Origin: Skermania sp. ID1734
GTDB lineage: Bacteria > Actinomycetota > Actinomycetes > Mycobacteriales > Mycobacteriaceae
Reading direction: 5' to 3'
NCBI RefSeq assembly: GCF_007489285.1
Contig: NZ_VLIY01000018.1
Location: 1-64,000, forward strand
DNA length: 64,000 bases
Part shown: one piece after another, positions 1-64,000 of the stretch
Layout of the letters: each line of letters starts with the position of its first letter
Position numbering within the stretch: the stretch's first letter is position 1
Notes under the pieces: model-generated
The model's database searches: none
What the model saw: the letters and a program-made list of their open reading frames with translations, nothing else
Told to the model about the DNA's origin: nothing
Made by a program: the position numbers and the translations under genes

Positions 1-2
1 AC

Positions 3-248
3 CCCACCGAGCGGCTCAACCGAGAGATCCGCCGCCGCACCGACGTCGTGGGCATCTTCCCCAACCGAGATGCCATCGTCCGCCTCATCGGCGCCGTCCT
101 TGCCGAGCAGACCGACGAATGGGCCGAAGGACGCCGATACCTCGGACTCGAAGTCCTGGGCCGCTGCCGACTCACCCTGACCACCGACACCGACACCAGC
201 TCGCAGACGGAGGTGACCACTGATGCACTGATGCAACTACCCGCCTGA
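3..248 (+). CDS. IS256-family (mutator) transposase, C-terminal part, 5' end outside window
   Basis: The frame is open from the window edge and stops at 246-248, giving about 81 residues. The visible segment begins [20 protein letters not shown], followed by an aliphatic helix and an EQTDEW-like stretch, which is the typical end of DDE transposases of the IS256/mutator group. In this family the catalytic DDE residues lie upstream, so activity cannot be judged here. The gene runs towards the integrated element and ends just before a likely IS terminus. It may be an intact IS cut by the window or a fragment. Confidence 0.85.
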
Positions 249-269
249 TCACCAACGAAGGATCACAAT

Positions 270-300
270 TCAGTTACACCACTTCTAGGGGCTTGACCCT
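270..300 (+). repeat. Probable right terminal region of the IS256-type element
   Basis: About 25-50 bp after the transposase stop comes a TTACACCACTT...GGGGCTTGACC sequence that resembles right ends of actinobacterial IS256-family elements. The left end lies outside the window, so the inverted repeat partner and target duplication cannot be tested. Confidence 0.45.
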
Positions 301-424
301 CGTCGCGGGCCTGGCGGATCTGATCAACCGTGTTCAATTGCGGGCTTCTTTCCTTGAGCGGTTTGGGTGTCTTTCAGTGCGCCGCGCGGCGAGGTCGCCG
401 GGAGGCGTCGGAACGGGCGTGTGA

Positions 425-533
425 TTGAGTGCGCCACTGCGCGCGCTTCTATAAGCGCGCTGGCGCACTGGCGCACTCAAATCACGACCGCGCCCGGCGC
501 ACTGGCGGCGCAGTCCGGCGCAGTGGCGCACTA
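425..533. repeat. Palindrome plus GGCGCAC/AGTGG motif array (iteron- or operator-like)
   Basis: A perfect 12-bp inverted repeat (TTGAGTGCGCCA at 425-436, TGGCGCACTCAA at 469-480) encloses a second perfect 8-bp inverted repeat (GCGCGCTT 441-448, AAGCGCGC 453-460) with loop CTAT. TGGCGCAC occurs twice head to tail at 461-476. Further related copies follow at about 494-533 (CCGGCGCACTGG, CCGGCGCAGTGGCGCACTA). Clustered short repeats next to a replication-type ATPase operon suggest an origin or control site of the element, but they could also form a strong terminator for that operon. The function is inferred. Confidence 0.6.
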
Positions 534-548
534 GGTGATCGGTGGTAC

Positions 549-1769
549 TCACTCGCCACCGCCACGGCACTCCAAGTGAGCGCCCTCGGTACCGATCAGC
601 GGCCCGCCACACACACGGCACGGTGACGCGATCCGATGCAGCTTGGCACCGCGTGGTCCGGTATCGACGGCAACAAGTCCGCGACCGATCGCGAGCTTCA
701 ATCCCGACCGCACCGCCTTGCGCGGATGCGGTGTATCGGTCAGCGACTCCTCGACCTGACGGCCGGACATCGGCTCGGTGCCGATGAGCGTCTTGACCAC
801 ATCGACGAGAGCGTCCTCGGCTGCCTGATCGGTTCGGTTACCCGACGCGTATGTGAGCCGGCGGCTGCTCTGCTCGTATTCGAGCCGGCCTTCGGCAACC
901 GACACATCTCGGCCGAACGCCGAGAAGTACCGGGGCGATCCTTCGCGGTCGGGATCTTCGCGAACGAGTTTCCAGTTCGCGTCGGGCCAGTCCAGCAGCC
1001 GCGAATCGCCGCGGGAGCGTTCGCCACCGTGACCCATGTGATGCACCACCGCGGCCTCACCGATTCCCGCATCGTTCAAAAGTTCATCGAACGCAACGAG
1101 GAACCGGCCCGCGTCGCGGCGCTCATCGAGCCCTAGAGCGTCCAGAACGGGCCGGAGGCAGTCCAAGATCAGGTAATTGGTTCCGGTGAGCGCAGCGGCC
1201 CACTGGGCGCGTGTTTCGGCGTTGAGAATGTCGAACGCTGAAACCTTGCCTCGCAGCGAACACACGTGGACCCGGCCGGCGTTGACGACGCCCTGATCCC
1301 TGAGCCATCGACGTAGATCCCGCGGACTCAGCTCGTCATCGAGCAATGCGACGCGACCGACTGTTTCGACGGGGAACTTGCCGAGGAACGGGTCGCCGTC
1401 GACGAGGCACCGAATCAGGTTGCCGATGACAGTGGTTTTCCCGGACTTGTATTGGGCTGCAACGATTACGCGCGCATCGACCGCTTGCAACTGGTCGACG
1501 CGATACCGCACCAGCTCGTCGGGTTCATCGAGGAACCGGTCGAGCCGCGCGAAGGCTGGCAGCTCGACCGCCTGGCGCTGTTCTTCGCTCCAGCGTTTGT
1601 CCGCCTCGGCGCGAGCGCGTTTGGCGAGTAGGTGCCGGTCGACTTCTGCCTCGAACCGGGCCGCTGTCGAGTCGTCGGGCAACGTCGGCAGCGGAACATC
1701 GGCGTAGGGGTCGGCGCCGTTGATTGCAGCGTCTTCGATTGTGCTGTAGTCGGTTCCGTACTCGATCAC
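549..1769 (-). CDS. RecA/RepA-like AAA ATPase of a mobile element
   Basis: A 406-residue protein with a P-loop at about residues 105-113 (AAQYKSGKTT) and a Walker B strand at about 199-205 (LILDCLRP). This matches the RecA-fold (AAA_25/RepA-like) ATPases common in actinobacterial plasmids, prophages and integrated elements. The last ~25 residues carry a CxxC...C pattern (CRVCGG, then a later Cys) that may bind zinc. The start overlaps the stop of the upstream DnaB-N-like gene by 4 bp (ATGA), so the two are probably translated together. By family, such proteins act as helicase or helicase-like ATPase in replication of the element. Confidence 0.8.
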   Translation of the reverse strand: MIEYGTDYSTIEDAAINGADPYADVPLPTLPDDSTAARFEAEVDRHLLAKRARAEADKRWSEEQRQAVELPAFARLDRFLDEPDELVRYRVDQLQAVDARVIVAAQYKSGKTTVIGNLIRCLVDGDPFLGKFPVETVGRVALLDDELSPRDLRRWLRDQGVVNAGRVHVCSLRGKVSAFDILNAETRAQWAAALTGTNYLILDCLRPVLDALGLDERRDAGRFLVAFDELLNDAGIGEAAVVHHMGHGGERSRGDSRLLDWPDANWKLVREDPDREGSPRYFSAFGRDVSVAEGRLEYEQSSRRLTYASGNRTDQAAEDALVDVVKTLIGTEPMSGRQVEESLTDTPHPRKAVRSGLKLAIGRGLVAVDTGPRGAKLHRIASPCRVCGGPLIGTEGAHLECRGGGE

Positions 1770-2257
1770 TCGGCATCGCCTCGCAGACAGGCAAGCCGTT
1801 TCCAGTGTTCACCGATCGCTTGCGTGTGGTCGCGCACGTAGGGCCACAGGTCGCGCTCGGGCATCTCATCCGCGGCCGTGAGTCCTTCGGCCAGCGCGGT
1901 AATTCGGCGCCGATATGATTGCGCCACAACAGCAGTCGCGTACTGACGCAGCATCAGCGGATCTGCGCCGCTGGTTGCTGCGTCTGTGAGCTTTTTCGCC
2001 AGCAGCTTGCCGCGGTCGCCGGCTAATGCGCCGTCGGCGAGCAGCTGGTCAGCGACGAGCGCCGGGCCGACGACGCCGGCGGTCGCCAGCGTGCCGGCCG
2101 CCTCGAGCAGTCGACGCAACCAGGGATCGGCAACGTCGCTGGCGTGCGCCGCTTTGAGCGCCGCGCGGGCCTGGTCGATGGTGGCGTGCAGGACGCCGCC
2201 GACCAGCAGCATCTCGGCGCTGGGATTCTGCTTGCCGATCGGACGATGCGCGGTCAT
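1766..2257 (-). CDS. Small protein resembling the N-terminal domain of DnaB helicase
   Basis: A 163-residue, mostly helical protein. Its start (AEMLLVGGVLHA...) and the spacing of following helices resemble the DnaB N-terminal domain, which in full-length helicases mediates ring assembly and primase contact. No ATPase domain is fused; instead the next gene, overlapping by 4 bp, encodes a RecA-like ATPase. The pair therefore looks like a replicative helicase split in two. This assignment is by visual similarity and should be tested by profile search. Confidence 0.55.
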   Translation of the reverse strand: MTAHRPIGKQNPSAEMLLVGGVLHATIDQARAALKAAHASDVADPWLRRLLEAAGTLATAGVVGPALVADQLLADGALAGDRGKLLAKKLTDAATSGADPLMLRQYATAVVAQSYRRRITALAEGLTAADEMPERDLWPYVRDHTQAIGEHWKRLACLRGDAE

Positions 2258-2535
2258 CGGTGAGTCACCGCCTCGACGTGAGCGGCGCAGCGTGGACCGA
2301 CATGGCGGGCAACGGATTTACGAGCTGTGAGCTCGCGACCACAGATCCGGCACCGCACAGCCGCACACGTGCAGGGGTCACGCCGGGCGACAGATGCCGC
2401 GGCTTGCGGCGTGGGCGTCGCGCCTTCGGTGCCGTCGATGGCGTGGCCGCTAGACTCAACGGCAGATCCCGTTGCCTGGTGATCGTCTCGGGCCGCCCCA
2501 GTTCGCCGGCTGGGGCGGTTTCTTATTTCGGTCAC
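2254..2535 (-). CDS. Small zinc-finger-like protein (DUF6011-type)
   Basis: A 93-residue protein with a polar, low-complexity N-terminal half. A C-terminal motif CRICGRELTARKSVARHVGP is followed by RC, a CxxCGxxL...GxxC pattern typical of DUF6011 proteins in actinobacterial phages and plasmids. Additional Cys residues (PCTCAAVRC) precede it. It overlaps its neighbours by 4 bp on both sides (2254-2257 and 2532-2535), placing it inside the replication-type operon. Its function is unknown. Confidence 0.6.
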   Translation of the reverse strand: MTEIRNRPSRRTGAARDDHQATGSAVESSGHAIDGTEGATPTPQAAASVARRDPCTCAAVRCRICGRELTARKSVARHVGPRCAAHVEAVTHR

Positions 2536-2837
2536 GCGGCGTCACCGCCAGTCTGCAAGCCGCCGTTGCGTCGCGTGTCGGAGTTGGCCTTGCGAATGCG
2601 GCGCGCCTGCGCTGACTTCAACGCCAGTCGGGCGAAATACGCTTTACGGGCGTGCTCGGCACGCTTGGCGCGTTCGGCGGGGTCAAGGATGCCGTCCGGG
2701 TCGACCTGCTGCTCGAAGCGGTCCAGCGCGGCCTTACGGGCGTTGGCGGTACGCGCAGAACGGTCGACGGTTTTCGCCCAGGAATCATGGGCAGCTATTT
2801 GGGCTCGCAGGGTGCGCTGGGACGCGGTGAGTGACAC
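2532..2837 (-). CDS. Conserved element-associated hypothetical protein, 101 aa
   Basis: First gene of the four-gene leftward operon. It is helical and rich in Ala, Arg and Lys, with a segment DPAERAKRAEHARKAYFARL that is familiar from small proteins of actinobacterial phages and integrated elements. No enzymatic motif is visible. The charged helix-rich composition would suit a nucleic-acid-binding protein, but that is inference. Its stop overlaps the next start by 4 bp. Confidence 0.6.
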   Translation of the reverse strand: MSLTASQRTLRAQIAAHDSWAKTVDRSARTANARKAALDRFEQQVDPDGILDPAERAKRAEHARKAYFARLALKSAQARRIRKANSDTRRNGGLQTGGDAA

Positions 2838-2964
2838 GGCTCTTCTCCGGGTAGGGCGAAATCAAGCCCACCGGAGAGCGGGACTTATACGGAGCGTGAT
2901 GACCGACCGGCTCCGCCCGGACACTCATAAATACTGTCGGTAACCGACCCTAAAGCACAGCGTT
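2838..2964 (-). promoter_or_regulatory. Likely promoter/operator region of the replication-type operon
   Basis: This 127-bp gap lies upstream of the 101-aa gene and downstream of the zinc-ribbon gene. It contains a perfect 6-1-6 palindrome GTCGGTAACCGAC at 2936-2948. On the minus strand an AT-rich stretch TATTTATGA follows at once, a plausible -10 region in otherwise GC-rich DNA. A repressor site over a promoter is a reasonable reading, not shown. Confidence 0.35.
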
Positions 2965-3345
2965 TCAGAACGGCAGCAGCGACACGTCAACCACGTGCAT
3001 CCCGCGTTCGGCGCAGCCCTCGAGCAGCTTCGCTAACGTTTGGCGGCTCATCCTCGTTTCACGGCCGCAACGTCGGCATCTGAATACGTTCTTATCGCCC
3101 AGCGGGACCGAGTTTGAGCCTGCGACCCATGCCGTGTAGGGCTCCCACACAATCGCGTCATGCGTCGGAGACTCATCGTCCAGGTGCTCTCCGACAGCCA
3201 CCAGCTGCCCCTTGCGAAACTGGCCCATACGTAGTTTCCGGTGAGTGCCCTTGCCGGTGCACGACATGTCCACCCACTCCGATCGAGCAGCCTCGCGAAT
3301 CGGCAGCCGCTCGATTCCGTCGCGGTCGACTTCATCCGAACTCAC
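2965..3345 (-). CDS. Zinc-ribbon hypothetical protein coupled to the integrase
   Basis: A GTG at 3345-3343 overlaps the integrase stop (GTGA), giving a 126-residue protein. A longer open frame in this phase runs upstream but lies inside the integrase gene, so it is not used. The C-terminal part has CRRCGRETRMSRQTLAKLLE followed by a further Cys, a zinc-ribbon-like CxxC with helix. No family is recognised. Because it is translationally coupled to the integrase, a role in excision control or element regulation is possible but unproven. Confidence 0.55.
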   Translation of the reverse strand: MSSDEVDRDGIERLPIREAARSEWVDMSCTGKGTHRKLRMGQFRKGQLVAVGEHLDDESPTHDAIVWEPYTAWVAGSNSVPLGDKNVFRCRRCGRETRMSRQTLAKLLEGCAERGMHVVDVSLLPF

Positions 3346-4250
3346 AAGTCCCCCAAGTTCAACGCGCGGGCCTCTTCCAGCGCCCGGTCTTGCGCGGTGT
3401 ATTCGGTGTAGCGGTCGAGCATGGCTCGCGTTTTCCATCCGGCCATCGCCATAAGCCCCTGCTCGGAACCACCGGCTTTGAGCCAGCGGGTGGCGGCGGT
3501 GCGGCGCAGACGGTGGGAGTGGAAGTCGGCGATGCCGGCAGCGGCGGCGCGGGCCTGCAGCGTCTTGTGCAGCGCCTGGTAGGTGAATCCCTGCGACAGC
3601 CCACCGAGCCACAGTTGCGGGCGGTCGGCGTGACGGTGGGCGCGCCGCATGCGCATGTAACGGTCCAGCGCGACGGCTGTGTTGGGGCCGTAGCCGACGA
3701 CGCGCCCGCGGCCTCCCTTGCCCATGACGATCACGGTTCCCCGGACGAGGTCCACGCCGGACAGTTCCACCGCGAGCGCTTCCCCGGCGCGCAACCCGGT
3801 TTCGGCGAGCAAGCGTACGAGGGCCTCGTCGCGGCGGTCGACGAACCGTTTTCCGTTGCACGCCTTGATGAGTGCCTTGAGTTCGTCCTCGGTCAGCGGG
3901 GGCCGCACCTTCTGCTCCAGCTTGGGCGGTTTCATCGAAGCCAGCGGGTCAGCGTCGAGTTCGTCCTCGGCGACGAGCCATTTGGCGTACGCGCGCAACG
4001 CCCGGAACCGGGCCATGAGGGTGGCATCGGCCTGGTCGAGGTCTTCGTCCAGATGCACCAGAAACCCGCGGACCGTCGGTTTGTCCAGCACCGCGGGGTG
4101 GCCGGTGTCGGCACACCACGTCAGGAACAGCCGCACACCGATCAGATAGCTCTCGATCGTCTTGGGGCTCTTGCGTTCGGCGCGCAACGCGAGAACGAAG
4201 CTGCTCAGCAATCCCGCGAGGTCTGGATCGGAACAAGTTTTTTCCGCCAC
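3342..4250 (-). CDS. Tyrosine recombinase / integrase of the element
   Basis: 302 residues, the usual length for XerC/D-like and small phage integrases. A SAM-like core-binding domain covers about residues 8-95. The catalytic domain shows Arg154 (ETGLRAGEAL), a Lys near 178 (MGKGGRG), the HxLR motif at 246-249 (SHRLRRTAAT), Trp272 in the His/Trp position and the nucleophile Tyr281 (DRYTEYT). All key residues are present, so it should be active. Transcribed leftwards, it sits 45 bp from the 3' end of riboflavin synthase, marking one edge of the integrated element. A vertical xer role is unlikely given its neighbours. Confidence 0.88.
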   Translation of the reverse strand: MAEKTCSDPDLAGLLSSFVLALRAERKSPKTIESYLIGVRLFLTWCADTGHPAVLDKPTVRGFLVHLDEDLDQADATLMARFRALRAYAKWLVAEDELDADPLASMKPPKLEQKVRPPLTEDELKALIKACNGKRFVDRRDEALVRLLAETGLRAGEALAVELSGVDLVRGTVIVMGKGGRGRVVGYGPNTAVALDRYMRMRRAHRHADRPQLWLGGLSQGFTYQALHKTLQARAAAAGIADFHSHRLRRTAATRWLKAGGSEQGLMAMAGWKTRAMLDRYTEYTAQDRALEEARALNLGDL

Positions 4251-4295
4251 AACGGTGGATGTTATCTCGACCGCGAGCGCTGTGCATGTATAGTG
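4251..4295 (-). promoter_or_regulatory. Element-chromosome junction; integrase promoter and possible att site
   Basis: This 45-bp gap between the integrase start and the ribC stop is AT-richer than its surroundings. On the minus strand it contains CACTATACATG, a candidate -10 for the integrase. The attachment site should lie here or in the ribC 3' end, but the partner copy cannot be identified because the other edge of the element is probably outside the window. Confidence 0.3.
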
Positions 4296-4940
4296 TCAGT
4301 CGTCGGAACCATGTTTCGGCAGGTCAAACCCACGATAGGACCCTGAGAGCCGTTCGACATATTTGGCGATCACATCGACTTCCAAGTTGACCGAGGTCCC
4401 CACCCGCGCCGTGCCCAACGTGGTGAGCTCGCGCGTCGTGGGAATGAGCGAAACCTCGAAGAAATCGCCGCTACCTGCCTCTTCACCAAGCGCAGAGACC
4501 GTCAGCGAGATGCCGTCGACGGTGATCGAACCCTTCTCGACGACGTAGCGCGCCAACTGGGCGGGCAGTGAGATCCGCACCACTTCCCAGTTCTCCGAGG
4601 GCGTCCGCGACAGGATCCGTCCCGTCCCATCGACGTGGCCTTGCACCAGGTGGCCGCCGAGCCGGCTGTTGAGCGCGGCCGCCCGTTCCAGGTTGACCCG
4701 GCCACCGACTACCAATTGTCCGAGACTGGACCGGTTCAGCGTCTCTTGCATGACGTCGGCCGTGAACGAGCCGTCGGCCAGCACGTCGACCACCGTGAGG
4801 CAGACGCCGTTGACGGCGATCGAGTCGCCGTGGTTGGCGTCGGACGTGACGAGTGGTCCGCGCACCGTGAAGCGCGCGGCGTCGGCGAGATCTTCCTTGG
4901 CGATGACCTCGCCGAGCTCTTCCACTATGCCGGTGAACAC
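4296..4940 (-). CDS. ribC: Riboflavin synthase alpha subunit
   Basis: 214 residues, normal family length. It begins with the diagnostic MFTGIVEELG and contains two tandem lumazine-binding repeats (the second starts near residue 100 with GHLVQGHVDGTG). The enzyme dismutates two 6,7-dimethyl-8-ribityllumazine to riboflavin. It follows ribD by 7 bp, so the two are one operon. The downstream gene is the foreign integrase, so the rest of a rib operon (ribA/B, ribH) is missing from this side and either lies beyond the element or elsewhere. Confidence 0.95.
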   Translation of the reverse strand: MFTGIVEELGEVIAKEDLADAARFTVRGPLVTSDANHGDSIAVNGVCLTVVDVLADGSFTADVMQETLNRSSLGQLVVGGRVNLERAAALNSRLGGHLVQGHVDGTGRILSRTPSENWEVVRISLPAQLARYVVEKGSITVDGISLTVSALGEEAGSGDFFEVSLIPTTRELTTLGTARVGTSVNLEVDVIAKYVERLSGSYRGFDLPKHGSDD

Positions 4941-4947
4941 TGCTGCG

Positions 4948-5973
4948 TTACCTTTCCTTCTCGGGTACGAGGCTGAGCATCAGGTCGGGTCCGAGTTCGG
5001 TGGTGGCGTCACGCCGGAACCGATGCGCCTGGGCGATGTTCTGCACGCCGGCGCCGATGACCGCGGCCGGTCCGTCGCCGAGCAGCACGGGTGCCAGGTA
5101 TGCGGTGATGCGGTCGACCAGCTCGGCCCGCAGAAACGCGCCAGCCAACTGCGGGCCGCCCTCGAGCAGGACGTCGGTGTGCTCGCGCAGCGCGTCCAGC
5201 ACGTCCGCGGTGCTGTGCGTCCGTAGGTGGAGCGTGGGCGCGGACTCATCGAGTATCCGCGCGGTGCGGGGTAATTCACGAAAGCCCACCACTACCCGGG
5301 TCGGCTGATGCGGGGCCAGCTCCCCATCGGGCAACCGAGCCGTCAGCCAAGGATCGTCGGTGAGCACCGTGCCCGTTCCGACGATCACGGCGTCGAGTTT
5401 GGCACGTTCGGCATGCACATGAGCCCGCGCCTGGTGGCCGGTAATCCATTGACTCGAACCGTCTTCGGCCGCCGAGCGCCCGTCGAGGCTGGCCGCGAAC
5501 TTCCAGGTGATGTGCGGACGCCCGTTGCGTTGTTTGAACAGCCAGGCGCGCAAGGGGCCACGCGCCACCGCATCGGCACCCAGGCCGGACTGCACGTGAA
5601 TTCCCGCCGCTGCCAACCGCTTTGCGCCGCCCGCCGCCTGCGGGTGTGGGTCCTCGACGGCGAAGTGAACGGCGACAATCCCCGCCGTCAGGAGCGCCTC
5701 CGTGCAGGGCGGGGTGCGCCCGTGGTGGTTGCACGGCTCGAGCGTGACGACGGCGGTTCCGCCGCGCGCCCGCTCCCCCGCGTGGCGCAACGCCATGACC
5801 TCGGCGTGCGGGCCGCCCGGCGGCTGGGTCGCGCCCACTCCTGCGACCTCGCCCGCAGCATCGAGGATCACCGCGCCGACCGGCGGGTTCGGGTACGTCG
5901 TGCCGCGCACGCTCTCAGCCGCCGCGATGGCAGCATTCATCGCGGCGTCGAGGACGACGGCGGGTATCGGCAC
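4948..5973 (-). CDS. ribD: Bifunctional riboflavin deaminase/reductase
   Basis: 341 residues. The N-terminal cytidine-deaminase-like domain has the zinc and proton-shuttle motif GGPHAEVMAL near residue 55 and PCNHHGRTPPC near residue 80. The C-terminal HTP-reductase domain follows from about residue 150 and includes a GGPQLAGAFL segment near its end. It performs two steps of riboflavin synthesis from the GTP-derived pyrimidine. No FMN riboswitch is visible in the 88 bp upstream, which are shared with a divergent glycosidase gene. Confidence 0.95.
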   Translation of the reverse strand: MPIPAVVLDAAMNAAIAAAESVRGTTYPNPPVGAVILDAAGEVAGVGATQPPGGPHAEVMALRHAGERARGGTAVVTLEPCNHHGRTPPCTEALLTAGIVAVHFAVEDPHPQAAGGAKRLAAAGIHVQSGLGADAVARGPLRAWLFKQRNGRPHITWKFAASLDGRSAAEDGSSQWITGHQARAHVHAERAKLDAVIVGTGTVLTDDPWLTARLPDGELAPHQPTRVVVGFRELPRTARILDESAPTLHLRTHSTADVLDALREHTDVLLEGGPQLAGAFLRAELVDRITAYLAPVLLGDGPAAVIGAGVQNIAQAHRFRRDATTELGPDLMLSLVPEKER

Positions 5974-6061
5974 GTCGTGAGTCTAGTGGGCGGGTACCGG
6001 GGCAAAGACGCGAGCGCCGACGCACTGGACACCGCAAACGCTTCGGTGTTTACGTTGTCGG

Positions 6062-7342
6062 ATGCGCGTCCTGCTCGCTTTTGTCGGTCTGATCGGATTG
6101 CTGTGCCCGGCAACCGCCGCCGCCGCCCCGCCCCGCGAGGTAACGCCCGTGGGGGCCGGCTTCTACTGGGGCGTCGCCTCGTCCGGCTACCAATCCGAAG
6201 GCTTTGCCCCCGACAGCAATTGGCGCCGCTACGTCGATTCGGGCCACACCCAGGATCCCTACCTCAATTCGGTCGACTTCCTGCATCGCTACCGCGACGA
6301 CATCACACGGGCAAAGTCGATGGGGGCGAACGTCTACCGGATCAGCGTCGAATGGGCGCGGGTGCAGCCGCAGGCCGGGACCTGGCAAGACGCCGACTTC
6401 GCCTTCTACGACAACGTCATTGCCGCCATCCACGACGCCGGGATGCGGCCGATGCTCACCCTCGATCACTGGGTCTTTCCTGGTTGGGAACTCGACCGCG
6501 GCGGCTGGCGTAACGCGAACATAGTGACGGACTGGCTGGCCAACGCCCGGCGGGTGGTGGACCGCTACGCCCGGTACCAGCCGCTGTGGGTGACGTTCAA
6601 CGAACCGGCGTTCTATATCGTCAACGAACTTCGGCTCGGCGACATCGGCGCAGCCGACGCGCCAGCGATGGCCGATCGAATTATCCAGGCCCACAACAGT
6701 ATCTACGACTACATCCACTCCCGACAGCCAGGTGCCATGGTGACCAGCAATTCGGCGTATGCGACTGGCGTGAACGTGCTGGCCGACATTCCGATCGAGG
6801 ACCGGATCAGCGTGCGAATGGATTACGTGGGTCTCGACTATTACTACGGCTCGTCGCTGCAGCATCCACCGGTCGCCTCCGCCGATCTGCTCAGCCAGCC
6901 GCTCGAACCGGACGGCATGTATTACGCCTTGCGCTACTACGCCCGCAAGTTTCCGGGCAAGCCGCTGTATGTGGTCGAGAACGGGATGCCCACCGACAAT
7001 GGTCGGCCGCGCACCGACGGCTATGACCGCGCCGACGACCTGCGCGACACCGTCTACTGGTTACAGCGCGCCAAGGCGGACGGCATGAACGTGATCGGCT
7101 ACAACTACTGGAGCCTCACCGACAACTTCGAATGGGGTAGCTATACACCGCGGTTCGGCCTTTACACGGTCGACGTCCTGACCGACCCGACGCTGCGCCG
7201 CCGGCCCACCGATGCTGTCGCTGCGTACCGAGACATCACCGCGCACGGCGGCGTGTCCGCCGACTATCGCCCGACCCGACCGCCCGCGTTCTGCTCGATG
7301 GTCGATCCGCCGTCGAGTTGCTTGACACCGGTGCCGCGGTGA
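6062..7342 (+). CDS. Secreted glycoside hydrolase family 1 protein
   Basis: 426 residues with a clear signal peptide (MRVLLAFVGLIGLLCPATA, likely cleavage after the Ala run). The acid/base motif TFNEP lies near residue 180 and the nucleophile motif YVVENGMP near residue 303, so both catalytic glutamates are present. Family members cleave beta-glucosides and related beta-glycosides; substrate cannot be predicted. Most bacterial GH1 enzymes are cytoplasmic, so a secreted form is less usual. The C-terminal end has two Cys that could form a disulfide. It is divergent from ribD and convergent with the FAD-FeS dehydrogenase, with a long hairpin between. Confidence 0.88.
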   Translation: MRVLLAFVGLIGLLCPATAAAAPPREVTPVGAGFYWGVASSGYQSEGFAPDSNWRRYVDSGHTQDPYLNSVDFLHRYRDDITRAKSMGANVYRISVEWARVQPQAGTWQDADFAFYDNVIAAIHDAGMRPMLTLDHWVFPGWELDRGGWRNANIVTDWLANARRVVDRYARYQPLWVTFNEPAFYIVNELRLGDIGAADAPAMADRIIQAHNSIYDYIHSRQPGAMVTSNSAYATGVNVLADIPIEDRISVRMDYVGLDYYYGSSLQHPPVASADLLSQPLEPDGMYYALRYYARKFPGKPLYVVENGMPTDNGRPRTDGYDRADDLRDTVYWLQRAKADGMNVIGYNYWSLTDNFEWGSYTPRFGLYTVDVLTDPTLRRRPTDAVAAYRDITAHGGVSADYRPTRPPAFCSMVDPPSSCLTPVPR

Positions 7343-7343
7343 C

Positions 7344-7409
7344 TTCGCTCCCCGTCCGCACATTTCGCGGCCCGGTCACGGGACGCGAGGTGTATTGACG
7401 GGGAGCGAA
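7344..7409. terminator. Bidirectional hairpin terminator between convergent genes
   Basis: A perfect 13-bp inverted repeat (TTCGCTCCCCGTC at 7344-7356, GACGGGGAGCGAA at 7397-7409) encloses a second stem ACATTTCGCG/CGCGAGGTGT that pairs fully as RNA when G-U pairs are allowed, and an apical CCCG-GTCA-CGGG hairpin. Nearly the whole 66 bp folds as one rod. It fills the gap between the GH1 stop (7342) and the dehydrogenase stop (7414), so it can end transcription from both sides. No T-tract is seen, as is usual in actinobacteria. Confidence 0.75.
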
Positions 7410-7413
7410 TCGG

Positions 7414-10400
7414 TCAGCGGCGCACGCCCCAGCCCACCGCCGCAGCACCGGCGACTCCGACAAGGATCGGCGCGGCGGTGCGAATCGCCTTGCGGGCCAA
7501 GGGCGGCTCTGGCCGACCGGGATGCGCATCGAGCGCCATCCGCATCACCTCCCCGAGGTGCAGCGCGGTGACGCCGACACCCGAATCGGAGATCTGCGTC
7601 TTGCAGGAGAACCCGTCGGCGACGACGAGGGTGCCGGCCTCCGCATCACGAATTGCCGGCAGCAGGGCCTGCTCACCGCACTCCATGGAGATGTCGTACT
7701 TGCCGCCCTCGAAACCCCACGACCCGGCCAGCCCGCAACAGCCGCCCTGGACCGACTGCACCTCGACGCCCATCTGTTCGAGCACGCTTTGATCCGCGTC
7801 GACGCCACCGGTTGCCCGCTGGTGACAGTGTCCCCACAAGAGCGCCTTACGGCCAGGCATTTTCGGCGGCTCGATGCCGAACGTCTGGAAGAACTCAGCA
7901 AAGTGGTAGGCGTTTCGGGTCAACCGGTCCGCGTCGTCGTCGTGCGGCAGTATCTTGGGCAACTCGTCCTTGAACACCGCCAGGCAACTCGGCTCCAATC
8001 CCACGATCGGGGTGCCCGCCCGGACCTCGTCGCGCAACTGGTCGAGCACGTCGCGCAGGTAGCGGCGGGCGACGTCGAGGAAACCGTAGTCGTAGAGCGG
8101 TCGCCCACAGCAGATGTGCCCGGTGGGCATCACCACCTGCCAGCCCGCCGCCTCGATCGCTTCGACGCAGGCCACACCGACCTTGGTGTGCAACCGGTTG
8201 TTGAAGGTGTCCGGGAAGACGACCACCTTCCGCCCGTGTGGATTCCGAGTGCCCCCACGCTGACGGAACCACTGCTGCAACGTCATCGGCGCAAAGGTTG
8301 GCAGCGGCCGTTTACGGTCGATCCCCGCGACAGCCTTCGCCAGCCGGGCCAAACCGGGGGTCTGGGTGGCGAAGTTGGCCAGCTCCGGCATAGCGCTTGC
8401 CAGCCGCGCGGCCTGGTCGATGAACCCGAACGCGTAGGCGTACCGGGGTCGCCACCGCCGCCACGATCGGTAGTGGTGGTGCAGGAACTCCGACTTGTAG
8501 GTCGGGATGTCGACGTGCACGGGGCAGTCGCTCGTGCAGCCCTTACACGCCAGACACAGATCCAGCGCGTCGGCCACCTCACTCGATTGCCAGCCGTCGG
8601 TGATGACCTCGCCGCGCAGCATCTCGAATAGCAGCCGCGCCCGCCCCCGCGTGGAGTGCTTCTCTTCCCTGGTCACCTGATAGCTCGGGCACATCGTCGA
8701 TTCCGCTTCCGGCACGCGGCATTTCCCCACCCCGACACAGCGCAGCGTGGCATGGGCGAAGTCGTTGTCGTCGTCGGGGTAGGCGAAGGTGACCGCCGGA
8801 CGAGCCGGGTTGTAGTCGGTGCCGAGCTTGAGGTTCTCGTCGAAGCGATACGGGTCTATCACCTTGCCCGGGTTCATCTTCCAATCCGGATCCCAGATCG
8901 CCTTGAATTCCCGCATCGCTTGCAGCAGCCGGGGACTGTACTGCTTGCCGAGCAGTTCGGCGCGCTGCTGGCCGTCTCCGTGCTCGCCCGACATCGACCC
9001 GCCATAGGAGGCGACCAGGTCCCCGGCCGCTTCGAGGAACCGCCGATAGGTCCGCAACCCATCCGCATGACGCAGGTCGAAGCTGATGCGCGAATGGATG
9101 CAGCCCTGTCCGAGATGCCCATACATGGCGCCGCGCAGCCCGTGGGCGGAATACAGCTGCTGCAAATCCCGCACATAGTCGCCGACGCGTTCGGGCGGCA
9201 CCGCCGAATCCTCCCAGCCCGGCCAGTGATCACCGCTGTCGGCGGGAAAGGCCGTTGAGCCGAGACCACTTTCGCGAATCGCCCAGAGGTCTTCGCTGTT
9301 CCCGCCGTCCTGCTTGCTGCGTGACAACGCAATGCGGTCGGACTCGTATTTCTTTTTGCCCTGCAACCAGTCCACGAACTGCTGCGCTTGCTTCAGCGAT
9401 TCCTGCCTGTCATCGGCGCCGAATTGGACCATCAGCCAGGCGCCTTCACTGTCATTGCGCGGCAGTTCGTCGATGCCGGTGGCGTTGAGGTTCACCAGTT
9501 GCTGGTCGTGGATCAGCAGGTGATCCACGGCCTCGAGCCCGATCGGGCGCCACTTCATGATGTCGGGGACCGCATCACCGGCGGCACCGAGAGTGTCGTA
9601 CTGAATCACTACGAGGGTGCGATGCAGCATCGCGGGCGTGAGCATCATGGTCGCCGTGAGCGCGACTGCGCACGTGCTTTCGGTGCCGACGAGAGCCCGT
9701 GCGACATTGAATCCCTTCTCCGGCAGCAACTCGTCGAGGTTGTAACCGGACACCCGACGCGGCAAATGGTCCACCGACGGGTAACCGGCGCGTATGTCGT
9801 CGGCGTACTTGTCGCGCAAATCGCGCAGTGCCGCATAGATTTCACCCTTACGGCCGCCAGCACCGATGATCGCGTCGAGCTTCGATTCCTCGTCGGTACC
9901 CACCCAGAACCGATGCCCGTCGTAGGTCACCACCTCGAGGGCATGGGTGTTGTCGGACGTGCGCGGACCGGGTCCGTACAGGTGCGACTGGATGGAGTGC
10001 ACGCCACAGGAGTTGTTGCCGATGTTGCCCCCGATGGTGCACCGCGAATGCGACGACGGGTCGGGGCCGAACACCAGGTTGTCCTTGCCGGTGACCTTGT
10101 TCAGTTGCTCGTTGATGACCCCGGTTTCCACGGTGGCCAGGCGAGCTGCTGGATCGATGTCGATGATCTTGGTCAAATACTTCGAAAAGTCGATCACCAC
10201 GGCGACATTCACGGTTTCGCCGGACAGACTTGTCCCACCACCGCGGCACAGCACCGGCGCCCGGTAGCGATGACAGGCCTTCATCGTTTCCACGACATCA
10301 TCGAGCGTCTTGGGCACCACTACCCCGATGGGCACCTGCCGAAAGTTCGACGCGTCGTTGGCGTACATGGCGAGGGTCCCCGCGTCGAAGCGGACCTCGC

Positions 10401-10521
10401 CAGTGACGTGCCGGCGTAGATCTTTCTCCAGCCCCAGAACGTTGACCTTCTCGACGGCCGCCATCCCGCTGGCGAACCGTAAATCTCCCCGGGCCGGGAT
10501 GGCCCGCTCGGTAGCCGTCAC
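7414..10521 (-). CDS. FAD-linked oxidase fused to Fe-S and CCG domains (D-lactate dehydrogenase/GlcD-GlpC type)
   Basis: A GTG at 10521 overlapping the stop of the upstream TPP-enzyme gene (GTGA) gives 1035 residues; the open frame extends further upstream but only inside that gene. Domains in order: FAD-binding PCMH domain (about 50-280, with RGGGTSLSGETVN), FAD-oxidase C-terminal domain, a 4Fe-4S segment with CLACKGCTSDCP, and a C-terminal CCG domain with HICCGRP and GGCCGLAGSW. Such proteins oxidise 2-hydroxyacids such as D-lactate or glycolate and pass electrons to the quinone pool. The true substrate is not evident. Confidence 0.85.
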   Translation of the reverse strand: MTATERAIPARGDLRFASGMAAVEKVNVLGLEKDLRRHVTGEVRFDAGTLAMYANDASNFRQVPIGVVVPKTLDDVVETMKACHRYRAPVLCRGGGTSLSGETVNVAVVIDFSKYLTKIIDIDPAARLATVETGVINEQLNKVTGKDNLVFGPDPSSHSRCTIGGNIGNNSCGVHSIQSHLYGPGPRTSDNTHALEVVTYDGHRFWVGTDEESKLDAIIGAGGRKGEIYAALRDLRDKYADDIRAGYPSVDHLPRRVSGYNLDELLPEKGFNVARALVGTESTCAVALTATMMLTPAMLHRTLVVIQYDTLGAAGDAVPDIMKWRPIGLEAVDHLLIHDQQLVNLNATGIDELPRNDSEGAWLMVQFGADDRQESLKQAQQFVDWLQGKKKYESDRIALSRSKQDGGNSEDLWAIRESGLGSTAFPADSGDHWPGWEDSAVPPERVGDYVRDLQQLYSAHGLRGAMYGHLGQGCIHSRISFDLRHADGLRTYRRFLEAAGDLVASYGGSMSGEHGDGQQRAELLGKQYSPRLLQAMREFKAIWDPDWKMNPGKVIDPYRFDENLKLGTDYNPARPAVTFAYPDDDNDFAHATLRCVGVGKCRVPEAESTMCPSYQVTREEKHSTRGRARLLFEMLRGEVITDGWQSSEVADALDLCLACKGCTSDCPVHVDIPTYKSEFLHHHYRSWRRWRPRYAYAFGFIDQAARLASAMPELANFATQTPGLARLAKAVAGIDRKRPLPTFAPMTLQQWFRQRGGTRNPHGRKVVVFPDTFNNRLHTKVGVACVEAIEAAGWQVVMPTGHICCGRPLYDYGFLDVARRYLRDVLDQLRDEVRAGTPIVGLEPSCLAVFKDELPKILPHDDDADRLTRNAYHFAEFFQTFGIEPPKMPGRKALLWGHCHQRATGGVDADQSVLEQMGVEVQSVQGGCCGLAGSWGFEGGKYDISMECGEQALLPAIRDAEAGTLVVADGFSCKTQISDSGVGVTALHLGEVMRMALDAHPGRPEPPLARKAIRTAAPILVGVAGAAAVGWGVRR

Positions 10522-12335
10522 TCCTCGTCCTCGGAGCGTGACGTAGCCGACTTGATCGACTCGGTGAACTCGTGCATCTTCTGCTTGGCGCCTTTGCGGA
10601 CGATGCTGGCGCGGTCGGGATCTTTCATTACCGCCTTGGCCGTCTTCTTCGCCTGCATCTTCTTGATGTGCGGCGGAACGGGCGGAATATCGGCATCCAC
10701 AACCACTTCGAGCACCACCGGTGTCTTCGAGGCGAGCGCCTGGTCCCAGGCGGCCCCAATGGTGTCGGGACTGTCGCACCGGATACCGGTCAGGCCCAAC
10801 AGCTTCGCATACTCGGCGTAGGGCACGTCCGGAATATATTGGGAACCCTCGAATTTCGGTTCGCCGCCCATGGCGCGCTGCTCCCAGGTGACCTGGTTGA
10901 GGTCCTGGTTGTTGAAGACGCAGAAGATCAGCGGCGTGCCGTTGCTGAGCCGGTCCAGGTAACGCTTGACCGTGATCATTTCGGCCATGCCGTTCATCTG
11001 GAAAACACCGTCACCGACCATCGCAATCACGGGCCGGTCCGGATGAGCGAGCTTGGCGCTGATCGCGTACGGCGTGCCGGGGCCCATGGTGGCCAGGTTG
11101 CCGGCGAGCGAGGCCGCCATGCCCTGGCGCAGCCGCAGGTGCCGAGCCCACCAGTTGGCCACCGACCCCGCGTCCGTGGTCAGAATGGCGTTGTCGGGCA
11201 GCCGCTTGGACAGTTCGTGCACCACCAGTTCCGGGTTGAGCGGGTCGGCCTTGTCGTGGGCGCGGTCATCGAGCACCCGCCACCATTCGTTCACCTCTTT
11301 TTCGATCTTCTTGCGCCAGGACCGGTCTTCCTTGCGCTGCAACAGCGGGATCAGTTCGCGCAGCGTCTCTTTCGAGTCACCGATCAGGTTGGCTTCCATC
11401 GGGTAGCGGGTGCCGATCATGCGGCCGTCGATGTTGATCTCCACGCCCCGGCACTGGCCTTCCTTCGGGAGCCATTCCGCGTACGGGAAGCTGGTGCCGA
11501 CGAAGAACAGGGTGTCGGCGTCCGACATCATCGCCTCGCTGGAGGTGGAACCCAACAAGCCGATCGGGCCCGTCACGAACGGCAGATCGTCGGGCAGCAC
11601 CGCCCGTCCCAATGACGACTTCGCGACGCCGGCGCCGAGCAACTCCGCGACCTGCACCACTTCATCGCTGGCGTCGGCGGCGCCCTGGCCGATCACCATG
11701 GCCACCCGCTCGCCCTCGTTGAGAATGTCAGCTGCTTTGCGCAATTCCGTCTCCGGCGGAATCATCCGCGGCTTGGTCCAGCCGACGCTCGTGAACACCG
11801 CGCCGTGCATGCGGGGCGGCGAGGTTTCCGCCGGCGACATAGCGACGTCCTCGGGCAGGATGATGGTCGCGACGGTCCGGTTGGTTAGCGCCACCTTGCA
11901 GGCGCGGTCCACCAGCTGCCGGGCTTGCGCAGGCACCATGCAGGTCTGCACGAAGTCCGAGGACACGTCTTTGTACAGCGTGTTCGGGTCGATCTCCTGC
12001 TGGAAGGCCGCGCCGAGCGAGATCCGCTTTTGCTGACCGATGATCGCCACCACCGGCTGGTGATCGAGCTTGGCGTCGTAGAGCCCGTTCAACAGGTGAA
12101 TGGTGCCGCCGCCGGACGTGGCCAGGCAGCAGCCGATGCCGCCGGTGAACTTGGCGTGGGCGGTCGCCATGAATGCGCCCATTTCCTCGTGGCGCGGCTG
12201 AATCAACTCCGGGTCGCCGCCGGCTCGGTCGAGCGCACCCAGCATCGACAGGATGCCGTCACCCGGGTATCCATAGATCCGGTGGATTCCCCACTGGCGG
12301 AGGCGTTCCAAAATGAAGTCGGCTGTCTTGGGCAT
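10518..12335 (-). CDS. Thiamine-pyrophosphate-dependent enzyme (pyruvate oxidase / acetolactate synthase family)
   Basis: The ATG at 12335 is preceded by AAGGAG at good spacing and gives 605 residues. The N-terminal Pyr domain has the catalytic Glu in RHEEMGAFMA (near residue 50). The C-terminal PP domain has the TPP-Mg motif GDGVFQMNGM followed about 27 residues later by the paired Asn (FNNQDLNQV). The pattern fits the PoxB-like pyruvate oxidase/dehydrogenase subgroup better than acetolactate synthase, but substrate is inferred. The C-terminus is a charged helix. It overlaps the FAD-FeS dehydrogenase gene by 4 bp, so the two products are likely made together. Confidence 0.82.
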   Translation of the reverse strand: MPKTADFILERLRQWGIHRIYGYPGDGILSMLGALDRAGGDPELIQPRHEEMGAFMATAHAKFTGGIGCCLATSGGGTIHLLNGLYDAKLDHQPVVAIIGQQKRISLGAAFQQEIDPNTLYKDVSSDFVQTCMVPAQARQLVDRACKVALTNRTVATIILPEDVAMSPAETSPPRMHGAVFTSVGWTKPRMIPPETELRKAADILNEGERVAMVIGQGAADASDEVVQVAELLGAGVAKSSLGRAVLPDDLPFVTGPIGLLGSTSSEAMMSDADTLFFVGTSFPYAEWLPKEGQCRGVEINIDGRMIGTRYPMEANLIGDSKETLRELIPLLQRKEDRSWRKKIEKEVNEWWRVLDDRAHDKADPLNPELVVHELSKRLPDNAILTTDAGSVANWWARHLRLRQGMAASLAGNLATMGPGTPYAISAKLAHPDRPVIAMVGDGVFQMNGMAEMITVKRYLDRLSNGTPLIFCVFNNQDLNQVTWEQRAMGGEPKFEGSQYIPDVPYAEYAKLLGLTGIRCDSPDTIGAAWDQALASKTPVVLEVVVDADIPPVPPHIKKMQAKKTAKAVMKDPDRASIVRKGAKQKMHEFTESIKSATSRSEDEE

Positions 12336-12435
12336 TCGCAAACTCCTTCGAGACACTAAACAGAACAGTCCTACCCACTCGAAGACCGAAGAAACGGTAG
12401 GAATGTCTGGCCGGATCCGCGGGTAGACAGCGGGT
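12336..12435. promoter_or_regulatory. Divergent promoter region of the TPP enzyme and enolase-superfamily genes
   Basis: This 100-bp gap separates two outward-facing genes. It contains a perfect inverted repeat TCCTACC (12369-12375) / GGTAGGA (12396-12402) with a 20-bp spacer, a candidate operator that could serve both genes. The AAGGAG ribosome binding site of the TPP enzyme lies at its left end. Confidence 0.35.
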
Positions 12436-13545
12436 ATGTCCACTCGCAGTACCCAACCGGTTCCGATCGAATCTCTCGACGTCGCTGCGTACGAAATACC
12501 CACGGATGCACCGGAATCCGACGGGACGCTGGCGTGGGACTCAACGACAATGGTGGTGGTGTCGGCACACGCCGGCGACCGCACGGGCCTCGGCTACACC
12601 TACGCGGGGCCGGGCGCGGCAACGGTGATCAGCAGCAAGCTCGCTGGTGTAGTCACCGGCGAGGACGCGCTGTTTCCGGCGGCGCGTTGGGCGAAGATGC
12701 AGCACGCCGTGCGCAATCTGGGCAAACCGGGCTTGGTCGCCACCGCGATATCCGCCGTCGACATCGCGCTGTGGGATCTGCGGGCGCGGCTGCTCGACGA
12801 ACCGCTGACCGTGGCGCTCGGCGCCGTGCACGACGGCACCCCGGTGTACGGCAGCGGCGGATTCACCTCCTACGACAACGCCACGCTGGCCGCGCAACTC
12901 AGCGGCTGGGCGGAGGCCGGGATCCCGCGGGTGAAGATGAAGGTCGGTCGTGATCCCGATGCCGATTCCGGACGTGTCGACGCGGCGCGCAAGGCCATCG
13001 GCGATGACGTGCAACTCTTCGTCGACGCCAACGGCGCCTACACGCGCAAGCAGGCACGGTTGTGGGCGCAGCGGTATGCCGACAGCGGCATCGTCTGGTT
13101 CGAGGAGCCCGTCAGCTCCGACGACCTCACCGGCCTGCATCAACTCGTCGACTTCGGCCCGCCGGGCCTCGACATCGCTGCCGGCGAGTACGGCTATCAC
13201 CTGCCCTATTTCCACCAGATGCTCGAGGCCGGCGCCGTCGACTGCCTGCAGGCGGACGTCACCCGGGCGCTCGGGATCACCGGAGTGTTGCGCGTCGCAG
13301 CGCTTTGCGACGCGCGGACCATCGATCTGTCGTTGCACTGCGCGCCACAAATCAGCGCACACGTCGGCACCGCCATCTGGCATCTGCGACACCTCGAGTA
13401 CTTCCACGATCACGTCCGCATCGAGGGGATGGCTTTCGACGGCGTGCTCAGTCCGAAATCCGGGGTGCTGTATCCAGACCACCGGTCGCCGGGCCACGGG
13501 CTGACGCTCAAGTCCGGTGATCTCGAGCAGTACCGGGTCGCGTGA
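12436..13545 (+). CDS. Enolase superfamily enzyme (mandelate racemase / muconate lactonizing type)
   Basis: 369 residues. The C-terminal barrel shows the expected order of ligands: KMKVGR (general base KxK, near residue 175), VDANGAY (Asp ligand), WFEEPV (Glu ligand), AGEYGY (Glu) and HCAPQ (His). The N-terminal capping domain is complete. Members abstract the alpha-proton of a carboxylate, leading to racemisation, dehydration or cycloisomerisation; the substrate here cannot be read from sequence. It is followed after 13 bp by a GH15 gene on the same strand, so the two probably share a transcript, which points loosely to sugar-acid chemistry. Confidence 0.85.
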   Translation: MSTRSTQPVPIESLDVAAYEIPTDAPESDGTLAWDSTTMVVVSAHAGDRTGLGYTYAGPGAATVISSKLAGVVTGEDALFPAARWAKMQHAVRNLGKPGLVATAISAVDIALWDLRARLLDEPLTVALGAVHDGTPVYGSGGFTSYDNATLAAQLSGWAEAGIPRVKMKVGRDPDADSGRVDAARKAIGDDVQLFVDANGAYTRKQARLWAQRYADSGIVWFEEPVSSDDLTGLHQLVDFGPPGLDIAAGEYGYHLPYFHQMLEAGAVDCLQADVTRALGITGVLRVAALCDARTIDLSLHCAPQISAHVGTAIWHLRHLEYFHDHVRIEGMAFDGVLSPKSGVLYPDHRSPGHGLTLKSGDLEQYRVA

Positions 13546-13558
13546 ATAGGGGCATCTG

Positions 13559-15304
13559 ATGGCCGACAGGAATGACGCAGACCTGATGGCACCGCATGTC
13601 TTGCGCGAGTACGCCCTGATCGCCGACGGTGAGCGCGGCGCGCTGATCGGACCGCGCGGGGATGTGGCGTGGATGTGCGCGCCGTCGTGGGATTCCGGCG
13701 CCGTGTTCTCCTCGCTGCTCGGCGGTGACGGGGTGTACGTGGTGACGCCGGACACGCCACGTTTCGTGTGGGGCGGCTACTACGAGGAGGGCAGCCTCAT
13801 CTGGCACAGCCGCTGGATCAGCAGCGACGGTGTCATCGAATGCCGGGAAGCCATGGCCTTTCCCGGGGATCCGCATACCGCGGTGATCCTGCGCCGCATC
13901 CTCGCCGTCGACGGCGACGCCCGGGTCCGCGTGCTGCTCGCTCCGCAGTCCGACTTCGGCAAGCACCGGCTGACGAAGCTTTCCCACGAGGATGGCCACT
14001 GGACCATGCGGTGCGGGCCGCTGTATCTGCGGTGGACCGGCGTCGAGCGGCCACGGCATACGGCCGGGCGGCTCGAGACCCATATCGACGTGCCCGCCGG
14101 CGAGCATCGCGACCTTGTCCTGGAAGTCAGCGACCGCCCGCTGTCGTCGGATCCGGCCGACCCGGGTTCGCTGTGGAATCGCACGGAAAAAGCCTGGGAC
14201 AGTGAGGTTCCGACCTTGAGCACAACCCTGGCCGAGCGGGATGCGCGGCACGGGTTCGCGGTGCTGCGCGGGCTCAGCGCCAGCACCGGCGCCATGGTGG
14301 CGGCGGCCACCACGTCGCTGCCCGAACGCGCCGAAGAGGGCCGCAACTACGACTATCGGTACGCCTGGATTCGCGATCAGTGCTACACCGGGCAAGCCGC
14401 CGCGGCCGTCGCGGCATACCCGCTCCTCGACGGCGCGGTTCGGTTCATTTCCGAACGTCTCCTCGACGACGGCCCGAAGCTGATGCCGGCCTATACCGTC
14501 GGCGGCGACCGGGTCCCGGACGAATCGAAGGTTCCGTTACCGGGGTACCCGGGCGCCACCGTCACCGTCGGCAATTGGGTCAACAGTCAGTTTCAGTTGG
14601 ACGCCTTCGGTGAGGCGTTGCTGTTGTTCGCCGCGGCCGCCCGTGCTGACCGACTCGAGCGCGACCACTGGCGTGCCGCCGAGGCGGCGGTGAGTGCGAT
14701 CGAGGCGCGATGGCGCGAGCCGGACGCAGGTCTGTGGGAGTTGAACAACCGGCGCTGGGCCCATTCCACGCTTATTTGTGCGGCCGGTTTGCGCGCGATC
14801 GGCACCGCCGCGCCGTCGGCGCAGTCGGCACGCTGGAATCAGTTGGCCGACACGCTTGTTGCCGACACTGCGAAACGCTGCCTGCATCCGTCGGGCCGCT
14901 GGCAACGGGCGCAGGACGACGAGCGAGTCGACGCTTCGCTGTTGCTGGCCGCTATCCGTGGTGCGTTGCCGGCGCAGGATCCGCGCAGTCGCCTCACGCT
15001 GGAAGCGGTCCGGCAGGAATTGGCCAGCGACGGCTACCTGTACCGATTCCGCCATGGAAATGTGCCACTGTCGGAGGCCGAGGGCGCCTTTCTACTCTGT
15101 GGTTTCTTCATGGCGCTCGCCGAGCATCAGCAAGGCAACGACCGCGAGGCGTTGCGGTGGTTCGAGCGCAACCGTGCTGCGTGTGGCCCGCCCGGGCTGT
15201 TCACGGAGGAATTCGACGTGATCCAACGGCAGTTGCGCGGCAACCTGCCGCAGGCCTTTGTGCATGCCTTGCTGCTGGAGTCCGCGCACACTCTCGCTCA
15301 ATAG
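13559..15304 (+). CDS. Glycoside hydrolase family 15 protein (glucoamylase/trehalase type)
   Basis: 581 residues. It begins with the N-terminal beta domain of the bacterial GH15 group (LREYALIADGERGALIGPRG...WMCAP, close to the usual NCxTAALVGxxGxIxWLxxP). The helical catalytic barrel opens with YDYRYAWIRDQ near residue 265. Mycobacterial relatives include trehalases, so alpha-glucosidic substrates are likely. No signal peptide is seen, so it acts in the cytoplasm. It follows the enolase-superfamily gene by 13 bp and its stop is followed by a palindromic repeat that may end the transcript. Confidence 0.85.
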   Translation: MADRNDADLMAPHVLREYALIADGERGALIGPRGDVAWMCAPSWDSGAVFSSLLGGDGVYVVTPDTPRFVWGGYYEEGSLIWHSRWISSDGVIECREAMAFPGDPHTAVILRRILAVDGDARVRVLLAPQSDFGKHRLTKLSHEDGHWTMRCGPLYLRWTGVERPRHTAGRLETHIDVPAGEHRDLVLEVSDRPLSSDPADPGSLWNRTEKAWDSEVPTLSTTLAERDARHGFAVLRGLSASTGAMVAAATTSLPERAEEGRNYDYRYAWIRDQCYTGQAAAAVAAYPLLDGAVRFISERLLDDGPKLMPAYTVGGDRVPDESKVPLPGYPGATVTVGNWVNSQFQLDAFGEALLLFAAAARADRLERDHWRAAEAAVSAIEARWREPDAGLWELNNRRWAHSTLICAAGLRAIGTAAPSAQSARWNQLADTLVADTAKRCLHPSGRWQRAQDDERVDASLLLAAIRGALPAQDPRSRLTLEAVRQELASDGYLYRFRHGNVPLSEAEGAFLLCGFFMALAEHQQGNDREALRWFERNRAACGPPGLFTEEFDVIQRQLRGNLPQAFVHALLLESAHTLAQ

Positions 15305-15314
15305 TTGTCGGTGG

Positions 15315-15389
15315 CGCAACTGCGCCGACAAAAGTTCGACGAACAGACGGGATCCGTCTATCCGGGCAACTTTCGTTGGAAAAATTGCG
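15315..15389. repeat. Palindromic repeat family, copy A (75 bp)
   Basis: An imperfect palindrome with two 36-bp arms and a 3-bp loop (GAT). Outer ends are CGCAA.../...TTGCG; the core is AGACGG-GAT-CCGTCT. A right-arm block ACTTTCGTTGG mirrors CCGACAAAAGT on the left. It sits between convergent genes (GH15 and a 111-aa hypothetical). It aligns along its whole length with copies B (21570) and C (22696). Confidence 0.75.
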
Positions 15390-15400
15390 CCAGCACCGGC

Positions 15401-15736
15401 CTACTCGAGTTCGAAGTACGCCCGCTCGAGGTAGTCGGCCAACTTGCCGTAGCCCTGCTCCGACATGGAGCCGACTACCTTCTGGACCACACCGCGCAAG
15501 ATCTTCATCATCGACGCCAAGCTCACCTGGATGGTCGTCTTGGTCGTGAAACCGACGCCGAGATCATCGAGTGGACTCACGAAGTGGTAATCGAACGACG
15601 CCTTGGTCAGGTCGACGATCACGTCGACCACCTCTTTGCGCGGCACCGACTTCGGGTCCTCCCGGAGGCGCTCGATAAGGCCCCAGAGTCGCTCGGCAAG
15701 TTTCGGATCCGCCTCGGCGGCGATGTATACGGCCAT
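15401..15736 (-). CDS. Conserved hypothetical protein, 111 aa
   Basis: It starts MAVYIAAEADPKLAERLWGL and appears soluble, with alternating helices and short strands; no signal peptide or membrane segment. No catalytic motif is recognised. The middle segment (DLTKASFDYHFVSPLDDLGVG) has a mixed hydrophobic pattern that may form a sheet. It is convergent with the GH15 gene across repeat copy A and divergent from the DUF4334 gene. Codon use looks native. Function unknown. Confidence 0.6.
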   Translation of the reverse strand: MAVYIAAEADPKLAERLWGLIERLREDPKSVPRKEVVDVIVDLTKASFDYHFVSPLDDLGVGFTTKTTIQVSLASMMKILRGVVQKVVGSMSEQGYGKLADYLERAYFELE

Positions 15737-15830
15737 CGGTCAACTCCTGGTGTGGATGCCTTCGCCCAATTACCGTAACCGTGGGACACGACAAAATCTG
15801 CGTGAATGGCGCGGTTGTATGTTCGCTGCT

Positions 15831-16361
15831 ATGACTGCAGACACGAATCTCGCCGACCTCGAATCCGGCTGCACTGCCGAGGACGCGCTCGCCCTGTTCG
15901 ATTCCTTGCCTGCGGTGCGGGCCGAGGACATCACCGGGCGCTGGAAAGGCCGCGAGTTGCGCACCGGTCACCCGATGGATGGCATGCTCAGCGCCTCCGG
16001 GTGGTACGGCAAGCAGTTCGACGACGTGAATTCCGTTCATCCACTGCTGTTTTCGGCGGGTGACAAGATCTTCGCGGTCGATCCGCGCAAGGTGCCACTC
16101 GGGCTGGCCGACAAGCTCGACCCCGGGCTCGTCGAGAAGGGCCAGCGGTTTCTCGGCCTGGTCGAACCGGCATTGCGCACCAGCAAGCCGCGGGCACGGC
16201 TGCGCAATCTTGAACATCGCGGGGTGGTAACCGCGGCGATGGTCTACGACCACTTGCCGATCATCGACATCTTCCGACGCGTCGATGACGACACCCTGCT
16301 CGGCGTCATGGACCAGCGCGGCATGGACGCGCCCTACTTCTTCATCCTCGCCCGCGACTGA
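15831..16361 (+). CDS. GXWXG / DUF4334 domain protein
   Basis: Start chosen at ATG 15831 (MTADTNLADL); an in-frame ATG at 15819 is also possible. The 176-residue protein shows the N-terminal GRWKGREL motif (GxWxG-like) near residue 35 and a C-terminal DUF4334 region with LEHRGVVTAAMVYDHLPIIDIFRRVDDDTLLG. Both domains are typical of small actinobacterial proteins of unknown function with a lipocalin-like fold suspected. Its 3' end overlaps the convergent AraC-type regulator by 20 bp. Confidence 0.8.
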   Translation: MTADTNLADLESGCTAEDALALFDSLPAVRAEDITGRWKGRELRTGHPMDGMLSASGWYGKQFDDVNSVHPLLFSAGDKIFAVDPRKVPLGLADKLDPGLVEKGQRFLGLVEPALRTSKPRARLRNLEHRGVVTAAMVYDHLPIIDIFRRVDDDTLLGVMDQRGMDAPYFFILARD

Positions 16362-17376
16362 ATCGCGCGGGCGTGGTGCCCGACCACCGCTTGAACGCCG
16401 TGATGAAGCTCGACGCCTCCGCGTAGCCGAGTCGGACGGCGACGTCGTCGACGCTGAGCGCACCGGTGGCCAGCATTTCCTGCGCGAGCGCGTAGTGCAC
16501 CTCGTCGAGCAGCTCGCGGAAGGTCACGTGCTCCTCGGTCAGCCGTCGGCGCAGGGTGCGTTCGCTCATGGCCAGCGACTGGGCAACGGTGGTGATGGTG
16601 CGCGGTTGGCCGTCGAGACTGACCAGGCGCTCGCGGACCTGGCTGGCCACGCCGATGCGAACGCGGTGCCGATTGACCAGGGCGCGGCACTGGCTCTCGC
16701 ACATGGCAACCGTGATCGGGTTCGCCTGCGGCAGGCGCCGGTCCAGCATCGCTGCATCGAAGGACGCGGTGTTCTCCGGCTGCTCGTAGGTCGCCGCGAC
16801 GCCCAAGGCTGGATGGACGCCCTCGGCGCCCTCGGCCGGGAAGGTGAAGGTGACCTCGTCGAAAGGGACTGGACGGCCCAGCAGATCCGCGATCACCGTC
16901 GCGATGGCGGCCACGTCACGCTGGACCAGAAAACGCGCAACTGGGCCGGATATGTCCGGCAGCTCGAAACGCAGTGTGGCCGTATGGCCTTCGACCAAGA
17001 CCTGGGGCAGACAGAACGCGAACGAAAGCTCGTAGTAGCGCATCGCGAACCGCGTTGCCTCGCCTAGCGTCGGGCTGGTCAGGCACGCATAGCCGAAGAT
17101 GCCGAAGGTGGCGACTCGGTACCTCGCGCCGGCATCGAGCCCGAGTTGTGGGTTGCTGCCGAGCTTGTTGACCAGGTTGGTGGCCACGCCCAGTTCTTGG
17201 CGGGCATTGATAGTTCGTGCCGGGTCGCCGAGGTCGGCGGGTCGCAGGCCCGTTCCGGCGATCAGTTCGGCCACGTCCATGCCGTTCTCGGCGGCGTAAT
17301 CGGCCAGCAGCATCACGCTCGCGGTGTTCCGCGGAAAGTCCCAGTGACGCGCGGAGGCGGCAGCGAACAGGGACAT
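16342..17376 (-). CDS. AraC-family transcriptional regulator
   Basis: Start taken at ATG 17376 (MSLFAAASARHWDFPRNTAS), giving 344 residues, the normal size of the OruR/arabinose-binding-domain subgroup. The N-terminal sensor domain spans about 20-210. The C-terminal two-helix-turn-helix domain lies at about 245-340, with LAMSERTLRRRLTEEHVTFRELL and VAVRLGYAEASSFITAFKRW. It is divergent from the Baeyer-Villiger-type monooxygenase gene 82 bp away, so it most likely controls that operon in response to its substrate. Confidence 0.9.
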   Translation of the reverse strand: MSLFAAASARHWDFPRNTASVMLLADYAAENGMDVAELIAGTGLRPADLGDPARTINARQELGVATNLVNKLGSNPQLGLDAGARYRVATFGIFGYACLTSPTLGEATRFAMRYYELSFAFCLPQVLVEGHTATLRFELPDISGPVARFLVQRDVAAIATVIADLLGRPVPFDEVTFTFPAEGAEGVHPALGVAATYEQPENTASFDAAMLDRRLPQANPITVAMCESQCRALVNRHRVRIGVASQVRERLVSLDGQPRTITTVAQSLAMSERTLRRRLTEEHVTFRELLDEVHYALAQEMLATGALSVDDVAVRLGYAEASSFITAFKRWSGTTPARFSRGRG

Positions 17377-17458
17377 GCCCTCGATTATGGCCGGAATTAT
17401 CAATTTTGCTGGCCGCGATCGTCTCCCCTTTTTAGCGGCGGGGGTCGATAGTTGCACT
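17377..17458. promoter_or_regulatory. Divergent control region between AraC regulator and monooxygenase operon
   Basis: 82 bp with two direct TGGCCG copies about 21 bp (two helical turns) apart, flanking an AT-rich tract GGAATTATCAATTTTGC. Direct repeats spaced by whole turns are the usual AraC-type binding layout. No clear -35/-10 pair can be assigned. Confidence 0.35.
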
Positions 17459-18892
17459 ATGACTTCGATCGCAATCATCGGGACAGGCTTCGGTGGCTTG
17501 GGAGCCGCCATCGAGCTGAAACAGGCCGGGTATGACGACGTGACGATCTTCGAGCGCGCCGACGACGTGGGCGGCGTGTGGCGGGAGAACACCTACCCAG
17601 GGGCGGCGTGCGACGTGCCGTCGCCGTACTACTCGTTTTCCTTCGAGCCGAATCCGCGCTGGCCGCGGCGCTTCTCCCCGCAGCCGGCGATCCTGGACTA
17701 CCTGCGCGACGTGACCGCCAAGTACGACCTGAAGCGGCACATCCGGTTCAACACTTCCGTCTCCGGCGCCGACTACGACGAGAGCACTCGACGCTGGACC
17801 GTGCACACCAGCGGCGGCGACGTCGAGGCCGACGTGGTGATCTCGGCGGTAGGTCAGCTGTCTCGCCCGTCGTGGCCGAACATCAAGGGTCGGGAGACGT
17901 TCGAGGGTGCGTCGTTCCATTCCGCGTTGTGGGACCACAGCGTCGATTTGACCGGCAAACGCGTCGCAGTCATTGGCACCGGCGCCAGCGCGATCCAATT
18001 CGTGCCCGAGATCCAACCGCAGGTGGCCAAGCTGTCGCTGTTCCAGCGCACCCCGCCCTACATCGTGCCGCGCCCGGACACCGAGTTTTCGCCACTGCAC
18101 CATCGCGTGTTCTCGGCGCTGCCGGTCACGCAGTTGACCGAACGGCTGGCCTGGTTCGGCGTCACCGAGACGATGGGCGTGGCGTTTCTCTACAGCAAGC
18201 CGCTGGCGAAGGCGTTGACTGCGTTGTCGCGCCGGCACATGCGCAAGCAGGTTCCCGATCCCGAGTTGCGGGCCAAGCTGTGGCCGAGCTACCCGGTGGG
18301 GTGCAAGCGAATCCTGTTCTCCAGCAACTACCTCCCTGCACTCACCGAACCCAACGTCGAGGTCATCACCGACGGCATCAGCGAAATCACCGCCACCGGT
18401 GTCCGCACCAACGACGGCATGCTGCACGAGGTGGACGTCATTATTTACGGAACAGGCTTCACCGCAAGCGATTTCCTTGCTCCACTGCAGATCCGGGGCG
18501 TCGGCGGCCAGGATCTGCGCGAGCAGTGGACCGACGGCGCTCGCGCCTACCTCGGCATGAGCGTGCCCGACTTCCCGAACTTCTTCATCATGTACGGGCC
18601 GAACACCAACCTCGGCTCCGGCTCGATCGTCACCATGCTGGAAAGTCAGGCCAGCTACATCCGCAAGGCCATCGATCATGCGCGCGACGCCGGACCCATC
18701 TCCGTACGCGCCGACGTCGCCGAGGAGTTCGACCGCGACACCCAGGGCCGACTGTCCGGCAGCGTCTGGTCGATGTGCAGCAGCTGGTACCGCAACGCCA
18801 GCGGGCGCGTCGCCGCCAACTGGCCGGGCACCGTCACCGAATACCGTTTGCGCACCGCCCGTTTCAACGAGAAGGACTACGAGGTCGCCTGA
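17459..18892 (+). CDS. Flavin-containing / Baeyer-Villiger-type monooxygenase
   Basis: Start at ATG 17459 (MTSIAIIGTGFGGLG), 477 residues. The FAD motif GTGFGG is at the N-terminus; the fingerprint FEGASFHSALW (FxGxxxHxxxW) lies near residue 147 and the NADPH Rossmann motif GTGASA near 172. These features define class B flavin monooxygenases, many of which convert ketones to esters or lactones. It is the first gene of a cluster with a GMC oxidase (2-bp gap), a hydrolase and a methyltransferase, and it faces an AraC regulator. Cytoplasmic. Substrate unknown; a steroid or other hydrophobic ketone is a fair guess. Confidence 0.88.
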   Translation: MTSIAIIGTGFGGLGAAIELKQAGYDDVTIFERADDVGGVWRENTYPGAACDVPSPYYSFSFEPNPRWPRRFSPQPAILDYLRDVTAKYDLKRHIRFNTSVSGADYDESTRRWTVHTSGGDVEADVVISAVGQLSRPSWPNIKGRETFEGASFHSALWDHSVDLTGKRVAVIGTGASAIQFVPEIQPQVAKLSLFQRTPPYIVPRPDTEFSPLHHRVFSALPVTQLTERLAWFGVTETMGVAFLYSKPLAKALTALSRRHMRKQVPDPELRAKLWPSYPVGCKRILFSSNYLPALTEPNVEVITDGISEITATGVRTNDGMLHEVDVIIYGTGFTASDFLAPLQIRGVGGQDLREQWTDGARAYLGMSVPDFPNFFIMYGPNTNLGSGSIVTMLESQASYIRKAIDHARDAGPISVRADVAEEFDRDTQGRLSGSVWSMCSSWYRNASGRVAANWPGTVTEYRLRTARFNEKDYEVA

Positions 18893-18894
18893 GA

Positions 18895-20637
18895 ATGACT
18901 GAATTCGACTACGACGTCGTCATCATCGGTTCCGGATTCGGCGGCAGCGTCGCGGCGCTGCGGCTCACCGAAAAAGGTTACCGGGTGGGCGTGCTCGAAT
19001 CCGGCCGACGCTGGAATCCGGAGGACATCCCGAGGTCCAACTGGAATGTCCGCAAATCTATTTGGGCGCCGAAGCTCGGATTGACAGGCCCGCAACGCAT
19101 CAGTCTGCTCGGGAAGTGCGCCGTGTTCAGCGGCGCAGCGGTAGGCGGCGGGTCGATCCTCTACGGCAACACGCTCTACGAACCGCTCGAGCCCTTCTAT
19201 CACGACCCGGCGTGGGCGCACATCACCGACTGGAAGACTGAGCTGGCGCCGTATTACGACCAAGCGAAGCGCATGCTGGGCGTGGGGCCCAACCCGCGCA
19301 TGACCGCGGTCGACCAGGTCATCCGGGAGGTGGCCGAGGACTTGGGGAAAGGCGACACCTTCCACACCACCCAGGTAGGCGTCTTCTTCAACGAAGGCCG
19401 CGAGGGTGAGGAGGTGGACGACCCCTACTTCGGGGGCGCCGGTCCGCGGCGCGCCGGCTGCGTGCATTGTTCCAGCTGCTTCACCGGTTGCGTCCACAAC
19501 GCCAAGAACACAACGACTTTGAATTACCTCTATCTTGCCGAGCAGGCCGGCGCCCACGTGCATCCACTGACCACGGTGACGCGGGTCCGTCCCCTCGACA
19601 GCGGCGGGTACGGGATCGAGACGCGCCGCTCGAACGGGAAGTTGCGTCCCGGTAAGCGCACTTTCACCGCCGAGCAGGTGGTGTTTGCGGCCGCGGCGCT
19701 GGGCACTCAGAAGCTGCTGCACAAGCTGCGCGCCGACGGGACGCTGCCGAATCTCTCACCGCGGCTTGGCGAATTGACCCGCAGCAATTCCGAGGCGATC
19801 GTTCCGGTGACCAGTCGCAACCGTACCGACTTCGCCGAGGGCGTCGCCATCACCTCATCCATTCACCCGGAGCCGAACACGCACGTCGAGGTGTGCCATT
19901 ACGGCAAGAAGCAGAATGCGCTGTTTCTGCAGACGGTCCCGATGGTCGACGGCGGGGCATTTCGCTTTCTGCGTTTCCTACTCGCAATCGTGGCGCACCC
20001 GTTGGTCTTTCTGCGAACCCAGAACCCGAGGCGGGCGTCGGAAAAGAGTGTGATCCTGTTGGTGATGCAATCGCTGGACAACTCGCTCACGTCGTACCTG
20101 CGCGCCGGTCACCTGACCACCAAGCAGGGCACGGGCGAACCGAATCCCACCTGGATTCCGTTGGCACACAAGATCGCGCGCAGCTTTGCCCGCAAGGTCG
20201 ACGGTGACGCGCAGATGATCTTCACCGATATCTTCAACATTCCGGCCACCGCGCACTACATCGGCGGCTGCACCATTGCGGCGTCCCCCGACCAGGGCGT
20301 AATCGACCCCTACCAGCGAGTGTTCGGCCACCCCGGTCTGCACATCGCCGACGGGTCCGCAATTACCGCCAACCTCGGCGTGAACCCTTCACTGACCATC
20401 ACGGCGCAGGCGGAGCGGGCAATGTCGTTCTGGCCCAACAAGGGTGAGCCGGACCCGCGGCCGCCGCTCGGCGCGGGGTATCGGTCGGTGGAGCCGGTGA
20501 TGCCGGTTTCGCCGACCGTTCCGGCGAGTGCCTGGGGCGCCCTTCGAATTTCGGCTGGAGGGGCGATGAACGAGAATCGTCCGTTCATCGCGGCCGACCG
20601 GGTGCGGGTGTCCCGCAAAACACTGGAGGTGCGGTGA
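18895..20637 (+). CDS. choD: GMC oxidoreductase, cholesterol-oxidase-like (ChoD type), with repeat-encoded C-terminus
   Basis: Start at ATG 18895, 2 bp after the monooxygenase stop. 580 residues, close to the 578 of mycobacterial ChoD (Rv3409c). The FAD motif GSGFGGSVAALRLTEKGYRVG, the GGGSILYGNTLYEPLEPF segment, a CxxCxxxC cluster (CVHCSSCFTGC) and the C-terminal GVNPSLTITAQAERAMSFWPN all match that family. Despite the name, these proteins' substrate is debated. The last ~24 residues (from MNENRPF) are unrelated to other ChoD proteins and are encoded by the first unit of a 68-bp tandem repeat, so the natural stop appears lost or replaced. Confidence 0.85.
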   Translation: MTEFDYDVVIIGSGFGGSVAALRLTEKGYRVGVLESGRRWNPEDIPRSNWNVRKSIWAPKLGLTGPQRISLLGKCAVFSGAAVGGGSILYGNTLYEPLEPFYHDPAWAHITDWKTELAPYYDQAKRMLGVGPNPRMTAVDQVIREVAEDLGKGDTFHTTQVGVFFNEGREGEEVDDPYFGGAGPRRAGCVHCSSCFTGCVHNAKNTTTLNYLYLAEQAGAHVHPLTTVTRVRPLDSGGYGIETRRSNGKLRPGKRTFTAEQVVFAAAALGTQKLLHKLRADGTLPNLSPRLGELTRSNSEAIVPVTSRNRTDFAEGVAITSSIHPEPNTHVEVCHYGKKQNALFLQTVPMVDGGAFRFLRFLLAIVAHPLVFLRTQNPRRASEKSVILLVMQSLDNSLTSYLRAGHLTTKQGTGEPNPTWIPLAHKIARSFARKVDGDAQMIFTDIFNIPATAHYIGGCTIAASPDQGVIDPYQRVFGHPGLHIADGSAITANLGVNPSLTITAQAERAMSFWPNKGEPDPRPPLGAGYRSVEPVMPVSPTVPASAWGALRISAGGAMNENRPFIAADRVRVSRKTLEVR

Positions 20638-20769
20638 ACGAGAATCGTGCGTTCATCGGTGCCGACCGGGTGCGGGTGTCCCGCAAAACACAGGAGGCGC
20701 GATGAACGAGAATCGTCCGTTCATCGCGGCCGACCGGGTGCGGGTGTCCCGCAAAACACAGGAGGCAAG
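20566..20769 (+). repeat. Three tandem 68-bp units, each a mini-ORF with ribosome binding site
   Basis: Units start at 20566, 20634 and 20702, each exactly 68 bp, with a few substitutions between them. Each begins with ATG or GTG followed by AACGAGAATCGT and encodes 23 residues ending in TGA. That TGA overlaps the next start (GTGA or ATGA). The end of each unit encodes GAGG or AGGAGG a few bases before the next start. Because 68 is not a multiple of 3, each unit is in a new frame. The third unit leads into the alpha/beta hydrolase start at 20770. Confidence 0.9.
20634..20705 (+). CDS. 23-residue mini-ORF, repeat unit 2
   Basis: GTG start overlapping the stop of the ChoD-like gene; the peptide begins MNENRAFIGADRVRVSRK and ends TQEAR. 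It is too short for standard gene calling. Start context (TGGAGG upstream) and coupling to both neighbours suggest it can be translated. It is basic and polar, without a signal peptide. It may matter only as a translational relay; no function is known. Confidence 0.4.
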   Translation: MNENRAFIGADRVRVSRKTQEAR

Positions 20770-20773
20770 GTGA
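20702..20773 (+). CDS. 23-residue mini-ORF, repeat unit 3
   Basis: ATG start overlapping the stop of unit 2 (ATGA), with AGGAGG 4 bp upstream. The peptide begins MNENRPFIAADRVRVSRK and ends TQEAR, identical in the last codons' meaning to unit 2 although the codons differ (GCG CGA versus GCA AGG). Its TGA overlaps the GTG start of the hydrolase. Translation is plausible but unproven. Confidence 0.4.
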   Translation: MNENRPFIAADRVRVSRKTQEAR

Positions 20774-21555
20774 ACGACCTCATCTACAACCGCCGCGGCG
20801 ACGGACCGCCTTTGGTGCTGATCCACGGCATCGGCAGCCGTTGGCAAGTGTGGGAGCCGGTTTTGGACAGGCTGGCGCAGCGCTACGACGTCATCGCCGT
20901 CGACCTACCCGGCTTTGGAGCGTCACCGGTCGATCCGTCGGTGCGGATCGGCGTGGACGGCTACGCGGACCGAATCGCCACGTTCATGGCCGATTTGGGT
21001 CTGGAGGGTGCGCACGTGGTGGGCAACTCCATGGGTGGCGGCATCGCGATCGAGCTCGGAAGACGTGGCGTCGCCGGTCAGGTGACCGCCTTCTCCCCCG
21101 TCGGATTCTGGTCACCGCTCGAAAGAAAGTACGGCCAAAGCTTCTTCCGGGTCGCTCGGTCGAGTCTGCGCAGGATGCGCGGATCGCTGCCGAAAGTCGT
21201 CGCCACCCGTGCGGGGCGGATCGCGTTGGCCGGCGTGCTCTTCGGCCACCCGACCCGGCTCGACCCGGAGGTCCTCCTCGACGACGTCAACGGTCTGCTC
21301 GACGCCCCGAGTTTCGATGAGGCACTGAAAGCTTTCGACCACTACGACATTCGGGACCCACACCAGGACTGGGGTATGTTGCCCCAGATTCCGGTCACCG
21401 TCGCCTGGGGCACACGCGATGCATTGCTGATCTCCCGGACACAGTCGGCGCGGGCGCGCCGCGCGATGCCGTTCGCCCGTCATGTTTCACTGCCGACATC
21501 GGGGCATGTTCCGTTCAACGACGACCCGGTGCGGTGCGTGGAGGTGGTTGGCTAA
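20770..21555 (+). CDS. Alpha/beta-fold hydrolase
   Basis: GTG start at 20770 in phase with MNDLIYNRRGDGPPLVLIHG, preceded by AGGAGG and overlapping the stop of repeat unit 3. 261 residues. The oxyanion region LIHGIGS, the nucleophile elbow GNSMGG (near residue 84), the acid in WGTRD (near 220) and the His in SGHVPF near the end form a complete triad. The family covers esterases, lactone and C-C bond hydrolases. Downstream of a monooxygenase and GMC oxidase it could cleave the ester or lactone formed there. It lacks a signal peptide. Confidence 0.88.
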   Translation: MNDLIYNRRGDGPPLVLIHGIGSRWQVWEPVLDRLAQRYDVIAVDLPGFGASPVDPSVRIGVDGYADRIATFMADLGLEGAHVVGNSMGGGIAIELGRRGVAGQVTAFSPVGFWSPLERKYGQSFFRVARSSLRRMRGSLPKVVATRAGRIALAGVLFGHPTRLDPEVLLDDVNGLLDAPSFDEALKAFDHYDIRDPHQDWGMLPQIPVTVAWGTRDALLISRTQSARARRAMPFARHVSLPTSGHVPFNDDPVRCVEVVG

Positions 21556-21569
21556 GCGGCTGCCATCGC

Positions 21570-21645
21570 CGCAACTGCTTCAACGAAAGTTGGCTGCAGC
21601 GACGGGTTTCCGTCTGGAAGCTGGAGTTTCGTTGGCACAGTTGCG
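21570..21645. repeat. Palindromic repeat family, copy B (76 bp)
   Basis: Two 36-bp arms around a 4-bp loop (GTTT). The outer 8 bp are perfect (CGCAACTG ... CAGTTGCG), CAACGAAA mirrors TTTCGTTG, and the core is GACGG-GTTT-CCGTC. It lies between the hydrolase stop and the methyltransferase start on the same strand, so it would be inside a transcript and could act as an RNA hairpin between the two genes. Confidence 0.78.
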
Positions 21646-21667
21646 CTACCATGGCATGCTCGGCCGT

Positions 21668-22687
21668 GTGCCGATCCTCGACCCCACCGCGCTGTACCGA
21701 CTCCGTGACAGCATCTACGCCGCGGACTTCCTGATCGCCGCCGTGACCGAATTCGACCTGTTCACCTGGCTTTCCCAGCGCGGCTGGGTCAAGGTGGCGG
21801 ACATGGCTGTCGAGTTAGGCCTCACGGCACGACCGCTTGATGTGCTGCTGACCTACTGCGCCGCCTTGGGGCTGGTCGACCGCGACATCGCCGGCGACCG
21901 AGTGCACATAACCGAGCTGGCTCGGCAGCATTTGGTTGCCGGATCGGCGTATGACCTACGCGCCTACTACGGTTCGCTCGCCGAACGCCCAGCCGTCGCC
22001 GAGCTGGTGCACGTGCTGCGCACCGATGAGCAGGCGGCGTGGGCGAGCTCGCACGGACATGACGATTGGTCCGGCAGGCTTTCCGACGTCGATTTTGCCC
22101 GGTCTATCACCGCGGCGATGGATGCTCGTAGCGCGTTTCTCGGACCCGCGCTCGCGCATGCAATCTCCGACATTCCGGTGTCCGCGCTGCTCGACATCGG
22201 TGGCAGTTCCGGCAGTTACGCGCGGGCGATCATCGAAAGTCGTCCCAACGCCAAAGCCTCCGTGTTCGAGCGAGCACCGGTGGACGCGGCGGCGCGGACA
22301 CTCTTGCGCGAGAGCGGTTGGGACAAGCGAATCTCGGTGGTCACCGGCGACATGTTCGCCGATCCGCTGCCCTCCGGTCACGACGCGCATCTCTATTCGC
22401 AGGTGCTGCATGACTGGGCTGCCGAACAGGTCGAGCACCTGCTTGCCTCGTCATATGCAGCCTTACCCGCCGGTGGCTGGCTGATCGATCACGACACGCA
22501 CCTCAACGCGGACAAGCGTGGGCCGCTGCCGGTGGCGGAATACTCGGTGCTGCTGATGCATTCGACGCGCGGGAAATGTTGGTCGACGGCAGAGTTGGCT
22601 GAGATGGCCGAGCGGGTCGGATTCGTCGATGTTTCACATCGGACGACCGTGTGTGACCGGGGAGTGCTGCTCGCACGCAAACCGTAG
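21668..22687 (+). CDS. SAM-dependent O-methyltransferase (acetylserotonin/hydroxyindole type)
   Basis: Start set at GTG 21668 (MPILDPTALYRLRDSIYAAD, 339 residues) because family members begin at this point; an in-frame ATG at 21656 is the alternative. An N-terminal winged-helix dimerisation domain (about 10-95) is followed by a Rossmann fold with LDIGGSSGSYARAI near residue 180, GDMF near 238 and LHDWAAEQ near 252. These are typical of plant-like and actinobacterial small-molecule O-methyltransferases. The catalytic His of the family fits HDW. It closes the monooxygenase cluster, separated from the hydrolase by repeat copy B. Confidence 0.82.
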   Translation: MPILDPTALYRLRDSIYAADFLIAAVTEFDLFTWLSQRGWVKVADMAVELGLTARPLDVLLTYCAALGLVDRDIAGDRVHITELARQHLVAGSAYDLRAYYGSLAERPAVAELVHVLRTDEQAAWASSHGHDDWSGRLSDVDFARSITAAMDARSAFLGPALAHAISDIPVSALLDIGGSSGSYARAIIESRPNAKASVFERAPVDAAARTLLRESGWDKRISVVTGDMFADPLPSGHDAHLYSQVLHDWAAEQVEHLLASSYAALPAGGWLIDHDTHLNADKRGPLPVAEYSVLLMHSTRGKCWSTAELAEMAERVGFVDVSHRTTVCDRGVLLARKP

Positions 22688-22695
22688 CCGGCAAG

Positions 22696-22771
22696 CGCAA
22701 CTGGTGTAACGAAAGTCGGCGTCAGCGACGGGATTCCGTCTGCGAACGCGCATAGTGTTGGAACAGTTGCG
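22696..22771. repeat. Palindromic repeat family, copy C (76 bp)
   Basis: Two 36-bp arms around a 4-bp loop (GATT). The outer 8 bp are perfect (CGCAACTG ... CAGTTGCG), and the core is GACGG-GATT-CCGTC. The left arm matches copy B at most positions (CGCAACTGnTnnAACGAAAG), whereas the right arm is more diverged. It sits between the convergent methyltransferase and rpe genes. Confidence 0.78.
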
Positions 22772-22813
22772 GTAACCCGATCAGACAGCGAGCCCGTCGT
22801 ACCAGTCCCGCTG

Positions 22814-23485
22814 TCAGCTACCCAGCGTCAGGTGCTTCGACGCTGCTGCCGCCTGACGCCGGAGCTTGCGCACGGCCTCGCCCGGGTCGGCCGCGTTGTA
22901 GACCGCCGAGCCGGCCACAAAGCAGTCCACGCCGGCCTCCGCAGCCTCCTCGATGGTGTCGTCGTTGATCCCGCCGTCGATCTCGACCACCAGGGTCAGC
23001 TCGCCGGAGTCGACGAGCTTGCGCACCTTTCGCGCCTTGTCGAGCACGTGCGGAATGAATGACTGGCCCCCGAATCCGGGCTCCACGCTCATCACCAGCA
23101 GGGTGTCGAACTCGCGCAGGATTTCCAGGTACGGCTCGATCGGGGTGTTCGGCTTCACGCTCAGTCCCGCCTTGGCCCCGGCCGCGCGGATGTCGCGACC
23201 CACGCGCACCGGATCGTCGGTGGCCTCGGCGTGAAACGTCACGTTGTAGGCGCCGGCCTCGGCATACGGCGGAGCCCAGCGATCGGGATTGTCGATCATC
23301 AAGTGGCAGTCGAGCGGAATGTCAGTGGCCTTCAACAGGCTATCGACCACCGGCAGGCCGATGGTGAGGTTCGGCACGAAGTGCGCGTCCATCACGTCGA
23401 CATGCAACCAGTCGGAGCCCTCCACGGCGCGCGCCTCGTCGGCGAGCCGGGCAAAGTCTGCAGAAAGGATCGAGGGGGCGATCAT
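22814..23485 (-). CDS. rpe: Ribulose-phosphate 3-epimerase
   Basis: Start at ATG 23485 ([14 protein letters not shown]), 223 residues; a GTG four codons upstream is possible. Family motifs: [24 protein letters not shown] (metal His and Asp), [21 protein letters not shown] and VEIDGGIN near residue 175. It interconverts ribulose 5-phosphate and xylulose 5-phosphate in the pentose phosphate pathway. It lies downstream of the DLH and rsmB genes on the same strand, as in related genomes where it follows the fmt-rsmB pair. Confidence 0.95.
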
Positions 23486-23508
23486 CGGCGTGTGCACAAC
23501 CGCGAAGT

Positions 23509-24270
23509 CTAGTCGGCGCGGTCCCCCGGCCCGAGCCGACGGTGAAACAGGCCCAGTGCCAGCCTCAGGCACTGGTCGGCCAACTCTGGGTCGTAGCGCG
23601 GGCCCTCGTCGCGAATGAACGCGTGCTGTCCGTTGACCTCGTGCCAGGTGAAGTCCACTCCCGCATCCTCCATCGCCGCGTGGATGAGCTGGCGTCCTTC
23701 GAGCGGAATGTGCGGATCTTGCCGACCCCAGATCATCAGCACCTCGCCGCCGATCTCGCCCATTCGATCCAGGGTGTCGTCGTTGCGGCCCTTGCCGAGC
23801 GATCGAGTGTGAATGTCGGTGGCATAGAAGCACACCCCCGCCCGCACATCGGGATTCATCGCCGCACGAAACGCCAGATGGCCACCTATGCAGATACCGA
23901 ACACCCCGAGTTCACCGGTGCACGCCTCATGGCCGGCAAGAAAATCCAGCGCAGCACGGGAATCCGCGTCGTAGGAGGCCAACTCCTTGGTGATCTTGTG
24001 CGCGTTGCCCCGCTCGGCGCCGGGGCCGTCGTAGGCGAGCACCACGCCCGGGCCGTCCTCGAGTTCGTGGAAAATCTCCGGCACGGCGACGATGTAACCG
24101 TGCCCGGCGATCCATTGCGCGATCCGCCACACCGGACCGGTGACCTGAAAGATCTCGGAGTACAACACGATTCCCGGATACCGCCCGGGGGCCTTCGGCC
24201 GCAGCACGTATGTCCGCATGGTGCCGAAGGGTGTGGTCAGGTCGGCGTGCTCCGCGGACTCGATGATCAT
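23509..24270 (-). CDS. Dienelactone hydrolase family protein
   Basis: 253 residues. The nucleophile is Cys127 in GICIGG, with Asp185 (WGRQDPH) and His216 (GQHAFIRD), the complete Cys-Asp-His triad of the family. Members hydrolyse dienelactone or other small esters; many genomic copies have no known substrate. It lies between rsmB and rpe with 21-24 bp gaps, so it appears to be an insertion into that housekeeping operon. Confidence 0.88.
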
Positions 24271-24291
24271 GCTCGCGCAGCCTACCGCCGG

Positions 24292-25674
24292 TCAGTGCCT
24301 TAGTGCTGCCAAAAACATCGCATCGGTGCCGTGCCGATGCGGCCACAGCTGCGCCGACGGGCCGTCGCCGACGTCATCGACCTCCGGCAGCAACGAGCGA
24401 GTGTCCAACTGTTCGGCCCCGAACCGGCGCACGGCGTCGGCTACCACGCCCACCGTTTCCGAAAGGTGCGGCGAGCACGTCGAATACAGCACTACCCCGC
24501 CAGGTCGTACCAATTGCAGCGCGGCGCCGAGCAGTTCGCGCTGCAGTCGAACCAGCTCGCCGACATCGGACGGCGTTCTGCGCCAACGCGCCTCGGGCCG
24601 CCGCCGCAACGCGCCGAGGCCGGTGCACGGCGCGTCGACAAGCACCCGGTCATACCCGGGCGTCAGTCCCGAAGCCCGACCGTCCACCTGATGGACCCGA
24701 ACGGGCAAATCCCGGGTCGACTTGCGCACCAATTCGGCGCGATGTTCGGCGGGTTCGACCGCGTCGACCACCGCCCCCTCGATATCGGCCAGCGCCCCGA
24801 GCAGCGCCGCCTTGCCGCCCGGCCCCGCGCACAAGTCCAGCCAGCGTCCGCCGTCGGCGCCCGAGACAGGCGCCAACGTCAGCGCTCGGGCAACCAGTTG
24901 ACTGCCCTCGTCCTGCACGCCGGCGAGCCCGTCGCGAACCGCATCGAGTCGCCCTGGATCGCCACCGTCGAGGTACACCGCGTAGGGCGAGTAACGCCCG
25001 TGGACTCCCCCGGTCGCCAGCGCCAACTCCTCTGCCGTGATCACCCCGGGCCGGGCAACGAGGTGGACCAGCGGACGGGCGTCGTCGGCGGCGAGCAGCT
25101 CGGCCAACTCCGCGGAGCGAGCGCCCAAGGCGTCGGCGAACGACTGCGCAATCCAGGTCGGATGCGCGTGCTGAAAGGCCAGCCGCCCAAGTGGGTCAGC
25201 GGGAGCGAGCTCGCCAACCCACTGGTCGAGCGATCGTTCACCGACCCGCCGCAGCACCGCATTGACGAAACCCGCCTTGCCGCCGCCGGACTCGGCACGC
25301 GCGAGATCAACCGAGGTGGACACCGCGGCATGCGCTCCGATCCGGGTGCGCAGCAATTGGTATGCGCCGAGGCGCAACACGTCGAGCAACGGCCCATCGA
25401 TATCGGCAACCGGCCGCCCCGCGCACGAACTGATCACCGAGTCCAACTGGCCCTGGGTGCGGCAGGCACCGTAGGCGAGCTCGGTCGCCAACGCCGCATC
25501 GCGGCCGGAGATTCCACGCTCCCGCAAGAGCTTGGGCAGCACGAGGTTTGCGTACGCATCGCGCTCACGGACGGCACGCAGCACGTCGCGGGCGGCGATG
25601 CGCGGATCGTTGGGGGCGATGGGCTTCGTGGCGGACTTCGGCTGTGACGACCTTCGGCGCGGCGGCTTGCTCAC
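24292..25674 (-). CDS. rsmB: 16S rRNA (cytosine-967-C5)-methyltransferase
   Basis: GTG start at 25674 overlaps the fmt stop (GTGA); 460 residues. An N-terminal NusB-like RNA-binding domain (about 25-160) is followed by the methyltransferase domain with [14 protein letters not shown] near residue 270, the motif IV catalytic region [18 protein letters not shown] and the motif VI region [10 protein letters not shown]. Both conserved cysteines of RNA m5C methyltransferases are present. Cytoplasmic, acts on 16S rRNA. The order def-fmt-rsmB is a conserved operon. Confidence 0.94.
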
Positions 25675-26594
25675 TGCAGCACCGTTCCCGGTTCGAGCCG
25701 AGCGCCGCGCGCCCAGTCCAACGCGGCCATCGCCTTCTTGCCTTGCGGTTGTACCTGCTGCAGCCGAACCGCCTTGGTCGCGGTGCCGACGTATACGCCG
25801 TCCTTGCGCACCTCGACGGCCCCGGGCTGTGCTGTTTCCTCGACCGCCACGACCGGTCCGACCTTGAGCCGCAGGCCATCCAGCGTTGTCCATGCCCCCG
25901 GCGCGGGTGTCACCGAGCGAATATGACGGTCGACCGCCAGCGCCGGATGGTGCCAATTCACCCGCGCCGCTTCGACAGTCACCTTGGGTGCATAGGACAC
26001 CCCCGCCGACGATTGCGGAACCGGCTGTACCGCACCGGCTTCCAGCGCGTCCAGGCTCGACTCGAGCAGCACGGCCCCGCTGATCGAAAGCCGGGCCAGC
26101 AGTTCACCCGCCGTGTCGGTCGGCTTGATCCGCTCCGTCATCGTCCCGAGCACCGGGCCGGTGTCGAGCCCTTCTTCGATGAGAAATGTAGAGGCTCCGG
26201 TGATTTCATCACCAGCATTGATCGCCGCCTGCACCGGCGCGGCGCCGCGCCAAGCCGGCAACAACGAAAAATGGAGGTTCACCCAGCCGTGCCGCGGCAC
26301 CTCGAGCACAGTCTTCGGCAGCAGCGCACCATAGGCGACCACGGGGCAGCACTCCGGCGCGAGCGCAACGAGGCGGCCCAGAAACTCTGGTTCGCGCGCG
26401 CTGCGCGGCGTCAACACCTCGATGCCGTGTTGATCGGCGAGGGCACCGACCGGTGACCGGGTAACGCGGCGGCCGCGGCCGGCTACCGCATCCGGTCGGG
26501 TTACCACCGCGACGACCTCGTGACGCGGCGACGCGATCAACCGCTCGAGCGATGGCACGGCCGGTTCTGGAGTGCCCGCGAAAATGACGCGCAC
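25671..26594 (-). CDS. fmt: Methionyl-tRNA formyltransferase
   Basis: GTG start at 26594, one base after the def stop; 307 residues, standard length. The start [19 protein letters not shown], the folate-binding loop with [19 protein letters not shown] (near residue 110) and DTGPVLG are diagnostic. The C-terminal OB-like tRNA-binding domain covers about 205-305. It formylates initiator Met-tRNA; the def product later removes the formyl group. Coupled to rsmB through a 4-bp overlap. Confidence 0.95.
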
Positions 26595-26595
26595 C

Positions 26596-27144
26596 TCAGC
26601 CCTTCCTGCCGTGTAAGCCAAGCGGATTGGCCTTGATTGTCGGTGGTTCCGCGCCGAACCACTCCGACTCGCGAATGATCCGCATCGCTTCTTTTCGCGC
26701 AACGGGGTCGAGTCGGTCGATGAACAGCACCCCGTCGAGATGGTCCACCTCGTGCTGGACGCACCGCGCCAACAGCCCGTCGGCAACGAAATGCACCGGC
26801 TCGCCGTGCATGTTGAACCCGCGCGCGAGCACATTGTTCGCGCGGAGGCAGTCGATGCGCAGTTCCGGGATGGACAGGCAGCCTTCCGGACCCAATTGCT
26901 CGTCGCTGCCCACGACCTCGAACGACGGATTGACCAGGTGGCCGGCCACCTCGCCGGTGTCGTAGGCGAATACCCGAAGTCCGACACCGATCTGCGGCGC
27001 CGCGATGCCGACGCCGCCTTCGGAGTGCATGGTGTCTTCGAGATCCGCGACGAGCTTGCGCAGCTCCCGGTCGAAGGTCACCACCTCGATGGCTTTGCTT
27101 CGCAGGATCGGGTCACCGAAGAGCCGAACTGGTTGGACAGTCAC
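26596..27144 (-). CDS. def: Peptide deformylase
   Basis: 182 residues. The three family motifs are present: GVGIAAPQ near residue 45, EGCLSI (metal Cys) near 92 and QHEVDHLDG (two His ligands and catalytic Glu) near 132. It removes the N-formyl group from nascent proteins. The order def-fmt-rsmB makes functional sense and is conserved in Nocardia/Rhodococcus-type genomes. Its promoter must lie in the 116 bp shared with the divergent 68-aa gene. Confidence 0.96.
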
Positions 27145-27260
27145 TCGACCAGTCTAGGTTTACGGCTTTTCCGACAGACGCACCGCCGAAATCGTGTACA
27201 CAGTCTGCCAGCCGTATTTACTGTGGCGGGACCGCTTTGATGTCGATCTAGGAGAACACG

Positions 27261-27467
27261 ATGGCTGGAATAGCAGACAAATTCGACAAAGCGTACGAAT
27301 CGAAGTCGCTCGAGGAACTGGCCAGCGCACCTGTGGCCGCCCTGCAAGGCGTCAGCGACTCCGACGCCGAGCACCTCAAGGCCGCATTCAACATCAAGAC
27401 GGTCAAGGACCTCGGCACCAACAAGTTTTTCCTCTGGGCGCAGGCGATCGCCAAGCTCGCCGAATAG
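27261..27467 (+). CDS. Small helix-hairpin-helix protein, 68 aa
   Basis: ATG preceded by AGGAG at good spacing. The core APVAALQGVSDSDAEHLKAA followed by FNIKTVKDLG has the LxGVxxxxAxxLxxxxxIxTVxDL pattern of a helix-hairpin-helix element, as in DNA- or RNA-binding proteins. The rest is helical and contains Phe and Trp near the end. It stands alone, divergent from def and convergent with the lipase across a hairpin. Nucleic-acid binding is inferred; no partner is evident. Confidence 0.65.
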   Translation: MAGIADKFDKAYESKSLEELASAPVAALQGVSDSDAEHLKAAFNIKTVKDLGTNKFFLWAQAIAKLAE

Positions 27468-27476
27468 CACCGGGAC

Positions 27477-27516
27477 GATCTGGTCAGCCGAGTTTCAGGA
27501 GTGGGCTGACCAGATC
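27477..27516. terminator. Perfect 13-bp hairpin between convergent genes
   Basis: GATCTGGTCAGCC (27477-27489) and GGCTGACCAGATC (27504-27516) form a perfect stem with a 14-base loop. It starts 9 bp after the 68-aa gene and covers the stop codon and last codons of the convergent lipase gene. It can terminate both transcripts. No T-tract follows. Confidence 0.65.
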
Positions 27517-28502
27517 ACCTCCGGAATACCGGTTCCCAGTGGCACGAACTGGCAGGGCGGTACGACGGCGTGTCCCGGGTCCAGCGCGTTGAGCACCAAC
27601 TGCTGGGTGAACGGGTCGTACGGCATGTTGAAGTGACCGGTTTGGTCCAGCGGGCAGAGGTCTTGAATGACGATGTTGGTGGCACCGGGACCGTGCAGTG
27701 CCACGTTCGTGGACGGCTGAATCATCTCGTCGTATCGCGAGCCGATCGTGGTGTACTCGACGCCGGGCACCGTGTCCCCGCCGGCATTGAGCTCGGTGAG
27801 AAACTCCGAGCCCTGCATCTGTTCGATCAGCGCCGGATCCAGCACGTCGGTCAGCTTGCCGATCGCGCCGGGTATGGCCTCTGCCACCGTCACCGCGCCA
27901 TACATCACGCCGCCGTAGCTGGGCGAGGCCAGTCCGATCCAGCGGTGCACATATTGGGCCCCGCCCATTTTGTTGATGTAGTAGCGGGTGACGGTCGCCC
28001 CTTGCGAGTACCCGATCACATCGACCTTCGGCGCTCGGGTCGCCTGCCGAACCTGCTCGACGAACGCGGCGAATTGGCGTGCGCTGCGAGAGATCTCGAG
28101 ATTGCCGTAGCTTTCCCCGCCCTCCTTGCCGCCGTAGTTCAGGGCGAACAGGCAGTAGCCGCGGGCGGCAAAGAGGGGCGCGAGGCCGGCGTAGTCCGAG
28201 TAGGCGCTCGCATCGGTGCCATGCACCATGATGAGCGGACGGGGATGCGCGCTCGTCGGCGTGCAGTTGAAATTGTTGGTGTCCGGGGGCGCCGAGTTCG
28301 GATGGTGTTTGGCGTAGGTAGCTGCCGAACCATGCGATGTTTGCGGCGGGCCGGGCACCGTGGGCACATCGGCCGGGCGATAGGGCGTCTCGATCGGCGA
28401 TGCGGTCGCTGAACCTGAACACAGTACTCCGATGGCGAGCGCCAAAGTCACGATCGTCGCGGCCACCAGCGGCACCGACCGCCCCCCCAAAAGCGAATTC
28501 AT
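27495..28502 (-). CDS. Secreted lipase/esterase (alpha/beta hydrolase, LipA/EstA-like)
   Basis: 335 residues with an N-terminal signal peptide (hydrophobic stretch about 10-33, cleavage near ATASP). The oxyanion region IMVHGTDAS lies near residue 92, the nucleophile elbow GYSQGA near 165, an Asp-containing region follows, and a His near the end (TGHFNMPYD). Similar secreted actinobacterial class 2-type lipases act on acyl esters outside the cell. Cys79 and Cys near 117 and 290-315 could form disulfides. It follows padR by 47 bp, but probably has its own promoter. Confidence 0.85.
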   Translation of the reverse strand: MNSLLGGRSVPLVAATIVTLALAIGVLCSGSATASPIETPYRPADVPTVPGPPQTSHGSAATYAKHHPNSAPPDTNNFNCTPTSAHPRPLIMVHGTDASAYSDYAGLAPLFAARGYCLFALNYGGKEGGESYGNLEISRSARQFAAFVEQVRQATRAPKVDVIGYSQGATVTRYYINKMGGAQYVHRWIGLASPSYGGVMYGAVTVAEAIPGAIGKLTDVLDPALIEQMQGSEFLTELNAGGDTVPGVEYTTIGSRYDEMIQPSTNVALHGPGATNIVIQDLCPLDQTGHFNMPYDPFTQQLVLNALDPGHAVVPPCQFVPLGTGIPEVIWSAHS

Positions 28503-28549
28503 GCCGTCAATTTGAGCACGTTTTCAACTAAATGACGCCCATTAGCCGC

Positions 28550-29206
28550 CTACTCCTTGTCGGCGTTTTCACCCTGTGATTCATCCTCAGCGAGAATGCG
28601 ATAGAGCGATCGGCGTGCCTGCGTGAGCACCTCGGCAGCTTGTTCGGTTTGCGCTGGGGTTCCCGCGGCCGCGACCTGCGCTGCTGCGCCCATGAGCTGA
28701 CCGATCAAGTCCCGGAGGTCGATGGCGCCCTCACCTACGTCGGCGCTGACGTCCGCCCACGGGTCGCCGAGTTCGCTACGGTGCGCCTCGACATACTCAC
28801 GACCGGCATCGGTCAGCTTGGCCGTCTTGCGACCGGCAACCTTCTCGATGAGGACCAGTCCCTCGTCCTCGAGCTGGGCAAGTGCCGGGTAGATCGATCC
28901 CGGGCTGGGCTTCCACACGCCGTTGCTACGGTCGCGGATTTGCTGAATGAGCTCGTAGCCGTGCATCGGCTCGGATTCGAGCAGCAGCAGTACGGCCGCT
29001 CGCACATCGCCGCGCCGACCCCGGCCGCCCCGGCCACGCCCGCGTCCGAAGCGTGCGTCCGGTCCGAAGCCGGGGCCGAAACCGCGACCGAAATCGGGCC
29101 CAAAGCCAGCGCCCCCGCGGCGGTGATGCGGACCGCGGCGCGGATGCATCCGCCTACCCCACTGCATAGCTTCTGTGTGTCCCATTTCTGCGTGAATGCC
29201 TTCCAT
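28550..29206 (-). CDS. PadR-family transcriptional regulator with Gly/Arg/His-rich N-terminal tail
   Basis: Start at ATG 29206, behind TAGGAGGAACC; 218 residues. The first ~65 residues are low complexity (MHPRRGPHHRRGGAG, repeated FGPGFG/FGRGRG). The PadR winged helix follows (RRGDVRAAVLLLLESEPMHG, then SPGSIYPALAQLEDEGLV), then a C-terminal helix for dimerisation. The His-rich tail might bind metal, but that is speculation. It is in the gap between priA and a lipase, on the same strand. Autoregulation is common in the family. Confidence 0.88.
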   Translation of the reverse strand: MEGIHAEMGHTEAMQWGRRMHPRRGPHHRRGGAGFGPDFGRGFGPGFGPDARFGRGRGRGGRGRRGDVRAAVLLLLESEPMHGYELIQQIRDRSNGVWKPSPGSIYPALAQLEDEGLVLIEKVAGRKTAKLTDAGREYVEAHRSELGDPWADVSADVGEGAIDLRDLIGQLMGAAAQVAAAGTPAQTEQAAEVLTQARRSLYRILAEDESQGENADKE

Positions 29207-29311
29207 GGTGGTTCCTCCTAAGTTTTCTGTACCGACCCGATCGGTCGACGCTACAACGACGATATATCGGCAATGCATCGACGTCAACACTCGGTCCGAA
29301 ATTCCCAATCG
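29207..29311 (-). promoter_or_regulatory. Upstream region of padR with two palindromes
   Basis: It holds the perfect palindrome CGATATATCG (29260-29269) and CGACC-CGATC-GGTCG nearby (about 29234-29248). The TATAT core could be part of a -10 element, so a PadR dimer binding there would block transcription. The AGGAGG ribosome binding site lies next to the start. Confidence 0.4.
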
Positions 29312-31201
29312 CTAGCCGATATCGATCGGATCAATCCGCACGCGCACCGGTGCGTCGATCTTGCGCGCGCTGCGAGCGGCCTGCGCGGCGGCAAGCGAGC
29401 GCGCCAACGCCGACCCCGCGCTACGCGGAACGCGCAGCAACAGTCGGACCGCCTCATGGTCGTCTGGCGAGCTCGCGGGTAGCGGAACCGGGCCCAGCTG
29501 TTCGGTGTCGGCGGGCAGCTGCGCCAATCCGAGCAGCGACACGATCCCCTCCTCGCTGCCATCCAGCGCGGCGACCCGAACGGCAGGCGGGAATCGAACC
29601 TCGGCACGCTCGGCCAGTTGCAGTTCCGCATGCCACACCGGATCCCACCGGATCAGCGCCTGCACGGCGGGGACGCCGGGGTCGGCAACGACGATCACCT
29701 CGCCGTCGGGGCGTACCAGTGCTGCCGCAGCCATCCAGCGCCGCAGCGCCTCCTCGGCCGCCCGCAAGTCCGGCCGTCCCAACAGCGTCCAACCGTCGAC
29801 CAGCAGTGCCGCGCCATAGCCGCCAAGTGCCACCGGTTCCGCACCGACCGTGGAAACCACGAGCTTCGGCCCCGGCTTGACAGCGTCAAGCACCTCGGCG
29901 CCGCCCGAGAAGACCACTTGGATGCCGGGAAACGCTCGGCCCAACTCCTCAGCGGTGCGTCGGGCTCCGACGGCGGTTGCCCGCATCCGCTGGCCGCCGC
30001 AGGCGCTGCACCGATAAGCCGGATCGGTCACCCCGCACCAGCGACACACCATCGCCTGCGACGCCGCCACGGCCATCGGTCCGTTGCACCGGCGACAGCG
30101 CGCCTGCGTGCGACAGGAAGCGCAGGCCAGGCCCGGAACGTAGCCAGCACGAGGAACTTGGACGAGCACCGGATCACCAGCGGCAAGCACCCGCCGGGCC
30201 GCCACGAACCCGACATGTGGCAGTCGCGCCATCCGCGCATTCGGATCACGGTCCAGTGCCTGCTCGCTGTCCCCCGGCGCCGATATCTTCGGCGCGCACT
30301 CGCGCACCGTCGCCCGCGGCGCCACCAGGTCGTGTGCCCACCCGGAGGCCACCAGCGCCTGCGCCTCGGCAGTGCGCGCATATCCGGCGACCACACAGGC
30401 GGCGCCGGATTCGTGGGCGCGCAACAACGCGACCTCTCGCGCATGCGGGTATGGCGCGCGTTGTTCGGCATGGTTGTCGTCGCCGTCGTCCCAGATCGCG
30501 GTCAATCCCAGGTTGGACACCGGAGCAAATACCGAACTCCGGGTCCCGACAACCACTTTCGCGTCCCCGCGGAGGGCCGCCAGCCAGCGACGGTAACGAA
30601 CCGCCGGGCCCAGGTCTGCGGCGAGTGCAACGACGGCGCCCACCCGTTGGGTGCACGCGCCGGCGAGCCGTTGCAGGTCGCGCGCGTCCGGCACGACGAG
30701 GACCGCGGTCTGACCACGTGCGACGACGGTCGCGGCCAACTCGGCCAACCGCAGCGTCCAGTCCTCGCCCGGCAGCGCCTGCCACACTGCACGCGGCGCC
30801 TTCCCGTCGGCGAGCGCAGCGACGAACGCGGGGCCGTGCTGGTAGCGCTGCCAGGCGCCGTCGTCACGCTGCACTTCGGGTATCGGCACCGGTGCTGCCC
30901 GCTCTTCCGCCTCCACTCGGGCATGCCGGGGCGGTATGGCCAAGCGCAGGACGTCAGCACGGGTGCCGGCATAGCGGGCAGCCACCGAACGGGCCAGTTC
31001 GGCGATCTCGGGCGTCAATACCTGCTCGCCGGAAACCACCCGGTCGAGCTTGCCCAACTTACCTGGGTGGTCGCTGCTCTCCACCCGCTCCAGCAGAAAA
31101 CCGTCGACCAGTCGCCCAGCGAATCGGACCCGAACCCGCACGCCGGGCTTGGCGATTTCATCGAACTCCGGCGGGATCAGGTAGTCGAACTCCCGATCCA
31201 A
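29312..31201 (-). CDS. priA: Primosomal protein N' (PriA), helicase motifs degenerate
   Basis: From TTG 31201 this gives 629 residues; homologues have about 15 more (xxARVLPxLxxxHLDREFDY), which can be read in frame up to a CTG at 31249 overlapping the metK stop, but no ATG/GTG/TTG is there. The N-terminal DNA-binding domain and zinc module (CASCRTQARCRRC, CRWCG, CSACGG) are intact. The Walker A lysine motif is absent and the DEAH box reads IWDDGDD, so it is unlikely to hydrolyse ATP. This is the normal actinobacterial form, expected to act in replication restart as a DNA-binding scaffold. Confidence 0.88.
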   Translation of the reverse strand: MDREFDYLIPPEFDEIAKPGVRVRVRFAGRLVDGFLLERVESSDHPGKLGKLDRVVSGEQVLTPEIAELARSVAARYAGTRADVLRLAIPPRHARVEAEERAAPVPIPEVQRDDGAWQRYQHGPAFVAALADGKAPRAVWQALPGEDWTLRLAELAATVVARGQTAVLVVPDARDLQRLAGACTQRVGAVVALAADLGPAVRYRRWLAALRGDAKVVVGTRSSVFAPVSNLGLTAIWDDGDDNHAEQRAPYPHAREVALLRAHESGAACVVAGYARTAEAQALVASGWAHDLVAPRATVRECAPKISAPGDSEQALDRDPNARMARLPHVGFVAARRVLAAGDPVLVQVPRAGYVPGLACASCRTQARCRRCNGPMAVAASQAMVCRWCGVTDPAYRCSACGGQRMRATAVGARRTAEELGRAFPGIQVVFSGGAEVLDAVKPGPKLVVSTVGAEPVALGGYGAALLVDGWTLLGRPDLRAAEEALRRWMAAAALVRPDGEVIVVADPGVPAVQALIRWDPVWHAELQLAERAEVRFPPAVRVAALDGSEEGIVSLLGLAQLPADTEQLGPVPLPASSPDDHEAVRLLLRVPRSAGSALARSLAAAQAARSARKIDAPVRVRIDPIDIG

Positions 31202-31245
31202 GTGCGCCAGCGGCAGCAGCGGGAGAACCCGCGCGATTTGCCCGC

Positions 31246-32451
31246 TCAGAGTCCGGCTGCGGCGCGCAGTTTCTCCGCGCGGTCGGTGTGTTCCCAGGGC
31301 AGATCGATGTCGGTACGCCCGAAGTGTCCGTAGGCCGCCGTGGGCGCATAGATCGGCCGCAACAGATCGAGGTCACGAATGATCGCACCCGGACGTAGGT
31401 CGAAGACCTCGCTGATGGCGGTCGCGATCTTCTCCGGGGCCACGTGCTCGGTGCCGAACGTCTCCACGAACAGCCCAACCGGGGCCGCCTTACCGATGGC
31501 GTAGGCCACCTGCACCTCGATCCGCTCAGCCAGCCCGGCCGCGACCGCGTTCTTGGCCACCCAGCGCATCGCGTAGGCAGCCGAGCGGTCCACCTTCGAC
31601 GGGTCCTTGCCGGAGAACGCCCCGCCACCGTGGCGGGCGAACCCACCGTAGGTGTCGACGATGATCTTGCGACCGGTCAGACCCGCATCGCCCATCGGCC
31701 CACCGAGCACGAACTTGCCGGTGGGGTTCACCAGCAACCGCACGTTCGAGGTGTCCAGCGTCTCGAGCGCCAAATCGTCGAGCACCGTCCCCAGCACCTT
31801 GTCGCGAATGTCGGGCGCCAGCAGGTTGTCCAGATCGATGTCGGCGGCGTGCTGGGTGGAAATCACCACCGTGTCCAACCGCACCGCCTTGTCACCTTCG
31901 TATTCGATGGTGACCTGCGTCTTGCCGTCCGGGCGCAGGTAGGGCAGAACACCGTTCTTGCGCACCTCCGACAGCCGGCGCGCCAACCGGTGCGCCATCG
32001 CGATCGGCAACGGCATCAGTTCCGGGGTCTCGGTGGTGGCGTAACCGAACATCAGGCCCTGATCGCCCGCGCCCTGACGGTCGATCTCGTCATCGGCATT
32101 CCCGCCGACCCGCGCCTCGTGCGAATGGTCCACACCCTGGGCAATATCCGGCGACTGTGCGCCGATCGCGATGTTCACCCCACAGGAGTTGCCATCGAAG
32201 CCCTTGGCCGAGGAGTCGTAACCGATCTCGAGCACCTTCTCGCGCACGATCCGCGGAATGTCGGCATACGCGGTGGTGGTCACCTCACCCGCGACGTGCA
32301 CCTGGCCGGTGGTCACCAACGTCTCCACCGCCACCCGGCTCAGCGGATCAGCAGCCAGCAAGGCATCCAGAATCGAGTCACTGATGGCGTCACAGATCTT
32401 GTCTGGATGCCCTTCAGTCACAGACTCGCTGGTGAAAAGCCGATTGCTCAC
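31246..32451 (-). CDS. metK: S-adenosylmethionine synthetase
   Basis: 401 residues, the usual length. Motifs: [19 protein letters not shown] at the start, the loop [30 protein letters not shown] near residue 130, [18 protein letters not shown] near 275. It makes SAM from methionine and ATP. Only 45 bp separate it from coaBC, with no room for a SAM riboswitch. Its stop overlaps or abuts the start of priA. Confidence 0.97.
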
Positions 32452-32496
32452 GTATTTGCCTCTCGGTTGTGGACGTGTTGGGCGGTGGTGTTGCGT

Positions 32497-33735
32497 TCAG
32501 CCTAGGTGCGCGCGCAGCGCATCGAGCACCCGGCTTGCCATGAGCGCCTTCGATCCCAGCGGCAGCGCTGCCTCGGTACCGTCGGCGCCCAACAACCAGC
32601 CATCGTTGCTGTCCACCTCGAACGCCTTGCCTTCGCCGACCGCATTGACGACCAGCAGGTCACAGCCCTTGCGCTGCAGTTTCGCACGGGCATGCGACAA
32701 AACGTCGCCATGCTCGTCGCCGGTTTCGGCGGCGAACCCGACGATAGCGGTACCCGCCGACAAAGCACCGTCCCGCCGAGCCTGCACCAGACCGGCCAGA
32801 ATGTCGTCATTTCGAATCAGCGGGATCGAATCCGGCTCACCGGCGCCCTTCTTGATCTTTGCCGAGGCCACCGACGCCGGCCGGAAATCGGCGACAGCCG
32901 CCGCCATGATGACCGCGTCCGCGCCCACGGCGTGCTTGTCGACAGCCACCCGCATCTGTTCGGCCGTGGTCACCTGCACGACCTCCACCGCAGCCGGCGG
33001 CTCCAATCCGGCGGTAACGCCGGATATCAGCGTGACCTCGGCACCGCGCTGGGCCGCCAACCGCGCGATGGCATAACCCTGCTTGCCCGAGCTGCGATTG
33101 CCGAGAAAACGCACCGGATCCAGCGGCTCCCGTGTTCCCCCTGCGGAAACCACGATCCGGCGACCAGTGAGATCCCGGGGCAATGCCTCGGCGCGTTCGA
33201 GCAGCAGCGACGCCAACCCGAACAACTCATCCGGCTCGGGGAGACGACCCGGTCCGGTGTCTGCACCGGTGAGCCGGCCGGAGGCTGGTTCGATCACGAC
33301 AGCTCCGCGCGAACGGAGGATGGCGACGTTGTCGGCAGTCGCCGGGTGCAGCCACATCTCGGTGTGCATCGCGGGTGCGAACATCACCGGACATTGCGCA
33401 GTCAGCAGCGTGGCCGTCAGCAGGTCGTCGGCGCGGCCGTGCGCAGCCCGAGCCAACAGATCTGCGGTGGCCGGCGCGACGACCACCAGATCGGCCTCTT
33501 GACCGAGGCGCACGTGCGGCACCGCCGGCACATCGGTGAAGACCCCGGTGTGCACGGGGTTGCCCGACAACGCCTCGAACGTGGCGCTACCGACGAACTC
33601 CAGTGCAGAGTCGGTCGGGATGACGCGAACCTGATGCCCGGACTCGGTGAATCGGCGGATCAGCGCGCAGCTCTTGTATGCGGCGATACCGCCGCCCACG
33701 CCGACGACAATCCGCTTACTGGCGCCCTTATCCAT
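32497..33735 (-). CDS. coaBC: Bifunctional phosphopantothenoylcysteine decarboxylase / synthetase
   Basis: Start at ATG 33735 (MDKGASKRIVVGVGGGIAAY), 412 residues; a GTG four codons upstream is an alternative. The CoaC domain shows the catalytic His in VPHVRLG and the substrate-recognition segment FAPAMHTEMW (PAMNxxMW in most, here with His for Asn). The CoaB domain begins near residue 185 (VSAGGTREPLDPVRFLGNRS) and has the KIKK motif. It performs two steps of coenzyme A synthesis. Located between rpoZ and metK as in related genomes. Confidence 0.95.
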   Translation of the reverse strand: MDKGASKRIVVGVGGGIAAYKSCALIRRFTESGHQVRVIPTDSALEFVGSATFEALSGNPVHTGVFTDVPAVPHVRLGQEADLVVVAPATADLLARAAHGRADDLLTATLLTAQCPVMFAPAMHTEMWLHPATADNVAILRSRGAVVIEPASGRLTGADTGPGRLPEPDELFGLASLLLERAEALPRDLTGRRIVVSAGGTREPLDPVRFLGNRSSGKQGYAIARLAAQRGAEVTLISGVTAGLEPPAAVEVVQVTTAEQMRVAVDKHAVGADAVIMAAAVADFRPASVASAKIKKGAGEPDSIPLIRNDDILAGLVQARRDGALSAGTAIVGFAAETGDEHGDVLSHARAKLQRKGCDLLVVNAVGEGKAFEVDSNDGWLLGADGTEAALPLGSKALMASRVLDALRAHLG

Positions 33736-33811
33736 TCCTCGGCTCACAATCACCGCGGTTTCGATCCCCGCCGTTATCGATCGCGTTGAGGGCCTGCGAT
33801 GCCAAGGACAG

Positions 33812-34111
33812 CTACTCGCCTTCGGTGTGCTCGAGCAGGTCGGCGTGGATTTCGCGCAATGCGATGGACAGCGGCTTTTCCTGCAGCCCCGGCTCGACGA
33901 GCGGGCCGACGTACTCGAGGATGCCGTCGCCGAGCTGGTTGTAGTAGTCGTTGATCTGACGGGCGCGCTTGGCGGCATAGATCACCAGCGCGTACTTCGA
34001 GGAGGTGCGCTCGAGCAGCTCGTCGATCGGCGGGTTAGTGATGCCGAGCGGGGTGTCGTACGCCGGCAAGTCATTGGACTGCGCGTCGACGGTTGCCTGA
34101 TTGCTGCTCAC
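33812..34111 (-). CDS. rpoZ: RNA polymerase omega subunit
   Basis: GTG start at 34111 shares one base with the gmk stop (TAGTG); 99 residues. A TTG two codons upstream is possible but lies inside gmk. The core [16 protein letters not shown]...[22 protein letters not shown] and the C-terminal [22 protein letters not shown] are almost invariant in Mycobacteriales. It helps assemble the beta' subunit. Only the first ~20 residues are variable. Confidence 0.97.
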
Positions 34112-34701
34112 TAGCAAACTCCTGAAGTAGATGAACGTCCAACCAGCAAGGATACCAACTCGTCGCAGCTGCGTTGCACGTCGTCGTTGACGATGACCCG
34201 GTCGAACTCGCCCTGAGCGGCCAATTCGACCCGGGCGGTGTCGAGACGGCGGGCAATCACCTCGGGCGATTCCGTGCCGCGGCCGGTAAGCCGCCTGACC
34301 AACTCGTCCCAGCTCGGCGGCGCCAGAAACACCAGCAGCGCCTCGGGCATCGCAGTCCGGATGGCCCGGGCACCGGCGAGATCCACCTCGACCAGCACCG
34401 GCTTGCCCGCGGCAAGCGCGGCCTCAACGGGCGCCGCGGGCGTCCCCGACCGCTGTAGCCCACCGTGAATCTCGGCCCATTCGAGTAACCCACCGCCCGC
34501 GATCATGCGGTCGAACTCGTCGCGGGACACAAACAAATAGTCGCGGCCGTCGATTTCCCCGGGCCGCGGGGCACGAGTGGTTGCCGAAACGCTGAACACC
34601 AGGTCCGGCAGGCGCTCGCGCAAACAAGCCACCACAGTGGACTTGCCAACAGCAGAGGGGCCGACCAGCACTACAAGTCGGCCCCTGTGCGCAGCGGTCA
34701 C
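34111..34701 (-). CDS. gmk: Guanylate kinase
   Basis: 196 residues. P-loop GPSAVGKST near residue 14; GMP-binding segment [20 protein letters not shown] near 40; lid and [10 protein letters not shown] near 105. It phosphorylates GMP to GDP. The gene lies 7 bp after mihF and shares a base with rpoZ. Its 3' end ([10 protein letters not shown]) is not conserved. Confidence 0.96.
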
Positions 34702-34708
34702 GTCGAGA

Positions 34709-35029
34709 TCAGGACTCGAAGTTGAACTTCGCCAGCAGGTTCTTGCGCTGCCGCTCGCCCAGGCCGCGCAGACGGCGCGTCGGCGCGATCTCGAGTTCGT
34801 TCATGATCTCCTGGGCCTTCACCTTGCCCACCTTCGGCAACGCCTCCAGCAACGCCGAGACCTTCATCTTGCCGAGGATCTCGTCGGTGTCGGCGTCGGC
34901 GAGAACCTGCTTGAGGTCGGTGCCACCACGCTTGAGGCGCTCCTTGAGCTCAGCCCGGGCGCGACGGGCGGCAGCCGCCTTCTCCAAAGCAGCGGCGCGC
35001 TGCTCATCGGTCAACTGGGGAAGGGCCAC
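34709..35029 (-). CDS. mihF: Mycobacterial-type integration host factor
   Basis: GTG start, 106 residues; the start [20 protein letters not shown] and the helix-two-turn-helix core [20 protein letters not shown] with [18 protein letters not shown] match the actinobacterial IHF family. It binds and bends duplex DNA and shapes the nucleoid; the family was found as the host factor for phage L5 integration. It heads the mihF-gmk-rpoZ-coaBC-metK cluster and probably has its own promoter in the 229-bp gap upstream. Confidence 0.97.
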
Positions 35030-35258
35030 GGTTCCTCCGTCTCATCGAACTTGCACGTCTCATCGAAACAATCGGTCGTTTCTCGCCGGATACCCAGCGC
35101 GATAGCGACCGTACCCACGGTATACGCCCATTGCGAACCCGACCCCCAGGTCAACGCCCAATTCGGTGCGTGTTACCGCAGTCCAGCTGCCACCTTACGC
35201 GCCAGCGCAACCGCGACAGCTTCGTTGTACTGGTCAAATGCCCGATTCAACTACCGGG
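35030..35258 (-). promoter_or_regulatory. Gap between pyrF and mihF; mihF promoter region
   Basis: No ORF of merit. A direct repeat CGTCTCATCGAA occurs at 35038-35049 and 35056-35067 (18-bp spacing), just before the mihF start and overlapping its 5' leader. A GTATACCGTGGG-like tract on the minus strand is a possible -10 region. The start of the gap may hold the pyr operon terminator, but no strong stem is obvious. Confidence 0.4.
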
Positions 35259-36070
35259 TCAGCGCTGCAAGAATGCGAACTTTTCGGACATCTGCTCGAC
35301 CGCTGCCCGCAATGCCGACACCGACGGCCCGGCACGCAGAATTTCCCGGGAAACACTCGGCACTACCGCGCGCAACTGGCCGTCGACCAGGCGGCGCACG
35401 TCATCGGGGCCGGCCCCTTGAGCACCGATGCCCGGCATCAAGATCGGCCCGTTCAGACGGCTTAGGTCGGGCGCCGCAGTTAGCGTGGCGCCCACAACCA
35501 CGCCGACCGAACCGAACGCGCCGGTGTTGCAATCAGCAGCGTCATCGACGATCGCCTGACTGATCGTGCGCCCACCCGACGTCGCGGCCTGCACCTGCGC
35601 GCCCTCCGCGTTCGAGGTGGCGGCGAGTACGAACAGGCCGCGATGGCGGTTGTGCACCATCTCTAGCGCCGGCGCCAGCGAGCCAAAGCCCAGATACGGC
35701 GAAGCCGTCATCGCGTCCGAGCTCAGCGGGCCGTCACCGAGCCAGGCCTGTGCATAGGCCGCCATCGTGGAGCCGATGTCTCCGCGCTTGGCGTCGGCGA
35801 CCACCAGTGTTCCCGACCCGCGCAGCACCTGAATGGTGCGTTCGAGCACGGCGATACCCTCCGACCCGTACACCTCGAAGAACGCCGCCTGCGGCTTGAC
35901 CAGCGCCACCCGGCCGTCGAACGCCTCGACGCAGATCTCGGCGAACTTCTCGAGTCCCTCCGCCGTCTCGGGCAACTCCCAGTCCCGCAGCAACTGAGGG
36001 TGCGGATCGATGCCCACACAGATCGGTCCGTAGGTGGCCATCGCCTCCTGCAGACGCAGCCCGAAAGGTC

Positions 36071-36074
<4 letters not shown>
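35259..36074 (-). CDS. pyrF: Orotidine 5'-phosphate decarboxylase (type 2)
   Basis: ATG at 36074 overlaps the carB stop by 4 bp; 271 residues, normal for the type 2 enzyme. The catalytic DxKxxD motif reads [18 protein letters not shown] near residue 95; substrate loops [10 protein letters not shown] and MPGIGAQG follow. It makes UMP from OMP and is the last gene of the pyr operon. Confidence 0.96.
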
Positions 36075-39396
<3,322 letters not shown>

Positions 39397-39397
<1 letters not shown>

Positions 39398-40539
39398 TAT
39401 TTGCTACCGCCTTCCAGCGTGCCCCCGTTGTTCCCCATGACCTCGGCGAAACGGTCGAACAAGTACGCCGCATCGTGCGGACCCGCAGCAGCTTCGGGGT
39501 GGTACTGCACCGAGAACGCTCGCCCGTTGGCGAGCCGAACACCTTCGACCACACCGTCGTTCGCACAGGTGTGGCTGACTTCCGCGGCGCCGAACGGGGT
39601 GTCGAACGTCTGCCCGGCCTCGCCCTCGAGGGCGAACCCGTGATTCTGCGCGGTGATCGACACCCGGCCGGTGTCATGCTCCATCACCGGGATGTTGATG
39701 CCGCGGTGGCCGAACTTCATCTTGTAGGTCCCCAGACCCAGCGCCCGGCCGAGGATCTGATTGCCGAAGCAGATGCCGAACAGCGGAATGCCGTCACCCA
39801 GTACCGATTTGGTCAGCTCGACGGCGCGGTCGGCGGTCGCCGGGTCGCCCGGGCCGTTCGACAGGAACACGCCATCCGGTTTCAGCGCCTTGATGTCGTC
39901 AAGGGTCGCCGCCGCGTTCACCACGTGCACCCGGACACCACGCTGGGCGAACATCCGTGGCGTGTTCGTCTTGATGCCGAGATCGACGGCAGCGACCGTG
40001 TAGCGGACGTCGCCGACCGGATCGATCGTGTACATCTCGGGCGTGCTCACCTCGTCGGCCAGTCGCGCGCCGAGCATCGACGGCTGACCGGCGACCTTGG
40101 CGACCATCTGATCGTCATCCGACAGTGCCGAGCCGCTGAAGATGCCCGCTTTCATCGATCCGCGGGTGCGCAGGTGACGCACCAGCGCTCGGGTGTCTAT
40201 GCCGGCGATGCCGACGATGTGCTGCCGTTCGAGCTCGGTCTGCAGCGAGCCTGTCGCCCGCCAATTCGACGTGCGCCGCGATGGATCGCGCACGGCGTAG
40301 CCGGCCACCCAGATCCGCGAACCCTCGTTGTCGTCGCCGTTCCACCCGGTGTTGCCGATCTGCGGCGCAGTCGCCACCACGATCTGACGGTGGTAGCTCG
40401 GGTCCGTCAATGTTTCCTGATATCCGGTCATCGCGGTGCAGAAGACAGCCTCACCGAGCGTCTCCCCTACCGCGCCGAAGCTGGTGCCCCGGAAGATCCG
40501 TCCGTCCTCGAGAACAAACGCCGCCGCTGCTGACGTCAC
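39397..40539 (-). CDS. carA: Carbamoyl-phosphate synthase small (glutaminase) subunit
   Basis: GTG at 40539 overlaps the stop of the membrane protein gene (GTGA); 380 residues. A further GTG two codons upstream is possible. The N-terminal domain ([16 protein letters not shown]) is followed by a class I glutaminase with [16 protein letters not shown] (nucleophile Cys, near residue 265), [10 protein letters not shown] and [12 protein letters not shown] (His-Glu). It delivers ammonia to CarB. Confidence 0.97.
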
Positions 40540-41027
40540 GCGCACACTCCATTCGATTCGACCCACTGCCGGTAGGCCGATTTGTCGTCACCTCGAAAGC
40601 CTGTGTCGATTTCCGTACCGGTTGGCAATTGCCAGCGGATCACCAGCAGGCCGTCGGCGGTCATCACCTTGCCGGCGAGGCCGCGCTCCGTGCGGATCTC
40701 GCGGATCGACTCGTGCGGAATCCAGATCACCGAGGCACCGTCACGCTCGAGCAGAATCCCGCGCTCGAATCTGGTCAGCTCGGCGGTGGCTCGGTAGCCC
40801 AAATCCCCCACGGCAATTCGGTCCTGCCAGTTCGGCGCAATGGTGCTGCCGACGTAGAGTCCGGTCGTCGGCTCCAGCAGCTGCGCTCCGAAATCCTGCG
40901 GCAGCACCGGCAGCTCGCCGATGCACCCAGCTTGCCGGGCAGCTCGCGCGCGCCATCCGCGATACATCAGCCACGTCATGGCTATCCAGAACGCGATACA
41001 GGCAATGACCAACAGCGCGCGAATCAC
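40536..41027 (-). CDS. Membrane-anchored PH-like domain protein of the pyr operon
   Basis: GTG at 41027 overlaps the pyrC stop (GTGA); 163 residues. One N-terminal transmembrane helix ([22 protein letters not shown]) is followed by a soluble beta-rich domain resembling bacterial PH domains ([31 protein letters not shown]). An orthologue (Rv1382 in M. tuberculosis) occupies the same place between pyrC and carA, so the link is conserved, but no function in pyrimidine synthesis is known. It could tether or sense at the membrane. Confidence 0.85.
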
Positions 41028-42306
41028 CGCACCACTCCATTTCGTGTCGTGACCCGTCCGCGCAAAAAGGTCGCGGTGACCTTCGCCGGCAGGGTCATCC
41101 GGTCGTAGGGCGAATTGGCGGAGATGCTGGCCAGGTTCTCGGCCTGCACCGTCCAACTGGCTTCCGGGTCGACGAGCGTCAGGTTCGCGGGCTCGCCCAC
41201 CTCGATCGGGCGACCGTGGTCGTCGAGGCCGACGATTTCGGCGGGGCGCTCGCTCATCACCCGCGCGACCCCGCGCCAATCCAGCAGGCCCGGTCGCACC
41301 ATGGTGTCGGCGACGATCGACAACGCCGTCTCGAGGCCGAGCATCCCGGGCCGGGCGACGGCGAACTCGCAGCACTTCTCCTGCTCGGCGTGCGGGGCGT
41401 GGTCGGTGGCGACGCAGTCGATGACACCGTCGGCTAGTGCCTGCCGCAGCGCGGCGGCGTCCGACGATTCGCGCAGCGGCGGGTTGACCTTGTTGACCGC
41501 GTCGTAGGTAGCGAGCCGGGAGTCATCCAGCAGCAGGTGATGAGGCGTGACCTCGGCAGTTATCGAAATGCCTTGCTGTTTGGCCCATTTCAGCAGTTCG
41601 ACGGTTCCGGTGGTGGAGGCGTGACAGATGTGCACGCGCGCGCCCGCGTCGCGGGCCAGCAGGGCGTCGCGGGCGACGATGGATTCCTCGGCGGCGCGCG
41701 GCCAGCCGGCAAGCCCGAGCCGCGCGGCGTTCGGGCCCTCGTGAGCAACCGCGCCGACGGTCAGCCGGGGCTCTTCGGCATGTTGGGCGATCAGCACTCC
41801 CAGCGACGTGGCGTACTCGAGTGCCCGACGCATAATCAGCGGGTCGAAGACGCATTTGCCGTCGTCGGAAAACATCCGCACCCGGCCCACGCCGGCGGCC
41901 ATCGTGCCCATCTCGGCGAGTTGGGCGCCCTGCAGACCGACCGTGACCGCGCCGACGGGATGCACGTCGACGAGGCCGACTTCCTGACCGCGCCGCCACA
42001 CGTGGTCGGTGACGACCACGGAATCGGCGACGGGATTGGTGTTGGCCATGGCGAAGACCGCCGTGTAGCCGCCGAGCGCGGCCGCGGCGGAACCGGAGTC
42101 GATGGTCTCGGTGTCTTCACGGCCCGGTTCGCGCAGGTGGGTATGCAAGTCGACAAAGCCGGGCAACAGCACCTGCCCGTCCGCGTCGATGACCTCAGCA
42201 TCGGTCTCGGTGAGTTCACGGCCGATGTCAGCGATCTCGCCGTCGCGCAGCAGTACGTCGACCGGATCACCCTCGCCGTAGATGCGTGCGTTTCTGATCA
42301 GCACGC

Positions 42307-42310
<4 letters not shown>
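41024..42310 (-). CDS. pyrC: Dihydroorotase
   Basis: GTG start overlapping the pyrB stop (GTGA); 428 residues. Metal motif [20 protein letters not shown] near residue 52, later His ligands in [12 protein letters not shown] and the catalytic Asp in [14 protein letters not shown] (near 305) are all present, as in the class I enzymes. It cyclises carbamoyl aspartate to dihydroorotate. Fourth gene from the pyr promoter side after pyrR and pyrB. Confidence 0.97.
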
Positions 42311-43890
<1,580 letters not shown>

Positions 43891-43985
43891 CGTTAAAGGA
43901 TGTCTTACGGCGGTAAGCCTAGCAGGGCTTTTGTCACGCGATTGCGCCGGGTGCATCGAACGCCCATTCGACGTGTTGCACCGGT

Positions 43986-44018
43986 CTGCTTGACACATTC
44001 TCATATTTGTCCAAAACT
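43986..44018 (+). promoter_or_regulatory. Candidate promoter/operator of the TetR gene
   Basis: A perfect -35 hexamer TTGACA lies at 43990-43995; 17 bp later is AAAACT, a weak -10. The flanking TTGACA...TGTCCAA forms an imperfect inverted repeat overlapping the spacer, a plausible autoregulatory TetR site. The start of the gene is about 60 bp downstream. Confidence 0.35.
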
Positions 44019-44075
44019 TGTTCCGGCTGGGGGAGAAACCGACCGGCCGAGCCCTTAGGCCCGCCCGGAGGCAGC

Positions 44076-44654
44076 ATGACCGCATCACTCGACCGCATTC
44101 CGTATGCGAAGGCGGCGCGCAATCTGCTGCGCGAATCGGTTCTCTCGGCGACCGACGAGCTGGTGCGGCGCAACGGTTGGGCGGCCACCAGCATCAGCAC
44201 CCTCGCCCGTGCGGCCGGGGTCAGCCGACAGACCGTCTACAACGAGTTCGGTTCCCGGCAGTCCATTGCCGAGGCTTACGTTCTGCACCGCATGGAGGTG
44301 CTGCTCGAGCAGGTCTGCGCGAAACTCACCGCGCACGACACGCTCGAGGACGGCATGCGCAACGCGCTCGAGCTCTTCTTCGAGGCCTGTGATGAGCCGC
44401 TCATCCAAACCGCGCTCGACGGTGACCGGACGAACCTGATCGACCTGGTCCGAATGGCCAACGAGATTGCCACCGACCGGCTCGCCGCCGCGATCCGCGA
44501 CATCAACCCCACCATTTCGGCTGACGACGCAATCATCTTCGCGGACACAGTCGCCCGCATCGCGATGGGGCACGCCATGGCGCCGACACTGCCGCGCGAC
44601 GTGGCGATCGATCGCATGGTGCGGCTGGCTGTCATCGTTCTGCAGCGGGACTGA
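44076..44654 (+). CDS. TetR-family transcriptional regulator
   Basis: ATG at 44076 behind GGAGG; 192 residues. The helix-turn-helix is at about 32-55 (TSISTLARAAGVSRQTVYNEFGSRQS). The C-terminal ligand domain is helical and not assignable to a subgroup. It is divergent from pyrR and is followed after 21 bp by the serpin gene on the same strand, so it may control that gene. It is not part of the conserved nusB-pyrR neighbourhood of relatives, so it appears inserted. Confidence 0.88.
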   Translation: MTASLDRIPYAKAARNLLRESVLSATDELVRRNGWAATSISTLARAAGVSRQTVYNEFGSRQSIAEAYVLHRMEVLLEQVCAKLTAHDTLEDGMRNALELFFEACDEPLIQTALDGDRTNLIDLVRMANEIATDRLAAAIRDINPTISADDAIIFADTVARIAMGHAMAPTLPRDVAIDRMVRLAVIVLQRD

Positions 44655-44675
44655 CGACAGACCTATCGTCGTAGT

Positions 44676-45827
44676 GTGCCCACCACACTGACACCCGCGG
44701 TTACTGCGGCCAATGCGCTCACCGCACGCTGGCTCGACACCGCTTCTGCGGAGCAAAATGTCGTGCTTTCGGGTGCGGGGGTGTGGCCGCTCCTTGCCCT
44801 TCTGACGGATGCTGCCGACGAGCCAGCACGCTCGGAACTGCTCACCGCTGTCGATCACATTGCCGACCCGCTGAACCAAGCGGTCGAGCTCATCGACATC
44901 CTCGACGGCGCGCAGGCGCTATCGGCAGCGCTCGGGCTGTGGGTGCGTCCGCAACTGCCGCTCAACCCGGAGTGGACGGCTGCACTGCCCGCCGGCGTCC
45001 TCGACACGCTCGGCGACCAGGACCGTCTCGACGCGTGGGCCGAAACCCACACCCGAGGACTCATCCCCCGTTTCCCACTCGCCGTCGGTCCCGACGACGC
45101 GCTTGTTCTCGCGACCGCGCTTGCCGCGATGACGCGCTGGCGGGCGCCGTTCGAACCGGCCCGGCTTCACCCGCGGACGGGACCGTGGTCCGGACGAAAC
45201 CTCGAGGCACTGACCCGCTCCAGCACGAACCTGAGCGAGCTTTCGGTCTTGGACGCGCCGTCGCCGGTGACGCGATTGGTTGTCGCAGGCGAAGACGACC
45301 TCGACGTGCACCTTCTTCTTGGCGGCAGCGACCCGGGCGCGCTCATCGACGTCGGGCTGCGCGCGCTCACCGGTGCGATGACCGCGACCGACGGGGCCCG
45401 ACTGCCGATCGGCGCCACCGCACCGGGCGTCGTTGTGGCGCAAGCAGCCGGAAGCACCGACTCGCTGTCAGTTTCCTTGCCGCCGTTTTTGATTCGTTCC
45501 AGCCACGATCTGTGCCGGCAAGCGCAGCTGTTCGGCTTGCACACCGCGACGGACCCCAGCAGCGGGCATTTTCCGCGAATCAGCCCCACCCCGCTGGCGG
45601 TGGGGCGCGGCGCGCAGGACGTCATGGCCCAGTTCAGCGCCGAGGGGTTCAAAGCCGCCGCGGTCACTGCGTTCGCCGTTCGGGTCGCGGCCGCATTTCC
45701 CTTGCATCGCAATCGCGTCAAGACCATATCGGTCACGCTGGACCAGCCGTTCGCGTTCATGGCCGTGCATCGACCGACCGCTCTCGTGGTGGTCGTCGGT
45801 TGGGTGGCCGACCCCGTCGGCAGCTGA
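44676..45827 (+). CDS. Serpin-family protein
   Basis: GTG start, 383 residues, full serpin length. The hinge-like stretch AQFSAEGFKAAAVTAF (about 318-333) precedes the reactive loop, and LDQPFAFMAVHRPTALVVVVGWV near the end matches the serpin signature DxPFxFxIxxxxTGxxLFxGxV. No signal peptide is seen, so it is cytoplasmic if unprocessed. Inhibitory serpins carry T/S at P14; here it is Phe325 after Gly324, and Lys326 follows, so inhibition is uncertain. The loop residues after the hinge (AVRVAAAFPLHRN) give no clear P1. Probably co-transcribed with the TetR gene. Confidence 0.8.
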   Translation: MPTTLTPAVTAANALTARWLDTASAEQNVVLSGAGVWPLLALLTDAADEPARSELLTAVDHIADPLNQAVELIDILDGAQALSAALGLWVRPQLPLNPEWTAALPAGVLDTLGDQDRLDAWAETHTRGLIPRFPLAVGPDDALVLATALAAMTRWRAPFEPARLHPRTGPWSGRNLEALTRSSTNLSELSVLDAPSPVTRLVVAGEDDLDVHLLLGGSDPGALIDVGLRALTGAMTATDGARLPIGATAPGVVVAQAAGSTDSLSVSLPPFLIRSSHDLCRQAQLFGLHTATDPSSGHFPRISPTPLAVGRGAQDVMAQFSAEGFKAAAVTAFAVRVAAAFPLHRNRVKTISVTLDQPFAFMAVHRPTALVVVVGWVADPVGS

Positions 45828-45854
45828 CGCCGCGCGCACCAGCGCGAGCGCGAG

Positions 45855-46361
45855 TCAGGCGGGTTCGTCGTCGTCCGTGGGCCCGGCGGCCGCGGCGGCG
45901 CGAACCTGCGGCGCGATCAGGACCACTTGCCCCAGCACGCCGTTGACGAACGCCGGCGACTCGTCGGTGGACAGCTGCTTGGCCAACTCGACGGCCTCGT
46001 CGACCGCAACGACCGGCGGCACGTCGGCGGCATAGAGCAACTCCCACACCGCGATCCGCAGAATCGCGCGATCGACCGCTGGTAGTCGCTGCAGTGTCCA
46101 TTCCTGCAGATACGACTCGACGGTGGCGTCGATCCGCTCACGGTCGGTGGCCACGCCGCGGACTATCTCAAAGGTGTAGGGATTGACCGGAGCAACTTGG
46201 TCATCGGCGGCAGCCAGCTCCGCGCGCTCGTTGGCCAGCGCGACGACGTCGACGTCGCGAGCCTCGGCCTCGAACAGCAGGTCCACCGCCCGTTTGCGGG
46301 CCTTGTGCCTGCTGCCGAGTCGCTTGTATCCGTGTTTGTCAGATGCGGATGCCACAGGCAC
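45855..46361 (-). CDS. nusB: Transcription antitermination factor NusB
   Basis: GTG start shares a base with the efp stop (TAGTG); 168 residues. [19 protein letters not shown] at the start, the central [21 protein letters not shown] and the C-terminal [27 protein letters not shown] are diagnostic. It binds boxA RNA with NusE for rRNA antitermination. The N-terminus carries about 15 extra residues and the C-terminus an acidic tail (PTDDDEPA). Confidence 0.96.
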
Positions 46362-46924
46362 TAGGTGTTGACTCGGCCCAGGTAGCTGCCGTCGCGCGAG
46401 TCGATCTTGAGCTTGTCACCGGTGTTGATGAACAACGGCACCTGCACCTCCGCGCCGGTTTCCAGCGTGGCCGGTTTGGTGCCGCCGGTCGACCGGTCGC
46501 CCTGCAGACCGGGGTCGGTGTGCTGCACCTCGAGTTCCACCGTGACCGGCAGCTCGACGTAGAGCGGCTCGCCCTCGTGCGTGGCCACCTGCACGCTCAT
46601 GTTCTCGAGCAGGAAGCGGGCACCGTCACCGATGGTCTGTTCGCTGATCGAGATCTGGTCGAAGGTCTCGCCGTCCATGAACACGTAGTCGGTTCCGTCG
46701 TGGTACAGATACGTCATGTCCCGGCGGTCGACGGTGGCGGTCTCGACCTTCACGCCGGCGTTGAAGGTCTTGTCCACGACCTTGCCCGACAGCACGTTCT
46801 TCAGCTTGGTGCGTACGAACGCCGGGCCTTTACCGGGCTTGACGTGCTGGAACTCGATGATCTGCTGAAGCTGGCCGTCGATCTTCAGCACCAGGCCGTT
46901 CTTGAAATCGCTGGTATCAGCCAC
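46361..46924 (-). CDS. efp: Elongation factor P
   Basis: 187 residues. The N-terminal KOW-like domain has the loop [19 protein letters not shown] with the conserved Lys that may be modified; two OB domains follow, ending [13 protein letters not shown]. It relieves ribosome stalling at polyproline. No EpmA/B or YmfI-type modifier gene is nearby. Located between pepQ and nusB as in relatives. Confidence 0.97.
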
Positions 46925-47010
46925 TTGGTCCGCGTCTCCTCAAATACGTCTCTCGCGCGACTGTGGGCAGCCGGGCGCCGCAGAGCAGTGTACCGGCCGG
47001 AAGCGATTGC

Positions 47011-48117
47011 TCAGATTGCCGTCAGCTCACGCGGCGTCATCGTCAGTAATTCCGGCCCACCGGCGCGCACCACGAGCGTGTCCTCAATCCGCACCCCACC
47101 GCGCCCGGCGAGATAGACCCCGGGCTCGACGGTGACGACCGCCGAGCCCGGGATCGATCCGCTGGCACCGGCGCCGATACCCGGCGCCTCGTGAATCTCG
47201 AGCCCCACTCCGTGGCCCAGACCGTGCGCGAACAGCTCGCCGTAACCGGCGTCGTCGATGAGCGAGCGCGCCGCGGCATCGACCGCGGCTGCCGGCATGT
47301 CGGGAGCCAGCGCTGCCCGTCCGGCCTCCTGGGCCCGCTGCACCAACTCATAGATCTCGCGCTGCCAGTGCGCTGGCGTGCCGAGCACATAGGTGCGCGT
47401 CATATCTGAGTGGTAACCGTCGACGACCGCACCGAAATCGAGTTTGACGAAGTCACCGGCCCGCAGTACTGCACGGGTCGGCCGGTGGTGCGGCACAGCG
47501 GAATTCGGTCCCGCCGCGACGATTGTTTCGAAAGAGACGGCCTCGGCGCCGTGCGCGAACATCAGGAATTCGAGTTCGCGTCCCACCTCCCGTTCCGTGC
47601 GCCCCGGACGCAGGCCGCCGTCGTCGATCAACTGCGCCAGGGCCGCGTCGGCGGCCGCGCAGGCGGCGTGCAGGGCGCGGATTTCGTCCTCGTCCTTGAC
47701 CTCGCGCAACTTTTCCACGAGGCCGGGCAGCCTGACGAGTTCGATATGTTCCGCGGCCGCCTGGAGCGAGCGGTGTTCATCGACGGTGACGACGTGGCTC
47801 TCGTAGCCGAGACGTCGGGTGCCGGGTTCTGTCGCCTCGACCAATCCGCGAGCGGCTGCCCGGGCCAGGTGCGCGCGCAGATCGGGGACCTGCTCGCCCA
47901 CCTGCGTCCGATACCGTCCATCGGTGGCGATCACCGTCGAGGCTTCCCGCTCGGCGGTGTCGGCCAAGTCGACCCACAGAGCGGCGTTCGAACCCGTAAA
48001 CCCGGTCAAATAGCGGATATTGGTGAGATTCGTGATCAGCACGGCGTCGACGTCCGCTTCCGCGGCCCGTGCCGTGTCGCGCAACGCCTGCCGCCGTGCC
48101 CGATAGTCGGCCGTCAT
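47011..48117 (-). CDS. pepQ: Xaa-Pro dipeptidase/aminopeptidase family protein (M24)
   Basis: Start at ATG 48117 (MTADYRARRQALRDT), 368 residues. Creatinase-like N-terminal domain (about 1-130) then the pita-bread domain with metal ligands in KLDFGAVVDGYHSDMTRTY, HGLGHGVGLEIHEAP, VTVEPGVY and GVRIEDTLVV; all five are present. It cleaves peptides at proline. It precedes efp, which helps make proline-rich proteins; the order is conserved in Mycobacteriales. Confidence 0.94.
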   Translation of the reverse strand: MTADYRARRQALRDTARAAEADVDAVLITNLTNIRYLTGFTGSNAALWVDLADTAEREASTVIATDGRYRTQVGEQVPDLRAHLARAAARGLVEATEPGTRRLGYESHVVTVDEHRSLQAAAEHIELVRLPGLVEKLREVKDEDEIRALHAACAAADAALAQLIDDGGLRPGRTEREVGRELEFLMFAHGAEAVSFETIVAAGPNSAVPHHRPTRAVLRAGDFVKLDFGAVVDGYHSDMTRTYVLGTPAHWQREIYELVQRAQEAGRAALAPDMPAAAVDAAARSLIDDAGYGELFAHGLGHGVGLEIHEAPGIGAGASGSIPGSAVVTVEPGVYLAGRGGVRIEDTLVVRAGGPELLTMTPRELTAI

Positions 48118-48247
48118 ACCAGCGACGGTACCGCGCCGGTCCCACGGAGACATGGTGCGTGATCTTGTGGAGCGGGCAACACAGAGCTAGCTAATCTTCT
48201 GTAACGTCCAACACATCTGCTGGCGGCAAACCCGCTACTCTGTCTGC

Positions 48248-48889
48248 ATGAATTTGTGGCTTCTGCGGGGGCTTTGCCTGGCCGCGGTGCATGTGGTCGT
48301 GCGGGTCATTGTCGGCTTACTGATCATCAAGTGGCCTCTGCACGGCGATGTGGTGCGGTGGGTTTCCCTCGTGGTGGTGCTCGCCATCGCGCTGATCTGG
48401 GGACTTTTCGACGGCCGGCGCGACCGCCGCGCCAACCCGGAGGCGGAAGACGGCGCAGACCTGACGATGCTGTGGCTCAAGGCCGGCATCGTGGGCGCGC
48501 TGGTCGCGGGCATCGTCTGCTGGATTCTGGATCTGGTGGGTATCGACGTCTCCAGCAACGGCCTGTTCTTCGAAATTACCTCGGGCGCAGCGTGGACGAC
48601 GTTGATCATCTTCGTTCCCGCGATGCTCGGCGTAGCTATCGGACGCCTGCTGGCCAACCGTGAAATCTCCAAGTCGGAGCAGCAGCGCGAACTCGTCGGC
48701 GCGGGAGCGCGGCACAGTTCAACGGCCGGTTACCAGGGCGACGAGTACTACGACGCGCCCTCGGGCGCGCATGCGCGCCCTGATGAGGAAACCACTCAGG
48801 AGTTCCCCGCGGTGCCTGCTGACGACCGGTCCGCGCGCCAAGCCACCGACACCGGCAAGCGGCGCTTCCCGTTCGGTAAGTCGAAGTAG
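48248..48889 (+). CDS. B-4DMT-family membrane protein
   Basis: 213 residues with four predicted transmembrane segments (about 5-28, 37-53, 76-100 and 116-138), which is the whole domain, then a polar C-terminal tail of about 70 residues rich in Glu, Asp and Arg. It is related to one half of DMT-type transporters and has an orthologue (Rv2536) next to pepQ in M. tuberculosis. Substrate unknown. It is convergent with aroB, with a gap of only 3 bp. Confidence 0.85.
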   Translation: MNLWLLRGLCLAAVHVVVRVIVGLLIIKWPLHGDVVRWVSLVVVLAIALIWGLFDGRRDRRANPEAEDGADLTMLWLKAGIVGALVAGIVCWILDLVGIDVSSNGLFFEITSGAAWTTLIIFVPAMLGVAIGRLLANREISKSEQQRELVGAGARHSSTAGYQGDEYYDAPSGAHARPDEETTQEFPAVPADDRSARQATDTGKRRFPFGKSK

Positions 48890-48892
48890 CGG

Positions 48893-50564
<1,672 letters not shown>

Positions 50565-50568
<4 letters not shown>

Positions 50569-51752
50569 CGCGGTGGCCGCGCCATGGTGGCTTTGACGTA
50601 GTGATTGATGTTTGCGGTGGTCTCGGTCAGCGAGTCGCCCCCGAATTTCTCCAGCGCCGCCTGCGCCACCACCAACGCCACCATTGATTCGGCAACGACA
50701 CCGGCCGCGGGCACGGCGCACACGTCGGAGCGTTGGTGAATCGCGACCGCCTCGTCCCCGGTGCTCATGTCGACGGTGGCGAGCGCACGCGGCACCGTGG
50801 AGATCGGCTTCATGGCGGCCCGGACGCGCAACGGCTCACCGTTGGTCATGCCGCCCTCGAGGCCGCCGGCGCGGTTCGTGGACCGCATGACTCCGTCGGG
50901 GCCGGGCCGCATCTCGTCGTGCGCCGCACTGCCGCGGCGGCGGGCGGTCTCGAATCCGTCGCCGATCTCTACGCCCTTGATCGCCTGAATGCCCATGAGC
51001 GCGGCGGCTAGCCGGGAGTCCAGGCGTCGCTCACCGCTGACGTAGGAGCCGAGACCGACGGGCAGTCCCTCGACGATCACCTCGACGACGCCGCCGAGGG
51101 TGTCGCCGTCCTTCTTTGCCGCCTCGATCTCGGCAATCATGGCGTCGGCGGCGGTGGCGTCGAAGGCGCGGACCGGGCTCGCGTCAATGGCCGTCAGGTC
51201 GCTCGCAGTCGGTGTGGCCCCAGCCGGAGCGGCAGCGGTGCCGATGGACACGACGTGGGAAATCACCTCTACGCCCAGCGCCTGCCGCAGAAACTCGCGT
51301 GCGACGGTACCCACCGCGACGCGCGCCGCGGTTTCCCGCGCACTCGCCCGCTCGAGAACGGGTCTGGCGTCGTCGAAGCCGTATTTCAGCATGCCGGAGT
51401 AGTCCGCGTGGCCGGGTCGCGGACGCGTCAGTGGCGCGTTCCGGGCCAGGTCCGCCAGCTCCGCCTCGTCGACGGGGTCGGCCGACATCACGGTCTCCCA
51501 CTTGGGCCATTCGGTGTTTCCGACCTCGATGGCGACCGGACCGCCCTGCGTTTTGCCGTGCCGGACGCCACCGAGGATGGTGACCTTGTCGGCCTCGAAC
51601 TTCATCCGCGCGCCGCGGCCGTACCCGAGGCGCCGCCGCGCGAGCTGCTCAGCGATGTCTGTAGACGTCACCTCGACGCCGGCGACCATCCCTTCGAGGA
51701 TCGCGACAAGGGCGGGACCATGGGATTCTCCGGCAGTTATCCAGCGCAGCAC
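50565..51752 (-). CDS. aroC: Chorismate synthase
   Basis: GTG start at 51752 ([21 protein letters not shown]), 395 residues. The three family signatures are present: [27 protein letters not shown] near residue 115 and [11 protein letters not shown] near 300, with [15 protein letters not shown]. It makes chorismate using reduced FMN. It lies next to aroK and aroB; aroE is 553 bp further upstream across a prepilin peptidase gene. Confidence 0.97.
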
Positions 51753-51810
51753 GTAGGCAATCTTCCCATGTCCGTGCAGGTGCGCCGTTACCTGGCTGCT
51801 CAGGAGCGCG

Positions 51811-52242
51811 TCAATACAGGCACAGCGCGAGCAATGTCGCCGCACACATCGACGGACCATGCGCAACAACGTGCGACCGACGTCGAATCAACTGAGTCGC
51901 GCCGACAAGAGCAGTAAGACACGGTGCCAGGAGCGCCGCGAACACCCAGGCCTGGGCGCCGCCGAGCGCGGCGAGCGCTCCCACGCCGAGGGCCAGCTTC
52001 ACGTCGCCGGCCCCTAAGGCCGACGGCCGGGCGAGATGAATTACCAGGTAGGACGCGGCGAGGACGAGACCGCCGACGACGGCTTGCCGCGCGCGACCGG
52101 TGACGACCGCATATCCGAGCACTGCGAGTGCTCCCGGAATTGTCAGGGCGTTCGGCAACCGGCGTTCGCGCATGTCGATCACCGACAACCACACGCACCA
52201 CACCGCTACTGCCATCGCCGCCATGCGACCAGCCTGCGGCAC
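51811..52242 (-). CDS. Minimal prepilin peptidase (A24 family)
   Basis: GTG start, 143 residues, comprising only the membrane catalytic core. The two aspartate motifs are [14 protein letters not shown] near residue 23 and [14 protein letters not shown] (GxGDxK) near 78. About five membrane segments. Larger PilD enzymes have an N-terminal methylase domain that is absent here. In relatives (Rv2551c) it lies between aroE and aroC too; the tad/flp-type pilin it would process is not in this window. Confidence 0.88.
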
Positions 52243-52304
52243 GGCGAATGCGCAAACGGTGCGCTCAGTCGGGTGCTGTGGATGGCTGCGCGGTTGTGGA
52301 CTAC

Positions 52305-53129
52305 TCAGCTTTCGCGCAGCGCGGCGGCCATCGCTTCCTTGGGCGCGGGCATTCCGGTGAACTGCTCTACCTGGCCGAATGCTTGATTCAACAGCATGTC
52401 AAGACCGCTCACGACGATGCCGCCCGCGGCCCGCACCGAGGTGGCTAGCGGCGTTGGCCATGGGTTGTAGATCGCGTCAAGCAGGAAGGGGATCTGTCGG
52501 GCGGCGGCGGCGAGCGGTTCGGCCGCAGTCGCGGGAACCGTGCTGACCACGACGGCGGCCTGCGCACAGGCATCCGAGACATCGGCGAGCGTGAAGTCCA
52601 CGACCCGGGCGTCGAGGCCGAGATTTCCTGCCAGCTCTACCGTCGGCGCCGCGCGCTCAGCGCTGCGGGCCACGATCGACACCTCGGAGACACCGAGTTC
52701 GGCCAGCGCCAACACCGCCGGACGGGCTGTGCCACCCGCGCCGATCACAATTGCGGACGCGCCCCGAATGGTGCCGACGCCGCCGCCGACAAGTGCGCCA
52801 CGCACGCCGTCGACGTCGGTGCAGTCGGCGCGCCAACCGGATTCGGTGCGCACCAGGGTGTTCGCGGAACCGACCAACACCGCACGCTCGGTGCGCTCGG
52901 TCGCGAATTCGAGCGCGGCGACCTTCCCGGGCATGGTCACCGACAGCCCGACCCACTCCGGGCCGAGGCCACCGACGAATCCGGGCAACTGTTCGGCAGT
53001 GCATTCGACCCGTTCGTAGGTCCACGCGCTCAAGCCCAGCGCCCGATAGGCCGCCAAATGCAACTGTGGCGAACGCGAGTGCGCGATGGGACTACCCAGG
53101 ACCGCCGCGCGGCGGACCTCACCTGCCAC
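52305..53129 (-). CDS. aroE: Shikimate dehydrogenase
   Basis: GTG start, 274 residues; it overlaps mltG by 11 bp. Substrate motif SPIAHSRSPQLHLAAY, the catalytic Lys in VTMPGKVAAL (near residue 65), the Asp in CTDVDGVRG (near 102), and the Rossmann loop VIGAGGTARPAVLALAE near 127 (NADPH). It reduces 3-dehydroshikimate. Complete and typical. Confidence 0.95.
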   Translation of the reverse strand: MAGEVRRAAVLGSPIAHSRSPQLHLAAYRALGLSAWTYERVECTAEQLPGFVGGLGPEWVGLSVTMPGKVAALEFATERTERAVLVGSANTLVRTESGWRADCTDVDGVRGALVGGGVGTIRGASAIVIGAGGTARPAVLALAELGVSEVSIVARSAERAAPTVELAGNLGLDARVVDFTLADVSDACAQAAVVVSTVPATAAEPLAAAARQIPFLLDAIYNPWPTPLATSVRAAGGIVVSGLDMLLNQAFGQVEQFTGMPAPKEAMAAALRES

Positions 53130-54363
53130 TGTCGAGAATTCCGCTCTGCTTCGCCCGATCGATGTTGCGTAAGTGCTCGTCGTAGTCGGCGGTGAACAGC
53201 GTGGTGCCCTGCTTGTCGACCGTCACGAAGTACAACCAGTTGCCGGGCGCGGGTTTCTCGATCGCCTCGAGCGCGGGCACGCTCGGAGACGCGATCGGCG
53301 TGGCGGGCAAACCAGGCATGGCGTAGGTGTTCCACGGGGTGACCTTGGCGCGATCAGCGTCGGTGGTTGCCACCTCGGTGCGCTCCAGCGCGTAGTTCAC
53401 CGTTGAGTCGAACTCGAGTGGTCGGTTCACCGCGAGCCGGTTGAGAATGACCCGCGCAACCTTGGCAAAGTCCGGCGGCAACGACTCGCGTTCCACCAGC
53501 GACGCCGCAATCAGCTTCTGGTACGGGTTGAGCGGCACGTCCGGCGTCTGTTCGAGGATTCCGGCCTTCTCATACGTGCTCGCCCCCTCGCTGACCAACT
53601 GCCGCAGAATTTGGGTGGGCGTGGCGGTCGGATCGAAATCCCATGTCCCCGACGGAATGAGGCCCTCGAGTTGCCGGTCGTGATCTGGCACCTTCGACAC
53701 GGCATCCAGCGCCCAATCCGGCACACCGAGCGACTTGAGGTCAGGGCTCGCTCCGGCGGTGTTCAGCTCGTCGTAAGTGATGCATTTCTTGTCGCCGCCA
53801 GTTCCGTAACAGCTGGCCTCGGCGATCTTGGTGTAGATACCGTCTTTTCGCGCGTGCGTGTTGACGTCGGTCGAGTCATGCAGTTGACGGCCCTCGGTGA
53901 GCAGCACATGCCCGACCCGCGAGCTCGGGTCGACAAGCTTGTCGACCGCGCGCTTGCCCGAAATCTCGGTAGGAATGGCGTAGTAACCCGGTTGCAGCTT
54001 GTCCATTTGGTCGTTGGCGACGGCCGCCTCGTAGAAGGCGGCCGCGCTTGCAGTGACGTCCTTCTTCGCCATCTGCTGGGCGATCTGGTCGGCGGTGTCG
54101 CCGGTCTTGACCTGGATGACCACTTCCTTGCCGCCGGGGCCGTTGTAGTCCGGCGCAAGCTCCGATCGGTTGAGCCACTTCTTGATGCCGAATCCAAGAC
54201 CACCCACGACAACGAGCATGAATGCGCACGCAAGCAGCACCACCGCCCGGCTGCGCCGGCGCCGGGCGCGAGCCTTCGCACGGCGCTGGGCACGGCTGCC
54301 GGGCACGGGTCCTACTCGCGTCGGCGCGGGCCGCTCGAGCTGAAGGTCGTCGCGTTCGTCCAC
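53119..54363 (-). CDS. mltG: Endolytic murein transglycosylase
   Basis: GTG start sharing a base with the ruvX stop; 414 residues. A basic cytoplasmic N-terminus (RRAKARARRRRSR) is followed by one transmembrane helix (about 41-60), a LysM-like segment (IQVKTGDTADQIAQQM) and the YceG domain with the catalytic Glu in ASLVERESL (near 290), STVNYAL and NTYAMPGLPATPI. It cuts nascent peptidoglycan strands, ending glycan synthesis. Order aroE-mltG-ruvX-alaS is conserved in the order. Confidence 0.95.
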   Translation of the reverse strand: MDERDDLQLERPAPTRVGPVPGSRAQRRAKARARRRRSRAVVLLACAFMLVVVGGLGFGIKKWLNRSELAPDYNGPGGKEVVIQVKTGDTADQIAQQMAKKDVTASAAAFYEAAVANDQMDKLQPGYYAIPTEISGKRAVDKLVDPSSRVGHVLLTEGRQLHDSTDVNTHARKDGIYTKIAEASCYGTGGDKKCITYDELNTAGASPDLKSLGVPDWALDAVSKVPDHDRQLEGLIPSGTWDFDPTATPTQILRQLVSEGASTYEKAGILEQTPDVPLNPYQKLIAASLVERESLPPDFAKVARVILNRLAVNRPLEFDSTVNYALERTEVATTDADRAKVTPWNTYAMPGLPATPIASPSVPALEAIEKPAPGNWLYFVTVDKQGTTLFTADYDEHLRNIDRAKQSGILDSGR

Positions 54364-54788
54364 TACCTGCTCCGTCCGTCCAACCAGCTCTGCAGGATCG
54401 CCACTGCGGCCGCCTGGTCGATCACTTGACGTTGGGCCTTCGCGCGGACCCCGCTTTCGCGCAGGGCACGCGTTGCAGACACGGTAGTAAAACGCTCGTC
54501 GATTGTTTGCACCGGTATCGATCCGAGCCGTTCCCGCAACGCCGCGGCAAACCGCTCGGCGGACTGAGCCGACGTGCCGTGTTCGCCGCGCAGTGTCCGC
54601 GGCATCCCGACAATCACCTCGATAACCTCGTATTCGGCCGCCAATTCCGCGATCCGCTGCAGGTCGCTGTCACCGGTCTTGGCCCGCGCGACCGTCTCCA
54701 CAGGAGTGGCGAGGATGCCGTCCGGATCGCTCACCGCCACGCCGATCCGCACGCTGCCGACATCAATGCCGAGCCGCCGACCCCGCAC
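54363..54788 (-). CDS. ruvX: Holliday junction resolvase-like protein (YqgF/RuvX)
   Basis: Start taken at GTG 54788 ([21 protein letters not shown]), 141 residues, just after the alaS stop at 54793. The RNase H-like core has Asp in GIDVGSVR, Glu in [14 protein letters not shown] and [13 protein letters not shown], and ends [14 protein letters not shown]. It is implicated in pre-16S rRNA 5' processing. A longer N-terminus as in M. tuberculosis would begin inside alaS and cannot be excluded. Confidence 0.92.
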
Positions 54789-54792
54789 CCGG

Positions 54793-57459
54793 CTAGCCCG
54801 CCAACTCCGCGACGCGCTTGCGCACCGCGTCCAGCGCGCTCGGAATGCCGCTCGCATCCGAACCGGATCCCTGGGCCATGTCCGCTTTGCCACCACCGCG
54901 GCCGGAAATCGCCGGGCCGAAGCTGGCGACGAGTTCGCCGGCTTTGATGCCGATCTCCTGAGCGGGCTTGTTGACCGCCACCACGAAGGGCACCTTGCCA
55001 TCCGCGTCACTGAGCAGCACGACCACTGCCGGCGTCGCACCGAGCCGTCCCCGCACCTCGGTGGCGAGGGTGCGCAGGTCGTTGCCGGCGATGCCGGCCG
55101 GCGCGGCTTCGGCGACCAGCAAAACATCACCGACGCGGTGTGCACGATCGGCGAAGCCACCGACATTGGAAAGCACCGCCTGCGCCTTGGTGCGTTCCAG
55201 CTCTTTTTCGGCAACCTTGAGCCGCTCGACAAGTTGCTCGACGCGCGCGGGCACGTCCTCCGACGGCACCTTCAGCGAGGCTGCGACCCCGGCGAGCAGT
55301 GCACGCTCCTTGGCCAGGTACTTGTAGGAGTCGAGGCCCACGAACGCCTCCACCCGGCGCTTGCCGGAGCCGATCGCGGACTCGCCGAGCAGCGTCACCG
55401 GCCCAATCTGCGACGAATGTTGCACGTGCGTACCACCGCAGAGTTCCATCGAGAACGGTCCGCCGATCTCGACGACGCGAACCTCGTCGCCGTAGTTCTC
55501 GCCGAACAACGCCAGCGCACCCATTTTCTTGGCCTTGGGCAGATCGGTGATGAACGTGTGGACCGGGAAGTCGGCGCCGACCGCGTCGTTCGTCACCGAC
55601 TCGATGTCCGCTTTCTGCGCGTCGCTGAGCGCACCCTGCCAGTTGAAGTCGAACCGCAGGTAGCCGGGTTTGTTCAGCGAACCGGCCTGCACCGCGTTCG
55701 GGCCGAGCACCTGACGCAGCGCCGCGTGCACCATGTGGGTGCCCGAATGGCCCTGCGTCGCGCCGTGCCGCCACTGCGGATCGACCTGCGCGTCGACGAC
55801 GTCACCCTCGGTGAGTTGCCCCTCCTCGACGGTCACCTTGTGCACCCACAGCGTCTTCGCGATTTTCTGTACGTCGTTGACTCGGGCTCGCAGGCCGTTC
55901 GCCGTGATGACGCCGCGGTCGGCGATCTGGCCGCCGGACTCCGCATACAGCGGGCTGCGGTCGAGAATGACCTCGACGTCCTCGCCCTTGGTTGCAGTGG
56001 GCACGCGGACACCGTTGCGGATCAGTGCCAACACATTGGCCTGCGAGGCCAGCTCATCGAAGCCGGTGAACTCGGTGGGTCCGCGGTCGACGAACTCCTT
56101 GTAGATCGTCAGATCAGCGTGCGCGTGCTTGCGCGCCTGCGCGTCTTGTTTGGCGCGCTGCTTCTGCTCGGCCATCAACGAGCGGAAGCCCTCTTCGTCG
56201 ACGCTCAGTCCGGCTTCCGACGCCATTTCGAGGGTCAGGTCGATCGGGAAGCCGTAGGTGTCGTGCAGGGTGAACGCTTCCGACCCTGGGATGACGGTGC
56301 TCTTGGTTGCCTTCACTGTTTCCACTGCGTCGGTGAACAGCTTGGTGCCCGAGGTGAGTGTCTTCAGGAACGCCGACTCTTCGCCCACGGCAACGTTTTC
56401 GATGCGCTGGAAGTCGGTGGTCAACTCCGGGTACGACTCCGACATCTCGTCGCGCACCACCACCATCAGCTCGCCCATGGTCGGTTTGTCCGCACCCAGG
56501 AGCTTCGCCGACCGGACGATACGGCGCAGCAGTCGGCGCAGCACGTAGCCGCGGCCGTCGTTGCCGGGATTGACGCCGTCGGCGATGAGCATGGCCGCGG
56601 TGCGGGCGTGGTCGGCGATGACGCGGAACCGGATGTCATCGGAGTGCACCGCGCCGTAGCGTCGGCCGGTGAGCTCCTCGGCCTTGGTAATGACCGGGCG
56701 GACCAGGTCCGTTTCGTAGACGTTGTCGACGCCCTGCAGCAGGAACGCGACGCGCTCGACGCCCATGCCCGTGTCGATGTTCTTTTTGGGCAGCGGTCCG
56801 AGAATTTCGTAGTTGTCCTTGGAGGTGCCCAGGCCGCGTTCGTTCTGCATGAACACGAGGTTCCAAATTTCGAGGTAGCGGTCCTCATCGGCCTCGGGTC
56901 CGCCTTCGCGACCATACTGCGGGCCGCGGTCGTAGTAGATCTCCGAGCAGGGCCCGCACGGCCCCGGGATGCCCATCGACCAGTAGTTGTCGGCCATCCC
57001 GCGGCGCTGAATGCGGTCGATCGGCAGTCCGGCGACCTCCTGCCACAAGGTGATGGCCTCGTCGTCGTCGAGGTAGGCGGTGGCCCACAGGCGGTCCGCG
57101 TCGAAGCCGTAGCCGCCGTCATCGACGCTGTTGGTCAGCAGTTTCCAGGCGAATTCGATGGCCTCGCGCTTGAAATAGTCGCCGAAGCTGAAATTGCCGG
57201 CCATCTGAAAGAACGTGTTGTGGCGGGTGGTGATGCCGACGTTGTCGATGTCGAGAGTCCGCACGCACTTCTGCACGCTGGTCGCGCGAGTGTACGGCGG
57301 GGTCTGCTGGCCGAGGAAATACGGCACGAACTGCACCATGCCGGCGTTGACGAACAGCAGGTTGGGATCGTTGAGAATCAGCGATGCGCTGGGCACCTCG
57401 GTGTGGCCCGCCCGGACGTAATGATCCAGGAAGCGCCGTCGAATCTCGTGAGTCTGCAC
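54793..57459 (-). CDS. alaS: Alanyl-tRNA synthetase
   Basis: GTG start, 888 residues. The class II core begins with [22 protein letters not shown]; the editing-domain zinc site reads HSGTHMVH and CGGTHV (HxxxH...CxxxH) near 570-675, and the C-terminal dimerisation domain has the Gly-rich [15 protein letters not shown] (near 850). It charges tRNA-Ala and proofreads Ser and Gly. It precedes ruvX and mltG. Its promoter should lie in the 201-bp gap upstream. Confidence 0.97.
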
Positions 57460-57660
57460 AACCGTCCAGGTTACCGGGATCGGTCGAGGCGATTTCGCGC
57501 CTCCTCACCGCCCCGACAAGGCGCGCGGTGGTCGGGCCGCGGCGATGCGGAAGCTTTGTGTCAGACCCCGTGGCTAGCGTCTTGCCTATCCGGACAAAGG
57601 GGCGCTTTGGACGACGACTACGACGCACATTCTTGCGAGTACACGGATCGCATCGCGCGC
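57460..57660 (-). promoter_or_regulatory. Gap between rarA and alaS; alaS leader
   Basis: 201 bp without a convincing ORF. On the minus strand, TTGTCC and a TAGCCA-like hexamer about 16 bp apart form a weak promoter candidate about 120 bp from alaS. No T-box-like terminator or stem is obvious. Confidence 0.3.
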
Positions 57661-59037
57661 TCACCCGCTGCGACCGCGGACGATGCGGCGCAGCTTGTCC
57701 AGTCGAGAGGCAATGGCCCGCTCCGCGCCGTGATCGGTCGGCTGGTAGTAGTCCACGCCAACCAGCTCGTCCGGCGGATACTGTTGGGGCAGCACGCCGT
57801 CGGGCGAGTCGTGCGGATACTTGTAGGCGGCGGGAGCGGAGCCTGCGGAGTGACCCGACAATGCCGCGTTGCCCAACCGGGCCGCGCCCGAGTAGTGCCC
57901 GTCGCGCAGATGCGTCGGTACGGACCCAGCCTTACCCGCAGAAATGTCGGCCATCGCGGCACCGATCGCCGCCACTACGGCACCCGACTTCGGCGCCGTT
58001 GCCAAATGGATTGTGGCCTGCGCCAAAGCAAGCCGCGCCTCCGGCATGCCGATCAGTTGCACAGCTTGTGCGGCGGCGACGGCGGTCTGCAGGGCCATCG
58101 GGTCCGCCATGCCGATGTCCTCGCTGGCATGTACCACCAGGCGGCGCGCGATGAACCGCGGGTCCTCTCCAGCGGTGATCATCCGCGCAAGATAATGCAG
58201 CGCTGCGTCGACGTCAGAACCGCGGATCGACTTGATGAACGCGCTGATCACGTCGTAGTGCTGGTCGCCGGCGCGGTCGTAGCGGACGGCCGCCTGATCG
58301 ATGCTGGCTTCCACCAGAGCGAGAGTCACGGTTGCGTCGGTGGCCGCTTCGGCTGCCGCCTCCAATGCCGTCAACGCGCGGCGGGCATCGCCGGCCGCCA
58401 CCCTGATCAGGTGCTCGAGCGCATCGTCATCGATCTGATATTTCCCGTCGAGCCCTCGTGGGTCGGTGGCGGCCCGCACGAGCAATTCGCGAATGTCGCT
58501 GTCCGACAAGGGTTGCAGCGCCAGCACCAGCGACCTGCTCAGCAGTGGCGACACCACCGAGAACGATGGATTTTCCGTGGTGGCACCGACCAACAGGACG
58601 ATGCGATTCTCGACGGCAGCCAGCAGGGCGTCCTGTTGAGTCTTGGAGAACCGGTGCACCTCGTCGATGAACAGAACGGTCTGCTCGCCGGACGTGGACA
58701 GCCGCCGCCGGGCGATATCGATCACCGCGCGGACGTCCTTGACGCCAGCCGACAACGCCGACAACGCCTCGAACCGACGCCCGGTGGTCTGCGAAATGAG
58801 CAGTGCCAGAGTCGTTTTCCCGGTACCCGGCGGTCCATACAGCAGCACGGACGCCGCGCCGGAACCCTCCACCAGCCGCCGCAGTGGGGAACCCGGGCCG
58901 AGCAGATGCTGTTGGCCGAGCACCTCGTCGAGATGCTGCGGCCGCATCCGGACAGCCAGCGGTGCACCAGCAATCGGTGCGGCATCCGCGTGGGCGGGCT
59001 CGGCGAACAGCCCGCCGTCGAACAAACCTTCGTTCAC
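57661..59037 (-). CDS. rarA: Replication-associated recombination protein A (RarA/MgsA-type AAA ATPase)
   Basis: GTG start at 59037 ([13 protein letters not shown]), 458 residues. Clamp-loader-like: [21 protein letters not shown] near residue 30, Walker [13 protein letters not shown] near 72, Walker [19 protein letters not shown] near 120, sensor 1 GATTENPSF. The C-terminal tetramerisation domain (MGS) follows. It acts at stalled replication forks. The gene lies between alaS and the proline-rich membrane protein as in M. tuberculosis (Rv2559c), except that three genes are inserted here. Confidence 0.94.
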
Positions 59038-59138
59038 CCCATCGACGGTACCGGCGGCGCGCAACCGACAAATCCACCTACATCGCCGCACTGGCGTGCG
59101 ACGCTGGCATCCATCTGCGCGCAGGCAGGAGGCCAGGA

Positions 59139-59996
59139 GTGTCGGAACCGACAACAGCGAGGAAACGGTTGCTCCCATGGTTGATCGGGGCGGTCGTTGT
59201 CATTGCGTACGCGGTAGCGGTTGTCCTCGGCGTGTTCGCGGTCAACGACCAGCCGTACCCGGAAAACCTCGTGCCCGGCGAACAACCGGAATCTGTGTTG
59301 TGGGTGAGCATCGAGGACGTCCACACGGAGAGCCGAACCCTTGATGCAAACGTCACCTTCGTGGCGGGCAAAGATCTGTCCGACAGCGAGGGGCGCCTGA
59401 AGAAGAACCTCACTGTCGACCTCTACCCGCGGGTGCGCCTGTCGGAGATCGCCTTCCCGGCCGGACGAGTTCCTGGAACGGTCGCGGTGGAACTCGCGAC
59501 CGACGGCGATCCTGCGTCGTGGCCCTTCGATCGCTATGTCACCGAGCCCGTGTATGGCGTGGTTACCGTCGAAGACGGTGCCGGGCGCAGCTACCTCTCC
59601 CCCAACACGCTCGTCACCGCATCACTGTCCGGGTGGCGGATGTCGGCCCGTGGAATGCCAGCCAGCCCCGATTATGGAACGCATGCGCAGTCCGTCACGA
59701 TCACTCGGTCCAACGGCACCATCACGACAGGCGCCGTGTTGTGTCTGCTGCTGATCTGCGTGACCGCTCTCGGACTGATCGTCGCCATCAACACGCTGCG
59801 CGGCAAACGCCCGTTCTACCCGCCGATGGTCACCTGGTTCGGCGCGTTGGTGTTTGCGGTGGCACCACTGCGTGCGCTGCTACCGGGCACACCACCGCCC
59901 GGCGCGTGGGTCGACCGACTCGTGGTGCTGTGGGTGCTCGGCGGACTAATCGTGGCCATGGCTATCTATGTCCGGTGCTGGTGGAAGGCCGGCTGA
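59139..59996 (+). CDS. DUF4436 membrane protein
   Basis: GTG start at 59139 ([20 protein letters not shown]), preceded by AGGAGG; 285 residues. A transmembrane helix at about 12-34, a large extracytoplasmic beta-rich domain (about 40-190), then three transmembrane helices near the C-terminus (about 200-220, 233-250 and 263-280). This is the DUF4436 layout of actinobacteria. Function unknown. The 3' terminal 26 bp are repeated 61 bp downstream. Confidence 0.82.
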
Positions 59997-60058
59997 CGGC
60001 CTGGAACAAGCACCGGCGTCAAAAATACTGGTCCGGTGCTGGTGGAAAGCCGGCTGAC
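59971..60058 (+). repeat. Direct repeat of the DUF4436 gene 3' end
   Basis: TCCGGTGCTGGTGGAAGGCC (then GGCTGAC) at 59971-59997 recurs at 60032-60058 with one mismatch (AAG for AGG). The first copy encodes the last residues VRCWWKAG and the stop; the second lies in the noncoding gap. The copies bound a 61-bp offset, suggesting a local tandem duplication. AGCACCGG (about 60009) and CCGGTGCT (60033-60040) could also pair as a hairpin. Confidence 0.75.
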
Positions 60059-60097
60059 CGCAGCGCTGACAGCGCAGAAAATTGTTCTCGTCGAAGT

Positions 60098-60124
60098 TGT
60101 CGATTCCGCCAAAGCTCGATCGTC
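60098..60124 (+). promoter_or_regulatory. Candidate ECF42-type promoter
   Basis: TGTCGA at 60098-60103, then 17 bp, then CGTC at 60121-60124. This is the reported ECF42 target pattern (TGTCGA in -35, CGA/TC in -10), here before the YCII gene that precedes the ECF42 sigma gene. It would allow the sigma factor to drive its own operon. The start codon is 58 bp downstream. Confidence 0.5.
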
Positions 60125-60181
60125 GGTATCGGTAGCGGCACCGACGCCGCTGCCCCCCGCATTCAGGAAAGGATCGAAACG

Positions 60182-60529
60182 ATGGCCCAGTATGCAGTTC
60201 TGATCTACGAAGACGAAAACGGCTACGCCAACGCCGACAAGAAGGTGTGGGACGAAATCTTGGAGGCTCACAACAAGTTCGGCGCGAACGCCGGGCCGGC
60301 GATAGTCGGGGGAAACGCCTTGCAGCCCACCTCGACCGCCACCAGCATCCGCGCCGACGGAAATGGTTCGCTGTCCGTCACCGACGGCCCATTCGCCGAA
60401 ACAAAAGAGGCACTCGGCGGTTTCTACCTGATCGAAGCCCCCGACCTCGACGCCGCGATCGAACTGGCCAAGCAGGTGCCCGCCCGGTTCGGCGGTGTCG
60501 AAGTTCGCCCGGTCATGGTGTTCGACTGA
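60182..60529 (+). CDS. YCII-family (DGPF-type) protein
   Basis: 115 residues. MAQYAVLIYEDENG at the start, and the family motif VTDGPFAETKEALGGFYLIEAPDLDAAIELAKQVP. The gene is preceded by AGGA. YCII/DGPF proteins are regularly encoded next to ECF42 sigma factors; their role is unknown, but they may act as enzymes or as sensors. Followed after 5 bp by the sigma gene. Confidence 0.9.
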   Translation: MAQYAVLIYEDENGYANADKKVWDEILEAHNKFGANAGPAIVGGNALQPTSTATSIRADGNGSLSVTDGPFAETKEALGGFYLIEAPDLDAAIELAKQVPARFGGVEVRPVMVFD

Positions 60530-60534
60530 CGCCG

Positions 60535-61791
60535 GTGCCCCGTCCCGCAACGGTAGCGGCCGCGGTCGCCGAGGCGCACCGGCGCGAGTGGGCGTATGTG
60601 CTCGCCGCGACGGTGCGTCTCACGCGCAATCTCGACCTTGCCGAAGAATGTGTCCAGGACGCCTATACGCGCGCGCTGCAGGATTGGACGCGCAACGGTG
60701 TGCCGAACAATCCCGCTGCCTGGCTCACCACGGTCGCGCATAGGCGGGCCTTGGATGTCCTGCGGCGCGAGATGACGTTGCAGCGTTCCCTTCCGCTGTT
60801 GGTCTCCGACGCCGAACGCGATACGGCTGACGCAGCATTGGATGCGATAGAAGCGGCGACCGCGATTCCCGACGATCGCCTCCGCCTGATCTGCACCTGT
60901 TGTCACCCGTCACTCGCAGTCGACGCTCAGGTCGCGCTGACGCTGCGACTGGTCTGTGGCATCAGCACAGCCGATGTTGCGCGTGCGTTTCTGGTTCCCG
61001 AGCCAACGATGGCTGCCCGAATCACGCGTGCCAAGAAGAAGATCGCCCTTGCGCGTATCCCGTATCGCGTGCCGTCCGCAGTCGATCTCCCGCATCGGCT
61101 GGAGTCGATATGCGCCGTCGTCCATCTGCTGTTCACTACGGGCCACACCGCGCCGTCGGGTTCGGCGTTGGTGCGCGCCGATCTTGTCGATCGGTCGATA
61201 CAACTGGCACGGATGATGCGGGCGCTGGCGCCGACCGACCACAATGTCGCGGGATTGCTGGCGCTGTTGCTGTTGACCGATGCCCGCCGGGCAACCCGCG
61301 TCGATGCCCGCGGTCGGCTGTTGACGTTGGCCGAGCAAGACCGCAGCCGGTGGAACGCCCAGTCGATCGCGGAGGGGCTCGACTTGCTGCGCGAAATCGG
61401 ACCAGGCGACGGCAGATACGCGCTGCAGGCGGCCATCGCGGCCGAACACTCCCGCGCGGACCGCTGGGAAGACACCGATTGGCATCGGATTGCCGCACTC
61501 TATGCGCGCTTGTACGCCTCGTGGCCATCTCCCGTGGTCGCGCTCAACCATGCCGTCGCTATCGGCTTCGCCGAAGGTCCCTCCGCAGGTTTGGAACTGA
61601 TCGATCGCTTGGGCGCCGAACCCGCATTGGCCGGCTACGGATACGCCGAAGCCGCCCGGGCCGCGTGGCTTGCCGAGCTCGGACGCACTGCCGAGGCTCG
61701 AGGTGCCTACGAGGCGGCTGTATCGCTCACCGACAACGACATCGAGCGCGAATATCTGTTGAGCAAGCTCGATGACCTGCCGACCGCGTGA
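60535..61791 (+). CDS. ECF42-family RNA polymerase sigma factor
   Basis: GTG start at 60535, 418 residues. Sigma region 2 (RLTRNLDLAEECVQDAYTRA, WLTTVAHRRALDVLR) is followed by region 4 (LRLVCGISTADVARAFLVPE, ITRAKKKI). A C-terminal extension of about 240 residues with the DUF6596/TPR-like helices (LLALLLLTDARRATR, EIGPGDGRYALQAAIAAEH, NHAVAIG) is the mark of ECF42. No anti-sigma gene is near; in this group the C-terminal extension is required for activity. It pairs with the YCII gene upstream. Stress signal unknown. Confidence 0.93.
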   Translation: MPRPATVAAAVAEAHRREWAYVLAATVRLTRNLDLAEECVQDAYTRALQDWTRNGVPNNPAAWLTTVAHRRALDVLRREMTLQRSLPLLVSDAERDTADAALDAIEAATAIPDDRLRLICTCCHPSLAVDAQVALTLRLVCGISTADVARAFLVPEPTMAARITRAKKKIALARIPYRVPSAVDLPHRLESICAVVHLLFTTGHTAPSGSALVRADLVDRSIQLARMMRALAPTDHNVAGLLALLLLTDARRATRVDARGRLLTLAEQDRSRWNAQSIAEGLDLLREIGPGDGRYALQAAIAAEHSRADRWEDTDWHRIAALYARLYASWPSPVVALNHAVAIGFAEGPSAGLELIDRLGAEPALAGYGYAEAARAAWLAELGRTAEARGAYEAAVSLTDNDIEREYLLSKLDDLPTA

Positions 61792-61795
61792 GTTC

Positions 61796-62971
61796 TCAGG
61801 TGGCCCAGGCGGTCTCGAGCGCGACAATCACCTGGCCGGCAAAGTCGGCGATATCCGCGCATCCCGTAGCTTCGGACGTGGCGGCGAGTGTGGACCAACG
61901 CGTGATCACAGCCCGCGATCGCGGCACAGCCAGCGTGTGTTCGCGGACGGCGGCCAACCGGCGCTCGTCGTCGGGCAGGAACCAGTAGGTGGTCAGCCAG
62001 ATCCAGATCAGTTCCGCTTCCACGATCTTCGCGGCAAGCACCTCGTCGTCACCGAGGGCCGGCCAGATTCCCACCACTTCGGCGCGCCAGGCATCGGCCA
62101 TGTCGCGGGCCCGTGCCAGCGATATGTCGTGGGTGCAGAGGCAACCTGGGAACGCGGTCAGCACATAAGCGATATCGAGGGTCGCGTCGCGGAATCCCGC
62201 CCACTCGTAGTCGAGAAAACGCACCCCGTCGGCGTTGACGATCAGGTTGTCCGGGCACAGATCCGAGGGACTGAATGCGCGGAAGCGTCCACCGTGAAAG
62301 AGGTCCGCACCGTGGCGGGCCACCTCGGCGACAGCGTCGGGAACCGTGACGCCGAGTGTGTCCGCCAGCATCGCGGGAATGCGGGCGACAGCGGCATCAG
62401 CTTGATGTGCGATGCCGCGGCCCTGTCCGGGGACGCCGGCACGGGCGGCGAGCGCGGTGAAATCCGGTTCCCGCCCGACGGTCGCGGCGTGCATCCGTCC
62501 GAGCGCTTGAGCGAGTGCCATCAACGAATGCCCCGACGTGGGCTCGCCCTCCGCCAACAGCGCGGCCAGCGGGGCGTTGTCGCCGAGGTCGCTCAGAATC
62601 AACAACTGCTTTTTCAAGTCGTAGGCAAGCAACTGGGGTCCCGGCCTGTCGGCCTTGGGCAGAGCAGTCGCGAACTGGTAGGAAACCGCTTCCCGCAAGA
62701 ACGCCGAGGAGGCACTGTCCACGCCCGGCTCCCAGTGCCCGAAGTCACGACGGACTCGATCGGATTGCTTGACCTGCTTGAGAATCACTGTCCGGGGCAG
62801 CGAATACGCGTTCTCCGAGACCCTTACCCGAAGCACCATGGTGCGGCCGCTGCCGCCCAATTCGACGGGATCGGTGAGGCGCACCTTTGCGCCCATCCGC
62901 TTCTCGAGCAATCGTGCGGCCGCGGTCACGACCTCGGCCACATGTCCTGCCAGTAGTGGGGTCATCGCCAT
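61796..62971 (-). CDS. APH/choline-kinase-fold phosphotransferase
   Basis: 391 residues. N-lobe: GGSGRTMVLRVRV...TVILKQVK (Lys, near residue 65); C-lobe: FSPSDLCPDNLIV near residue 238 with catalytic Asp and metal-binding Asn, and LDYEWAGFRD in place of the DFD/DxD motif. The usual HGD of the catalytic loop reads SPSD, so the His is lost, a variant seen in actinobacterial relatives. Substrate unknown; nothing here points to antibiotic resistance. Convergent with the sigma gene after 4 bp. Confidence 0.8.
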   Translation of the reverse strand: MAMTPLLAGHVAEVVTAAARLLEKRMGAKVRLTDPVELGGSGRTMVLRVRVSENAYSLPRTVILKQVKQSDRVRRDFGHWEPGVDSASSAFLREAVSYQFATALPKADRPGPQLLAYDLKKQLLILSDLGDNAPLAALLAEGEPTSGHSLMALAQALGRMHAATVGREPDFTALAARAGVPGQGRGIAHQADAAVARIPAMLADTLGVTVPDAVAEVARHGADLFHGGRFRAFSPSDLCPDNLIVNADGVRFLDYEWAGFRDATLDIAYVLTAFPGCLCTHDISLARARDMADAWRAEVVGIWPALGDDEVLAAKIVEAELIWIWLTTYWFLPDDERRLAAVREHTLAVPRSRAVITRWSTLAATSEATGCADIADFAGQVIVALETAWAT

Positions 62972-63226
62972 CCAACGTACCCGCTTGTGCCGGTTCGGCG
63001 GATTCTCGCCCTGCAGCAGGATTTTCGCGGCAAACGCCGTCCACTCCGCCGCGCCACGGCGAGGTCACGAGAGCCCGCCGCAACACCGCGCGAACGTTCG
63101 GAAACACCAGGCCAAATTGGACAAACCCGTCGGCGCGGCTGTCTTGACAGGCTGTGCCCCTTCGGGTTCTCTCACTCCAAGAGTTCGCCCGATGCTGGAC
63201 CGAATCGACTGAAGGATCGCGCACCC
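62972..63226. other. Intergenic 255 bp between kinase-fold gene and proline-rich gene
   Basis: No convincing ORF or tRNA. The plus strand contains TTGACAGGCTGTGCCCCTTC near 63145, in which TTGACA is a good -35 hexamer for the downstream gene, but no matching -10 is clear. AAGGA precedes the start at 63227. Confidence 0.35.
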
Positions 63227-64000
63227 ATGTCTGAGAACAACCCGCCTACCGGCGGTGAAGGCCCCGACCACCCGCAGGGCCAGGGCGTTCCGCCCAACCA
63301 GCCGCCCGGCTACGGCACTCCGCCACCGGGATACGGCCAGCATCCTCCCGGGTACGGGCAGCAACCGCCACAGTACGGTCAACAGCCGCCTGGATACGGC
63401 CAGCAGCCACCGAGCTACGGCGAACAGACCCCGCAGTATGGTCAGCAACCACCGCAATACGGCCAGGAACCGTACACCCAGCAGCCTCCCGGATACGGGC
63501 AGCAACCGCCGCAGTACGGACAGACCGGGACTCCGAATTACGGCGCGCCGCCGAGCTACGGCGAGCCCTTCCCCGGCGGCGCGTACGGACCTGGCGGTTT
63601 CGGGACGCCACAGTTGAGCGTCGGAGCTGCGCTCTCCTACGGGTGGGAGAAGTTCAAGTCGAACGCCGGTGTGTGGGTGGGCATCACGCTGATCGGCGTG
63701 ATCATCAGCGCCCTCGTCCGGTGGCCGTTCGGCGGTTACGGCTTCAGTTACAGCACCGACGACAACGGGTTTCCCGTCGGCTCGTTCGTGCTCTCGATTG
63801 TCGGACTCGTCGTCGGCTTCGTCGTCAGCACGCTTATTCAGGCGGCTTTCGTGCGTGGCGCCCTGCACGAGGTCGACGGAAACCGTCCGGCATTCGGATC
63901 GTTCTTCCAGTTCAGCAATGTGGCGCAGGTCTTGGTGGCCAGCCTGCTCATCGGCATCGCGTCCTCGATCGGCTTCGTGCTGTGCATCATCCCGGGCATC
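63227..64000 (+). CDS. Pro/Gln/Gly/Tyr-rich membrane protein, 5' part (Rv2560-like), truncated by window end
   Basis: ATG at 63227 after AAGGATCGCG; 258 codons are visible and the frame is open at the edge. The first ~120 residues consist of PPGYGQQ/PPQYGQQ heptad-like repeats, intrinsically disordered. From about 128 (VGAALSYGWEKFKSNAGVWVG) come membrane helices near 146-162, 183-203 and 240-258. A similar protein with this tail follows rarA in M. tuberculosis (Rv2560). Function unknown; the disordered cytoplasmic tail may mediate assembly. Confidence 0.85.
   Translation, partial: MSENNPPTGGEGPDHPQGQGVPPNQPPGYGTPPPGYGQHPPGYGQQPPQYGQQPPGYGQQPPSYGEQTPQYGQQPPQYGQEPYTQQPPGYGQQPPQYGQTGTPNYGAPPSYGEPFPGGAYGPGGFGTPQLSVGAALSYGWEKFKSNAGVWVGITLIGVIISALVRWPFGGYGFSYSTDDNGFPVGSFVLSIVGLVVGFVVSTLIQAAFVRGALHEVDGNRPAFGSFFQFSNVAQVLVASLLIGIASSIGFVLCIIPGI

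Follow-up and report, generated by a model that had tools for sequence, protein, structure and literature searches.

Phenylalanine at hinge position P14 in a clade of actinobacterial serpins that lack export signals

Background

Serpins include the protease inhibitors of blood that work like a mousetrap. The prokaryotic serpins have been divided into groups S-U, and most of them carry transport peptides, according to the part of Spence et al. 2021 (PMC8233489) used here. The same part gives the hinge consensus of inhibitory serpins, ExGTEAAAA for positions P17 to P9, and describes within group U a divergent Streptomyces clade that is off consensus in the breach and the shutter, and for which a non-inhibitory function is suggested; many of its members keep the consensus hinge. 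The main text of the paper makes no mention of P14.

On that position, the portion of a review that we draw on (PMC6379291) reports 15 substitutions in PAI-1: charged residues turn the protein into a substrate, and uncharged ones are preferable. It also states that the hinge is less well conserved when a serpin is non-inhibitory. Excerpts of another paper (PMC4493575) describe P14 as the first side chain to be buried, and add that its size matters too; in the excerpts of a third (PMC12702362), we found nothing on P14. Telling inhibitory from non-inhibitory serpins leans on a small and uncharged residue at P14, and a clade in which this residue is a fixed phenylalanine puts the rule to the test.

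The serpin described here was found in a window of 64,000 nucleotides of Skermania sp. ID1734, the window being the whole stretch of DNA that was analysed. Table 1 gives the coordinates of its gene, of the hinge, and of the neighbouring features.

Table 1. Features of the serpin locus, in window coordinates
Feature	Position	Strand	Remarks
pyrR	43245..43856	-	NCBIfam PyrR 316 bits; flank of the site
TetR-type regulator gene	44076..44654	+	192 aa from ATG; Pfam TetR_N 41.8 bits
TATCGT, likely -10 element	44664-44669	+	6 nt upstream of GTG 44676; lies between the TetR stop and the serpin start
Serpin gene	44676..45827	+	383 aa, GTG start; Pfam Serpin, AlphaFold model, 34 strong orthologous genes
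Hinge nonamer G324-A332 (GFKAAAVTA)	45645..45671	+	PAI-1 alignment; lowest entropy of 375 nonamers, 30 orthologs
Codon of P14 Phe325	45648-45650	+	
Residues 333-359: remaining reactive loop and strand s1C as far as Pro-Phe	45672..45752	+	Low model confidence at 336-348
nusB	45855..46361	-	NCBIfam nusB 133.9 bits; flank of the site

Results and discussion

The hinge of the window serpin

The product of the gene matches the Pfam profile PF00079 (Serpin) with 70.5 bits, for a cut-off of 27 (E 2e-19), and a phmmer search of the PDB yields PAI-1, with a best E of 3.3e-9. No match was obtained with the NCBIfam profiles at E 1, with the PADLOC profiles at E 0.01, or with the PHROGs at E 0.1. In the phmmer alignment, residues G324 and F325 are matched with Gly-Thr in the hinge of PAI-1, and are thus P15 and P14: the initial annotation, which had read a phenylalanine at P14 in place of Thr or Ser, was right on this point. 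The other positions follow, with A322 at P17, Glu at P16, Lys at P13, three alanines at P12-P10, Val at P9 and Thr at P8. Set against the inhibitory consensus, the hinge AEGFKAAAV agrees at P15 and P12-P10, and departs from it at P14, P17, P13 and P9.

With inhibitory serpins of the PAI-1 type, the window protein has in common the fold, the glycine at P15, the Ala-rich P12-P10, the threonine at P8 and the C-terminal strands. It differs from them by Phe for Thr at P14, Ala for Glu at P17 and Val at P9, by the lack of an export signal (by eye, the N-terminus has no hydrophobic segment), and by a loop that is nine residues longer: from the glycine of P15 to F359 of the Pro-Phe pair, the window serpin has 36 residues and PAI-1 has 27. 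Because of this longer loop, the P1 residue of the window serpin cannot be placed. Several breach and shutter positions, numbered after alpha-1-antitrypsin, are also off consensus. Two serpins that we take to be inhibitory, C1 inhibitor and alpha-2-antiplasmin, presumably have a hydrophobic P14 as well, namely Val; however, Val is far smaller than Phe, and these two serpins are extracellular.

The predicted fold

A structure was predicted with AlphaFold2 from alignment A2, which holds the window protein and 80 homologs; the model has a mean pLDDT of 89 and a pTM of 0.84. It has a serpin fold, the feature on which the initial annotation had made its identification depend, and the Pfam profile and the model agree in supporting that identification. 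Compared by VIA-align, the model comes closest to cleaved vaspin, with Z 35.4 and 2.7 A across 340 residues. Of the first 14 structures listed, 10 are called "cleaved" or "latent" in their titles; native antithrombin, 1t1f, comes out with Z 30.6. The model has residues 324-335 inserted as a strand next to residues 310-320, with a pLDDT of about 95 at 321-330 and below 50 at 336-348.

An inserted loop in an uncut protein invites the claim of a latent form. We dropped this claim, since the control, a Thr-P14 serpin modelled by the same procedure (L188), also has its loop inserted, with strands 291-304 and 308-321; this control is a single protein, and its six-row alignment, A4, is far shallower than A2. 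The inserted model of the window protein is consequently no evidence for a special latent state: all that it shows is that, as predicted, a phenylalanine at P14 can be accommodated in the inserted position. Whether AlphaFold yields an inserted or a native form seems to depend on the protein, the alignment or the settings, since antithrombin and its variants were left in the native form in the work reported in the part of PMC11226102 used here.

Extent and conservation of the clade

The window protein was searched against 401 genomes of the same GTDB family, and finds a match in 50 of them. Counting the window, 35 gene matches have E <= 5.8e-84, and the window serpin is not a chance occurrence, because 34 further genes match at this level. 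The residue at P14 was tallied over 56 distinct proteins chosen without any criterion on the hinge, namely the 30 rows of alignment A1 (the window protein and its orthologs), the five proteins L152-L156, the nine proteins L143-L151, ten new ones, L165 and L166. It is Phe in 55 of them and Leu in the remaining one, L166; the window protein and 54 of the 55 others have Phe at P14 within a hinge of the form GxxAAAV[TS]. The tally leaves aside about eight full-length matches without a locus, fragments, a second weak match in genome G599, and the matches in the 401 genomes that are weaker than about 1e-7, among which those of G004, G079, G105 and G179 are Thr-P14 serpins.

The clade is widespread in actinobacteria. 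A profile scan of genome contigs lists 80 loci, of at least 408 relatives among at least 591 pattern matches, in Nocardia, Streptomyces, Streptosporangium, Catellatospora, Pseudonocardia, Gordonia and other hosts; a scan of genome contigs with a single protein confirmed no relative. All 81 proteins (the window and the 80 listed loci) have Phe at P14, in a sample that is biased, one search pattern having contained the hinge and another Trp37, so that our claim is based on the tally over 56 proteins. The profile of A1, applied to 296 genomes across the phylum, matches in 23, and most of the weaker matches are Thr-P14 serpins. Distant relatives, at about 30 percent identity, come from genus g29, probably Mycobacterium, and from Gordonia, with two more from other families. 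The papers listed in our search of mostly open-access literature include none on a Phe-P14 clade.

Within the 30 rows of A1, some of them trimmed of long tails, Phe325, Trp37 and Phe320 are invariant, and the nonamer of residues 324-332 has the lowest entropy of all. In all 30 rows, P4 is one of Leu, Met, Val and Phe; 29 rows have one of Phe, Val, Ile and Leu at P6, and one row has Ala there. The annotation had seen no signal peptide, and this extends to the relatives: scored for a hydrophobic N-terminal stretch, 0 of 80 homologs have one, and a lipobox-like string, present in 10 of 80 proteins, always occurs without such a stretch.

A comparison with those serpins of the same bacterial family that are exported and bear a lipobox (set A3, 27 proteins) separates the two kinds. 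Both belong to the serpin fold family and have small residues at P12-P10; the exported serpins often have Val at P9 too, and share part of the shutter with the Phe-P14 proteins, including some of its changes, for instance a Gln where His is usual. They differ in that P14 is Thr and P17 is Glu in all 27, that nearly all have an export signal, and that they form a separate branch. Of the 30 proteins of set L003-L032, 25 have a hydrophobic N-terminal stretch and 29 a lipobox-like motif. The loop from the glycine of P15 to Pro-Phe measures 33-38 residues in the Phe-P14 proteins and 27-33 in the exported set. In a FastTree phylogeny of 83 rows, computed with the columns of residues 324-350 masked, and being one method on one sample, a branch of support 1.0 sets off all 40 rows of Phe-P14 proteins together with L165; the outlier L167, which has Val at P14, joins them at the next branch, with support 0.999.

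These comparisons establish, at the level of sequence, that the window serpin belongs to a distinct clade of actinobacterial serpins without export signals, with a hinge made of Gly at P15, a bulky hydrophobic residue at P14 (Phe, once Leu), small side chains from P12 to P10, and hydrophobic ones at P6 and P4. The divergent group U clade, with which we compare it by published description, is likewise actinobacterial and deviant in breach and shutter in the part of PMC8233489 used here, and the Phe-P14 clade also has Streptomyces members.

Variations of gene structure were seen among the relatives. In the Nocardia cyriacigeorgica group (L080, L094, L099, L105), the orthologs have about 100 extra C-terminal residues, mostly Pro-rich. 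In Streptomyces, Phe-P14 serpin genes can stand in tandem: there are three consecutive genes in L141, and two in each of L123, L126, L128, L130 and L140.

Does the loop insert?

We give even chances to the conjecture that the window protein is an insertion-competent cytoplasmic serpin, with a buried phenylalanine at P14 as its anchor, that traps or senses an intracellular protease. The loop segment P15-P4 would be built to insert as a strand into beta-sheet A, and the side chain of the P14 phenylalanine would be buried as a hydrophobic anchor in the place of threonine. An intracellular protease would cut the variable loop beyond P4, upon which the hinge would zip in; the protease would then either be trapped, the serpin acting as a suicide inhibitor, or the change of shape would be passed on, the serpin acting as a sensor.

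That the loop is one that inserts is argued from the conservation of the whole hinge, the small P12-P10, the hydrophobic P6 and P4, and the uncharged P14. The evidence counted in favour of this reading is the first rank of the hinge among 375 nonamers, the 55 phenylalanines in 56 proteins, the lack of a signal in 80 of 80, the inserted phenylalanine at a pLDDT of about 95, the P14 series of PAI-1, and the branch that, with the loop masked, sets the clade apart from the Thr-P14 serpins with support 1.0. Counted against it are the departures from ExGTEAAAA at P14 and P17, a loop longer than that of PAI-1, the size of Phe, much larger than any usual P14, the differences at several breach and shutter positions, the inserted model being unspecific, as the Thr-P14 control is inserted likewise, and the suggestion of a non-inhibitory function for the divergent Streptomyces clade in the part of PMC8233489 used here. 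The initial annotation had added that Phe at P14 normally hinders insertion, which is overstated: in the PAI-1 series it is charged residues that do the harm, and phenylalanine, though large, is uncharged.

The main rival to the insertion-competent serpin is a non-inhibitory one, a stable scaffold for binding or with a chaperone-like role, whose loop is permanently inserted or never inserted, locked by Phe325. We consider this possible, but somewhat unlikely. The residues at P14 and P17, the altered shutter positions and the suggestion made for the Streptomyces clade (PMC8233489, in part) all fit a scaffold; however, some of the shutter changes, as noted above, are also found in exported Thr-P14 serpins. 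The uncut loop inserted in the model, with its 10 cleaved or latent titles among the first 14 matches, would fit a locked state as well, but a Thr-P14 control that is inserted too deprives the model of its force as an argument. Finally, the conservation of the hinge is the highest in the protein, unlike what the part of PMC6379291 used here says of non-inhibitory serpins. As the initial annotation had it, the serpin may be "non-inhibitory or altered"; the Phe at P14 is a trait of the clade, and not a change in the window protein.

A single mutant, Phe325 to Thr, would test the P14 rule in this clade, where the hinge is the best-conserved stretch. The clade is also a way into the question of what serpins do inside bacteria.

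Serpins fused to phage repressors

In two members of the clade, the reading frame continues beyond the serpin, open and with no stop, into a C-terminal phage immunity-repressor domain. The first is a protein of 556 aa of Gordonia hankookensis (L110:6001-7668, + strand), and the second a protein of 655 aa (L150:2233-4197, - strand) of the single-contig genome G365 of genus g29; both are Phe-P14 serpins. The domains match the PHROG phrog_357, a transcriptional repressor, with E 7.3e-75 and E 4.8e-70 respectively. Gordonia phage Nedarya has an annotated immunity repressor with 65 percent identity to the repressor domain of L110; relatives of this domain occur in 1082 of 50,697 phage records, and we take these phages to be those of cluster A. 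Repressors of this type stand alone in the phages, and form a C-terminal domain in L110 and L150. The window serpin, unlike these two, has no phrog_357 domain.

The serpin parts of L110 and L150 are 31 percent identical and the repressor parts 58 percent, and several relatives lack the repressor: L147 and L149, at 74-76 percent to the serpin of L150, and the Gordonia relative in genome G379, at 62 percent, with a frame of 460 aa. This pattern fits two separate fusions, as they apparently are from the sequences. The repressor domain matches 24 places in the 401 genomes, and a serpin is in the same locus only at L110 and L150. No paper in the literature searched contains both "serpin" and "immunity repressor".

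The fusions suggest that the change of shape of a serpin might be wired to gene control. Extended to the whole clade, this would make the Phe-P14 serpins protease-sensing switches, in which cleavage triggers the insertion of the Phe-anchored hinge and the resulting change of shape is read by attached domains; we hold so general a role to be improbable. If it were true, L110 and L150 would be repressors gated by a protease, and would connect proteolysis with phage immunity.

An N-terminal module of another kind was also seen in this group: the first 90 residues of L147, L149 and L150 contain two CxxC pairs and look like a zinc ribbon by eye, and Pfam gives no match in these three proteins outside the serpin and HTH parts.

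The genomic site and the TetR neighbour

The initial annotation placed the serpin, with a TetR gene, between nusB and pyrR, said to be neighbours in relatives. The flanks identified with NCBIfam confirm the location, and the second statement is right for most relatives: among the 23 further genomes of the family where the two genes were located, 15 have pyrR and nusB less than 400 bp apart. Among the 81 loci (the window and the 80 listed ones), flanks of 6 kb contain pyrR in 24 cases and nusB in 43, and the two genes lie on either side of the serpin in 20, including the window and the Antrihabitans locus L098. The same gene is found at the same site in Antrihabitans and in many Nocardia. Because the site is common to these genera, the insertion is, judging by gene order, old and shared; a recent insertion into the Skermania genome is not supported, the GC content also being inside the window's own range.

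In flanks of at most 6 kb, no functional neighbours conserved across genera were seen. To the eye, on cluster representatives, the neighbours in Nocardia resemble an AlkB-type oxygenase, an HD domain, a quinone oxidoreductase, an FAD monooxygenase, a transporter and another TetR; other genera have other genes. As to mobile elements, no serpin match was found in the 50,697 phage records, none of 39 pattern matches in IMG/VR was confirmed, and 5 of 72,556 plasmid records match, three from Streptomyces, one from Kitasatospora and one from Embleya, with sizes from 225 kb to 3.1 Mb. An IMG/VR contig (L185:282-5054) has a canonical Thr-P14 serpin as part of what is apparently a multidomain protein, its open frame extending over about 1,590 residues.

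The TetR gene ends, with its stop at 44652-44654, 21 nt upstream of the serpin start and on the same strand. A hexamer TAnnnT lies 6-8 nt before the in-frame start in 57 of 80 genes (the window and 79 loci with enough upstream DNA), 52 of them at a distance of 6 or 7; out-of-frame starts give 3/80 and 0/80, and shuffled DNA a mean of 1.1. These are not 57 independent cases, as 50 are related rows from Nocardia. The pattern is present in 50 of 50 tested Nocardia loci, the window, Aldersonia, 3 of 15 Streptomyces loci and both Catellatospora; it is absent from the tested loci of Antrihabitans, Gordonia, Mycobacterium, Mycolicibacter, Pseudonocardia, Streptosporangium, Planotetraspora, Actinacidiphila and an Actinomycetota MAG. 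A generic sigma-70 scan of 43800-45960 found no promoter. The position of the hexamer suggests leaderless transcription, so that the serpin mRNA is probably leaderless, and it supports the GTG as the N-terminus and a serpin with its own promoter, independent of the TetR gene.

The initial annotation's "TetR partner" thus finds no support, and that the two genes form an operon, recently inserted between pyrR and nusB, in which TetR controls the serpin, is very improbable: the common strand, the short gap and the close spacing of pyrR and nusB in relatives would favour it, but the serpin has a likely -10 box of its own in that gap, the TetR clusters with no neighbour gene at the 80 homologous loci, and the 20 flanked loci and the GC content speak against a recent event.

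The pyrR-nusB interval itself (43857-45854 in the window) is tight in most relatives and holds varied genes in Nocardia, Antrihabitans and Aldersonia, as if genes had been gained there repeatedly.
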